A stretch of 46,634 bases of DNA, taken from Flavobacteriaceae bacterium. GTDB taxonomy: Bacteria > Bacteroidota > Bacteroidia > Flavobacteriales > Flavobacteriaceae. Both the position numbers and the translations under genes were made by a program. The notes beneath the pieces were generated by a model. It saw nothing but the letters and a program-made list of their open reading frames with translations. It had not been told where the DNA came from and made no database searches. Location of the stretch: assembly GCA_024638225.1 (NCBI GenBank), contig JAHEKR010000012.1, forward strand, positions 1 to 46,634. The letters are read 5' to 3'. Shown piece after piece: positions 1-46,634 of the stretch. Every line of letters begins with the position of its first letter. The stretch's first letter is position 1.

Positions 1-838
1 AGGCCATATTTTCGATGATGCCCAAAACAGGAACCTGAATGTTTTCTTGTTGGAACATGGCCACCCCTTTTTTGGCATCTGCCAAAGCCACAGTTTGTGG
101 CGTGCTTACCACTACTGCCCCTGTTATGGGTAACGACTGCATGATGCTCAAGTGAATATCTCCAGTTCCAGGTGGTAAATCGATGAGTAAAAAGTCTAAT
201 TCGCCCCAAGCTGCATCAAAGATCATTTGTTTCAGTGCCTTGGCTGCCATCGGGCCTCTCCAGATGACTGCTTGATCCGGTTTAGTAAAAAAGCCGATAG
301 ATAGTAGCTTAACACCAAAGTTTTCTACGGGAACCATTTTGGAAACACCATCTAAATTTTTTGCCAAAGGACGTTCGTTGGTTACATCCAACATCAACGG
401 CATGGATGGACCGTAAATATCCGCATCCAAAACTCCAACCTTAAAGCCCATATTGGCTAAAGAAACAGCCAGATTTGCTGTAACCGTAGACTTACCAACG
501 CCACCTTTTCCTGAAGCTACAGCCACTATATGTTTAATTCCTTTTATAGGCTTACCCTTTATCAGTGAAGGGTTTTCTGTTTTTGGCGGGGTTTTAACAC
601 TTGTTTTCACACTTACTTTCGCCTTTTCGTAAACCTCGTCGTGAATAACCTTCATTACCGATACCTCGGCTTTCTTCTTGGCCTGAAGCGTAGGGTTTTC
701 CATCAATAGGTCAATCATTACCTCATCGCCAAAAATATTGATGTTGGTCACTGCACCACTTTCCATCAGGTTCTTACCTGCACCAGGTAAGCTTATGGTC
801 TTTAGTGCTTGCTCGATAGCTGTACGCGTAATTTTCAT
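1..838 (-). CDS. mrp: Mrp/ApbC-family Fe-S cluster carrier ATPase (C-terminus outside window)
   Basis: P-loop ATPase of the Mrp/NBP35/ApbC group, which in known members carries and delivers Fe-S clusters in the cytoplasm. About 279 codons are visible; the C-terminus lies beyond position 1. Residues 1 to about 75 look like the DUF59/MIP18 domain, followed by a Lys/Pro-rich linker. Then come the deviant Walker A motif GKGGVGKST, the switch motif DADIYGPS and DLPPGTGD. The expected C-terminal CxxC would lie in the unseen part. The start is the ATG at 836-838. A TATATTTG -7 box lies just upstream, so the gene may have its own promoter although the gene ahead of it runs the same way. Confidence 0.93.
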   Translation of the reverse strand, partial: MKITRTAIEQALKTISLPGAGKNLMESGAVTNINIFGDEVMIDLLMENPTLQAKKKAEVSVMKVIHDEVYEKAKVSVKTSVKTPPKTENPSLIKGKPIKGIKHIVAVASGKGGVGKSTVTANLAVSLANMGFKVGVLDADIYGPSMPLMLDVTNERPLAKNLDGVSKMVPVENFGVKLLSIGFFTKPDQAVIWRGPMAAKALKQMIFDAAWGELDFLLIDLPPGTGDIHLSIMQSLPITGAVVVSTPQTVALADAKKGVAMFQQENIQVPVLGIIENMA

Positions 839-856
839 TAAGTCTAAATAAGCATA

Positions 857-864
857 CAAATATA
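857..864 (-). promoter_or_regulatory. Putative -7 box (TATATTTG) for mrp
   Basis: The sequence matches the Bacteroidota -7 consensus TAnnTTTG and lies about 20 bases before the mrp start. I see no TTG at the usual -33 distance, so the call rests on the -7 box alone. Confidence 0.45.
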
Positions 865-880
865 GGGTATAACAGTAAGA

Positions 881-1210
881 CTAGCCGCATCTTGTTGGCT
901 GCCATAAAACAGTCTCAAAATTCTGAATTTGGTCATCCACAATTGTATGTCCCTCTGCTTCGAGTAGCTGTTGCATGGTGTTTATTCCGCCAAAATGATG
1001 CTTACCCGTCAACAAGCCCGTTCGATTTACAACCCGATGGGCAGGCACGTCTGCACGAGCATGTGCCGCGTTCATGGCATAACCCACAGTTCGTGCACTT
1101 TTGGCAGCGCCGAGAAAACGGGCAATGGCTCCGTAAGTGGTTACCTTTCCGTAGGGAACTTGACGCACCACAGCATAAACACGCTCAAAAAAATCAGTTG
1201 ATTGAGTCAT
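881..1210 (-). CDS. Alkyltransferase-like protein (MGMT family without catalytic Cys)
   Basis: Small protein (109 aa) of the O6-alkylguanine-DNA alkyltransferase DNA-binding fold. Known alkyltransferase-like proteins bind O6-alkylguanine, flip it out and hand the lesion to nucleotide excision repair rather than removing the alkyl group. The family active-site motif PCHR is here PAHR at residues 56-59, so the acceptor cysteine is alanine. The helix-turn-helix part (VPYGKVTTYGAIA) and the arginine-finger region (SARTVGYAM) are present. Its start lies 17 bases inside the end of trmB, which indicates translation from the same message. Direct alkyl transfer can be excluded from the sequence; the signalling role is inferred from the family. 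Confidence 0.9.
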   Translation of the reverse strand: MTQSTDFFERVYAVVRQVPYGKVTTYGAIARFLGAAKSARTVGYAMNAAHARADVPAHRVVNRTGLLTGKHHFGGINTMQQLLEAEGHTIVDDQIQNFETVLWQPTRCG

Positions 1211-1883
1211 CTGTAGGAAATGAAAACTTGAGGTAGGTTATCGGAATTCCCCTTTCGCGGTATTGTTGTTCATAAAATGTTTGGATTCCAATGACATCCG
1301 CTGGTGCATGAACGTACTGATAAACATCGTGATGTGCCATTTCGGGCTTGATGTTCCAACCGTCCAACACACCAAGTGTATAACCATGCAAAAAAGCAGC
1401 ATCTGTTTTTAGGTGAACAATACCGTTTGGCTTTAAAATTTGTTTGTATTTCAATAGGAAGTTGGGGTTGGTCAGTCGATGATGGGTGCGTTTAAATTTG
1501 TACTGAGGATCTGGAAAGGTTATCCATAGTTCAGATACTTCTGCTGGAGCAAAAACATGAGTTACGAGCTCAATCTGAGTACGCACAAAAGCTACATTTG
1601 GCAACTTTTCTTCCAAGGCTGTTTTGGCTCCTCGCCAAAATCGAGCGCCTTTTATGTCTATACCTATGTAATTTACATTCGGATTTTTCCGAGCAAGCCC
1701 TACGCTATACTCGCCTTTACCACAACCCAGCTCCACTACAATAGGGTTGGAATTGCCAAAAAAAGCAGACCAATTGCCTTTGTATTGAAAATCATCCGCA
1801 AGCAATGATTCACGTGTAGGCTGAATGACATTGGCGAAAGATTCGTTTTCTTTAAAACGTTTTAGTTTATTCTTGCTTCCCAT
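1194..1883 (-). CDS. trmB: tRNA (guanine-N7)-methyltransferase
   Basis: SAM-dependent enzyme that makes 7-methylguanosine at position 46 of the tRNA variable loop. At 229 aa it has the family's usual length. Visible hallmarks are the SAM-binding segment VVELGCGKGEYSVGLA, the acidic turn YIGIDIKGARFW and the TrmB signature ITFPDPQYKFKRTHHRL, which carries the catalytic region. It lies 5 bases after the histidine kinase gene and overlaps the alkyltransferase-like gene by 17 bases. This makes it the middle of a four-gene minus-strand operon: regulator, kinase, trmB, alkyltransferase-like. Confidence 0.96.
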   Translation of the reverse strand: MGSKNKLKRFKENESFANVIQPTRESLLADDFQYKGNWSAFFGNSNPIVVELGCGKGEYSVGLARKNPNVNYIGIDIKGARFWRGAKTALEEKLPNVAFVRTQIELVTHVFAPAEVSELWITFPDPQYKFKRTHHRLTNPNFLLKYKQILKPNGIVHLKTDAAFLHGYTLGVLDGWNIKPEMAHHDVYQYVHAPADVIGIQTFYEQQYRERGIPITYLKFSFPTDDSIN

Positions 1884-1888
1884 AACAA

Positions 1889-2962
1889 TTAACTTACCGA
1901 AACAGTGGTGTCGTGTTTTTCAAGGGTAAAGGAAAATTCTGAGCCAATTTCAGGCTGGCTTTCTACAAAAATTTGTTCTCCGTGTGCTTCTATAATGTGC
2001 TTGACAATAGCAAGTCCTAGACCAGAACCTCCCGTACGACGACTGCCACTTTTGTCCACACGATAAAAACGCTCAAAAAGGCGGGGTAAGTGCTCCTCGT
2101 TAATTCCCTCGCCGTTGTCGCGAACACGAACAATAACTTTGGACGCATATATGGGTTCAACGTCAATTTCGGTTGTCCCCTTAAGCTTCCCGTATTTGAT
2201 GGAATTCATCATCAGGTTGGTTAGTACTTGCTGAATGCGCTCTCGATCACCAAAAACCATTACAGGCCCTTCATTTTTTCTGTCAAATTCTATTTTAATG
2301 TTTGATTTTGAAGCCTGCATTTCCAACATATCAACCACATTTTGAATTAAATCCAGAACATCAAAGGGCTCCATTTCCAATTCGGAATTTCCTGTTTCCA
2401 AATTTGTCAGCAGGTCAAGGTCTTTGACAATATAAATCAAGCGCTCTACCCCTTTACTAGCACGATTTAGATACTTTTTATTTACCGCAGCATCCTTCAT
2501 AGCTCCATCAATTAGTGTATGAATATACCCCTGAACAGTAAAGAGCGGCGTTTTGAGCTCATGTGCCACATTTCCCAGAAACTCGCGCCTAAATACTTCT
2601 TGGTCTTTTAATGTGTTTATTTCGACGTTGCGGCTTAGTGCCAACTCGCGGACATTTTTTAGCAGCGAATCCATATCATCTGTAATTAAAATGTCATTTA
2701 ATTCGCCACTAAACTGAGGTGCTAAATCCTTGTAAATATCCCTGATTTGCTTATAGGTATGGCTTTCTATTCGATAGGCAAAAATGAAAAAGCACACGAT
2801 GAATACAAAAAATGAAAATAAAATTATTGGCCGATATCCGTAGTTGAGGATTTCTACACCCAAAAAGAAAAGAAATACTCCGTTAAGGCTAACCAAAAGC
2901 AAAGTTACCATTGCAGCTAACGCAAGAGATAAAAGATAGGTTTTACGAGGTGTTTTGGCCAT
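1889..2962 (-). CDS. Membrane sensor histidine kinase (PhoR-like)
   Basis: Sensor kinase of 357 aa. Two hydrophobic segments near residues 10-34 and 44-63 anchor it in the inner membrane with a very short outside loop, so it probably senses through the membrane or a partner. A HisKA domain follows with the phosphorylated histidine in VAHELKTPL (H134). The HATPase_c domain has an N box (NLMMNSIKYG), a G1 box (VRDNGEGI), an F box (LFERFYRVD) and a G2 box (GGSGLGLAIVKHI). Its start lies one base after the response regulator stop, so the two are co-transcribed partners. The order and sequence type resemble PhoB/PhoR pairs, but the stimulus cannot be read from sequence. Confidence 0.94.
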   Translation of the reverse strand: MAKTPRKTYLLSLALAAMVTLLLVSLNGVFLFFLGVEILNYGYRPIILFSFFVFIVCFFIFAYRIESHTYKQIRDIYKDLAPQFSGELNDILITDDMDSLLKNVRELALSRNVEINTLKDQEVFRREFLGNVAHELKTPLFTVQGYIHTLIDGAMKDAAVNKKYLNRASKGVERLIYIVKDLDLLTNLETGNSELEMEPFDVLDLIQNVVDMLEMQASKSNIKIEFDRKNEGPVMVFGDRERIQQVLTNLMMNSIKYGKLKGTTEIDVEPIYASKVIVRVRDNGEGINEEHLPRLFERFYRVDKSGSRRTGGSGLGLAIVKHIIEAHGEQIFVESQPEIGSEFSFTLEKHDTTVSVS

Positions 2963-2963
2963 T

Positions 2964-3647
2964 TTATACCACGTATTTATAGCCTACCCCTTTAATGGTT
3001 TTAAAATGATGATCGCCAATTTTTTCTCTGAGTTTACGGATATGAACATCAATTGTCCTGCCACCTACAACTACTTCATTGCCCCACACTTTTTCTAAAA
3101 TTTCGCCTCGTTCAAAAACTTTATTTGGCTTTGATGCCAAAAGAGAAATTAACTCAAATTCCTTCCTTGGTAAGATTAGGTCCTTTGATTGGTATACAAT
3201 TTTGTACTCTTCTCTATTAATGAGAAGGTCTCCAACCTCCACGACTGGATTTTTTGCGTCATTATTTTTAAATCGTCTGAGTATTGCTTTTATCTTACTG
3301 AGCAATACTTTGGGTTTTATGGGCTTGGTTATGTAATCATCTGCACCTGCTTCAAGGCCCGCAACTTGAGAATAGTCTTCACTCCTAGCGGTAAGAAAAA
3401 CAATAATAAGGTCTGAAAGGCTAGGATTTTTACGCAGTTGTTCGCACGTCTCAATACCATCCATTTCGGGCATCATCACATCGAGCAGTACAAGGTGTGG
3501 TTCCCAAGCTGCAGCTTTTTTAATAGCCTCTAATCCATTTTTTGCCTTAGCAACTTGATATCCTTCGCTGGTCAAATTGTATTCTAAAATCTCCAAGATA
3601 TCTGGCTCATCATCAACCAATATAATACGGGTGTTCTTTTTTTTCAT
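2964..3647 (-). CDS. OmpR/PhoB-family response regulator
   Basis: DNA-binding response regulator of 227 aa. The receiver domain (about 7-122) has the acidic pair at D12 and D13, the phospho-acceptor D56 in LLDVMMPEMDG, the conserved threonine in FLTARSED and lysine in YITKPIKP. The C-terminal winged helix (about 133-227) carries the typical RTIDVHIRKLREKIG recognition-helix region and ends IKGVGYKYVV. It is the first gene of the minus-strand operon with its kinase, and diverges from the LuxE-like gene across about 50-90 bases. Confidence 0.95.
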   Translation of the reverse strand: MKKKNTRIILVDDEPDILEILEYNLTSEGYQVAKAKNGLEAIKKAAAWEPHLVLLDVMMPEMDGIETCEQLRKNPSLSDLIIVFLTARSEDYSQVAGLEAGADDYITKPIKPKVLLSKIKAILRRFKNNDAKNPVVEVGDLLINREEYKIVYQSKDLILPRKEFELISLLASKPNKVFERGEILEKVWGNEVVVGGRTIDVHIRKLREKIGDHHFKTIKGVGYKYVV

Positions 3648-3667
3648 TTCGCTTTAGTCGCTTGCTT

Positions 3668-3675
3668 CAAAAATA
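3668..3675 (-). promoter_or_regulatory. Putative -7 box (TATTTTTG) for the two-component operon
   Basis: A TAnnTTTG match lies 20 bases before the response regulator start, inside the short divergent spacer. No convincing -33 element is seen. Confidence 0.35.
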
Positions 3676-3737
3676 AAAAAATATCAATAGCTTTTGGCGT
3701 GAATTTTTTGAAAAATCATCAATACATTTGGGTACAC

Positions 3738-4673
3738 ATGAATTTATTCGAAAAAGAGGCCTTTTCCCTGTTTGCTTATCAACATGAGCATAATCCCGTC
3801 TATAGATCCTATTGTGATTTGATCAATATCAATCCAGCGGATGTACATGCGCTCACAGATATTCCCTTTCTTCCAATCGAGTTATTTAAATCACATCGAG
3901 TAAGTTGTACAGATAAAGAAGAAATTGTGTTTGAAAGTTCCGGCACTGGAGGTATCGTTAGTAAGCATTATGTTAATTCGTTGGAGCATTATGTTCAAAG
4001 CTTTACTTCTTGTTTTTCCGAGTTTTACGGTAAGCCCGAAGACTACTTCATACTGGCTTTACTCCCAGGCTATTTGGAACGTCCCAATGCCTCGCTTGTC
4101 TACATGTGCCAAAACTTAATAGACCGAGCCCAAAAACCTATTAGCGGTTTTTACCTAAATGAATTTGACAGACTACATCAAACGCTTGCTCAGCTGAATA
4201 AACAACAAAAACCAACCTTGTTGATTGGTGTGAGTTTTGCACTTCTCGATTTTTGCGAAGCATATCCAATAAGGTGTACCAATACCATCATAATGGAGAC
4301 AGGCGGTATGAAAGGCAGACGGAAAGAATTGATACGTGAAGAGCTACATATGCGATTAAAACAAGGCTTTGGGGTGACCGAAATCCACAGTGAGTACGGA
4401 ATGACAGAACTATTATCACAAGCGTATTCGAAAGGAAAGGGTGTTTTTTATACACCGCAAAGCATGCGGGTATTTGTGCGTGATGTACGCGATCCCAAGC
4501 AAGTGACCCAAACAGGAACTGGTGGCCTTAACATCATAGACTTATCCAACAAGTCATCTTGTGCATTTATTGCTACCCAAGATTTAGGCAAATGTTACAC
4601 TGATGGAACTTTCGAAGTGTTGGGACGCTTTGACTCAGCTGATATTCGCGGGTGCTCGCTTATGACGGCTTGA
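3738..4673 (+). CDS. LuxE-like acyl-protein synthetase / acyl transferase
   Basis: Member of the LuxE/PaaK-like adenylate-forming superfamily. The best-known member, LuxE, activates fatty acids as acyl-AMP and passes them to its own cysteine; Bacteroidota copies have no known product. The nucleotide-binding signature is visible as [15 protein letters not shown], and the later adenylate-binding region as [16 protein letters not shown] start it at the ATG at 3738 ([12 protein letters not shown]), because family members begin near this FEKxAxxxF motif. An in-frame GTG at 3699 would add 13 unconvincing residues. It is alone on its strand, divergent from the two-component system and overlapping tyrS by 14 bases at the 3' end. 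No luxCDAB genes or carrier protein lie nearby. Confidence 0.8.
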
Positions 4674-5958
4674 TAATCAGCAAAAAGTAGTTCTTTTTTC
4701 CACGCTGAAGCAAGACATAACGATCACAAATAATGTCTGCATCAGTCAGTTGCTTACGCTCATCTACTTTTTCTTTATTTACAGAAATTGAGTTTTCTTT
4801 TAGCGCGCGTCTTGCCTCTCCATTAGACTTTAAAAATCCTGAACTACCAGCAAGGGCGTCGACAATTTCTAGTCCCGAGTGGATTGCTGAAGCAGCTACT
4901 TCGGCTTGAGGAACTCCTTCAAAAACATCCAATAATGTTTGTGTATCAAGTCCTTTTAGCGCATCTGCTGTTGCTTTACCAAACAAAATTTGTGCCGCCT
5001 GTTCGGCTTGTGCCACGTCCGCCTGCGAATGAACCATGGCCGTCACTTCTTGAGCCAGCCTGCGCTGAAGTTGGCGTTGGTGAGCTGCCTCTTTGTGCGT
5101 AGCAATTAATTTATTAATTTCCTCTTGGGAAAGGAATGTAAATATTTTGATGTATTTCTCAGCATCTTCATCAGAGGCATTTAGCCAGTATTGATAAAAC
5201 TTATACGGAGAGGTTTTGGTGCGGTCGAGCCATACATTTCCACCTTCTGTTTTGCCAAACTTAGTGCCGTCTGCCTTGGTAATCAATGGACAGGTGAGCG
5301 CATAAGCCTTGCCTGATAATTTTCGGCGAATGAGTTCAGTGCCTGTTGTAATATTTCCCCATTGGTCACTACCACCCATTTGCAGCAAGCAATTATGGTG
5401 TTCGTATAAATGTAAAAAATCATAGCCCTGAATAAGCTGATAGGTAAACTCTGTAAAGGAAATCCCCTCTTTTGCTTCTGCACCAAGACGTTTCTTTACC
5501 GAATCCTTAGCCATCATATAGTTAACGCTTAGATGCTTGCCTATATCTCGGGCAAAATCAATCAAACTAAAGGATTTCATCCAATCGTAATTGTTAACCA
5601 AAACAGCGCTGTTTTTGGTACTACTGTCAAAGTCTAAAAATTTGGCCAGTTGCTTTTCTATTCCATCGCAGTTTTTTTGGAGTGTAGCCGTGTCAAGCAG
5701 GTTGCGCTCGGTCGACTTCCCAGAGGGATCGCCTATCATTCCTGTAGCCCCGCCAACTAATGCGTACGGTTTATGACCATAGCGCTGAAAGTGCATCAAA
5801 ATCATGATCTGAACCAAACTCCCAATATGTAGCGAATCTGCTGTGGGGTCAAAGCCTATATAGCCAGCTGTCATGCCCTTGCTCAAGGTAGCATCTGTTT
5901 CGGGCATGATGTCGTGCACCATACCCCGCCATGTAAGTTCTTCTACAAATGATGCCAT
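4660..5958 (-). CDS. tyrS: Tyrosyl-tRNA synthetase
   Basis: Class I aminoacyl-tRNA synthetase charging tRNA-Tyr, 432 aa, a normal bacterial length. The Rossmann core shows the HIGH-type motif as HIGS in ADSLHIGSL, the tyrosine-binding region [14 protein letters not shown] and [10 protein letters not shown], and the KMSKS-type motif as KFGKT in [12 protein letters not shown]. The last about 60 residues form an S4-like RNA-binding domain ([14 protein letters not shown] onward). Its 3' end overlaps the convergent LuxE-like gene by 14 bases, with no terminator between. A TATATTTG box lies 15 bases before the start, giving it its own promoter. Confidence 0.97.
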
Positions 5959-5972
5959 AGGACAAATTTTAG

Positions 5973-5980
5973 CAAATATA
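5973..5980 (-). promoter_or_regulatory. Putative -7 box (TATATTTG) for tyrS
   Basis: An exact TAnnTTTG match lies 15 bases upstream of the tyrS ATG. This implies a very short leader with no room for a T-box or other riboswitch. No TTG is seen at the -33 spacing. Confidence 0.5.
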
Positions 5981-6005
5981 AACCTCTAAAAGGAAGTATC
6001 GAAAC

Positions 6006-6353
6006 TTATTCTATTAATAGAGCTGGTAATCTTAGTGTGGTCGAGTCCTGCTTGATTAATCCGTCAATATGTTCTTGAACTTCCTCAAAGATTTTGGTGT
6101 ATTGTTTCGGTTTAGAAACATAGTAAAGATTATTTTTTGCAAAAGTAACACTGTCAATTCCATGGAATGAATACAGGGAATCTATCAGAACGATAGGCAC
6201 ATCACTATAGCTACGTGAAGCATTGGCTAACGACAAGTCAATCAAAAAATCAACCATTTGATCTTCTTCCATGAATGGTTCGGGCTTTGGAATTCGGTCT
6301 TGGGAACAACCAAAGATTAAAAAACCAAAAACAAGGAAACGCCAATTTTTCAT
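6006..6353 (-). CDS. DUF4296 family lipoprotein
   Basis: Predicted lipoprotein of 115 aa. The N-terminus is a short charged-hydrophobic signal ending in FLIFGCSQ, a lipobox with C16 as the likely lipidated residue. The mature part has the DUF4296 pattern: a conserved acidic helix near EDQMVDFLIDLSLANA, then LYSFHGIDSVTFAKNNLYYVSKP and a final helix region. The function is unknown. It overlaps the dihydroorotase gene by 4 bases, so it is the last gene of a three-gene operon (glycosyltransferase, dihydroorotase, DUF4296). To my knowledge this gene order recurs in Flavobacteriia, but nothing in the sequence links it to pyrimidine synthesis. Confidence 0.85.
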   Translation of the reverse strand: MKNWRFLVFGFLIFGCSQDRIPKPEPFMEEDQMVDFLIDLSLANASRSYSDVPIVLIDSLYSFHGIDSVTFAKNNLYYVSKPKQYTKIFEEVQEHIDGLIKQDSTTLRLPALLIE

Positions 6354-7687
6354 CGGTCAAAAGTTAGTGCTTGGGCATTCTTGTCAGTAGCAAAGCTACC
6401 GTTATTGTACAGCAACGCGCCGTTAACAAAGGTATGGGTTACAGTTCCACGCAATTGGGTTCCCTCTAAAGGAGACCATCCGCATTTATATAGCAGCTGA
6501 TCGCGAGTTACGGTTTGTGTCTTTTCTGTGTCTACAAGCACCAAATCAGCGTAATAGCCAGGGCGAATAAATCCACGTTCTGCAATTGAAAATAATATGG
6601 CTGGGTTGTGGCACATCTTTTCGACCACTTTTTCCAAAGATATTTTACCCTGTTTGACACATTCCAATAAAACAGGAAGAGCGTGTTGAACCATAGGACC
6701 ACCAGAGGGTGCCTTGGTGTAGGGTTGACTTTTCTCTTCTAAAGTATGCGGTGCATGATCGGTTGCAATAATATCGATACGATCGTCGTTCAATGCTTCC
6801 CATAAACCCGCTCTATCAACAGCGGTTTTAACCGCTGGATTCCATTTGATATGTGTACCTTTTGAAAGGTAATCCTCATCCGAAAACCACAAATGATGAA
6901 TACATACTTCAGAAGTAATTTTCTTTTTTTCTAGCGGAAGTTTATTTGAAAATAAGTGTGTTTCTCTTGCCGTTGAAAGATGAAATACATGCAATCGTGC
7001 ACCCGTTTCCTTTGCCAAAGAAATAGCCTTGGATGAAGAAAGGTAACAGGCTTCCTCAGAACGTATGTCGGGATGATGCATAATGGGAATATCATCGCCA
7101 TAAACATCGGTAAACTTTTTGAGGTTGGTGCGTATGGTATGTTCATCTTCGCAATGAACAGAGATGGGTAATGTAAAAACAGAAAAAATCTCTTTAAGTG
7201 TTTCGGGATTGTCAACCAACATATTCCCCGTAGATGAGCCCAAAAATAGCTTTAACCCAGGAGTTGTTTTGGGGTTTACAGCTTTTACTTCTTCCAAATT
7301 ATCATTGGTACCCCCAAACATAAATCCGTAGTTAGCCCATGCTGTTTTGGCAGCAGTGGCTAATTTATCCGCATAGGCTTGAGCAGTGGTAGTTTGTGGA
7401 TTTGTATTGGGCATTTCCAAAAATGAAGTGATACCGCCTGCCAAACATGCCTTTGATTCGGTCCCAATAGTTGCCTTATGGGTTAGTCCAGGTTCACGAA
7501 AATGGACTTGATCATCAATACAGCCAGGAAGAAGATACTTGCCATGGGCTTCGATAATATCCATATCTGCAGTGGGAGCAATAGATGACGAAACTTCGGC
7601 AATACGCATGCCTTCAATAAGCACATCTTGTTTACTAGTTGTACCTTCATTAACTACCTGCGCTCCTTTGATTAATTTTTTTGTCAT
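6350..7687 (-). CDS. pyrC: Dihydroorotase (amidohydrolase superfamily)
   Basis: Cyclic amidohydrolase of 445 aa, annotated in the family as dihydroorotase: N-carbamoyl-aspartate to dihydroorotate, step three of pyrimidine synthesis. Visible motifs are GCIDDQVHFREPG (58-67), GGTNDN, LFLGSSTGNM, a metal-ligand region in SVHCEDEHTI, HVFHLSTARE and the catalytic aspartate in IATDHAPHT. The usual metal-binding pair HxH is here Q60-x-H62, so the first histidine ligand is glutamine. From memory this DDQVHFREPG form is common in Bacteroidota, so I still call dihydroorotase, but the substrate and metal count deserve a check. It is translationally coupled on both sides by 4-base overlaps. Confidence 0.87.
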   Translation of the reverse strand: MTKKLIKGAQVVNEGTTSKQDVLIEGMRIAEVSSSIAPTADMDIIEAHGKYLLPGCIDDQVHFREPGLTHKATIGTESKACLAGGITSFLEMPNTNPQTTTAQAYADKLATAAKTAWANYGFMFGGTNDNLEEVKAVNPKTTPGLKLFLGSSTGNMLVDNPETLKEIFSVFTLPISVHCEDEHTIRTNLKKFTDVYGDDIPIMHHPDIRSEEACYLSSSKAISLAKETGARLHVFHLSTARETHLFSNKLPLEKKKITSEVCIHHLWFSDEDYLSKGTHIKWNPAVKTAVDRAGLWEALNDDRIDIIATDHAPHTLEEKSQPYTKAPSGGPMVQHALPVLLECVKQGKISLEKVVEKMCHNPAILFSIAERGFIRPGYYADLVLVDTEKTQTVTRDQLLYKCGWSPLEGTQLRGTVTHTFVNGALLYNNGSFATDKNAQALTFDR

Positions 7688-8409
7688 TTATTTTTTTTCA
7701 TAAGACTTCGCCATTTCATGGAAATAATTCCAAAAACTGCCTCTTTTATTATTGAACCATTCATTTTTGATTCTCCTTTAGTTCTGTCCGTAAAAATAAT
7801 TGGAAATTCTAGGATGCGAAAGTCTTTTTTCCATGCCCAAAATTTTAAGGCAATCTGAAAAGCATATCCCTTAAATCGAATGGCATTTAGATCAATCGAC
7901 TGAAGCACTTTGGTGTGATAGCCTACGTATCCAGCTGTAGGGTCAGCTACGGGTAGGCCTGTTACCAAGCGCACGTAAAACGATGCCCCTAAGGAGAGGA
8001 TTATTCGTCCAAGAGGCCATTTGCGCACACGAATTCCCCCTTTGTAACGCGAACCGACGACAACATCCGTTTTATCCTCCTTCAATAAGGCAAGCATTGG
8101 CGTTATTGCTTCCGGAGGGTGTGAAAAATCAGCGTCCATTTCAAACAAATAAGTATATCCCTTGTTAAGAGCCCAATTAAATCCATGTACATAGGCAGGG
8201 CCCAAGCCGTTTTTTTCCGTGCGAACACTTAAGTGAATATGCGGATCTGTGGCGGAAAGTTGACGCACAAATTCAGCCGTTCCATCTGGTGAGCTGTCAT
8301 CAACAACTAGAATGTCTAACGCCAATTCAAGAGAAGTAATCGCATTTAAAATATGCTGGATATTTTCCGATTCATTATAGGTAGGAATGACAACAATTGA
8401 TGAGTTCAT
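7684..8409 (-). CDS. Polyprenol-phosphate mannosyltransferase (GT2 family)
   Basis: Soluble or peripheral glycosyltransferase of 241 aa, of the dolichyl-phosphate-mannose synthase type. It would transfer mannose from GDP-mannose to a polyprenyl phosphate at the inner face of the membrane, providing a donor for glycosylation outside. The N-terminal GT-A signature VIPTYNESENIQ, the nucleotide-binding VVDDSSPDGT, the metal-binding DxD as EMDADFSHPP and the GSRYKGG region are present. There is no C-terminal membrane domain. First gene of the operon with dihydroorotase and DUF4296. The sugar specificity is inferred from the family only. Confidence 0.9.
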   Translation of the reverse strand: MNSSIVVIPTYNESENIQHILNAITSLELALDILVVDDSSPDGTAEFVRQLSATDPHIHLSVRTEKNGLGPAYVHGFNWALNKGYTYLFEMDADFSHPPEAITPMLALLKEDKTDVVVGSRYKGGIRVRKWPLGRIILSLGASFYVRLVTGLPVADPTAGYVGYHTKVLQSIDLNAIRFKGYAFQIALKFWAWKKDFRILEFPIIFTDRTKGESKMNGSIIKEAVFGIISMKWRSLMKKNK

Positions 8410-8474
8410 GATAAAAGCTAAAATACGTATTTATGCGGGGGCATCTAGCCCAAAATTTTGGATACTTTTGTACT

Positions 8475-9116
8475 ATGTATATTTTACGACTCATTGAGGC
8501 TAATTACTGGGGCGTTTTTCTGGGACTTCTGCTATTACTGCTCAGTATTTTACGATTGAGCAACTTTTCCCGTTTCTATTCATTAGTGGTCTTTTGGATA
8601 AAGGCAAACAATGCATCGGAATTCAGTAAACCTTTCGTGATGAGTCGAGCGTTTTCAACGATGGGTTTTTTATATAGGGTATTAATTTTTGGACTTGTTA
8701 TCAATACCATTTATCAAGGCAGTTTATCGCCTAATTTATTTAGCGTTGAGCTAGCCTTTTGGACATTGAGCATTATTGGATTTTGGTGCATGAAAACGGG
8801 AATTGAGGTACTATTCACTGCTTTATGGAAACAAAACAAACAGCTATTAAAAATATTTTTTATTCGATCTCTTAACAAAGAAAAGTGGGCCTTTTGCTTC
8901 AGCATCTTGCTGTTATTATTCTCTTTCATACAGCTTCACTCAGTCCTTGTATACGGCTTGTGTAGTATCTATTTTATTGGCCTAGCTATAATTCACTTCA
9001 CTACGTTAAAATTTTATTTTAAAGGACATAGGCTTAGTCAAATGCATATTATTTTATATATTTGCGCCTCTGAAATCGCCCCTATATGGCTAGTATCGCA
9101 AATACTGAAACATTAA
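8475..9116 (+). CDS. DUF4271 integral membrane protein
   Basis: Hydrophobic protein of about 213 aa with roughly five or six membrane segments and short charged loops. It matches the DUF4271 family of Bacteroidota; its function is unknown. I prefer the ATG at 8475 (MYILRLIEANYWG). The in-frame ATG at 8433 adds a polar 14-residue piece and lies before a TACTTTTG -7-like box at 8463-8470. The 3' end overlaps hemD by 31 bases. This coupling to a haem-synthesis gene is recurrent in the phylum as I recall it, but says nothing firm about the job of the membrane protein. Confidence 0.82.
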   Translation: MYILRLIEANYWGVFLGLLLLLLSILRLSNFSRFYSLVVFWIKANNASEFSKPFVMSRAFSTMGFLYRVLIFGLVINTIYQGSLSPNLFSVELAFWTLSIIGFWCMKTGIEVLFTALWKQNKQLLKIFFIRSLNKEKWAFCFSILLLLFSFIQLHSVLVYGLCSIYFIGLAIIHFTTLKFYFKGHRLSQMHIILYICASEIAPIWLVSQILKH

Positions 9117-9871
9117 CAAAAATTGCTAAAGTTAAAACCATTTTGGTTTCTCAACCAGCACCTGCGCAAGAAAATTCTCCATACAAGCAGCTAACTGATA
9201 AACGCAAAGTCACGATTGACTTCAGACCCTTTATACACGTCGAGGGTGTTTCGTCAAGAGAGGTTCGATTGCAAAAAATCGATATTACACAGTTTACATC
9301 TATTGTTTTTACAAGTAGAAATGCAATTGATCATTTTTTTAGGCTAGCAGAAGAATTGCGCTACACAGTGCCTAGTACGCTTCGCTATTTCTGCCAATCA
9401 GAAGCTGTTGCTTATTACCTACAAAAATATGTGGTGTACAGAAAGCGTAAAATCTACGTAGGAAACAGAGCATTTGATGATGTAGTACAAATGATGCTAA
9501 AATATCCTGAAGAAAAGTTTTTACTTCCTTGTTCTGATGCGCTTAAAGCTAGTATTCCTACAGCACTAGATGCTACGGATTTAAACTGGACAAAAGGTGT
9601 TTTTTACAAAACAGTCATCAGCGATTTGTCTAACTTAAGAGATGTGTATTACGATATTTTGGTGTTTTTTAGTCCCTCAGGCATTGAATCTTTGTTTCAT
9701 AACTTCCCCGACTTTGAGCAAAACAACACTCGGATTGCTGTCTTTGGGAATTCCACCAAAAATGCAGCATTAAGCAAAAACCTACGCATTGATATTTTGG
9801 CACCGACACCAGAAAATCCTTCAATGACAAAAGCTTTGGATGACTATATTGCCATGGCAAATAAGCGGTAA
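9086..9871 (+). CDS. hemD: Uroporphyrinogen-III synthase
   Basis: Enzyme that closes hydroxymethylbilane with inversion of ring D to make uroporphyrinogen III for haem. At 261 aa it has the typical length. HemD is poorly conserved, but this copy shows KVKTILVSQPAP at the start, DFRPFIHVEG, FTSIVFTSRNAIDHFF, and in the second lobe DILVFFSPSGIESL and IAVFGNSTKNAA, which fit the two-lobed fold. The ATG at 9086 is the only good start and lies 31 bases inside DUF4271. It ends 4 bases before the stop of the convergent DUF423 gene. Confidence 0.9.
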   Translation: MASIANTETLTKIAKVKTILVSQPAPAQENSPYKQLTDKRKVTIDFRPFIHVEGVSSREVRLQKIDITQFTSIVFTSRNAIDHFFRLAEELRYTVPSTLRYFCQSEAVAYYLQKYVVYRKRKIYVGNRAFDDVVQMMLKYPEEKFLLPCSDALKASIPTALDATDLNWTKGVFYKTVISDLSNLRDVYYDILVFFSPSGIESLFHNFPDFEQNNTRIAVFGNSTKNAALSKNLRIDILAPTPENPSMTKALDDYIAMANKR

Positions 9872-9875
9872 CAAC

Positions 9876-10262
9876 TCAGCTCCGTACCACGCCAACAAGT
9901 AGATTGATCCATCCCAAGATGAGCATGAGCCCACCAATAGGTGTAATAGGGCCTAAAATAGCAGGCAAACCTGTATCGCCGTACATTGAAGCCAGAGATA
10001 AAAGATAAATCGAGCTTGAAAAGAGTATAATCCCCAAGATGAACAAGATAGAGGTACGCGCAATTAACTTTTTAGACAGCGGCGCCAAGGACAAGAAAAG
10101 CAAGGCTAATCCATGGTAAAACTGATAACGCACGCCTACTTCAAAAGAGCGAAGTGCATCTGTACTTAACAAGTCCTCCAATAAATGTGCGCCAAATGCA
10201 CCCAAAACAACTGCACTACCACAGAAAAGAATACCCCAAACACTATACCGCTTATGTTTCAT
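9876..10262 (-). CDS. DUF423 family small membrane protein
   Basis: Membrane protein of 128 aa with four hydrophobic helices, matching the DUF423 (YgdD-type) family. Recognisable features are the GAFGAHLLE segment after helix 1, GVRYQFYHGLALL in helix 2 and the glycine-rich end GPITPIGGLMLILGWINLL. The biochemical role is unknown in the family. It stands alone, convergent with hemD and divergent from the Lrp/AsnC regulator. Confidence 0.92.
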   Translation of the reverse strand: MKHKRYSVWGILFCGSAVVLGAFGAHLLEDLLSTDALRSFEVGVRYQFYHGLALLFLSLAPLSKKLIARTSILFILGIILFSSSIYLLSLASMYGDTGLPAILGPITPIGGLMLILGWINLLVGVVRS

Positions 10263-10315
10263 CGTTTATTTTCTTCTAAAATAGTTTACTAATTTTATAC
10301 CTCAAAATAAACCAC

Positions 10316-10786
10316 TTGAAAAAAACCAAAGAACAACTAACGCTAGATGGGATAGATAAAATCATTCTACGTGAGTTAATGACTAATGCACGGACGCCTG
10401 TACAAGAAATTGCAAGGCAGCTCAATATTTCGGGTTCTGCAGTTCATCAACGAATCAAAAAACTTGAAGATGCTGGGCTTATTATGGGAAGTTTTCTAAA
10501 GCTTAACCCTGCATCACTTGGATATACAACAACAGCTTATATTGGTGTTTATCTTGACAAAGCCATGCGGAACCCAGAAGCTGTTGCCCAACTTAAAAAA
10601 ATCAATGAGGTGGTCGAATGCCATTATACCACAGGGGATTGGAGCATTCTAATTAAAATCATGTGTAAAAATAACGAGCATTTAATGCAGCTGCTCAACC
10701 ACAAAATACAATCTATAGAAGGCGTTTCTAGAACAGAAACCTTTATCTCGTTGCATCAACAAATTGACCGACAAATAAATATTTAG
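10316..10786 (+). CDS. Lrp/AsnC-family transcriptional regulator
   Basis: Regulator of 156 aa with an N-terminal helix-turn-helix (about 10-60: DKIILRELMTNARTPVQEIA, then LNISGSAVHQRIKKLED) and a C-terminal RAM/AsnC ligand-binding domain with the fold's typical YTTGDWSILIKIMCKN segment. Such proteins form octamers and respond to amino acids; the effector here is unknown. The start is a TTG at 10316, since the homologous N-terminus has no ATG. It overlaps the convergent metallopeptidase gene by 4 bases at the shared stop region. Confidence 0.92.
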   Translation: MKKTKEQLTLDGIDKIILRELMTNARTPVQEIARQLNISGSAVHQRIKKLEDAGLIMGSFLKLNPASLGYTTTAYIGVYLDKAMRNPEAVAQLKKINEVVECHYTTGDWSILIKIMCKNNEHLMQLLNHKIQSIEGVSRTETFISLHQQIDRQINI

Positions 10787-11475
10787 CGCCTAGAACTTGC
10801 CACTCGTAAGGCAAAGTAAATTAGCGTAGCTAAAGATCCAATCGCAGCGACTACATAGGTGCGAGCTGCCCATTTTAATGCATCTTTTGACATGGCAAAC
10901 TCACGCTGATTGACCACATTTTTCCGTTGCAACCAAGCCAATGCACGATTACTAGCATCATACTCAACGGGAAGTGTAACAAAACTAAACAAGGTGCCTA
11001 AACCAAAGAGAACAACGCCTGCAATAGCTAGGTTATAACCCATTGCCGAACCAAGACCTAACACAAACCCGCCAAAAATAATATACATGGATATACGTGA
11101 AGCCACGCTTACCACAGGAACTAAAAGCGAACGAAACTTTAACCACTCATAGCTTTGGGCGTGCTGAACGGCATGCCCACACTCGTGCGCGGCAACAGCT
11201 GCAGCTGCAGCATTGCGCTGATGATAAACGTCTTCGCTTAGGTTGACCGTTTTATTTTTTGGGTTGTAGTGATCAGTAAGCTTACCGCGAACTGCGGTTA
11301 CTTTTACATTGCGAATACCGTGGTCCGCAAGCATTTTTTCGGCTATTTCTTTACCAGAAAGTTGATTAGAAAGCTGGATTTTACTGTACTTCTTGAACTT
11401 GGACTTTAGCTTGTTCTGTACCCACATACTAGCACCAGCAAAAGCAAAAATAATAAGGTAATATTCTGTTAGCAT
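10783..11475 (-). CDS. Zinc metallopeptidase (YugP / DUF2268-like neutral zinc peptidase family)
   Basis: Membrane-anchored putative metallopeptidase of 230 aa. An N-terminal helix (residues 4-19) is followed by a domain with the zinc motif HECGH (H97, E98, H101) in VAAHECGHAVQHA. Three more hydrophobic segments follow, and the sequence LPVEYDASNRALAWL carries the family's likely third ligand region. B. subtilis YugP is the usual reference and its substrate is unknown. I start at the ATG at 11473-11475; the longer open frame upstream to 11628 reads through the SemiSWEET gene and has no protein-like sequence. Confidence 0.9.
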   Translation of the reverse strand: MLTEYYLIIFAFAGASMWVQNKLKSKFKKYSKIQLSNQLSGKEIAEKMLADHGIRNVKVTAVRGKLTDHYNPKNKTVNLSEDVYHQRNAAAAAVAAHECGHAVQHAQSYEWLKFRSLLVPVVSVASRISMYIIFGGFVLGLGSAMGYNLAIAGVVLFGLGTLFSFVTLPVEYDASNRALAWLQRKNVVNQREFAMSKDALKWAARTYVVAAIGSLATLIYFALRVASSRR

Positions 11476-11513
11476 CGTGTGTTTTTTATAAATGGTGCAA
11501 TTATAATACCACA

Positions 11514-11771
11514 CTATTTTTTTGTGCGGATTATAAAGATAAGAATAAAGGTAATAATGGAAATAGAAATTGTATTGGCACCAATGACAGAAGGACTTTC
11601 TATTAATACGCCATAAATCAACCAACATAAAGTACCGCTCCCCATAACGCCATACATAGTCAGTGACAATCCGTCAGTAGTGCGGGATTTCCATATTTTA
11701 TATGCTTGCGGAAGAAAAGCCGAGGTAGTCAACACGGCAGCCAAAAAGCCAATGTATTCTGGGTTGATCAT
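11514..11771 (-). CDS. SemiSWEET-type sugar transporter (MtN3/PQ-loop)
   Basis: Protein of 85 aa with three membrane helices, one PQ-loop unit. Bacterial SemiSWEETs pair up to form a sugar uniporter. The family hallmark is the PQ motif in AFLPQAYKIWKSRTTDGLS at the end of helix 1, and the second helix region GTLCWLIYGVLI. The start is the ATG at 11769-11771, one base before the end of leuS; the longer frame to 11810 would overlap leuS. It lies downstream of leuS and 38 bases before the metallopeptidase gene, so all three may share a transcript. Confidence 0.92.
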   Translation of the reverse strand: MINPEYIGFLAAVLTTSAFLPQAYKIWKSRTTDGLSLTMYGVMGSGTLCWLIYGVLIESPSVIGANTISISIITFILIFIIRTKK

Positions 11772-11772
11772 T

Positions 11773-14586
11773 TTAAATAACAATATTGACAATCTTATTC
11801 GGAACAACAATTACCTTTATGGGTGTTTTCCCGTCCAAATAGGTTTGGGTGCGGTCGTCTTGCATCACCGCAACTTCTATTTCGTCCTTACTCAAAGCGG
11901 TACCTAATGGTAAGGTAAAACGCAGCTTCCCATTAAAACTGATGGGGTATTCTTTGGTATCTTCTTGTAGATGCTGCGGGTCTGCTACCGGATACGGTAC
12001 TGTGCTAATCGATTCCTTATGTCCCATCAAGGCCCATAACTCTTCGCAAATATGAGGCGCAAACGGAGCCAGCAATACCGTTAATGGTTCCAAAATTTCT
12101 CTGTTAGTACACTTAAGGGCGGTCAACTCATTAGTGGCAATCATAAATGAACTGACAGACGTATTTAGCGAAAACTGCTCGATATCCTGAGTTACTTTTT
12201 CGATGGTTTTATGAAGGATTTTTAATGCCTCTTTAGATGCTGGCGTATCGTTAAGCGAAAAGGTGTTTTCTTGGTGAAACAAACGCCAATACTTATTTAA
12301 AAAATTATACACGCCAGAAATACCGGCCGTATTCCATGGTTTTGCTTGTTCTACGGGACCTAAAAACATCTCATACATCCGCAGCGTATCTGCTCCATAT
12401 TGATAGCATATAGCATCGGGGTTAACCACGTTATATTTTGATTTGGACATTTTTTCAACTTCGCGGCCGACAATAAATTTGCCATTTTCTAGTTCAAAAG
12501 TAGCATCAGCAAAATGGGGTTGCCATTTTTTTACCGCAGCTACATCCAATTCATTTTGGTGTGAAACCAAGGAAACATCGACATGGACGGGCACTACTTC
12601 TTTGCCAGAACACAAGCCTTTTGACAGAAAAGTCTGACTGTCCTTAAGTCGATAAGCAAAGGCACTTTCTCCCAAAATCATTCCCTGATTAATTAACTTT
12701 TTAGCAAAATTTTGTACGGGGACTAATCCCATATCATATAAAAAATACTGCCAAAAACGCGCATACAGTAAGTGGCCCGTTGCGTGTTCGCTTCCACCCA
12801 AGTAAAGATCTACTTCTTTCCAATAATTCAATGCCTCTTTGCTTGCAAAAACCTCCTGGTTATGCGGATCCATATAGCGGTTAAAATACCAGGAGCTACC
12901 CGCCCAACCTGGCATGGTGTTTTTTTCCAAAGGAAATACCGTTTTATAATCGATTAGGTCATTGGAAACCACCCTATTTTGTTGGGTGTCCCAAGCCCAA
13001 TCTGTGGCATTTCCAAGTGGTGGAGCACCATCTTCTGTAGGTAAATACTTGGATACTTCAGGTAAAATCAGTGGTAAATACGCCTCATCTATCAATTGTG
13101 GTTGGTCATTGACATAGTAAACAGGAATGGGCTCGCCCCAATAGCGCTGGCGACTAAACACAGCATCGCGCAAACGGTAGGTAACGGCTCCCTCACCCAT
13201 ACCGCTTTGGGTTAGCTGCTCAATAACTTTTATAGTCGCCTCTTCATAAGAAAGACCATCTAAAAAGTCAGACTGTGCCATCACCGTATTTTCTTTGGCT
13301 ACATGTGCAGCTTTCGAAATATCCACATCTTTAAATATGTTTTTTATTGGAATATTAAAGTGAGTTGCGAAGTCAAAATCACGTTGATCACCACATGGAA
13401 CAGCCATAACAGCTCCTGTACCATAACCAGCCAAAACATAATCGCCAATCCAAATCGGAACTTTTTCGTTTGTTATGGGGTGATGGGCATAGGCACCCGT
13501 AAATACTCCTGTAATCTTAGAAACTTCGCTCATGCGGTCGCGTTCGCTGCGCTGTGCAGATTGACGTACATAAGAAGAAACAGCCTCCTTTTGGGCTGCT
13601 GTGGTCAATTCATCAACCCAATCATGTTCGGGTGCTAAGGTTAAAAAGGTTACGCCAAATAAGGTGTCTGGGCGGGTTGTAAATACCTCTATTTCTTTGG
13701 TGCTATTTTCAATTTGAAAGCGGACAGAAGCACCAATGGATTTTCCAATCCAGTTGCGTTGCATTTCTTTTAATGGCTCTGGCCAATCAATATCATTGAG
13801 TCCTTGGAGTAATCTGTCGGCATAGGCAGAAATGCGCATGCTCCATTGTTTCATTTTTTTTCGCTCTACAGGATGGCCTCCACGCTCCGATACCCCTTGG
13901 ACTACCTCATCATTGGCCAATACCGTACCCAGCGCTGGGCACCAGTTTACCTCTGTTTCTGCCAAATACGTCAGGCGGTAATACAATAAGTATGCTTGCT
14001 GCTCATGGGGTTTAAGTTTTTTCCAAGCATTGGCACTTAATGCAGGTGTATCATCGTCACACAGTGCATTTATATCGGATGTCCCCGCTTGTTCTATAAT
14101 GCGTATAAGTTCATTTATCGGGCGTGCTTTGTTTTTGTCCGTATCGTACCAAGAGTCAAACAAGAGCGAAAAAATCCATTGTGTCCAGCGGTAATAGGCA
14201 GGATCGGAGGTGCGCACTTCTCTAGACCAATCAAACGAAAAACCAAGTCTGTCGAGCTGCTCGCGGTAACGCTTGATGTTTGCTTTCGTCGTGATGGCAG
14301 GATGCTGGCCTGTTTGAATGGCGTATTGTTCTGCAGGCAATCCAAAGGAATCATAACCTTGAGGATGCAAAACATTAAATCCTTTATGACGCTTATAACG
14401 AGTGACTATATCACTTGCTATATATCCTAGTGGATGTCCTACGTGAAGACCCGCACCTGAGGGGTAGGGAAACATGTCCAGCACATAATATTTGGGCTTA
14501 TCATTAAGCTCTTGTGCTTTAAACGTCTGTTTTTTTGCCCAAAAGGCTTGCCATTTATGTTCAATTTCATGAAAAGGGTATCCCAT
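11773..14586 (-). CDS. leuS: Leucyl-tRNA synthetase
   Basis: Class I synthetase charging tRNA-Leu, 937 aa. The HIGH motif is HVGH in GAGLHVGHPLGY and KMSKS is intact in EVEKMSKSKYNV. The editing (CP1) domain is recognised by TTRPDTLFGVTFL and GTGAVMAVPCGDQRDFDF. Compared with E. coli, an extra block around residues 140-190 (between DKNKARPINELI and LKPHEQQAYLLYY) suits the Bacteroidota type. I start at the ATG at 14584-14586 (MGYPFHEIEHKWQ), as the 17 residues further upstream are not conserved-looking and would run into the divergent ftsX leader. A TATTTTTG box at 14603-14610 supports this. Confidence 0.97.
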   Translation of the reverse strand: MGYPFHEIEHKWQAFWAKKQTFKAQELNDKPKYYVLDMFPYPSGAGLHVGHPLGYIASDIVTRYKRHKGFNVLHPQGYDSFGLPAEQYAIQTGQHPAITTKANIKRYREQLDRLGFSFDWSREVRTSDPAYYRWTQWIFSLLFDSWYDTDKNKARPINELIRIIEQAGTSDINALCDDDTPALSANAWKKLKPHEQQAYLLYYRLTYLAETEVNWCPALGTVLANDEVVQGVSERGGHPVERKKMKQWSMRISAYADRLLQGLNDIDWPEPLKEMQRNWIGKSIGASVRFQIENSTKEIEVFTTRPDTLFGVTFLTLAPEHDWVDELTTAAQKEAVSSYVRQSAQRSERDRMSEVSKITGVFTGAYAHHPITNEKVPIWIGDYVLAGYGTGAVMAVPCGDQRDFDFATHFNIPIKNIFKDVDISKAAHVAKENTVMAQSDFLDGLSYEEATIKVIEQLTQSGMGEGAVTYRLRDAVFSRQRYWGEPIPVYYVNDQPQLIDEAYLPLILPEVSKYLPTEDGAPPLGNATDWAWDTQQNRVVSNDLIDYKTVFPLEKNTMPGWAGSSWYFNRYMDPHNQEVFASKEALNYWKEVDLYLGGSEHATGHLLYARFWQYFLYDMGLVPVQNFAKKLINQGMILGESAFAYRLKDSQTFLSKGLCSGKEVVPVHVDVSLVSHQNELDVAAVKKWQPHFADATFELENGKFIVGREVEKMSKSKYNVVNPDAICYQYGADTLRMYEMFLGPVEQAKPWNTAGISGVYNFLNKYWRLFHQENTFSLNDTPASKEALKILHKTIEKVTQDIEQFSLNTSVSSFMIATNELTALKCTNREILEPLTVLLAPFAPHICEELWALMGHKESISTVPYPVADPQHLQEDTKEYPISFNGKLRFTLPLGTALSKDEIEVAVMQDDRTQTYLDGKTPIKVIVVPNKIVNIVI

Positions 14587-14602
14587 ACCAGCGATTGAGC
14601 AA

Positions 14603-14610
14603 CAAAAATA
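14603..14610 (-). promoter_or_regulatory. Putative -7 box (TATTTTTG) for leuS
   Basis: A TAnnTTTG match lies 16 bases before the leuS start. A TTG lies 24 bases further upstream (14635-14637 on the other strand as CAA), slightly beyond the usual spacing. Confidence 0.4.
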
Positions 14611-14687
14611 ACACTTTGTGTCCAGTGGATGACTCAATGTTGCGATATTGTTCTTCTTATTTTCTATTTTTATGCTTTAAAACAACA

Positions 14688-15557
14688 ATGTCTGCAGCCC
14701 GAATTTACAAACGCCGCCTTATTGCTTCCTATTTTTCAGTAGTGAGCAGTACTACCTTGGTGCTTTTTGTCCTCAGTATTTTAGGACTGGTATTGCTCAA
14801 TAGTCAATCGATTGCAAACTACTTTAAAGAACAGGTTACCATGACCGTGTTTTTGGTAGATGAAACCAAAGATATTGAGCGTAAACAGTTGGTTACCACC
14901 TTGCGTTTAGCTCCCTTTACAAAGACCGTACGTTTCATCTCAAAAGAGTCAGCTGCTGCAGAACACAGCGCAACTATTGGTGAAGATTTTATGGATTTTT
15001 TGGGTTATAATCCCTTGCAAGATGCCTTAGATATTGGCTTGAAGGCAGATTTTGTAACTACAGAAGTAATCGACAGTTTGGGTGATGTTATGGAGCAAAA
15101 GCCTTTTATTTCTGAGGTGATTTACGATAGGCCACTTATTGTTTTGTTAAATAAAAATATCAAGCGAATTGGGTTTTGGTTACTTGTATGCAGTGGCATT
15201 TTTATCGGAATAGCACTACTGCTGATTAATCATTCGATAAAACTATCTATTTACAGTAAGCGATTAATCATTCAAACCATGCTTCTCGTAGGCGCCAAAA
15301 AGAGTTTTATACGCCGCCCCTTTGTGTTGCGCTACATGGGACTAGGCATGCTCAGTGCCTTGTTTGCTTTGGGCGGACTAGCCGGTGTTCTATTATTTAT
15401 GAATCGAATTATGCCGCAGATAAGCTGGTGGGACAATACCTTTAACCTAGGTTTACTTGCTGGAGTTGTTAGTGTTTGTTCGTTGATTATTTGTGCCATG
15501 AGTGCCTATTTTGCTACCCGAAAGCACCTGCGACTAACCTATGATATTATTTATTAA
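14688..15557 (+). CDS. ftsX: Cell division protein FtsX
   Basis: Membrane subunit of the FtsEX complex, which in other bacteria activates peptidoglycan hydrolases at division. The 289 aa show a cytoplasmic N-terminus (SAARIYKRRLIASYF), membrane helix 1 (about 23-43), a periplasmic domain with VTMTVFLVDET and FISKESAAAEH, then three membrane helices (about 160-180, 215-240, 255-280) and the permease-type loop QTMLLVGAKKSFIRRPF. The start is the ATG at 14688; the open frame continues 51 codons upstream but that part overlaps the leuS start region. No ftsE lies nearby. It leads the operon ftsX-DUF3098-uppP-truB-tag, with the stop codon directly followed by the next ATG. Confidence 0.93.
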   Translation: MSAARIYKRRLIASYFSVVSSTTLVLFVLSILGLVLLNSQSIANYFKEQVTMTVFLVDETKDIERKQLVTTLRLAPFTKTVRFISKESAAAEHSATIGEDFMDFLGYNPLQDALDIGLKADFVTTEVIDSLGDVMEQKPFISEVIYDRPLIVLLNKNIKRIGFWLLVCSGIFIGIALLLINHSIKLSIYSKRLIIQTMLLVGAKKSFIRRPFVLRYMGLGMLSALFALGGLAGVLLFMNRIMPQISWWDNTFNLGLLAGVVSVCSLIICAMSAYFATRKHLRLTYDIIY

Positions 15558-15791
15558 ATGAAGCATAAAAAAGAATTTCTGTTTGGAACGCTTTCTTACC
15601 GAATTATGGCCATAGGCGGTGCCTTTATCGTTTTAGGCTTTATCCTCATGAAAGGTGGTGGCAGTGAAGACCCCAATGTATTTAATCCTGAAATTTACAG
15701 TCCATTACGTATTCGTTTGGCGCCCTCTTTGGTTGTTTTTGGTTTTTCCGTATTAATAATCGCCATTTTGAGCGCTAAAACTAAATCATGA
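15558..15791 (+). CDS. DUF3098 small membrane protein
   Basis: Protein of 77 aa with two membrane helices (about 14-31 and 55-73) linked by a segment containing GGSEDPNVFNPEIYSPLRIRLAP. This matches the DUF3098 family, which is found between ftsX and uppP in Bacteroidota. The function is unknown; its position between a division gene and a cell-wall lipid recycling gene hints at an envelope role. It follows ftsX with no gap and overlaps uppP by 4 bases, so translation is coupled. Confidence 0.92.
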   Translation: MKHKKEFLFGTLSYRIMAIGGAFIVLGFILMKGGGSEDPNVFNPEIYSPLRIRLAPSLVVFGFSVLIIAILSAKTKS

Positions 15792-16582
15792 GTTTTTGGG
15801 ATGCGTTGTTGCTTGGTATTGTTCAGGGATTAACGGAGTTTTTACCCGTTTCTTCCAGCGGACATCTCGCCCTATTCACTTCACTGTTAGGAGCAGACGG
15901 CTTAGCTGAAGAAAACCTGCTTTTTGCACTGCTTGTGCATGCAGCTACCGCCTTAGCGACCATCATCGTTTTTCGGAAAGATATTAAAGAATTAAGCCTA
16001 GGCGTATTTCAAAAACAAAACAAAAATGCCCGTCTATTTGTTGGATATATCATCGTTTCCATGATTCCAGCTATTGGGGTGGGTCTCTTTTTTGAAAAGG
16101 AAATCACTGCCTTGTTTGGGAATAATCTGGCATTGGTTGGTGTGATGTTGTGTATTACAGCTGTTTTGTTGTTTATCACCGACCGAGCTCCAGAAAAAAA
16201 ACAACCCTTAACATTTGGTATAGCTTTAATTATCGGGGTGGCGCAAGCCATCGCTATTTTACCTGGCATATCACGGAGCGGAGCTACTATTGCCACAGCC
16301 CTGCTTATTGGCATAGCTCGTCCTGAGGCTGCACGTTTTTCGTTTTTGATGGTCATTCCACTCATTTTTGGGAGCATGGCCAAAAGTTTACTTGATCATG
16401 GTGCTGCAAGCTTTGATGTGTCGCATGTGTTCCCCCTAGTGGTAGGTTTTGTAGCAGCACTTGTTTCTGGAGTCTTTGCCTGCACTTGGATGATTGCATT
16501 GGTGAAACGAAGTAAGCTCAGTTATTTTGCCGTATACTGCTTGATTGTTGGAGTCGCCGCAACTGTAGTCGCATGGAGCTAG
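15788..16582 (+). CDS. uppP: Undecaprenyl-diphosphatase
   Basis: Integral membrane enzyme (BacA family) that dephosphorylates undecaprenyl diphosphate, recycling the lipid carrier for peptidoglycan and other envelope polymers. At 264 aa with about eight helices it matches the family. Both signature motifs are present: GLTEFLPVSSSGHLAL near residue 15, with the catalytic glutamate and serines, and PGISRSGATIATALL near 158 with the catalytic arginine. It overlaps DUF3098 by 4 bases and truB by 10 bases. Confidence 0.96.
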   Translation: MSFWDALLLGIVQGLTEFLPVSSSGHLALFTSLLGADGLAEENLLFALLVHAATALATIIVFRKDIKELSLGVFQKQNKNARLFVGYIIVSMIPAIGVGLFFEKEITALFGNNLALVGVMLCITAVLLFITDRAPEKKQPLTFGIALIIGVAQAIAILPGISRSGATIATALLIGIARPEAARFSFLMVIPLIFGSMAKSLLDHGAASFDVSHVFPLVVGFVAALVSGVFACTWMIALVKRSKLSYFAVYCLIVGVAATVVAWS

Positions 16583-17277
16583 AATACTCGAAAGAGGCCT
16601 TTTTATCTGGTCAATTATTACTCATCGACAAGCCCCTAGAGTGGACTTCATTTCAGCTTGTAAACAAAATTAGATGGGCGATACGAAAGACTTATGGAAT
16701 CAAAAAAATAAAGGTAGGTCATGCCGGAACTTTAGATCCCCTAGCTACTGGACTTATGCTTATTTGTACGGGGCGAATGACCAAGGAAATAGAAAAATTC
16801 ATGGGGATGGAAAAGATCTACACGGGATCCTTTAGATTAGGTGCTACTACACCATCTTTTGATTTAGAAACGGAGCCAACAAATAAAAAAGAAGTCCGTG
16901 ATTATACAATGGAGGAGCTCGAACAAATCTGTACTTCACTGACAGGTGATTTGATGCAAGCACCGCCTATTTATTCCGCGATAAAAAAAGAGGGGAAACG
17001 TCTGTATACCATAGCTCGAGCTGGAAAAACAATAGATGTGCCCAAAAGAAAGGTGCATGTCAATGAGTTTATTGTAAGTGAACGCAGACTTCCTGATGTT
17101 TCATTCAAAATAAGCTGCAGCAAAGGGACGTACATCCGTTCTTTGGCGCATGATTATGGGCAAGCCTTGGGTTGTGGAGCATATTTAGCTCAATTAAAGA
17201 GAACTGCTATTGGAGCGTATAAATTATCCGAAAGTCTTTCTTTAGATGAGTTTTTAAACGCCTTGGAACGAGGGTAA
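16573..17277 (+). CDS. truB: tRNA pseudouridine-55 synthase
   Basis: Enzyme isomerising U55 in the T-loop of tRNAs. At 234 aa it is shorter than the E. coli protein because the C-terminal PUA-like extension is missing, as in many Bacteroidota. The catalytic aspartate lies in KVGHAGTLDPLATGLML. Further motifs are LTGDLMQAPPIYSAIKKEGKRLY and CSKGTYIRSLAHDYG. It overlaps uppP by 10 bases and precedes tag by 4 bases. Confidence 0.96.
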   Translation: MELEYSKEAFLSGQLLLIDKPLEWTSFQLVNKIRWAIRKTYGIKKIKVGHAGTLDPLATGLMLICTGRMTKEIEKFMGMEKIYTGSFRLGATTPSFDLETEPTNKKEVRDYTMEELEQICTSLTGDLMQAPPIYSAIKKEGKRLYTIARAGKTIDVPKRKVHVNEFIVSERRLPDVSFKISCSKGTYIRSLAHDYGQALGCGAYLAQLKRTAIGAYKLSESLSLDEFLNALERG

Positions 17278-17281
17278 ATAC

Positions 17282-17866
17282 ATGGAAAAGTTTCGTTGCG
17301 ATTGGTGCCTATCTAACCCTGTCTACATTGACTATCACGACACGGAATGGGGTGTGCCCATTTACGAGGACAAAAAACTATTTGAGGCCTTGTTACTCGA
17401 AACCTTTCAAGCAGGTTTATCTTGGTGGTCAGTACTTCAAAAACGCGCTAATTTTCGCAGGGCATTTCATGGCTTTAACCCAAAAAAAGTGGCGCAAATG
17501 ACCCCATACGACGTAGATATGTTGCTTCAAAACAAGGGAATCATCCGAAATAGAGGAAAAATAAAGGCTGCAATTACTAATGCCCAGTTGTTTGTACAAC
17601 TACAGCAGGAAGTAGGTAGCTTTAGTGATTTTATGTGGTCTTATACAGCTGGTAAGCCCATTCAAAATGCCTACCAGCAAACCAAAGAACTTCCGCAAAC
17701 GACCAAACTGGCTATTCAAATGAGTTCTGATTTAAAAAAACAAGGATTTAAATACATCGGTAAAATTACCATTTACGCCCATATGCAAGCCGTTGGTATG
17801 GTCAACGATCATGTAGTAGACTGCTTTAGACACAAAGAGATAGCTAGTCTTGGGGTAAATAATTAA
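17282..17866 (+). CDS. tag: DNA-3-methyladenine glycosylase I
   Basis: Base-excision repair glycosylase that removes 3-methyladenine, 194 aa. The N-terminus RCDWCLSNPVYIDYHDTEWGVP contains the first cysteine and histidine of the zinc site, and the C-terminus MVNDHVVDCFRH contains the second pair. The aromatic substrate pocket region LLLETFQAGLSWWSVLQKR is intact. It is the last gene of the ftsX operon, 4 bases after truB, and overlaps the convergent aat gene by 23 bases. With the alkyltransferase-like gene near position 1000 it is the second alkylation-repair gene in the window. Confidence 0.96.
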   Translation: MEKFRCDWCLSNPVYIDYHDTEWGVPIYEDKKLFEALLLETFQAGLSWWSVLQKRANFRRAFHGFNPKKVAQMTPYDVDMLLQNKGIIRNRGKIKAAITNAQLFVQLQQEVGSFSDFMWSYTAGKPIQNAYQQTKELPQTTKLAIQMSSDLKKQGFKYIGKITIYAHMQAVGMVNDHVVDCFRHKEIASLGVNN

Positions 17867-18482
17867 GAAAATCGTTGCGTGATATGGGAGCAGCTCCCAT
17901 ACTTGCCAGATGAGCCGTAGGAACTTGACAATCGATAAGTTTGTACTTATTTTTCTTTAATTCTTTAACTAAAAAAATGAGGGCAAGTTTACTTGAGTTA
18001 CTCGCCTTAGAAAACATACTTTCGCCACAAAACACTTCTCCAATGTCGATTCCGTAAAGTCCGCCTACCAATTCTGACCCATCCCAAACCTCAACTGAGT
18101 GCGCGTGACCTTGTTCATGGAGTACTCCGTAAACTTCCATAAGGCCATGGGTAATCCACGTCCCTGTTTGACCAAAACGTTTCACTCGTGCACAAGCAGT
18201 AACTACGTCATTAAAAGCTTTATTAAAGGTGACCGTGTAGGCGTTTTTACGCATAAAAACGCGCATGCTTTTTGATATTCTAAGCTGATCTGGAAATAGA
18301 ACCATACGTGGGTCCGGGCTCCACCAAATCAAAAATTCATCTTGTTCAAACCACGGAAAAATGCCCTTTTTGTAAGCAAGCAAGACACGGTCTGGATTTA
18401 AATCACCTCCAACAGCAACGATTCCCTCTTGGGTGGCCAAATGAGGCGAAGGAAAACGCAATTCTTCAGTAAGGTGATACAT
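17844..18482 (-). CDS. aat: Leucyl/phenylalanyl-tRNA--protein transferase
   Basis: Enzyme of the bacterial N-degron pathway. It moves Leu or Phe from tRNA onto proteins with N-terminal Arg or Lys, marking them for ClpS and ClpAP. The 212 aa include the family signatures FPSPHLATQEGIVAVGGDL, GIFPWFEQDEFLIWWSPDPRMVL and GGLYGIDIGEVFCGESMFS, followed by LIDCQVPTAHLASMGAAPI. It overlaps tag at the 3' ends by 23 bases. It lies 11 bases after the DUF3127 gene, so the two are probably co-transcribed. Confidence 0.97.
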   Translation of the reverse strand: MYHLTEELRFPSPHLATQEGIVAVGGDLNPDRVLLAYKKGIFPWFEQDEFLIWWSPDPRMVLFPDQLRISKSMRVFMRKNAYTVTFNKAFNDVVTACARVKRFGQTGTWITHGLMEVYGVLHEQGHAHSVEVWDGSELVGGLYGIDIGEVFCGESMFSKASNSSKLALIFLVKELKKNKYKLIDCQVPTAHLASMGAAPISRNDFLNYLPQD

Positions 18483-18493
18483 GATGATATACG

Positions 18494-18856
18494 CTAAAAG
18501 GGCAAGTCGTCGGGAGCTTCTTTATCGGTTTCGGGCATGGTTTCAAATGGAGGTGCTGCAGGTGGAGGTGTCGGCACATCTTCAACTGCATCAACACGCC
18601 ATCCTTGAATGGAGTTAAAATACTTGATTTCTCCTTGAGGACTTTGCCACTCACGTCCGCGTAAATTTATTCCTACCTTGATGCGTTGTCCAACAGCAAA
18701 AGAGTTCAAGAGACTGCATTTGTCTTGAACAAACTCAACAAGTAAATGTTGTGGGTATTGCTCCTCTGTAGTTAGAACCAATTCGCGCTTTTGAAAGCCA
18801 TTGGATCCGTATTCTTTTGTTTCGCCTATCTGCTTTATTTTTCCTGTAATTTCCAT
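18494..18856 (-). CDS. DUF3127 protein, SSB-like OB-fold with an SSB-type C-terminal tip
   Basis: Protein of 120 aa. Residues 1-90 match DUF3127 (MEITGKIKQIGETKEYGSN at the start, then LVLTTEEQYPQHLLVEF and VGINLRGREW) and have the look of a small beta-barrel OB fold. A Pro/Ala/Glu-rich disordered tail of about 30 residues follows, ending in DDLPF. This is the acidic-hydrophobic tip by which SSB recruits repair and replication proteins; the SSB encoded at 36273-36731 ends in DDDLPF. I infer a single-stranded nucleic-acid-binding protein that shares SSB's partners. No function is established for the family. It is divergent from the orphan kinase and upstream of aat. Confidence 0.85.
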   Translation of the reverse strand: MEITGKIKQIGETKEYGSNGFQKRELVLTTEEQYPQHLLVEFVQDKCSLLNSFAVGQRIKVGINLRGREWQSPQGEIKYFNSIQGWRVDAVEDVPTPPPAAPPFETMPETDKEAPDDLPF

Positions 18857-18878
18857 GTAATTATAAGTGGTGTTTAGA

Positions 18879-18886
18879 CAAATTTA
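18879..18886 (-). promoter_or_regulatory. Putative -7 box (TAAATTTG) for the DUF3127-aat operon
   Basis: A TAnnTTTG match lies 22 bases before the DUF3127 start. No -33 TTG is visible. Confidence 0.4.
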
Positions 18887-18938
18887 CTGATTTTAGCGTG
18901 AACCTAACGGGTAAAAATGCACTATATTCGTACATCGC

Positions 18939-20099
18939 ATGTTTGATTCTATTTCCTTTCGCGCAAGCTATATACGCATCATTGGTTTTGTTGGTGTATT
19001 GGGTTTTGTTGGCGTAACACTTTGGAAAACCAACGAGCTTATCCAACGTATTGAGGAAGAAGAGCGTCTACAGATGGAGCTTTGGGCATTGGCACAACAA
19101 GAATTAGCCGCCAATACAGACATCAGTCAACCAGTAGAGCCCCTTACTTTTAGGATCCTTACTGCAGAGAATTCGATCCCCATGATTGTTGTTAATTCAA
19201 AAAATAAATTGCTTTTTTCAAACAATATTGACAATCAAAGGCTGGCGCAAGATTCCCTTGGCTACATACAAGAACTCATTGATGATTTCACCAAAACACA
19301 TGCACCCATCGAAATCACCTACCAAAATAGCTTATACCAAAAAATGTACTACGGTCAATCAAAGTTAATTTCCCAACTGCGGTACTATCCTATTGCTTTT
19401 TTTGTGATTGTATTTTTATTGATTGGACTCATAGTTGCCTACTACAAGAGTGCGCAGTCTGCGCTTGAAAATAAGCTTTGGACAGGAATGGCAAAAGAAA
19501 CAGCGCATCAATTAGGCACGCCTATTTCATCATTGATGGGTTGGATTACTATTCTTGAGCAACAAGGCAAAGATTTTGAAACTACTGCTCAAATTAAAAA
19601 AGATATTACACGATTGGAAATCATTAGTGCACGTTTTTCAAAAATTGGCTCAGTTCCAAATAAAAAAGAAGTCTTACTAAGTGAATTGATAGCTGAACTC
19701 CTAGACTATATGCGTGTGCGCATGCCCAAAAGCATTGACTTAGCTGTGAAAATAAAAAATAAGGAGGAAAAAGTACAACTCAACCCTACCCTAATGATGT
19801 GGGTGCTAGAAAACTTAATTAAAAACAGTATGGATGCCATTCGTGGTAAAGGCGAAATTACCCTTCTACTAAGCTGGAACGACAAGGCAGTAATTACATT
19901 ACGAGATTCAGGAGCTGGCATTCCCAAACACCTTCAAAACAAAATTTTCATTCCCGGTGAAACAACAAAAAAAAGAGGCTGGGGGTTAGGTCTATCGCTT
20001 GCCAAACGAATCGTAGAAGAACAGCACAATGGTAAGCTTCGCTTACTCGAGTCCTCAACAAAGGGAACTGTATTTGAGATCGAATTACCCCTTACCTAA
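18939..20099 (+). CDS. Orphan membrane sensor histidine kinase
   Basis: Sensor kinase of 386 aa. Membrane helices near 11-29 and 150-168 flank a periplasmic region of about 120 residues with a predicted coiled-coil start (QRIEEEERLQMELWALAQQE). There is no clear HAMP domain. HisKA follows with H190 in KETAHQLGTPISSLMGWI, then an ATPase domain with VLENLIKNSMDAI, LRDSGAGIP and a G2 box GWGLGLSLAKRIVE. The phospho-acceptor motif AHQLGTP is the form common in Bacteroidota kinases. No response regulator is adjacent, so its partner is elsewhere. The 3' end overlaps the HIT gene by 8 bases. Confidence 0.92.
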   Translation: MFDSISFRASYIRIIGFVGVLGFVGVTLWKTNELIQRIEEEERLQMELWALAQQELAANTDISQPVEPLTFRILTAENSIPMIVVNSKNKLLFSNNIDNQRLAQDSLGYIQELIDDFTKTHAPIEITYQNSLYQKMYYGQSKLISQLRYYPIAFFVIVFLLIGLIVAYYKSAQSALENKLWTGMAKETAHQLGTPISSLMGWITILEQQGKDFETTAQIKKDITRLEIISARFSKIGSVPNKKEVLLSELIAELLDYMRVRMPKSIDLAVKIKNKEEKVQLNPTLMMWVLENLIKNSMDAIRGKGEITLLLSWNDKAVITLRDSGAGIPKHLQNKIFIPGETTKKRGWGLGLSLAKRIVEEQHNGKLRLLESSTKGTVFEIELPLT

Positions 20100-20484
20100 A
20101 TTCCGCGCTAATTTTTTGAGCCAAATGTACCAGCTCATCTTTTGTCGGGGCCACTTTCTTTTGAAAAGTTGCATCAGACATAGCGCTTAGCGGAATTAGG
20201 TGTACATGAACGTGTGGTACTTCCAATCCAATTACACTTAGCCCTACGCGCTTGCACGGAACCACTTGTTCGATGGCTAGTGCCACTCGACGGCTAAACA
20301 GCATTAGTTCTTTGTAAGCTACTTCAGATAAATCAAATAGTTTGTCTACCTCTTTTTTGGGTACACAAAGCGTATGACCAAAAGCATTGGGATTGATATC
20401 CAAAAAGGCAATGTGTTGCTCGTCTTCGGCAACAATATAAGCGGGCAGCTCACGAGTAATGATTTTACTAAAAATAGAAGGCAT
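20092..20484 (-). CDS. HIT-family nucleotide hydrolase
   Basis: Histidine-triad protein of 130 aa. The catalytic motif is HVHVHLIP (H-x-H-x-H) near residues 94-101, and the N-terminal half has FLDINPNAFGHTLCVPKKE, typical of the HinT-like branch. Known members cleave AMP from phosphoramidates and aminoacyl-adenylates. It begins on the last base of the greA stop (TAATG), so it is translated from the greA message, a pairing often seen in Bacteroidota. Confidence 0.95.
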   Translation of the reverse strand: MPSIFSKIITRELPAYIVAEDEQHIAFLDINPNAFGHTLCVPKKEVDKLFDLSEVAYKELMLFSRRVALAIEQVVPCKRVGLSVIGLEVPHVHVHLIPLSAMSDATFQKKVAPTKDELVHLAQKISAEFR

Positions 20485-20957
20485 TAACGTTCGATGGATA
20501 AGACTTCAAACTTGAGGGTGCCATTGGGCACAACTACTTCAGCGGTCTCACCCACTTTTTTACCGAGCAAGCCTTTTCCAATTGGAGAATTAACCGAAAT
20601 TTTACCAGACTTTAGATCTGCTTCGCTTTCGGCAACAAGTGTGTAACTCATCTCCATATTGTTGTTTAGGTTCTTGATACGAACTGTAGATAAAACCAAA
20701 ACTTTGGACACATCCAACTGCGACTCGTCTATAACACGTGCGTTAGCAAGGGTTTCTTCCATCTTAGAAATTTTCATTTCCAACATGCCCTGCGCCTCTT
20801 TGGCAGCATCGTATTCGGCGTTTTCACTCAAGTCGCCTTTGTCTCGAGCCTCGGCAATTGCTTGTGAAGCGCGCGGACGCTCTACGTCCTTGAGGTAGTT
20901 TAACTCCTCACGCAATTTCTTGAGACCTTCGGCAGTATAATATGAAACAGCACTCAT
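20484..20957 (-). CDS. greA: Transcription elongation factor GreA
   Basis: Factor that stimulates transcript cleavage by backtracked RNA polymerase, 157 aa. The N-terminal coiled coil contains ERPRASQAIAEARDKGDLSENAEYDAAKEAQ, including the acidic tip (DLSENAEY) that reaches the polymerase active site. The C-terminal domain ends in LLGKKVGETAEVVVPNG. I start at the ATG at 20955-20957 (MSAVSYYTAEGL), because the longer frame to 21038 would include the promoter and hairpin. The leader holds a strong terminator-like hairpin, described separately. Confidence 0.96.
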   Translation of the reverse strand: MSAVSYYTAEGLKKLREELNYLKDVERPRASQAIAEARDKGDLSENAEYDAAKEAQGMLEMKISKMEETLANARVIDESQLDVSKVLVLSTVRIKNLNNNMEMSYTLVAESEADLKSGKISVNSPIGKGLLGKKVGETAEVVVPNGTLKFEVLSIER

Positions 20958-20969
20958 TGGGGTATTGTT

Positions 20970-20996
20970 AAAAAATCCCTTAATTCGTAAGGGATT
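20970..20996 (-). terminator. Terminator-like hairpin in the greA leader
   Basis: On the minus strand AATCCCTTA and TAAGGGATT form a perfect 9-bp stem with a 5-base loop, followed directly by a run of six T (two of them in the stem). It lies between the TATATTTG -7 box and the greA start, so the transcript would begin at or within the 5' arm. It could terminate early, protect the 5' end, or be a DNA operator. E. coli greA also has a leader attenuator, which makes the comparison attractive but not proof. Confidence 0.6.
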
Positions 20997-21000
20997 AGGG

Positions 21001-21008
21001 CAAATATA
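21001..21008 (-). promoter_or_regulatory. Putative -7 box (TATATTTG) for greA-HIT
   Basis: An exact TAnnTTTG match lies four bases before the leader hairpin and 43 bases before the greA ATG. No -33 TTG at normal spacing is seen. Confidence 0.5.
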
Positions 21009-21038
21009 CAATTTTCCTTTTTCTTTCGTTCTTGTCAT

Positions 21039-21452
21039 ATGAGGTACTGTAAATTTCTTGTTGTTTTGGTTTTTTTTGGCTGTGCCAAAAACGATGTTGA
21101 GCGGAACCCTTTTTTACAAGAAGTTGCTTTTGAACAGACGGTTAATCTTTCGCTTCCTGCCTTTGACAATTTAAATTATCAAGGAGGAAGTCTGTACTGG
21201 CCATATGGTGGAATCCGAGGCGTATTACTGTTTAATTTGGCGGGGACAATAATGGCTTGGGAAGCGAGCTGCCCCAACCATGCCCCTAGTGACTGCTCCA
21301 CCACGGAAATTGATGGAATAACAGCTTCCTGTGCGTGTGAAGACTATCAATACAGCTTGGCTACTGGGCAGCCCCTTACAGAAGGAGCTACCTATAGCCT
21401 ATTGTTTTACAAAGTACAGCAAAATGGAACCCAAGTGCGTATCTACAATTAA
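21039..21452 (+). CDS. Rieske-like lipoprotein with degenerate cluster ligands
   Basis: Predicted lipoprotein of 137 aa with a signal ending in VFFGC (C15). The mature part follows the Rieske ferredoxin layout: a box 1-like segment CPNHAPSDC (C78, H81, C86) and a box 2-like CACEDYQYSLATGQP (C98, C100) ending in the typical LLFYKV strand. Canonical Rieske boxes are CxHxxC and CxCH. Here box 1 spacing is altered and the box 2 histidine is glutamate (E101), so a normal 2Fe-2S cluster is doubtful. It diverges from greA and overlaps the TonB receptor gene by 4 bases at the 3' end. Its function is unknown. Confidence 0.72.
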   Translation: MRYCKFLVVLVFFGCAKNDVERNPFLQEVAFEQTVNLSLPAFDNLNYQGGSLYWPYGGIRGVLLFNLAGTIMAWEASCPNHAPSDCSTTEIDGITASCACEDYQYSLATGQPLTEGATYSLLFYKVQQNGTQVRIYN

Positions 21453-23641
21453 AAATGTAGCGTAAGTCCGGCCATAACATGACGTCCAGCTTGTGGGTAA
21501 TATCCAACCCCTTCGATTGTTGTAATTGATGATGCAGAACTCCAATCATCATCATATGTATAAAAATAGCCATTGGAGGTAAAGAGCGTATCAAAAACAT
21601 TATGAACATGTATGTTTAGGTTTAATTTTGGTGTGTTTGACTTATTTAAAAGAACCGCTTGAAACTGAATGTCACTGATGAGATAGTCCTCAAGTTTTGA
21701 TAGCGCTGCATCAATGTTCCCCATATACTGTTCTCCGACATATTTACTCACAAAGGAAACCGACCAATTGTCTTGTGTATAGGTTAATTGTTCAGCAGCA
21801 ATGAGCGATGGTGAAAACGCTAGATGTGTGTCTCCCAACGCTTCCAGGGTACCGTCCCTTTTAAAGTATTTGTCTTTATTTCTGTTTTTACTCCACGATA
21901 GGTTTGCCTGCATGCTCCAATGAGGTGCAAATGCCCATGCACCTTCGATCTCAATCCCCCCTCGAAAGCTATCTCCAGCATTTGCGCGAATAGGTGCTCC
22001 CTCTTTATCAATTGCGCCTGTAAGCACCAGTTGGTTTTTATAGCCCATGTAGTAAATATTTGCATTTAAAGTTGCGTTGCTTGTTTTCCAACGCCAACCC
22101 AATTCAAAATCATTCAATTCCTCAGGAACGGGACTGCCGTTTTCAAAATCTGTCCGATTGGGCTCTTTATGTGCCTTAGCAAAAGAAGCGTACAGTTGAT
22201 GAGCCGCAGTTGGTTTGAACACCACCCCAACTTTAGGATTAAAAAAGGTATGGGCATCATTGACGGTAAAACTTTCTGGTCCTTTCACTTCGCCACGCAC
22301 TTTATAATCAATCCAGCGAAGTTGTGCGTCAGCATATAAATTCCATTGATCGGAAATAGTATACCCCCATTTAGCAAAAATATTACCATCTTTCTTTTTA
22401 CCTGTATTTTCATAGAAGCGGTGTTTGGGATTAACGTTTGCTTGGGTGGCCCATACCAACGAACCAAAATGCAACCCTACATAACTACTGTAATACGCAC
22501 CTATGTTAAGTTCATGTTTTTCTTTTTGGTGATGAAACAATAGGTTTGCCACATAAAAATCATTATCAAGCCACTTTTGCGCTACATTTTCGGTAGCACT
22601 AATGGACTGTCCATTAATGGTAAGTGGGGGTAATTTGAGGTAGTCATAAGTAACCTCGCTCCCCCCTATTAATAAGTCATAAAATTCTTCATAATATCCT
22701 CTTCCATGAGTATAATTTAACCCCAAAGAAATTCGTGATGAATTACTAAGGCGTTGCTCAATATGCAACTGGGTATGGTCTTGTGCATAATTATCCACTT
22801 GATCATCATAATAGCCTTGCAAATTTCCTGCATCATCATATTGCGCTCCGGCAGGGTTATAGGTTCTGTTGGTTGTCAAAGTATTAGCGTCAATGCCGTA
22901 CCAAGCCTGATAGGTACGCTCTCGGCCACCAAAAGTTAAAGCCTTCAATTTTGTGTTTTCAGAAGTATAGGTTCCTTGCAAAAAATACCCTTTTAGGTTA
23001 GATGACGCACGATCGATATAGCCGTCAGAAGTAATATTTGATAAACGCCCACTAAGCTCAAAACCACTAGGTGATATTCCCGTGGAAAACTTAACGGAAT
23101 TCTTAAGGGTATTAAAACTTCCAACACTTGAAGAGAGCAATGCAAAAGATTCTTTTGAGCTATCATTGGTGTTGATGTTGATACTTGCTCCAAAAGCAGC
23201 CGCTCCATTAGTTGATGTTCCCACACCACGCTGCACTTGTAAATCTTCAATAGAAGAAGCAAAATCAGAAAGATTAACCCAAAATGTTCCATGGGACTCA
23301 GCATCGTTATAGGCAATTCCATTAATGGTAATATTGACTCGAGTTGCGTCACTACCACGGACGCGTATTCCTGTGTAACCTACCCCTGCGCCTGCATCAC
23401 TAGTGGTAACCACGCTCGGGAGAAAGCGCAACAAAACGGGAAGGTCTTTGCCTAAATTTTGTTTGTTGAGTTCTTTTTCTGAAACATTGGTAAACGCCAT
23501 AGGCGTATCTTTCGTTGCCCTAAGGGCACTAACTGTCACTGGTTTTAAATTAACAGGACTTACTGTTGTTGTATCGATAGTTGAATTTGCTTGTTGCGCC
23601 ATCAGGCTACCACATAGCATTATTGTAATAATAGTTTTCAT
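21449..23641 (-). CDS. TonB-dependent outer membrane receptor, TPP-riboswitch controlled (predicted thiamine uptake)
   Basis: Outer membrane receptor of 730 aa with a short signal peptide (cut near MAQQA). The plug domain spans about 30-160: VNLKPVTVSALRATKDTPMA, then GIRVRGSDATRVNITINGIAYNDAESHGTF and VQRGVGTSTNGAAAFGASI. The remainder is a 22-strand barrel ending in the terminal aromatic LTLHF. A TPP riboswitch precedes it, so the cargo is very likely thiamine or a thiamine phosphate. TPP-controlled receptors (Omr1) have been predicted in Bacteroidota. No SusD partner is present. Upstream on the same strand lie a PnuC/PnuT-family transporter and a kinase, which would complete uptake across the inner membrane and trapping. 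Confidence 0.9.
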   Translation of the reverse strand: MKTIITIMLCGSLMAQQANSTIDTTTVSPVNLKPVTVSALRATKDTPMAFTNVSEKELNKQNLGKDLPVLLRFLPSVVTTSDAGAGVGYTGIRVRGSDATRVNITINGIAYNDAESHGTFWVNLSDFASSIEDLQVQRGVGTSTNGAAAFGASININTNDSSKESFALLSSSVGSFNTLKNSVKFSTGISPSGFELSGRLSNITSDGYIDRASSNLKGYFLQGTYTSENTKLKALTFGGRERTYQAWYGIDANTLTTNRTYNPAGAQYDDAGNLQGYYDDQVDNYAQDHTQLHIEQRLSNSSRISLGLNYTHGRGYYEEFYDLLIGGSEVTYDYLKLPPLTINGQSISATENVAQKWLDNDFYVANLLFHHQKEKHELNIGAYYSSYVGLHFGSLVWATQANVNPKHRFYENTGKKKDGNIFAKWGYTISDQWNLYADAQLRWIDYKVRGEVKGPESFTVNDAHTFFNPKVGVVFKPTAAHQLYASFAKAHKEPNRTDFENGSPVPEELNDFELGWRWKTSNATLNANIYYMGYKNQLVLTGAIDKEGAPIRANAGDSFRGGIEIEGAWAFAPHWSMQANLSWSKNRNKDKYFKRDGTLEALGDTHLAFSPSLIAAEQLTYTQDNWSVSFVSKYVGEQYMGNIDAALSKLEDYLISDIQFQAVLLNKSNTPKLNLNIHVHNVFDTLFTSNGYFYTYDDDWSSASSITTIEGVGYYPQAGRHVMAGLTLHF

Positions 23642-23691
23642 CTGCTTTTAGCAAATAAAGGGGTATTATTTAAGTGATTTTAAGTGAAACA

Positions 23692-23758
23692 AAATTCCTT
23701 GGCAGCATTACCTGCCCAGGTTCGATGGGTATAATCTCAGCCATTAGGCACCCCTAGA
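23692..23758 (-). promoter_or_regulatory. TPP (THI-box) riboswitch upstream of the TonB receptor
   Basis: On the minus strand the aptamer core is clear: AGGGGTGCC, then GGCTGAGA, ACCCATCGAACCTG, GGCAGGTAATGC and the 3' part GCCAAGGA. These are the conserved CUGAGA and the GAACCUG / GGUAAUGCC elements that bind the pyrimidine and diphosphate of thiamine diphosphate. The 3' end lies about 50 bases before the receptor start. No terminator hairpin follows, so control is more likely at translation or by alternative pairing. Confidence 0.93.
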
Positions 23759-23765
23759 GACAGAT

Positions 23766-23773
23766 CAAAGATA
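23766..23773 (-). promoter_or_regulatory. Putative -7 box (TATCTTTG) for the riboswitch-receptor transcript
   Basis: A TAnnTTTG match lies 8 bases before the riboswitch and 7 bases after the DUF4301 stop. It would start transcription almost exactly at the aptamer. The -33 box is not evident. Confidence 0.45.
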
Positions 23774-23779
23774 CATCAA

Positions 23780-25300
23780 TTAGTTGGGTTGATGCATCGG
23801 TCGGAGTAAATCATTTAAGTTTTTTACTGGATTAAATGTACGCAATGGAATTTCAACAAAAATAGTGTTCCAATCCGCCATGGCTCCATTCCATAGCCCG
23901 GGACGCTCCAAGGCTTTAATTTTGGTATCCCCTACTGATTTATTTGCAATAAAATAACTTCCGTGATCGACGAATTTATGTAAATCGTATTTGTTGCCTT
24001 TGTAATCATGCGTCGCACATACAATATCAACTGGATTAAAATGTGTGCCTTTTTTAAATTTCTTTTCTTGCTCTTTGTTCGTGCTATCTACCTGAGCACT
24101 TTCTACAATCTGAAGGCTTGATATCCCATTTTTCTCCACCCAAAAAGGGCCGCCTCCAGGCTCACCTTCGTTTTTTACCATACCACAAACACGAAGTGGA
24201 CGGTTTAGTTTTTGTTGCATATAGGCAATTAAGCCCTCACCACTGAGGTCTTCAGGAATAGCTATATGCAATTGTCCTTTCATAAACGAGGACACTTCAA
24301 TTAGGTCGACTTCCTCATTTTCGGCTAATGCATGACAATACTGATAGATTTGCTCCAAATGGGAAATCAATACTCCTGCCAACATTTTTTTATATCGAGC
24401 CGTTTGCTGATGGTGTTTTTCTGTGGAAATATTATCAATATTGCTTAAAAAAACGAGTTGCTCATCAAGATTATTAAGGTTTTCGATTAGTGCGCCATGT
24501 CCTGCAGCTCGTAAGAGAAGAGCTCCCGAATTATCTCTATATGGCGTGTTATCAGCCTGAACAGCTATCGTGTCTGTACTTTTCTTTTGCTCCGAAAAAT
24601 CAAGTTTTGTTTTCACAGTATATAATCCCTCAATCTGTTCAATAGCAGGAGCAAGAGTCCGAGTAAACGCATCCTGAGTTTGTGGGGGGACAGTGAAATG
24701 GATTCGAATCTCTTGGTTAATTTTGGCAAATTCCTTAGATAAATACAATTGTTCTTCGGCGGCAGTACGTATGTCAGATGTGTAGCGATGAAAAGGAATT
24801 AGCGCTTTTGGTTTGGTACTGAATTGATGAAGTAACTTTTGGATAAATGTGTAGCGGTAGTCAATAGATAAATCCTCCTTGACTTGATTGCGGATAGTAT
24901 TTCTTATGCTTTTGAAAAACGGAAATTTTTCAATTCCACCAAAAAAGACACCTAGCTTATACGTTTTTTCTCTGTTTAAATAACTTCTTAGGGTTTCATT
25001 TGAGGGCTTGTATTTGGAAATAAAGTAGTGCAAAAACTTAAACATTCGCGTAGCCATCCCAGATGCTGGGATAAAGCGAATTAGGCTGTAAGCAGTCATT
25101 TTCTTGTCAAAAACAGCAACATAATGGTCTGTTTTCTTTTCATCATACTGCTGTATACCATCGCCAATTGTTGCTGCTCGTTCTAGGAAAACATAAGTCG
25201 ATCCCCTTTGATACAACTCCAACTGCCTCTGAATTTCCTCTTCGGAAATACCATGAGCTGTAAAGAATTTTTTGTCTTCATCTGAAAAGGCGTATCTCAT
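23780..25300 (-). CDS. DUF4301 family protein of unknown function
   Basis: Protein of 506 aa, predicted cytoplasmic with no signal or membrane segment. It matches DUF4301, which has no known function. Near residue 76 the sequence FIPASGMATRMFK resembles the nucleotide-binding loop (PAAGxGTRM type) of sugar-phosphate nucleotidyltransferases. Other conserved-looking stretches are EGLIAYMQQKLNRPLRVCGMVKNEGEPGGGPF, VDIVCATHDYKGN and LERPGLWNGAMADWNTIFVEIP. It overlaps the NadR-like kinase gene by 4 bases, so it belongs to the PnuT-kinase operon, and is followed directly by the TPP riboswitch. A nucleotidyl or phosphoryl transfer role in vitamin salvage is inference only. Confidence 0.83.
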   Translation of the reverse strand: MRYAFSDEDKKFFTAHGISEEEIQRQLELYQRGSTYVFLERAATIGDGIQQYDEKKTDHYVAVFDKKMTAYSLIRFIPASGMATRMFKFLHYFISKYKPSNETLRSYLNREKTYKLGVFFGGIEKFPFFKSIRNTIRNQVKEDLSIDYRYTFIQKLLHQFSTKPKALIPFHRYTSDIRTAAEEQLYLSKEFAKINQEIRIHFTVPPQTQDAFTRTLAPAIEQIEGLYTVKTKLDFSEQKKSTDTIAVQADNTPYRDNSGALLLRAAGHGALIENLNNLDEQLVFLSNIDNISTEKHHQQTARYKKMLAGVLISHLEQIYQYCHALAENEEVDLIEVSSFMKGQLHIAIPEDLSGEGLIAYMQQKLNRPLRVCGMVKNEGEPGGGPFWVEKNGISSLQIVESAQVDSTNKEQEKKFKKGTHFNPVDIVCATHDYKGNKYDLHKFVDHGSYFIANKSVGDTKIKALERPGLWNGAMADWNTIFVEIPLRTFNPVKNLNDLLRPMHQPN

Positions 25301-25854
25301 AAAAATGAATTTATATACTCAATTGCTGTGTTCATTCTGGTATCGTGTGTTCCCTTCAAAAGTACGTATTTGATTTTTCGTGTTTCAAGCGCTTTTTGAA
25401 AACTGAGGAACATTTCATGACGTTCGTTAGGTTTATCGCGTAAATCATCCGCCACCCATGGAACGTCAATATTGGTAAGTAGGTAAATTGAGTAATGATT
25501 TTCTTTATTTGCTTCTATAATCCGTTTGTCACACCAATTATCAAAATATACACGCGAAAACACTTCTGTAGTGAGTAAGGTTGTGTCACAAAACAGAAGT
25601 TTGTTTGCTTTCAGGACATATTTATTTTCAAGTTCCATTTGTCCTAGGGCAATGGGAAATATATCTTCTTGCGCGCATATTTTTTTTTTAGTATCCCATT
25701 TTTGCTGTAGATATTCTCTGGCAAATTCAGGAACCCACTCCGTTTTGTAATGTGTGCCAAGTGCTTTAGCAAGTGTGGTTTTGCCCGTGGATTCTGGGCC
25801 AAAAAGGGCTACTCGGATGCAGTCGCTTGGGGTTTGTCTAAGGTTTTTTTCCAT
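25297..25854 (-). CDS. NadR-like AAA-family P-loop kinase (thiamine or nicotinamide riboside salvage)
   Basis: P-loop kinase of 185 aa resembling the ribosylnicotinamide kinase domain of NadR. Walker A is GPESTGKTTL at residues 19-28, followed by the NadR-type VPEFAREYLQQKW and LLFCDTTLLTTEVFS; the lid region is WVADDLRDKPNERHEMF. There is no nucleotidyltransferase domain. It would phosphorylate a vitamin after transport and so trap it. The pairing with a PnuC-type transporter fits nicotinamide riboside, while the neighbouring TPP riboswitch fits thiamine. The first 46 bases overlap the transporter gene, an unusually long overlap; no later start codon precedes the P-loop. Confidence 0.87.
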   Translation of the reverse strand: MEKNLRQTPSDCIRVALFGPESTGKTTLAKALGTHYKTEWVPEFAREYLQQKWDTKKKICAQEDIFPIALGQMELENKYVLKANKLLFCDTTLLTTEVFSRVYFDNWCDKRIIEANKENHYSIYLLTNIDVPWVADDLRDKPNERHEMFLSFQKALETRKIKYVLLKGTHDTRMNTAIEYINSFL

Positions 25855-26444
25855 GCTTGATAGCCAAAGATAGCTATTGCGGTAAAAACAAGATATTGGA
25901 AACTTGTAAAGCTTAGGCCTTTATATAAGTAAAGAGGAACCGAAATAACATCTCCTATGATCCAAAAAGACCAATTCTCAATTTTTCGACGTGCCATAAG
26001 CCACATGCCAACAAAAAATATGGCTGTTGTCAGCGTATCAACATATGGCACCCAAGATGTCCATTTCCCTGCATAGAGATAAACAACATAGACAAAGAGC
26101 AGTGTAGCAAGAAAAATGATAAGCGATACCCTTTTTTCTTGCTTTGTCGTTCGTGTTATAGGCGTCAGCGTATTATTGGTTTTACGTGTCCATACATACC
26201 AGCCATATATACTCATGGCAAAATAATATGCGTTTATCATCATATCGCCTAGTAACTCCCATTTAAAAAGTAGATAGACAAAGATTCCGGTTGAAATTAA
26301 TCCGGTGGGAAACACCCAGATATTGTTTTGCTTGGCAAACCAAACACTTAAAAAACCAAAAATTACAGCCATGATTTCTAAAGTCACGTCCGTCGAGTCG
26401 TATGTGGCATATTGTCCAAAAATAAGCTCAAAAATATCAACCAT
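25809..26444 (-). CDS. pnuT: PnuC/PnuT-family vitamin transporter
   Basis: Inner membrane protein of 211 aa with about seven helices. Family features are the WFAKQNNIWVFPTGLISTG segment, MMINAYYFAMSIYGWYVW and, in the second half, GDVISVPLYLYKGLSFTSFQYLVF. PnuC proteins carry nicotinamide riboside by facilitated diffusion, and the PnuT branch is predicted to carry thiamine. The nearby TPP-controlled receptor favours PnuT, but the tryptophan-rich substrate site cannot be assigned by eye. It follows the phosphopantetheinyl transferase by 3 bases and overlaps the kinase by 46 bases. Confidence 0.85.
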   Translation of the reverse strand: MVDIFELIFGQYATYDSTDVTLEIMAVIFGFLSVWFAKQNNIWVFPTGLISTGIFVYLLFKWELLGDMMINAYYFAMSIYGWYVWTRKTNNTLTPITRTTKQEKRVSLIIFLATLLFVYVVYLYAGKWTSWVPYVDTLTTAIFFVGMWLMARRKIENWSFWIIGDVISVPLYLYKGLSFTSFQYLVFTAIAIFGYQAWKKTLDKPQATASE

Positions 26445-26447
26445 AAC

Positions 26448-27062
26448 TTACTGTTCTTTGATACTAAGTGCACAGGAAAAACTGGGCCAATGATAGGTCC
26501 AATTTTTGAGCTTTACTATACCAGAATCCGTAAATACTTCGGTAATCGGGTGTTGTGCATTCATGTGCGTTGTTCGGATATGATGTAAAAAACTGACTCC
26601 CTTTTTACCAAAAACTTTATATGCAGCCTCCTTGATACACCACTGAGTGGTTCTAAAGCGCTCTGTTTCATCTGAAAGCCGTTCTGAAATGTGCAAAAAT
26701 TTTGATGCAATGCGATGGATTTTTGAATGCTCTTTTTCAATATCAATTCCAATGGGCATATCGCTTACAGCTACAGCTGAAAAAGTGTGTGAATGGCTTA
26801 TCGAGATGTATTTTCCATTAGTCAAATGGGGTTTTCCGTAACTGTCATAATGTACGTCTATTGGGGCATATCCAAGGGCTTTTAGCAAATGGCGCACACT
26901 TAGAAAACCTTTGCGATGAACCATTGACTTCATGCTAGATAACCTATTCATACACAAGGCCGTAAGCTGAATTCCCTGCTCAAGCCAGTCTTCTGTTTCA
27001 TCGATTTCCCAGACCAAAAACTGCGTATTGTACGGGAGCTGCTCTTGTTTGTAAATGGGCAT
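26448..27062 (-). CDS. 4'-phosphopantetheinyl transferase (Sfp type)
   Basis: Enzyme that activates carrier proteins by attaching the phosphopantetheine arm of CoA. The 204 aa include the Sfp-family motifs [34 protein letters not shown] (metal ligands D and E) and [15 protein letters not shown]. No carrier protein or synthase gene is near, so the target (ACP or a secondary-metabolite carrier) is open. It is the first gene of the operon PPTase, PnuT, kinase, DUF4301. Its promoter interlocks with that of ahcY. Confidence 0.93.
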
Positions 27063-27079
27063 TTAAAATTGTAAATTTG
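27048..27079 (+). promoter_or_regulatory. ahcY promoter (TTTG-N20-TAAATTTG)
   Basis: The -33 element is TTTG at 27048-27051 and the -7 box TAAATTTG at 27072-27079, with the canonical 20-base spacing of Bacteroidota primary-sigma promoters. The -33 element lies inside the phosphopantetheinyl transferase coding region. Transcription would start near 27085, about 28 bases before the ahcY ATG. Confidence 0.75.
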
Positions 27080-27099
27080 CCGTCTAAATTGCTAAGAAT

Positions 27100-27128
27100 C
27101 AAATATACAACTATGGCTACGAAAACAA
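27100..27128 (-). promoter_or_regulatory. Promoter of the PPTase-pnuT-kinase-DUF4301 operon (TTG-N18-TATATTTG)
   Basis: On the minus strand TTG (27128-27126) is followed after 18 bases by TATATTTG (27107-27100). The -33 element lies inside the first codons of ahcY. The start point would be near 27094, so the 5' ends of the two opposing transcripts overlap by about 10 bases. Confidence 0.72.
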
Positions 27129-28429
27129 CTACTTATGTACCCTATAAAGTAAAAGACATCGCACTTGCTGACTGGGGACGTAAAGAAATTGAACTTGCCG
27201 AGGCAGAAATGCCCGGTCTGATGGCGCTTCGTGAAGAATACGATCAGGAGCAACCGCTCAAAGGTGCACGCATTGCAGGCTGCTTACACATGACCATACA
27301 AACAGCGGTACTTATCGAAACGCTTACGGCACTCGGGGCTGAAGTTACCTGGAGTTCATGTAATATCTTTTCTACACAAGATCATGCCGCCGCTGCTATT
27401 GCTGCTGCTGGGATTCCCGTTTATGCATGGAAAGGCATGAACGAGGAAGAATTTAACTGGTGTATCGAACAAACCATTTTCTTTGGCGAAGAACGCAAAC
27501 CGTTAAATATGATTTTAGATGATGGTGGTGACCTAACCAACATGATTCTTGATGAGTTCCCTGAACTTGCAACAGCAATCAAAGGGCTTTCAGAAGAAAC
27601 AACTACCGGTGTCCATCGCCTGTATGAACGTGTGCAAAACGGTACGCTTCCCATCCCTGCCATTAACGTAAACGATTCTGTTACTAAATCTAAGTTTGAT
27701 AACAAATATGGATGTAAAGAATCAGCAGTAGATGCCGTACGTAGAGCGACAGATATTATGCTTGCTGGAAAGCGTGTGGTAGTAGCCGGTTATGGAGATG
27801 TAGGCAAAGGAACTGTAGCTTCTTTCCAAGGGGCAGGCGCCATCGTTACTGTAACTGAAATTGATCCGATTTGTGCGTTGCAAGCCTCTATGGATGGTTT
27901 TGAAGTAAAGAAACTAGAAACAGTCATTGGAAACGCAGACATTATTGTAACGGCTACAGGGAACAAAGACATTGTTGCTGAACGTCACTTCCGTGCCATG
28001 AAAGACAAAGCCATTGTATGTAACATTGGTCACTTTGATAACGAGATTGATATGGCATGGCTAAACGATAACTACGGCGATAGCAAAGTAGAAATCAAAC
28101 CGCAAGTGGATAAATACACGGTTGAGGGCAAAGACATAATTGTTTTGGCTGAAGGACGCTTGGTGAATTTGGGTTGTGCTACGGGACACCCAAGTTTTGT
28201 GATGAGTAACTCGTTTACCAACCAAACACTTGCACAGATTGAGCTTTGGAAGCACGCCGACCGCTACGAGAACAAAGTGTATATGCTACCCAAGCATTTG
28301 GACGAAAAAGTTGCCCGTTTGCACCTAGAAAAACTCGGCGTTGAGCTAGAAGAACTAGATAAAGATCAAGCGGATTATATCAGTGTTCCTGTTCAAGGGC
28401 CTTATAAACCAGAATACTACCGATACTAA
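27113..28429 (+). CDS. ahcY: Adenosylhomocysteinase (S-adenosyl-L-homocysteine hydrolase)
   Basis: NAD-dependent cytoplasmic enzyme that splits S-adenosylhomocysteine into adenosine and homocysteine, keeping the methyl cycle running. The 438 aa contain the substrate motifs [30 protein letters not shown] and [16 protein letters not shown], and the NAD-binding [18 protein letters not shown]. The C-terminus KPEYYRY is the conserved subunit-contact tail that reaches the neighbouring NAD site. I start at the ATG at 27113; the open frame back to a TTG at 27077 overlaps the -7 box. Two terminators follow. Confidence 0.97.
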
Positions 28430-28451
28430 AACTCCATTTTAGACCTGTATC

Positions 28452-28486
28452 AAAAACCCTAGGCGATTGCCTCGGGTTTTTATTTT
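28452..28486 (+). terminator. Rho-independent terminator after ahcY
   Basis: An inverted repeat (AACCCTAGGC / GCCTCGGGTT, one mismatch, 4-base loop) is followed by a T-rich run TTTTTATTTT. It starts 22 bases after the ahcY stop. Confidence 0.8.
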
Positions 28487-28495
28487 AACGAGAAA

Positions 28496-28526
28496 CAAAA
28501 AACCCCGCCAATGGCGGGGTTTTGTT
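28496..28526. terminator. Bidirectional terminator between ahcY and rpmA
   Basis: A perfect stem AAACCCCGCC / GGCGGGGTTT with a 3-base loop is flanked by A-run and T-run on the two sides, so it can work in both directions. It lies 20 bases after the rpmA stop and backs up the first ahcY terminator. Confidence 0.85.
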
Positions 28527-28545
28527 TGTTCTTGTAATTTGCTAT

Positions 28546-28806
28546 TTATGCCTGTACAGGGTCTACAGAGACATATGAACGATTGTTTTTCTTTTTTGTA
28601 AAACGAACAACGCCATCTACTTTAGCGTGCAGTGTGTGATCTTTACCTAAGTAAACATTATCACCTGGGTGGTGTGCCGTACCGCGTTGACGAACAATAA
28701 TGTTCCCTGCGATCGCGTGCTGTCCACCAAAAATTTTTACGCCTAAGCGTTTGGATTCTGATTCTCTACCGTTCTTGGAACTACCTACTCCTTTTTTGTG
28801 TGCCAT
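28546..28806 (-). CDS. rpmA: 50S ribosomal protein L27
   Basis: Ribosomal protein bL27, 86 aa. The N-terminus [22 protein letters not shown] reaches toward the peptidyl-transferase centre in other bacteria. It starts directly with AHKKG, without the cleavable extension known from Firmicutes. The rest is the conserved barrel with [20 protein letters not shown]. It follows rplU by 11 bases in the usual rplU-rpmA operon. Confidence 0.98.
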
Positions 28807-28817
28807 GGCTTAATGTT

Positions 28818-29339
28818 TTATTTTTTTGCTTCAAGTGCCGCAATCAAGTCGGCTTTTTTCATAGATGAAATTCCCGCAATACCTGCTGCTTTGGCTAGCT
28901 CCTTTAGCTCGGCTACTGTTTTTGATGAAAAATCAGCAGCTGCCTTAGGGGCAACTTTTTTGACAACTTTTGGCGCTTCTGCTTTTGGCGCTTCTGCCTT
29001 AGCTTTTGGTGCAGCCTTTTTGGCTTTACCAACGCCTACAGATTCGATGACAATTTCTGTCAACGACTGACGGTGACTGTTTTTAACACGGTAACCCTTA
29101 CGGCGTTTCTTTTTAAATACTATTACTTTGTCATCCTTAAGGTGACGTACCACTTTTGCTTCTACAGCAGCATTGGCTACAGCTGGGGCGCCTACAGATA
29201 TTTTGTCACCATCTGCCAACATATAGACTTGGTCAAAAGAAACCTTGTCTCCTGTTTTGGCATCCAAACGATGAACAAAAACCTTTTGGTCTTTTGCAAC
29301 TTTAAATTGCTGCCCTGCTATCTCTACGATTGCAAACAT
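28818..29339 (-). CDS. rplU: 50S ribosomal protein L21 with C-terminal Rho_N/SAP-like domain
   Basis: Ribosomal protein bL21 (core 1-103: MFAIVEIAGQQFKVAKDQKV, VIVFKKKRRKGYRVKNSHRQ) extended to 173 aa. The standard protein is about 103 aa. After the core comes a linker of about 33 residues rich in Lys, Ala and Pro with repeated APKA units, then a helical module (about 137-173) of the Rho_N/SAP type: KTVAELKELAKAAGI, SSMKKADLIAALEAKK. Such modules usually bind nucleic acid. L21 with an extra domain is common in Flavobacteriia as far as I recall; the purpose is unknown. The promoter is TTG-N20-TATATTTG. Confidence 0.96.
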   Translation of the reverse strand: MFAIVEIAGQQFKVAKDQKVFVHRLDAKTGDKVSFDQVYMLADGDKISVGAPAVANAAVEAKVVRHLKDDKVIVFKKKRRKGYRVKNSHRQSLTEIVIESVGVGKAKKAAPKAKAEAPKAEAPKVVKKVAPKAAADFSSKTVAELKELAKAAGIAGISSMKKADLIAALEAKK

Positions 29340-29355
29340 ATTATTTGTTTTTAAT

Positions 29356-29370
29356 GCTTCTTATTGAAGC
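29356..29370 (-). promoter_or_regulatory. Small hairpin at the 5' end of the rplU-rpmA transcript
   Basis: GCTTC and GAAGC pair with a 5-base loop, 5 bases downstream of the -7 box. The transcript would begin with this stem. The stem is short, so it may be chance. Confidence 0.3.
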
Positions 29371-29375
29371 GAGCG

Positions 29376-29406
29376 CAAATATACAATCTTGTGTTATATC
29401 AGACAA
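29376..29406 (-). promoter_or_regulatory. rplU-rpmA promoter (TTG-N20-TATATTTG)
   Basis: TTG (29406-29404) and TATATTTG (29383-29376) on the minus strand are separated by 20 bases, the typical Bacteroidota layout. The predicted leader is about 30 bases long. Confidence 0.75.
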
Positions 29407-29491
29407 TTTTTTTTACTATAACATTAATACTATATATTCGTTATTAATTTCCAGCAAAATATTTAAATTTAAAATTCTAAAAATTTTTATC

Positions 29492-30808
29492 ATGAAACAT
29501 CTACTTTCCGTGACCTTATTATTTGTGTTGGGTTTTGTAAGCGCGCAATCAGTCTCCTTTGAAGAATACGATTTAGCTAACGGTTTACATGTCATTCTAC
29601 ATCAAGACAATACAGCTCCTGTGGTAACTACATCTGTCATGTACCACGTTGGTGCAAAAGACGAACAGCCTGATAGAACGGGCTTTGCTCATTTTTTTGA
29701 ACACCTCTTGTTTGAGGGTACAAAAAATATTGAAAACGGTGCGTGGTTCTCTATAGTCACCGAAAATGGCGGATCCAACAATGCCAATACCACAGACGAC
29801 CGTACTTATTATTATGAGGTTTTTCCTTCAAACAACCTGGAGCTTGGCCTTTGGATGGAGTCTGAGCGTATGCTACACCCCATTATTGAACAAGACGGTG
29901 TAGATACACAAAACGAAGTGGTTAAAGAAGAAAAACGCCTTCGTGTTGATAATCAGCCCTATGGAAAGTTTTTAGAAAACGTTAAGAAACATTTGTTTGT
30001 AAAGCACCCTTACCGCTGGACTACTATTGGTGAGATGGAACACCTTGACGCTGCTACCCTAGATGAGTTTCTCGCATTTAATAAAAAGTTCTACGTGCCC
30101 AACAACGCCGTACTCGTTGTGGCTGGAGATATTGACATTGATGAAACAAAAAAAATGATCGAAGATTATTTTGGTTCTATTCCAAGAGGAGCAGACATTG
30201 AAAAAGTTTCATTGACCGAAGCTCCGATTCAAGAAGAGTTGAAAGCAGAAGCCTTCGACAGCAACATTCAAATACCTGCTATAATTACGGCTTACCGTAC
30301 CCCTTCTTTTAAAAGTCGGGAATCTCGTGTTTTAGATATGATATCTACCTATCTAAGCGATGGGCCAAGCTCTAAACTCTACAAGCGTTTGGTTGACGAA
30401 AAGAAAATGGCACTTCAATCGGGAGCTATCAATATTGCTCAAGAAGATTATGGTATGTACGTCATTTTCGGGCTACCACAAGGAGATTTCAAACTTACAG
30501 ACTTAATTACTGAAATGGATGATGAGATAGTCAAGATTCAAAAGGATCTTATTTCAGAACGTGATTATCAAAAACTACTAAACAAATTTGAAAATGAATT
30601 TGTTAGCTCAAATGCATCGGTAGAAGGCATTGCCAATTCCCTTGCGCGTTACCACATGCTCTATGGAGACACCAATTTAATAAACAATGAAATCGATATT
30701 TATCGTTCAATTTCTCGAGAAGAGATAAGGGAGATAGCCAATAAGTATCTGAACACGAATCAGCGTTTGGTGCTTGAATACTTGCCAGAACCCGAACCAG
30801 CTAACTAA
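29492..30808 (+). CDS. M16-family zinc peptidase, catalytic subunit
   Basis: Secreted or periplasmic pitrilysin-family protein of 438 aa with a signal peptide ending near VSAQS. The inverted zinc motif HxxEH is H67-F-F-E70-H71 in GFAHFFEHLLFEG, and the distal glutamate lies in NEVVKEEKRLR near residue 146. This is the active-site half; the next gene lacks the zinc motif. I start at the ATG at 29492, since the open frame upstream (to 29330) is AT-rich non-coding sequence. In M16B heterodimers one subunit supplies the zinc site and the other an Arg/Tyr pair, which fits this gene pair. Confidence 0.93.
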   Translation: MKHLLSVTLLFVLGFVSAQSVSFEEYDLANGLHVILHQDNTAPVVTTSVMYHVGAKDEQPDRTGFAHFFEHLLFEGTKNIENGAWFSIVTENGGSNNANTTDDRTYYYEVFPSNNLELGLWMESERMLHPIIEQDGVDTQNEVVKEEKRLRVDNQPYGKFLENVKKHLFVKHPYRWTTIGEMEHLDAATLDEFLAFNKKFYVPNNAVLVVAGDIDIDETKKMIEDYFGSIPRGADIEKVSLTEAPIQEELKAEAFDSNIQIPAIITAYRTPSFKSRESRVLDMISTYLSDGPSSKLYKRLVDEKKMALQSGAINIAQEDYGMYVIFGLPQGDFKLTDLITEMDDEIVKIQKDLISERDYQKLLNKFENEFVSSNASVEGIANSLARYHMLYGDTNLINNEIDIYRSISREEIREIANKYLNTNQRLVLEYLPEPEPAN

Positions 30809-30819
30809 AATTTACTGTC

Positions 30820-32868
30820 ATGAAAAAATTACTCGTATTATTCACTTCCTTATTGGTCTTCACTGCAGTTGGCCAAATTGATCGAAGCAAACAACCGGTT
30901 CCTGGTCCTGCACCCACCATCCAAGTGAAAGAGCCACAACAATACAAACTAAAAAATGGGCTCACCGTGATGCTGGTTGAAAACAGAAAACTTCCACAAG
31001 TAAGTGCAAGTTTAAGTTTGGACAATCCCCCCATTTTGGAAGGAATCAAGGCAGGGTTGAGCGAGCTCACGGGCAGCTTGCTTGGAAAAGGTTCAAAAAA
31101 AATAGCAAAAGATGATTTCTATGATGAAGTAGATTTTATGGGTGCTAATATTAGCATTAGTGCTTCAGGCGCATTTGCACAGTCGTTGTCCCGCTATTTT
31201 GAAAGAACTTTTCAGATGATGGCCGATGCTGCCATAAATCCTAATTTCACGGAGGAAGAATTTATCAAAGAGCGAGATATTATCATTGATGCATTGAAAG
31301 CATCTGAAAAAGATGTTACAAGTGCAGCCAGACGCGTCGAAAGACTCTTGGCCTATGGAACAAATCACCCCTATGGCGAATACACAACCCCGGGTACCGT
31401 CAATAACATCAAACTTGCAGATGTCCAGCGTTTTTATGACTTCAGATTTAGGCCTAACAACGCCTATCTTGTTATTGTTGGTGACATTGACCTGGAAACT
31501 GTCAAGCCATTGGTTAAAAAATATTTTGGGAAATGGAAACCAAATCCTGTTGCTTCAAGTCCAATCCCTGAAGTAAAAAACCCGAAAAGTCCACAAATTG
31601 ATTTTGTGAATATGCCCAACGCTGTTCAATCAGAAGTTGTCGTTCAAAGTACCGCATACCTCGCCAAAAAAGATTCTGAGTATTTTGCTGTGTTAATGGC
31701 AAATTCTATTCTTGGTGGTGGAGGTGAGGCACGTTTGTTCTTAAACCTTCGTGAAGACAAAGGATATACTTATGGAGCTTATTCAAGTATCGGGAACGAC
31801 AAGCGTACTGCAACACGTTTTCGAGCTTCTGCCAGTGTAAGAAACGAAGTAACAGACAGTGCTGTGGTTGAGCTACTCAATGAAGTAAAGCGAATTCGTA
31901 CCGATTTGGTTACAGAAAGTGAATTGAAAAAAGCAAAAGCTAAATATATTGGTAGCTTTGTCCGCTCCTTAGAAAGACCTGCAACTATTGCACAATTTGC
32001 CTACGACATCGCAACAGAAGATCTAGATAAAGATTTTTACAAAACCTATCTTGACAAAATCAATGCCGTTACTGCTGAAGATGTTAGAAATGTGGCCAAG
32101 AAATACTTTAATGTAGACCAATCAAGAATCGTTGTAACTGGAAAAGGGGTTGATGTTTTAGATAACCTTGAAAAGGTCGAATTTAATGGAACGCGACTTC
32201 CTGTCAATTACTACAATAAATATGGTATACCTATTGATCGACCTAAAAAGATATCTGTTGCAGGTGGAGTCACGGCTAAAACTATTTTAAATAAGTATAT
32301 CGAAAAGACAGGCATAAACAACATAAATGACCTAAACGCCATTAAGCTTGTCTACAAAGGCATATTTATGCAAATGCCTATTATGGTTGAGGAAACCTAT
32401 TCAGCGGATAAACAAGAGCAAGTAATATCTGTAGGCGGAAACGCCATGATGTCAAGTGTTGTTAGTACCGACGGGGCTTTTATGAAGCAAGGGCCTAATC
32501 AGATGGATTTGCCAAAAGTTATTTACGACGATCTTAAAAAATCCTTGGGCATTATCGCTGAAATTGGCTTGCTTGCCAGTGGAGAAGCTGTTTTAGAGGG
32601 AATTGAAACTGTAAATGATACAGAAGCTTATGTGATCAAAGTTCCTGGTGTTGGCGTGAGTTACACTAACTACTACAGCAAAGAAACGGGCATGAAAATT
32701 AAAGAGTCTACGATGGTAAACTTCAATGGTCAGATGCAAACGAACAATACGAATTATGCAAATTATAAAGAAATATCAAGCTTAATGATGCCAGGCGAGA
32801 AAAGCTTTGATCTTGGCGGTCAGGAAATTTCTTTAACACTTGAGGACGTAATTGTTAACCCTGACTAA
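30820..32868 (+). CDS. M16-family peptidase-like protein, non-zinc partner with C-terminal extension
   Basis: Protein of 682 aa with a signal peptide (cleavage near VGQID). Residues about 40-470 have the two M16 domains, but the position of HxxEH reads SELTGSLLGKG, so no zinc can be bound. The Arg/Tyr pair of M16B partners is present in FLNLREDKGYTYGAYS. From about 480 on comes an extra domain of about 200 residues (KTILNKYIEKTGINNINDL to the end), resembling the beta-rich lipoprotein-carrier-like domains of other Bacteroidota surface proteins. It follows the catalytic subunit by 11 bases. Substrate unknown. Confidence 0.9.
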   Translation: MKKLLVLFTSLLVFTAVGQIDRSKQPVPGPAPTIQVKEPQQYKLKNGLTVMLVENRKLPQVSASLSLDNPPILEGIKAGLSELTGSLLGKGSKKIAKDDFYDEVDFMGANISISASGAFAQSLSRYFERTFQMMADAAINPNFTEEEFIKERDIIIDALKASEKDVTSAARRVERLLAYGTNHPYGEYTTPGTVNNIKLADVQRFYDFRFRPNNAYLVIVGDIDLETVKPLVKKYFGKWKPNPVASSPIPEVKNPKSPQIDFVNMPNAVQSEVVVQSTAYLAKKDSEYFAVLMANSILGGGGEARLFLNLREDKGYTYGAYSSIGNDKRTATRFRASASVRNEVTDSAVVELLNEVKRIRTDLVTESELKKAKAKYIGSFVRSLERPATIAQFAYDIATEDLDKDFYKTYLDKINAVTAEDVRNVAKKYFNVDQSRIVVTGKGVDVLDNLEKVEFNGTRLPVNYYNKYGIPIDRPKKISVAGGVTAKTILNKYIEKTGINNINDLNAIKLVYKGIFMQMPIMVEETYSADKQEQVISVGGNAMMSSVVSTDGAFMKQGPNQMDLPKVIYDDLKKSLGIIAEIGLLASGEAVLEGIETVNDTEAYVIKVPGVGVSYTNYYSKETGMKIKESTMVNFNGQMQTNNTNYANYKEISSLMMPGEKSFDLGGQEISLTLEDVIVNPD

Positions 32869-32930
32869 TAGTGCAGGTCGTCATAATGATGTGTCTTTCC
32901 TTTGAGCTGTAGAAAAGAAAGTTAATACCA

Positions 32931-33815
32931 TTAGTTTTTCGCTGGCTTATGAGCCAGCGAAACTCCAATCAGAATTACTACTGCGGACAAAATCTGATAT
33001 ACGTTTATGTGCTCGCCGTCCAATGTTCCCCAAAAGAGAGCCACTAGAGGAAGTGTGTAGGTAACTGACGAAGCAAAAACTGCTGATGCCATTTTGACAA
33101 ATCGGTTAAACATAACCTTGGCGATTGCTGTGCCCAAAAAAGCGAGTAGGGCAATAAAACCCAAACTGCTTAGCACTTGAGGGTTAGCTAATTTTTTTGC
33201 TGAAAAAAAATCGGAAAAAAGCAATAAAACAACAGCAGGAGGTAGTATCGAAATAAAATTACCCAAGGTCATGGCCATGGGAGAAACGTCAGCTAACTTT
33301 TCCTTTAAAAAATAAATATTTACCGCATAACACATAGATGCGCACATGATCATTAATATGTATGGGTAAGGCTGAGTTCCACTGATTTCGTTTCCTCCAA
33401 AAATCAAGCCTAATGAACCTATAAAGCCCAGCAAAACTCCCCAATATTGCTTGGCAAAAATTCTATTTGCAAAAAAAACAATGCCTATCAAAAGAGTAAA
33501 AATAGGCGTCAACGAATTGGTGATGGCTGCGACCGCTGAATCGACATGCTGCTGAGCAAAAGCAAACAAAAACGAGGGGAAGAAAGTACCCAAAAAACCT
33601 GTAACAACAAGCCACTTCCATTGATTCTTCGTAAGCTTAGAAATGGATCGGTAACCCAGAATTAAGAGAAATAGAGTTGCAAATACAATTCGCATGCTCC
33701 CCAATTCAACAGGCGTAAGACCAACCAGTCCGCGTTTGATTAAAATATAAGAACTTCCCCATATAATGGAAAGTATAAAAAGGTAAATCCACTTGTTTTC
33801 AGGAATCAATCTCAT
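32931..33815 (-). CDS. EamA/DMT-family membrane transporter
   Basis: Drug/metabolite transporter superfamily protein of 294 aa with ten predicted helices in two EamA repeats. Typical stretches are ILSIIWGSSYILIKRGL at helix 1 and AVFASSVTYTLPLVALFWGTLDGE near helix 9. Members export metabolites or amino acids; the substrate cannot be told here. I start at the ATG at 33813-33815 (MRLIPENKW); the 10 residues further upstream are not hydrophobic-family-like. The final codons form one arm of a long hairpin shared with the intergenic region. Confidence 0.9.
   Translation of the reverse strand: MRLIPENKWIYLFILSIIWGSSYILIKRGLVGLTPVELGSMRIVFATLFLLILGYRSISKLTKNQWKWLVVTGFLGTFFPSFLFAFAQQHVDSAVAAITNSLTPIFTLLIGIVFFANRIFAKQYWGVLLGFIGSLGLIFGGNEISGTQPYPYILMIMCASMCYAVNIYFLKEKLADVSPMAMTLGNFISILPPAVVLLLFSDFFSAKKLANPQVLSSLGFIALLAFLGTAIAKVMFNRFVKMASAVFASSVTYTLPLVALFWGTLDGEHINVYQILSAVVILIGVSLAHKPAKN
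32937..32962. terminator. Long hairpin overlapping the 3' end of the EamA gene
   Basis: TTTCGCTGGCT and AGCCAGCGAAA form a perfect 11-bp stem with a 4-base loop. It lies wholly within the last codons of the EamA gene and faces the M16 operon coming from the other side. No long T-run follows on either strand, so it could be a bidirectional 3' end stem rather than a classic terminator. Confidence 0.5.
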
Positions 33816-33863
33816 AGCGGTACAAAGCTGATGAAAATCATCCAATAAATTGTGCTTTTTTAG

Positions 33864-33871
33864 TACATTTG
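33864..33871 (+). promoter_or_regulatory. Putative -7 box (TACATTTG) for the HMA lipoprotein gene
   Basis: A TAnnTTTG match lies 16 bases before the ATG. A -33 TTG at the usual distance is not seen. Confidence 0.45.
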
Positions 33872-33887
33872 AACAAAACTTAAAGGT

Positions 33888-34430
33888 ATGAAACGCCCCA
33901 TTTTATTTTTTGTTACGCTACTGTTTATTGTCAGCTGTAACACAAAACCTGAGAAAAAAACAGTCCCACACTCAGCTAAAGCAGTTGAAGAAATAAACAG
34001 CGACCTAGCCCATATTTCATTTCCAATTTCTGGAATGACATGCGAAATAGGTTGTGCAGCGCGTATTGAAAAGAAAGTCGCAGCCTCAGAAGGAGTTGCA
34101 GCCGCTAAAGTTGATTTTGATGCCAAAACTGCCTATGTTTCTTTTGATCCAAACATAACCTCATTTGCCAACATTCAGTCAACTGTAGAAAAACTAGGTG
34201 GCGACTACAAAGTTGGTGAGGCTAAAGCGAGTTCCCCTTATAACCTTGACCACAAGGAGCATAAACAATGTGACAAAACATGTGACAAACCCTGCTGTGC
34301 AGAAAAAAAGAAATGCGATAAGTCTTGTACTAAAGAATGTTGCGCTTCAAAAAAAGAAGGCATGCATGAAAAAGCATGTGCTGCTGACTGTAAAAAAGCC
34401 TGTTGTGCTAAAAAAGAGGAAAAGGTTTAA
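33888..34430 (+). CDS. HMA-domain lipoprotein with triple CxxxCxxxCC tail (metal handling)
   Basis: Predicted lipoprotein of 180 aa, lipobox FIVSC (C17). Residues about 42-110 are a heavy-metal-associated domain with the copper-type site GMTCEIGC (C52, C56; spacing CxxxC, as in many Flavobacteriia, instead of CxxC). A His/Lys hinge (DHKEHKQ) leads to a tail with three copies of C-x3-C-x3-C-C: C128-C137, C143-C152 and C164-C173, all separated by lysine-rich linkers. Twelve cysteines in 46 residues resemble a metallothionein-like metal store. I infer copper or zinc binding at the envelope. It overlaps gldD at the 3' end by 4 bases. Confidence 0.87.
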   Translation: MKRPILFFVTLLFIVSCNTKPEKKTVPHSAKAVEEINSDLAHISFPISGMTCEIGCAARIEKKVAASEGVAAAKVDFDAKTAYVSFDPNITSFANIQSTVEKLGGDYKVGEAKASSPYNLDHKEHKQCDKTCDKPCCAEKKKCDKSCTKECCASKKEGMHEKACAADCKKACCAKKEEKV

Positions 34431-34969
34431 TTCCATCTTAACGACTCGAGTAATTTACGAACATCCTGCTGTAAATAGCCTATTGCAGGCGCCAATGAAT
34501 CATAATTAGGTGCAGTATCAAAAAGCAACGAACCTGTAACAAAATGTTGCTTTGAATCTGTCCCAAAAAAATGAAGATTAGATGGGCTATCGCCAATTAG
34601 GGTAATTAAGCTTCCGATCACATTATTATCCTTGTTTTCGTAAGCACTTTCGTCAAAGCGACTTGCTTGTTTCCCAAATAGCTCCAATCGTTTTTCGAAA
34701 TCACGAAATAAGGTGTCCAAAGAAGATTCCTTTAAATCAAAGTAGGTAATGAAAAGCGTTCCCTTCATTTTGGGATATGCAACACGCATCCCACATTTAG
34801 ATAGCAGCTTTGGTGTTGCCCATTGATTGTAAGCAAAAGAATAAGGACAGGAGGATTCGAATACTACATATTGAGCAATAGGGTATTCCAAACCTAGTTG
34901 GGCCTTGGGTTTGGGCACTGTTTGTTGGCAACCCATAAAAAGAAAAATAAATAGAAATAAGCGAATCAT
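34427..34969 (-). CDS. gldD: Gliding motility lipoprotein GldD
   Basis: Lipoprotein of 180 aa with lipobox FLFMGC (C14). The segment KPKAQLGLEYPIAQYVVF matches the GldD hallmark (PKPxGYxRLxYP in other species, slightly changed here), followed by CPYSFAYNQWA and AYPKMKGTLFITYFDL. In Flavobacterium johnsoniae GldD is needed for gliding and for the type IX secretion machinery. Its start overlaps gldE by 4 bases, and gldE-gldD form the classical pair. Convergent overlap with the HMA lipoprotein gene. Confidence 0.94.
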   Translation of the reverse strand: MIRLFLFIFLFMGCQQTVPKPKAQLGLEYPIAQYVVFESSCPYSFAYNQWATPKLLSKCGMRVAYPKMKGTLFITYFDLKESSLDTLFRDFEKRLELFGKQASRFDESAYENKDNNVIGSLITLIGDSPSNLHFFGTDSKQHFVTGSLLFDTAPNYDSLAPAIGYLQQDVRKLLESLRWN

Positions 34970-36267
34970 GAAAGGAGCTCTACTTTTAGTTGTTTGATTC
35001 GCTTCCGGTCCACTGCTTCGATGGTAAAGATGACGTTTTTGAAACGCAAGGCAGTATTCACTTTTGGAAAGGAGCCTAATTGTTCCAAAACAAAACCGGC
35101 GATGGTTTCTGACTCCCCTTTATTCGCTTCAAATTCTTCTGGATTTGAAATTTTTAACACGTGATAAAAGTCTTGCAATGAAGTTTTACCATCAAAGACA
35201 AAAGTTGTCTCGTTTAGTTTTGAGTAACTGACATCTGTCTCGTCAAATTCATCGCTAATGTCGCCAACTATCTGCTCAATGACATCTTCTAATGAAATGA
35301 CACCTGATGTTCCTCCGTATTCGTCTACTACTACGGCAAGGTGAATCCGTTTGGATTGAAACTCTTCCAACAAATCGTCTAACTTTTTGTTTTCGGGAAC
35401 AAAATAAGGTTCGCGAAGTAGCTGATTCCATTCAAAATTATTTTTCTCCAAATGAGGCAATAAATCTTTCACATACAGCACGCCAACTACCGAATCAATA
35501 GTTTCTTTGAATACGGGTACACGAGAAAATCCTTTTTCTACAACTTGGTTAATTACATCAGTAAAAATTGTCTTTTGCTCAAGGGCAAATACATCAATGC
35601 GTGGGCACATAACCTGTTTGGTTTCGGTATTTCCAAATGTAACGATGCCTTTTAATATTTTTTGCTCGTCTTTAGTTGTTTCAGAATCATCAGTCAGTTC
35701 CAAAGCTTGAGACAAATGATCTACTGAAATATTAGCGGAAGTTTTTCCCAAACGCTTTTGTAGCGCAAAAGTGATGTAACTCATGGGGTATGTAAACGCA
35801 AAAAATACATATTGATCCAAAAAATAAATGGGAAGCGACATGAGCTTGGCAAACCCTTCTGGATTTTTATTGGCGTACACTTTAGGTAATATTTCGCCAA
35901 ACAACAAGACAATGGATGTAATCACCCCTACTTCGAGCAAGAATTTGAGCCATGGTTGCTCAATTAAATCGAAAAGACGAGGAGTTAATGTGGCAAACAC
36001 CAAAACAGTTGCAATATTGATGAGATTATTGAGCAATAAAATAATAGCCAATAGTCTTCTGGGGTTTTTACGTAAATGAGCAATGATACGCTCGGCTTTG
36101 CTAGCAGCAGTAGCAGCTGATTTTATGTACGAAGTGGAAAGGGAAAAAAAAGCTACCTCTGATCCAGAAACAAGCGCTGAACTCAACAACAAAAGAAGTA
36201 GTAAAAACAGCTTTGCTGTTTCAAATGTATCTCCGCTAAAAACCAAATAGGCTATCTCCAAGTACAA
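34966..36267 (-). CDS. gldE: GldE, CorC/HlyC-type CBS-domain membrane protein
   Basis: Membrane protein of 433 aa. The N-terminal DUF21 domain (about 1-190) has four hydrophobic helices beginning with LLSSALVSGSEVAFFSLS. A CBS pair follows (about 210-330: VMCPRIDVFALEQKT, GFSRVPVFKETIDSVVGVLYVKD, IHLAVVVDEYGGTSGVISLEDVIEQIVGDI), then a CorC_HlyC domain to the end. The gene between ssb and gldD is gldE in Flavobacteriia. GldE supports GldD and gliding; the protein type suggests ion transport control. Confidence 0.94.
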   Translation of the reverse strand: MYLEIAYLVFSGDTFETAKLFLLLLLLLSSALVSGSEVAFFSLSTSYIKSAATAASKAERIIAHLRKNPRRLLAIILLLNNLINIATVLVFATLTPRLFDLIEQPWLKFLLEVGVITSIVLLFGEILPKVYANKNPEGFAKLMSLPIYFLDQYVFFAFTYPMSYITFALQKRLGKTSANISVDHLSQALELTDDSETTKDEQKILKGIVTFGNTETKQVMCPRIDVFALEQKTIFTDVINQVVEKGFSRVPVFKETIDSVVGVLYVKDLLPHLEKNNFEWNQLLREPYFVPENKKLDDLLEEFQSKRIHLAVVVDEYGGTSGVISLEDVIEQIVGDISDEFDETDVSYSKLNETTFVFDGKTSLQDFYHVLKISNPEEFEANKGESETIAGFVLEQLGSFPKVNTALRFKNVIFTIEAVDRKRIKQLKVELLS

Positions 36268-36272
36268 AAAAC

Positions 36273-36731
36273 TTAAAAGGGCAAGTCATCATCGCTTGAT
36301 GGCTCGCTTGACTGTGTGGGCTGTTGCGGAGCAGCTTGTTGCTGTGTCGAAGGCTGCTGTGCTGAAGAAGCAGGACGTTCTGACCCGTCCGAGGGACGTT
36401 GTGTCAAAAAAGTAAAGTCATCTACATGAACTTCAGTAGTGTAGCGGTCTTTTCCGTCATCGCCTTGCCATTTACGAGTTTTGATTCTTCCTTCTACATA
36501 CACACGGTCGCCTTTATTGAGGTATTTTTCGCAAATTTCAGCTGCTTTGTTTCGAACGACTACATTGTGCCATTCGGTATTGGTTACTTTCTCACCCGTT
36601 TGTTTGCTGGTGTAGGTTTCGTTTGTGGCTATAGGGAATCTTCCTATGCAATTTCCCCCTTCGAAGTAGGTTACTTTAACGTCATCGCCCAAGTGGCCGA
36701 TGAGCATGACTTTATTTAGTGTTCCGCTCAT
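36273..36731 (-). CDS. ssb: Single-stranded DNA-binding protein
   Basis: SSB of 152 aa. The OB fold spans residues 1-110 (MSGTLNKVMLIGHLGDDVKV, TEWHNVVVRNKAAEICEKYLNKGDRVYVEGRI). A Gln/Pro/Ser-rich tail follows and ends in DDDLPF, the interaction tip for repair and replication proteins. It sits 5 bases before gldE and 26 bases after mutY on the same strand. The DUF3127 protein at 18494-18856 carries a matching tip. Confidence 0.97.
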   Translation of the reverse strand: MSGTLNKVMLIGHLGDDVKVTYFEGGNCIGRFPIATNETYTSKQTGEKVTNTEWHNVVVRNKAAEICEKYLNKGDRVYVEGRIKTRKWQGDDGKDRYTTEVHVDDFTFLTQRPSDGSERPASSAQQPSTQQQAAPQQPTQSSEPSSDDDLPF

Positions 36732-36757
36732 AATATTTAATATAACTCAAATGTACA

Positions 36758-37792
36758 TTATCGTCCGAACTTCTGCAAAAAGCGTTCAATAAGCCTTGGG
36801 ACACCTTTACTTCGTACCAAATCCCAACTATGGGGCATGGACTGCTCAAAGTCTTCGATTATCCAAAAGTGAGCATGCAAGACTTGGTGCGACAGACGAT
36901 GAATAATCGCTTTGTCGTTATAAGCTGTCCATCTTGCGCGAAGTGCCCACTGGGGCAAAGCCACATGCCTTTTTAATTCTTTTTCGTTCAAAGCATGTCC
37001 TGCCTCTATCAAAGGAAACTGGTAAAGTCCCTCCCAGATATCACCGCTTTCCCTACGCGAGAGTAGGGTGTTTTGCTGTTTATCCAAAGGAACTAAATAA
37101 TGTAAATACCGATTTCGCGCAGGCTTAGCCTTAATTTTTACGGGGAGCTGTTCTACCGTTTTATTGGCAAAAGACAGGCAGCCATCAACCAAGGGACATG
37201 AGCGGCAATTGGGGTTTCTAGGAGTGCATTGTAGGGACCCAAATTCCATTATGGCTTGGTTGTACGTCCCTGGAGCATGGGATGAAATCAATGATTGAGC
37301 TAATTCTTGAAATAGTTTGATTCCTTGGGGTTGATTAATCGGCTGGTGAATGTCAAAATACCGTGCAAGTACTCGGAATACATTCCCATCTACAACAGCT
37401 GTCACTTGATCGAAACAGATCGAAGCAATAGCACTAGCAGTGTAAGGGCCCACACCCGGAAGTTCTTGTAATTCTTTTTGCGTTTTTGGAAAAACACCAT
37501 CAAATTGGGCAACTATTCGTTGAGCGGCAAGCCGCATGTTTCGGGCACGTGAGTAATAACCCAGCCCCTGCCACAACTTCAAAACTTCATCTTCCGGAGC
37601 TAAAGCCAAGTCTTTTACTGTAGGATACTGGGCTAAAAAACGCAAAAAATAAGGGGTTCCTTGGGCAACACGTGTTTGTTGTAAAATAATTTCAGAGAGC
37701 CAAACGGAGTAGGGATTTTGGTTTTGACGCCAAGGCATCTCACGCTTATTTACGTCATACCATTTTAATAATTGCCCCCCAAAATCACGCAT
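36758..37792 (-). CDS. mutY: A/G-specific adenine glycosylase
   Basis: Base-excision repair enzyme that removes adenine opposite 8-oxoguanine, about 344 aa. N-terminal PWRQNQNPYSVWLSEIILQQTRV contains the catalytic glutamate; the helix-hairpin-helix region is LQELPGVGPYTASAIASI with the downstream catalytic aspartate in VDGNVFRVLARYF. The 4Fe-4S ligands are spaced C-x6-C-x2-C-x5-C in CTPRNPNCRSCPLVDGC. The C-terminal NUDIX-like domain recognises 8-oxoG. I start at the ATG at 37790-37792 (MRDFGGQLLKWY); an earlier in-frame ATG at 37843 would add 17 residues and is less like the family. Confidence 0.95.
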   Translation of the reverse strand: MRDFGGQLLKWYDVNKREMPWRQNQNPYSVWLSEIILQQTRVAQGTPYFLRFLAQYPTVKDLALAPEDEVLKLWQGLGYYSRARNMRLAAQRIVAQFDGVFPKTQKELQELPGVGPYTASAIASICFDQVTAVVDGNVFRVLARYFDIHQPINQPQGIKLFQELAQSLISSHAPGTYNQAIMEFGSLQCTPRNPNCRSCPLVDGCLSFANKTVEQLPVKIKAKPARNRYLHYLVPLDKQQNTLLSRRESGDIWEGLYQFPLIEAGHALNEKELKRHVALPQWALRARWTAYNDKAIIHRLSHQVLHAHFWIIEDFEQSMPHSWDLVRSKGVPRLIERFLQKFGR

Positions 37793-37862
37793 ATGCACAA
37801 AAATACGTGCAATAAACTGAATTTGCATGCCTAAGTTGCTCATATGGTTCGAATTAAATTAA

Positions 37863-37870
37863 TATATTTG
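37863..37870 (+). promoter_or_regulatory. Putative -7 box (TATATTTG) for the HU gene
   Basis: An exact TAnnTTTG match lies 36 bases before the HU ATG. A TTG lies 24 bases upstream (37836-37838), slightly far. Confidence 0.5.
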
Positions 37871-37906
37871 CGAACCTAAAATTTACAACCACAGAAGAAT
37901 CTAAGG

Positions 37907-38197
37907 ATGACAAAAGCTGAAATTGTATCAAATATTTCCGAGAAATTAGGAGTTGAAAAAAGTGACACACAAGCAATCGTGAATCACTTTATGAAAGAAG
38001 TAAGAGGTGCCATGGAGTCTGGTGAAAACGTTTATTTGCGCGGATTTGGCAGTTTTATTATTAAAACTAGAAAAGCCAAAAAAGGACGTAACATATCCAA
38101 AAATATCACCATAGATATCCCGGCACATAACATACCTTCATTTAAGCCTGCAAAGGTTTTTTTGGAAAAAGTAAAATCGAAAGTGGCCGTTAAATAA
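37907..38197 (+). CDS. HU-family DNA-binding protein
   Basis: Histone-like protein of 96 aa. The N-terminal helices (MTKAEIVSNISEKLGVEKSD) and the beta-arm region GENVYLRGFGSFIIKTRKAKKGRNISKN are typical, with the DNA-bending proline in the arm (IDIPAHNIPSFKPAKVFL). It opens a plus-strand group with the tiny basic protein gene and rng, divergent from mutY. Confidence 0.96.
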   Translation: MTKAEIVSNISEKLGVEKSDTQAIVNHFMKEVRGAMESGENVYLRGFGSFIIKTRKAKKGRNISKNITIDIPAHNIPSFKPAKVFLEKVKSKVAVK

Positions 38198-38232
38198 GCG
38201 TCCACACTTTATTAATTATTAGAACATAACAT

Positions 38233-38322
38233 ATGCCAAGTGGTAAAAAAAGAAAAAGACACAAGGTAGCTACGCATAAGCGTAAAAAAAGAAGTCGTGC
38301 AAATCGACACAAGAAAAAATAA
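38233..38322 (+). CDS. Tiny highly basic protein (29 aa), ribosome-associated type
   Basis: Open frame of 29 codons starting MPSGKKRKRHKVATHKRKKR and ending NRHKKK. About two thirds of the residues are Lys, Arg or His and none are acidic. It starts 35 bases after HU and precedes rng. I recall near-identical short proteins at this place, between HU and the RNase E/G gene, in many Bacteroidota, which argues for a real gene despite its length. The composition suits a protein buried in rRNA, comparable to bTHX or other tiny ribosomal proteins. Assignment to the ribosome is inference. Confidence 0.8.
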   Translation: MPSGKKRKRHKVATHKRKKRSRANRHKKK

Positions 38323-38349
38323 TTTTTCTTAAAAATTCTTGAACATAGA

Positions 38350-38361
38350 TGTTCTTTGACA
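38350..38361 (+). promoter_or_regulatory. boxA-like element in the rng leader
   Basis: TGTTCTTTGACA resembles the boxA antitermination element of rRNA operons (consensus near TGCTCTTTAACA). Its first five bases TGTTC also pair with GAACA nine bases upstream (38341-38345). It lies about 98 bases before the rng start. A NusB/NusE binding role is inferred. Confidence 0.45.
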
Positions 38362-38421
38362 TGAAGTTATAAATAGAGTTGTTCGATCTAAGCTAACTTC
38401 CCCAATTTAAATTGTTCAATA

Positions 38422-38443
38422 TGTTCTGCACATAAGCAGAACA
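38422..38443 (+). promoter_or_regulatory. Stem-loop just upstream of the rng start
   Basis: TGTTCTGC and GCAGAACA form a perfect 8-bp stem with a 6-base loop, ending 15 bases before the GTG start codon. No T-run follows, so it is not a standard terminator. In E. coli the rne message is cleaved by its own product at leader hairpins, which suggests a parallel here. Confidence 0.55.
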
Positions 38444-38458
38444 ATAAAAATCATTATT

Positions 38459-40009
38459 GTGAGTAAAGAACTAATTATTCGTTCGCGATCCTCTGCAGTT
38501 GATTTTGCCTTACTAAAAGACGGTAAGCTCGTTGAGTTTCACAAAGAAGTTGAAGATAACAAATTTCATGTAGGAGATGTTTTTTTAGCAAAAGTTAAAA
38601 AAACCCTATCTGGTTTAAATGCTGCTTTTGTAGACGTTGGGTATGAAAAAGATGCTTTTTTACACTATCACGACCTCGGTCCTAAAGTGTCTACCCTTTT
38701 AAAGTTTATCAAACGCGCTGGTTCTGGAAAAGTTAAAGATTTTTCGCTGAAGAACTATCCATTAGAGCCTGAAATTAATAAAGATGGTGTCATTACAGAC
38801 GCTGTTCAGGCCAATCAATCTCTACTTGTGCAAATTATCAAAGAACCTATTTCTACTAAAGGACCCCGTATCAGTTCGGAATTGTCCTTGGCGGGTAGGT
38901 ATTTGGTTTTGGTTCCTTTTTCAGATCGTGTGTCTATGTCACAAAAAATTTCGACACGTGAAGAAAAGAACCGCTTAAAAAAGCTCGTTATGAGTATAAA
39001 GCCAAAAGGATTTGGTGTTATTATCCGAACCGTGGCTGAAGGCAAAAAAGTAGCTGAACTCGACAAAGATCTAGAAGATCTGTACAATCGTTGGGTTCAG
39101 ATGTGTAAAAAAATTCAAAAAGCAGATTATCCCTCAAGAGTTTTGAGTGAGCTCAATAGAGCATCCTCTATTTTACGGGATATTTTTGATGATGAATTTA
39201 CAGGAATTCATGTAGATGACGCTGAACTATTAGCTGAAGTAAAAGAGTATTTGGAGCAGATTGCTCCAGAGCGTGCAAGTATTGCCAAGCTCTTTAAAAG
39301 TCAAGTGCCTATTTTTGAGCACTTTGGTATTGAACGACAAATAAAGGCTTCCTTTGGAAGGACAGTGTCCATGAACAGAGGAGCGTATTTAATTGTCGAA
39401 CATACCGAAGCTCTTCACGTTATTGATGTAAACAGTGGTAATCGATCCAATAAAGCTAAAAATCAAGAAGATACAGCCTTGGAAGTCAATATGATTGCCG
39501 CTACTGAGATAGCTCGTCAACTTCGCTTGCGCGATATGGGCGGTATTATTGTCATCGATTTCATTGATATGATTCGTCAAGAAAATAGGAAAAAGCTTTT
39601 TGAGCACTTCCGAAAAGAAATGGATACCGATCGTGCGAAACACAAAATTTTGCCTCCAAGCAGAATTGGCCTGATTCAAATGACACGACAACGCGTTCGT
39701 CCTGAAATGGACATCAAAACTAGCGAGCCAAACCCCAACATCAACGGAGAGGTAGAAGCGCCAATTGTTTTGATGGACAAAATCAAATCGGATTTGGAAA
39801 AAATCCTAGCGAATCCTAAACACAAAAAGAAAAAAATAGTTTTGCACCTACACCCGTTTATTGCTGCTTATGTAGCAAAGGGTATTAAGTCTGAGCGCAT
39901 GAAGTGGTACTTAGCCTACAACAAGTGGGTTAAAGTAATCCCACGCGATGCGTACACCTATTTACACTACCGTTTCTTTGATGGAAAAGGAAAAGTGATT
40001 CATGTTTAA
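38459..40009 (+). CDS. rng: Ribonuclease E/G family endoribonuclease
   Basis: Endoribonuclease of 516 aa acting in rRNA maturation and mRNA decay. An S1 domain lies near residues 35-125 (VGDVFLAKVKKTLSGLNAAFVDVGYEKDAFLHYHDL). The catalytic part has FGRTVSMNRGAYLIVEHTEALHVIDVNSG and GGIIVIDFIDM, with the two magnesium-binding aspartates. No long unstructured scaffold tail as in E. coli RNase E is present, so it is RNase G-like. The start is the GTG at 38459, matching the family N-terminus SKELIIRS. The leader carries a boxA-like element and a stem-loop. Confidence 0.95.
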   Translation: MSKELIIRSRSSAVDFALLKDGKLVEFHKEVEDNKFHVGDVFLAKVKKTLSGLNAAFVDVGYEKDAFLHYHDLGPKVSTLLKFIKRAGSGKVKDFSLKNYPLEPEINKDGVITDAVQANQSLLVQIIKEPISTKGPRISSELSLAGRYLVLVPFSDRVSMSQKISTREEKNRLKKLVMSIKPKGFGVIIRTVAEGKKVAELDKDLEDLYNRWVQMCKKIQKADYPSRVLSELNRASSILRDIFDDEFTGIHVDDAELLAEVKEYLEQIAPERASIAKLFKSQVPIFEHFGIERQIKASFGRTVSMNRGAYLIVEHTEALHVIDVNSGNRSNKAKNQEDTALEVNMIAATEIARQLRLRDMGGIIVIDFIDMIRQENRKKLFEHFRKEMDTDRAKHKILPPSRIGLIQMTRQRVRPEMDIKTSEPNPNINGEVEAPIVLMDKIKSDLEKILANPKHKKKKIVLHLHPFIAAYVAKGIKSERMKWYLAYNKWVKVIPRDAYTYLHYRFFDGKGKVIHV

Positions 40010-40012
40010 ACG

Positions 40013-40041
40013 AAAAGCGGCCCATTTGGCCGCTTTTTTTA
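40013..40041 (+). terminator. Rho-independent terminator after rng
   Basis: AAAAGCGGCC and GGCCGCTTTT form a perfect 10-bp stem with a 5-base loop followed by further T. It starts 4 bases after the rng stop and reaches up to 13 bases before the recX start, so recX probably needs its own or readthrough transcription. Confidence 0.88.
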
Positions 40042-40053
40042 TTTTAGCCCAAT

Positions 40054-40527
40054 ATGAAAAATTCACTGACTGTAACCGAAGCACTCGAAAAGCTACGTAA
40101 CTATTGTGCCTACCAAGAACGTTGTCATAGAGAAGTGAAAAACAAACTCTACCAACTGGGTATGATTCCCCAAGCTATCGATCAAATTATAGGTACACTG
40201 GTCAGTGAAAACTACCTTAACGAGAGTCGTTTTGCACAACAGTTTGCTCATGGAAAGTTTTCGATTAAACATTGGGGAAAGATGCGCATAACAAGAGAGC
40301 TAAAAGCAAGAAGTATTTCTAATTATGACATTAAGCAAGCTTTAGCAGCTATTGAAATAGATGCCTACCAAAATAAAATTAGGACCATAAGCGATAAAAA
40401 ATGGAGTTTACTATCTTCTTATTCGCTAACAGTAAAAAAACAAAAGCTACATCAGTACCTTAGCTATAGAGGCTGGGAAAATGAGTTAATCTATGCACAA
40501 ATAGACAGACTCAGTGCAAAAGACTAA
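40054..40527 (+). CDS. recX: RecX-like regulatory protein
   Basis: All-helical protein of 157 aa made of three-helix repeats. RecX binds RecA filaments and limits their activity. Family features are LRNYCAYQERCHREVKNKLYQLG in repeat 1, SENYLNESRFAQQFAHGKFSIKHWGKMRITRELKARSI in repeat 2 and YLSYRGWENELIYAQI near the end. It is separated from recA, as is common in this phylum. It overlaps the convergent receptor gene by 4 bases. Confidence 0.9.
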   Translation: MKNSLTVTEALEKLRNYCAYQERCHREVKNKLYQLGMIPQAIDQIIGTLVSENYLNESRFAQQFAHGKFSIKHWGKMRITRELKARSISNYDIKQALAAIEIDAYQNKIRTISDKKWSLLSSYSLTVKKQKLHQYLSYRGWENELIYAQIDRLSAKD

Positions 40528-42323
40528 AAGGAATAGCTTACACCTAAAACCCCATGTGCTTTGGGCATAGGAATAAGGTTTTCTACGTACGCAGCGTTAA
40601 ATAAATTACGCCCCTGTGCCTGTAAACGCCACTTTCCACTTCGGTATTCCAGCTGAGCATTTACTAATTGATAATGCCCGCCAAGCGCTCTAGATGCATA
40701 GCGATAGGAAAGGGTTGATGAAAAATGGGTGAAAAGTGTATGAACAGCTTGAATATTGATGCTGTGCCTTAGAGAATTAAGCGAGTACCTAGATTTAACA
40801 GTTTTGGTGTAATCGTCGTCAATATAGGCATAAGCAAGTGTGAGCGTGTGAGCAGTCGAATCGGTACTGCCGTAGGAAAACGTAGCATTTAGTTCACCCC
40901 CAAGAGTTGTTACCTGCTGAACATTGGAAGCCAACCATTTTGGATCGCCAACGATCACTTCGACATAGTCAATTAAATCTTTACTGTTGCGCTGAAAAAT
41001 AGCCGCCTCTAAGGAAAGTTTGGTGCCCGCATATCGATATCCTATTTCGTGACTTAAGGCCTGTTCAGGCTTAAGACTTGCATTTCCAATAGCCTGAGGA
41101 CCGTTGTAGTATAAATCGGTATAGGTGGGTACACGATAAGTATAGCCTGTATTAAACGTTAACTTCTCCTTTTCACTTAACCTCAGACCAATATCCATAC
41201 CGGGATAGAAAAACGTGTCAACATCCGAAAAATGACTTAACGCAAATCCTGGAGTTATACTAAACCCAGACAAGTTAAAACGGTGTTCAAAAAATAAATG
41301 CGCAATAGTTCGGTTGTGATCACCCAAATTATTGGATCGAATACCAACACTAGATAGTTCAATGCCAAATCCTGTTCTATTGTTATTGGCGTGGGCTATT
41401 TGGGTATCGAGAGAAAAACCAACTTTATTGTTGATATGCAAATTGCGATAAACACTGGGGTTATTGCGAATAAAAATATATTCGTCTTGACCACGTTTCC
41501 AAAATATCCTTGGAGTCCATGAAGTTTTTGTGCCAGAAAAAGTAGTGCTTAAGGCAACCAGACTGCTTTGCGTTTCTTCGTATTGATTCATTCCACGTTC
41601 TCCAGCTACTCCATAAAACCCATTGGCACCGAACTTTCGTTCGTTAAACATGGTCATGAGTTTAATTTTTTTCGAATCCCCAAAAATACTATGTGAAAAA
41701 AAATGGCGATTGTCTAAATCCGTATTATGGCGATAACCATCGCTAGTCAATTTAGAAACATGAAAAACGTGTTGTTGGGTTTCTTTAGTGGCTTGTGCAG
41801 TTAATCCTAGGTGATTGGTATTAAAGCTTCCTTGACGAAGGCTCAGTGCTGCCCCATTAGTACCGCTTTTTTTGGTTACTATGTTGATAGCGCCGGTAAA
41901 CGCATTTTGTCCATAAATACGGGCTGCAGGTCCTTTGACAATTTCGATACGCTCAATTACTTCAACAGGTATGGCGCTATTGAGTGTATGGTGTCCTGTT
42001 TGCGGATCGTCAACCCGAATACCATCAATGAGTAACAACACTTGGTCAAAAGTTCCACCACGTAAATACACATCCGCTTGCGCTCCCTCAATACCTTGAC
42101 GGCGAATATCAAGCCCCGCTTGAAAACGCAAAACATCCGCAAGTGTTGTAAAAGGAGTTGCTGCAATCTGCTTGGCAGTAATCACAGTGATCGATTTTGC
42201 ATCATCAGAAAAAGGGATAGATAGCCTCGGTGATGAGACAACAACCTCGTCAAGATTGGTTTGTCCCAAAACAAATGAACTCAAAAACAACAAATAAAAA
42301 GTAAGGTAAAGTGCATTTCTCAT
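40524..42323 (-). CDS. TonB-dependent outer membrane receptor (BtuB-like)
   Basis: Compact TonB receptor of 599 aa with a signal peptide ending near VLGQT. A TonB-box-like LDEVVVSSPR lies right after the signal, and the plug spans about 25-150 (ITVITAKQIAATPFTTLADVLRFQAGLDI, VYLRGGTFDQVLLLIDGIRVDDPQTGHH, IEIVKGPAARIYGQNAFTGAINIVTKK). The barrel ends in the aromatic GVSYSF. The size and plug resemble BtuB/vitamin B12-type receptors. No riboswitch is seen upstream, so the cargo is open. It lies 39 bases after atpC on the same strand. Confidence 0.88.
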   Translation of the reverse strand: MRNALYLTFYLLFLSSFVLGQTNLDEVVVSSPRLSIPFSDDAKSITVITAKQIAATPFTTLADVLRFQAGLDIRRQGIEGAQADVYLRGGTFDQVLLLIDGIRVDDPQTGHHTLNSAIPVEVIERIEIVKGPAARIYGQNAFTGAINIVTKKSGTNGAALSLRQGSFNTNHLGLTAQATKETQQHVFHVSKLTSDGYRHNTDLDNRHFFSHSIFGDSKKIKLMTMFNERKFGANGFYGVAGERGMNQYEETQSSLVALSTTFSGTKTSWTPRIFWKRGQDEYIFIRNNPSVYRNLHINNKVGFSLDTQIAHANNNRTGFGIELSSVGIRSNNLGDHNRTIAHLFFEHRFNLSGFSITPGFALSHFSDVDTFFYPGMDIGLRLSEKEKLTFNTGYTYRVPTYTDLYYNGPQAIGNASLKPEQALSHEIGYRYAGTKLSLEAAIFQRNSKDLIDYVEVIVGDPKWLASNVQQVTTLGGELNATFSYGSTDSTAHTLTLAYAYIDDDYTKTVKSRYSLNSLRHSINIQAVHTLFTHFSSTLSYRYASRALGGHYQLVNAQLEYRSGKWRLQAQGRNLFNAAYVENLIPMPKAHGVLGVSYSF

Positions 42324-42362
42324 ATACCAATATTTAAAGTCTGGTAGTATCCTATTTGATTG

Positions 42363-42641
42363 CTAATCTACAAACAAAATGACCTTATTGTCATTCATTT
42401 CTAGAGTGCCACCATTGGCAAGGGCAATCGAGGTTTCATCCCCATTTTGCTCAAATTGTGGTTGAAATTCAGTAGCGATATCCAGCTTACCCACAATCTT
42501 GGCCTTTCCAACAGACAAAGAAGAGACAATAGGTGCGTGATTATTCAACACCTGAAAAGACCCTTGTACACCAGGAACAGAAACTGAGGTTACTTCTCCT
42601 TCAAATAGTGTTGCTTCTGGACTGACGATTTCTAAATACAT
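42363..42641 (-). CDS. atpC: ATP synthase epsilon subunit (short form)
   Basis: Epsilon subunit of F1, 92 aa. The N-terminal beta-barrel is complete (MYLEIVSPEATLFEGEVTSVSVPG, GSFQVLNNHAPIVSSL, LANGGTLEMNDNKVILFVD). The C-terminal helical hairpin of about 45 residues, which in E. coli and Bacillus can insert and inhibit ATP hydrolysis, is absent. It follows atpD by 5 bases. The other F-ATPase genes are not here, in line with the split atp operon of Bacteroidota. Confidence 0.96.
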   Translation of the reverse strand: MYLEIVSPEATLFEGEVTSVSVPGVQGSFQVLNNHAPIVSSLSVGKAKIVGKLDIATEFQPQFEQNGDETSIALANGGTLEMNDNKVILFVD

Positions 42642-42646
42642 ATGGA

Positions 42647-44170
<1,524 letters not shown>

Positions 44171-44188
44171 TTATTTAAAATATTGACA

Positions 44189-44204
44189 AGCACTACTTTG
44201 TGCT
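44189..44204 (-). promoter_or_regulatory. Small hairpin in the atpD leader
   Basis: AGCAC and GTGCT pair with a 6-base loop, about 14 bases downstream of the -7 box and 25 bases before the atpD ATG. The stem is short, so its significance is uncertain. Confidence 0.3.
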
Positions 44205-44217
44205 ACAAATTCGTGTG

Positions 44218-44225
44218 CAAATATA
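44218..44225 (-). promoter_or_regulatory. Putative -7 box (TATATTTG) for atpDC
   Basis: An exact TAnnTTTG match lies 53 bases before the atpD start. A -33 TTG at the usual spacing is not visible. Confidence 0.5.
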
Positions 44226-44260
44226 GTAGAAAATCGCTGAGATTTGATGCCATTAGGGCA

Positions 44261-44290
44261 AAAAAAAAGAGCCCGTTTGGGCTCTTTTTG
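44261..44290 (-). terminator. Rho-independent terminator of the large TonB receptor gene
   Basis: AAAAGAGCCC and GGGCTCTTTT form a perfect 10-bp stem with a 4-base loop, followed on the minus strand by a long T-run. It begins 20 bases after the receptor stop and insulates atpDC. Confidence 0.9.
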
Positions 44291-44309
44291 TTGAAAAAAT
44301 TTGATTCTA

Positions 44310-46634
44310 CTAAAGACTCACTTTAAGCGCAGCATAATAGGTAGTTCCTACTAAACCAGAACCAGGGATAGCGATGTAGTTATCGCCACCAATATTGTTC
44401 CCGCCAATCTCTAAAATTGAGTTAAGCTTATCCATAACAACTGATAACTTAGCATCTAACACAATATTCTCAGGAACATCTGTATTAAAGAATGAAGACT
44501 CATAGAAGTACTCCGAGTTATACCTTCCATTAGCGCTTAGACTAATTTCGTCAGCTAATTGATAGTTTAATCCAGCTTTGATACGGTGCTCGGGGGTATT
44601 CCAAGACATGTTCACTTCAACAATTGGGTCTGGTGTGTAATCAAGGTCATTGAATTCGTAAACAAGATTTGCCGTTAACGAAGGAGTCAAGGTTTTAATG
44701 GCCTCAAAACTAAGTCCGTAAGCATTGAAATCGTTGTCTATATTTGAATCTACTTGGAATTCAAAGAAGTTACCACCAGCCATCGCTGCAGCAGCAGTTG
44801 TAAAGTTAGCATCAATTAAAGGAGTATATACATATACTCCAGCAATTTTGTCTTTGTATGCATTGTAATATCCACTCACATCAAAAGTAAATCCAGGTGA
44901 GTTATAACGATAACCAACCTCAATAGTAGAAACTGTTTCTGCTTTGGCAAAGTTTAAATCTGCTGCTGAGTTATCCAATTGATTTACTGAGTTCTGCATC
45001 ACATAGTTTCCTGTAAATGTGCCAGGATTACCGTTGCGCATACTTACTGTTCTATTAAACCTGTCAACGCTTCCACGCTCGTTTCCTAAAATAAAGAATG
45101 CACCATTATTTAATCCGATAAATTTATCTTGGTTTGTTGGGTTTCTAAATCCTGTTTGAGCAGTAATTCGGAAGTTTTGATTTTCAGATAGGTTTACAAG
45201 AAATCCTAATCTAGGTGTGAAGTTACCGTCATCTAAAACGCTTTGCTTATCATATCGTACAGAAGCAGTCATCGAAACTTTATCATCCAATAAATCAGAT
45301 TTTAATTGAGCGTAAGCCCCGTATTCACTGTATTCAATAGGCGCATCGTAATCTGTATACAACGTACCACCAGTAGCTAATTCGTAGTTTCTTAAAGAAG
45401 CTCCTACAATTAAATTACCAAAGTCAAATTTATCGCCAAAATCATAATCTACTTCATAGTTGAAAATTTTGGAAATATCTTGTACCAATGATCCTCTTCC
45501 TATTGCTAAAGGATTACTTCTAGAAGCAGCAAGGGCTTGATTAAAAGCAGTTGTTCCTGGAACCAACATATTTGCATTGGCAGCAGCACGGGCAGCCATA
45601 TGAAATGGAGTAGTATCTCCGTAAAGATCGGAAATACTCAGTGTAGCTAGGTCGCTTGCGGGTCTAGCTCCAGCCAAAACCTGACCATAAACACCCGTAA
45701 TATGACCTTGTATTTGTCCCATAACACCAAGTAATGCTTGTGCTGGAGGAATTCCTTGTGATAAAGCTATCCCACCTAAATAAGTTTGAAGGTAAGTACC
45801 ACCCCATCCAAGGAGTATACCTCCAGGCTGGGCATTGGCCACATTTACAGCATCCAGTTGGGTAACCGAAGTATTCCCAGCGTTTTCGTGCGTAAAGAAA
45901 AACTTAGCCTTTAACCCGCCTCTTTTCAGCTCGAGTTTATGTTGTTGTACCACAACTTCGTCCAGATTGTATACTGTGGCACCCGTATATAATGGTGCTT
46001 TACCAGTTCCTATTAAGGACTGAACGCTTAGTTCAGTTTTGCTGTCTGGTCTGTAGTGAATGGCAAAGTTACCCTTAGTGTTATAGGTGTCATTCCCCAT
46101 CAGGTCAACTAGCTTGTAACCAGTTGTACGCGTAGTATCAAAATAGTTAGGCGCTAGAGCAGATAATTGCAAAAGACCAGGTGCTAAAGCAGGTGGCGTG
46201 GCTGGGTTTGATGCAATTGCGCCAAACCATTGAGGAGAAGTTAATGCTTGTTCTCCTTCTACGTTCACTGCATTGTAATCTGGACTATTGACATCATAAC
46301 CCTCAACAATATTTCTGTTTTCGGTATGTCTGTAGTCGGCAGCTAACCAATCTGATCCCCATTTGTGGGAGAAAGTTGCTTTAACAGCAACTTTATCAGA
46401 TAACTTACCACCCATACGGATAGCGAAGTCTTCAAACATATTTGTCCCAGCTGCATCTTGTTCTGTTTGACCTCTACGGTAGGTAACATCTAAACCTTCA
46501 TGGTCAAATGGATTTTTACTGTTGATAAATACAATTCCTTTGTATGCATCGGCACCATAAAGGGCAGATGCAGCACCCGGAAGAACTTCAACGCTTTGCA
46601 CATCGATATCGTGCACCCCGATTAAGTTACCTAC
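44310..46634 (-). CDS. Large TonB-dependent receptor (N-terminus outside window)
   Basis: Partial outer membrane receptor; 774 residues are visible and the frame runs open to the window edge, so signal peptide and first part of the plug are missing. The visible start VGNLIGVHDIDVQSVEVLPGAASALYGADAYKGIVFINSKNP is the end of a plug domain. Barrel strands follow, ending in the aromatic-type AALKVSL. One stretch (about residues 255-370 of the visible part) is rich in Gly, Ala and Gln and looks like a large extracellular loop. No SusD gene follows it; the downstream side has a terminator. Cargo unknown. Confidence 0.9.
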   Translation of the reverse strand, partial: VGNLIGVHDIDVQSVEVLPGAASALYGADAYKGIVFINSKNPFDHEGLDVTYRRGQTEQDAAGTNMFEDFAIRMGGKLSDKVAVKATFSHKWGSDWLAADYRHTENRNIVEGYDVNSPDYNAVNVEGEQALTSPQWFGAIASNPATPPALAPGLLQLSALAPNYFDTTRTTGYKLVDLMGNDTYNTKGNFAIHYRPDSKTELSVQSLIGTGKAPLYTGATVYNLDEVVVQQHKLELKRGGLKAKFFFTHENAGNTSVTQLDAVNVANAQPGGILLGWGGTYLQTYLGGIALSQGIPPAQALLGVMGQIQGHITGVYGQVLAGARPASDLATLSISDLYGDTTPFHMAARAAANANMLVPGTTAFNQALAASRSNPLAIGRGSLVQDISKIFNYEVDYDFGDKFDFGNLIVGASLRNYELATGGTLYTDYDAPIEYSEYGAYAQLKSDLLDDKVSMTASVRYDKQSVLDDGNFTPRLGFLVNLSENQNFRITAQTGFRNPTNQDKFIGLNNGAFFILGNERGSVDRFNRTVSMRNGNPGTFTGNYVMQNSVNQLDNSAADLNFAKAETVSTIEVGYRYNSPGFTFDVSGYYNAYKDKIAGVYVYTPLIDANFTTAAAAMAGGNFFEFQVDSNIDNDFNAYGLSFEAIKTLTPSLTANLVYEFNDLDYTPDPIVEVNMSWNTPEHRIKAGLNYQLADEISLSANGRYNSEYFYESSFFNTDVPENIVLDAKLSVVMDKLNSILEIGGNNIGGDNYIAIPGSGLVGTTYYAALKVSL

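Follow-up and report, generated by a model that had tools for sequence, protein, structure and literature searches.

The DUF3127 protein of a Flavobacteriaceae bacterium is probably a second single-stranded DNA-binding protein (SSB), which would bind single-stranded DNA (ssDNA) and recruit the partners of SSB. From its modelled structure and from sequence conservation, we put the probability of this reading at about 0.78. The gene lies on a stretch of 46,634 nucleotides (contig JAHEKR010000012.1 of assembly GCA_024638225.1) that was analyzed as a whole and is called the window here. A preliminary description of the window had suggested a second carrier of the SSB-type interaction tip, and this overall interpretation is supported by the conservation of the tail and by a predicted OB fold of the SSB type.

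The DUF3127 gene and its surroundings

Translation and Pfam confirmed that the gene at 18494 to 18856 codes for a DUF3127 protein of 120 amino acids that ends in DDLPF; the strand, which had not been given before, is minus. The protein matched Pfam PF11325 with an E-value of 8e-31 and 106.5 bits (curated cut-off, 27) and PHROG 4932 over residues 1 to 120 with 1.1e-43. The SSB of the window indeed ends in DDDLPF, and aat and tag were found next and close to the DUF3127 gene, as had been described. The features are as follows.

18494 to 18856, minus strand: DUF3127 gene, 120 amino acids, putative divergent SSB-like protein (ORF translation, Pfam, PHROG)
18587 to 18856, minus strand: predicted OB-fold domain, residues 1 to 90 of DUF3127 (AlphaFold2 model, structural matches to SSB and PriB)
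18512 to 18586, minus strand: disordered Pro/Glu-rich linker, residues 91 to 115, without conservation (low pLDDT, low bits)
18497 to 18511, minus strand: C-terminal tip DDLPF, residues 116 to 120 of DUF3127 (codon count and conservation)
17844 to 18482, minus strand: aat, 11 bases downstream of DUF3127 on the same strand
17282 to 17866: tag, beyond aat as seen from DUF3127
36273 to 36731, minus strand: classical SSB, 152 amino acids, tip DDDLPF (for comparison)

Of 80 close relatives, 69 have an aat match in the DUF3127 locus, versus 5 of 60 diverse loci, the flanks being shorter in the latter. By eye, DUF3127 has an alaS-like gene upstream in 6 loci and is divergent to a dnaN-like gene in 4 loci of family f11 (L150, L156, L161, L167). 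With aat in 5/60 diverse loci and the dnaN-like and alaS-like genes in only 4 and 6 loci, a conserved operon was rejected as a functional clue. Also, no operon with repair genes common to several families was found among the DUF3127 loci compared, which counts against a second SSB. In Nonlabens tegetincola (L025), a second, partial DUF3127 copy with the same tail lies downstream of the full one, in a frame that starts at about base 4555.

Conservation of the C-terminal tip

The 1,484,756 analyzed bases of the source genome (80.5% complete) contain codons for D-D-[FLIMV]-P-F followed by a stop 3 times, and 0 times when the sequence is read backwards; thus, the tip is more than chance. The three genes with this end are those of DUF3127, SSB and DnaB. 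Ten further genomes gave 21 such matches compared to 4 backward; by eye, 9 of the 21 were SSBs, 6 were DUF3127 proteins and 1 was DnaB, the rest being 3 further proteins and 2 frames of less than gene length. The codons of the tip differ among genomes and its residues are constant.

All 80 close relatives of the window protein end in DDLPF, but these are the best 80 of 572, mostly from marine Flavobacteriaceae, and the sample is biased to close kin. Among 102 distinct DUF3127 proteins from genomes spread over the phylum, 98 end in PF (55 in DDLPF, 41 in another hydrophobic residue plus PF, 2 in other PF ends) and 4 are tipless; all 4 belong to family f13, which speaks against a general role as a second SSB. 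The 102 proteins comprise the best-scoring ones and others chosen for spread or for weak scores, drawn from a set of 222 matching genomes. The count excludes two genes that are broken or cut (L402, L403), as well as the additional copies, second or short, of G045, G232, G290, G351 and G394.

Comparing tail and linker among homologues, a check proposed in the preliminary description, gave a clear difference: in 60 diverse DUF3127 proteins, counted from the end, the last five positions hold 2.8 to 4.1 bits versus 0.4 to 0.9 bits at positions −9 to −25. In an alignment of 52 sequences (the window protein and 51 of the 60), only the columns of G5, D45, G56, W86, P119 and F120 reach at least 90%, and the terminal P and F are each present in 50/52. 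The AlphaFold2 model has mean pLDDT values per ten-residue block of 56 to 63 over residues 91 to 120 versus 91 to 96 over residues 1 to 90, which bears out the earlier claim of a disordered Pro/Glu-rich tail.

Predicted OB fold and relationship to SSB

The AlphaFold2 model of the window protein (70 sequences, single chain) has a mean pLDDT of 85.3, and its strands and helix follow in OB order. The small β-barrel that had been claimed for the first part of the protein is thus predicted as an OB fold, with every block of residues 1 to 90 above 90. In a Foldseek search of the PDB, the 50 matches listed were all SSBs apart from one PriB; the best E-value was 9.8e-7, and 124 chains had E ≤ 0.001. 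VIA-align gave a Z score of 12.2 with the SSB of S. ruber (rmsd 2.4, 90 residues aligned), 11.9 with PriB (1woc_C; rmsd 3.4, 87 aligned), which is tied with it, and 10.8 with the SSB of E. coli (rmsd 2.9, 91 aligned). The suggested comparison with SSB structures hence points to an SSB-type OB fold.

A dedicated profile, for which 60 diverse DUF3127 proteins contributed their OB domains only, was run on the 5468 frames of the collected loci. Ranks 1 to 26 were occupied by SSBs with E-values of 6e-6 to 0.3, and these were 25 of the 31 SSBs present, since the window SSB (E 2e-4) was counted twice through a second locus. The remaining 6 of the 31 ranked among or below non-SSB frames, a result that argues against SSB kinship. 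The SSB of E. coli scored 15.5 bits with this profile and the DnaB of E. coli had no match to it. The OB-only profile replaced a first iterative profile, whose E-values to SSB were dropped because SSBs may have entered the model.

Two further results weigh against a second SSB: a profile-profile comparison of DUF3127 with SSB reached a probability of 75 to 85%, and the window protein had no match to the Pfam SSB model PF00436 at E ≤ 1. By the curated Pfam cut-off of 26 bits, DUF3127 is outside PF00436; six phage homologues match the model at 9.9 to 13.8 bits. A single-sequence search of PDB sequences yielded nothing useful and the A1 profile only weak matches (SSB, 0.26; IF3, 0.41), so the case for SSB rests on the fold and the dedicated OB-only profile.

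Aromatic residues occupy positions 21, 79 and 86 of DUF3127 in 52/52 diverse sequences and positions 34 and 70 in 47/52. Y34 and W70 align with a Y and a W of the window SSB; by eye, they would take the places of Trp40 and Trp88, which are named as base-stacking residues of E. coli SSB (PMC3991886). A mapping of Trp54 and Phe60 of E. coli SSB onto DUF3127 was not clean and was discarded. Against a second SSB, DUF3127 lacks the long loop of SSB (a 10-column gap in the profile-profile alignment), and the path of ssDNA may therefore differ.

Taken as a whole, DUF3127 is like bacterial SSBs (PF00436, TIGR00621) in the order of its OB fold, in a weak but specific profile similarity and in having a disordered linker with an acidic-hydrophobic-PF tip. 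It is unlike them in its shorter domain without the long loop, in being unmatched by the Pfam SSB model and in having a W86 of its own, a position in the last strand that is aromatic throughout (52/52). The SsbB-type second SSBs of Firmicutes are close SSB paralogues that stand beside the main SSB; DUF3127 would likewise be a second SSB, but of a far more divergent family.

Phage homologues

A tblastn search found the family in 119 phage records, most of them named for Bacteroidota hosts, and several RefSeq phage records label the homologue "single strand DNA binding protein." Five annotated phage regions were viewed. DUF3127 is adjoined by an Erf annealing protein and a YqaJ exonuclease in one region and by RecT in another; RusA and a DNA polymerase lie within 4 kb of it in the third, a primase/helicase and NinG are near it in the fourth, and NinG is near it in the fifth. 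A classical SSB (PF00436 over the cut-off) was found in 0 of 20 phage records with DUF3127, drawn from 67 viral loci, and these records may be fragments. The six PF00436 matches below the cut-off fall on the DUF3127 frames themselves. Also, the whole annotation of phage P12024L, in which many genes are hypothetical, names no other SSB. Among the 67 viral DUF3127 proteins, 28 end in DDLPF and 63 in F; 13 are shorter than 100 amino acids and tipless, so some phages are without the tail, which does not favor a second SSB.

An ssDNA-binding label for the phage homologues thus already exists. PHROG 4932, a phage "single strand DNA binding protein," is the same family as the window protein, but the label covers phage proteins and is silent on the tip, and the cellular gene is still listed under "unknown function" in Pfam. 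A DUF3127 match was also reported on the SSB of Pantoea phage AAS23, and hence hits to the family are on record outside Bacteroidota phages too. The earlier remark that such a role is not known to be described for DUF3127 therefore needs correction as to ssDNA binding, which is ascribed to phage homologues (PHROG 4932, RefSeq, AAS23). PF11325 was not mentioned in the literature searched, whose titles and abstracts held nothing relevant on a second SSB in Bacteroidota or on an SSB-tip mimic on DnaB. No account of the cellular DUF3127 as a second SSB, of its conserved tip or of a lineage with tailless SSB was found in this literature.

A family with tailless SSB

In family f2, which belongs to the same order and may be the Weeksellaceae, the best SSB ends directly behind the OB domain in 8/8 genomes (L364 to L370, L325), and DUF3127 ends in DDDLPF in 8/8. 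A further, divergent SSB that does have a tip occurs in two of these genomes (L371, L372); that these extra SSBs are perhaps mobile is a guess. In the remaining six genomes, four of which are each in one contig, no protein other than DUF3127 was found to combine an OB fold with the tip; G331 also gave a third SSB match, below the threshold (E 0.755). DUF3127 thus seems to be the main carrier of the docking tip in this family, and the earlier proposal that it competes for or extends the SSB interactome, though sound in direction, understates the situation there. In three genomes of the window's family, a tailless SSB and one with the tip occur together, and this suggests that the tip-bearing SSB was lost in f2. 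The reverse is seen in family f13, where DUF3127 is tipless in 4/4 genomes and SSB has the tip in 4/4. PMC3991886 mentions a short SSB in which the usual last residues are missing.

The survey of SSB tails read 24 of 28 loci. Some other SSBs, in family f4, have the odd ends DDLSF, GDLPY and QPGF. G091 and G150 were rejected as genomes with tipless SSB, since a short paralogue had been ranked best and their second SSBs, which end in RLPF and NLPF, carry the tip; residue −3 then becomes L/L. Loss of the SSB tip in G007 and G059 was likewise rejected as a case of complementation and treated as isolated: three congeners of G059 keep the tip, and G007 is without a congener for comparison. In G331, whose best SSB is tailless, a protein of 147 amino acids (L269, 1075 to 1518) that is unmatched in Pfam at E 0.01 ends in DDDLPF near a frame that by eye is like topoisomerase I.

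Residue −3 of the tip was compared between SSB and DUF3127 in 30 genomes. It agrees in 21 (15 L/L, 6 I/V with I/V) and is mixed in 1; in the other 8, one tip is missing, is of another kind or comes from another paralogue. That the residue tends to match in the two proteins is suggestive only, as there are close kin among the 30 genomes.

Proposed role and alternative explanations

In the mechanism that we propose, the OB domain would coat or sense ssDNA, as fold, profile and conserved aromatics suggest, and the flexible linker would present the acidic-hydrophobic-Pro-Phe tip at the C terminus. The tip could dock in the SSB-tip pockets of RecO, PriA or the helicase-binding domain of DnaG; in E. 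coli, the SSB tip is read by DnaG, Pol III chi, PriA, ExoI and RecO, among others (PMC5872125). Most of the genomes examined encode DUF3127 alongside a classical SSB with the tip; phages would employ it as their own SSB, and in f2 with its tailless main SSB it is the usual or only tip carrier with an OB fold. More tentatively, and with somewhat less than even odds, the docking code of SSB may have been handed to DUF3127, such that the SSB of f2 only coats and DUF3127 recruits, perhaps in mixed oligomers, while at the replication fork of Bacteroidota SSB, DUF3127 and DnaB would use one kind of tip and would compete for or share pockets such as that of DnaG.

The PriB match, tied with the best SSB, and the PriB-like size of DUF3127 would also fit a PriB-like accessory, a replication-restart factor of SSB fold that acts mainly with PriA, does not coat ssDNA and here has a tail. 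A man-made PriB-SSBc chimera with the same layout of OB domain and SSB tail bound ssDNA better and stimulated PriA (PMC8509808). However, natural PriB is reported to be tailless, whereas the tail of DUF3127 is present and conserved; the likeness to PriB, a single SSB-like OB domain, is here a structural one. Moreover, the tested phage records without classical SSB carry DUF3127, and in 2 of the 5 annotated regions it has an annealing protein as a neighbor, a setting more in keeping with an SSB; in f2, DUF3127 carries the very tip that the main SSB lacks. We consider a PriB-like accessory unlikely.

Two other explanations concern the tail alone, and both are very improbable. If the tip were a degradation signal and not a docking site, ClpXP would recognize the C-terminal LPF. 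In some strains of Streptococcus mutans the LPF of SsbA does suffice for degradation by ClpXP, but according to the same study the signal is not recognized in E. coli, S. gordonii or S. sanguinis. Also, a degron needs LPF alone, whereas in the 60 diverse DUF3127 proteins the two residues ahead of LPF are conserved as well, mostly as D-D, and 12 of the 60 have V or I at position −3. Alternatively, the tail might be an internal decoy only, with the acidic tip folding onto the OB groove and tuning ssDNA binding without any partner. In a crystal of K. pneumoniae SSB, a C-terminal segment occupies the ssDNA site, though not the tip itself; such a decoy needs charge but not the near-invariant terminal Pro-Phe.

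In bacterial DNA repair and replication, the SSB tip serves as an address label, and it is being pursued as a drug target. If DUF3127 is a second carrier, SSB-tip mutants and tip inhibitors in Bacteroidota could not be read by the E. coli picture. The family with tailless SSB would be a natural experiment on ssDNA coating versus partner recruitment, and a widespread "unknown" family, DUF3127, gains a testable function.

Distribution in Bacteroidota

PF11325 was searched for in the phylum of the window and in 14 control genomes. Of 395 genomes sampled from the phylum, 222 gave a match; 173 were without one, a fraction that counts against a general second SSB. A match is present in 96 genomes of the window's class, and among the misses listed two, G292 and G391, belong to this class; 153 misses fall outside the list, in which the genomes are apparently sorted by kinship. 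G292 and G391 remained empty even with a profile of 52 DUF3127 proteins, which again weighs against a second SSB. With this profile, ten Pfam-negative genomes outside the class gave 6 empty results and 4 weak matches (3.5e-6 to 1e-4), and true SSBs score in the same range. Among the 14 controls, only Bacteroides ihuae exceeded the PF11325 cut-off.

SSB-like tips on DnaB and other proteins

DnaB of the source genome (G000:C26, locus L181, 7 to 1518) ends in DDDMPF, an SSB-like tip. In 30 Bacteroidota genomes including the source (L276 to L305), 29 DnaB tails end in F and 23 in PF, but only 12 in a hydrophobic residue plus PF; E. coli DnaB ends in YDDE. The helicase-binding domain of E. coli DnaG is reported to bind both DnaB and the SSB tip. 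The end KKDDLPF was also seen on a SIR2-type candidate anti-phage defence protein (L267, 259 to 1518; PADLOC SIR2, 2e-86).
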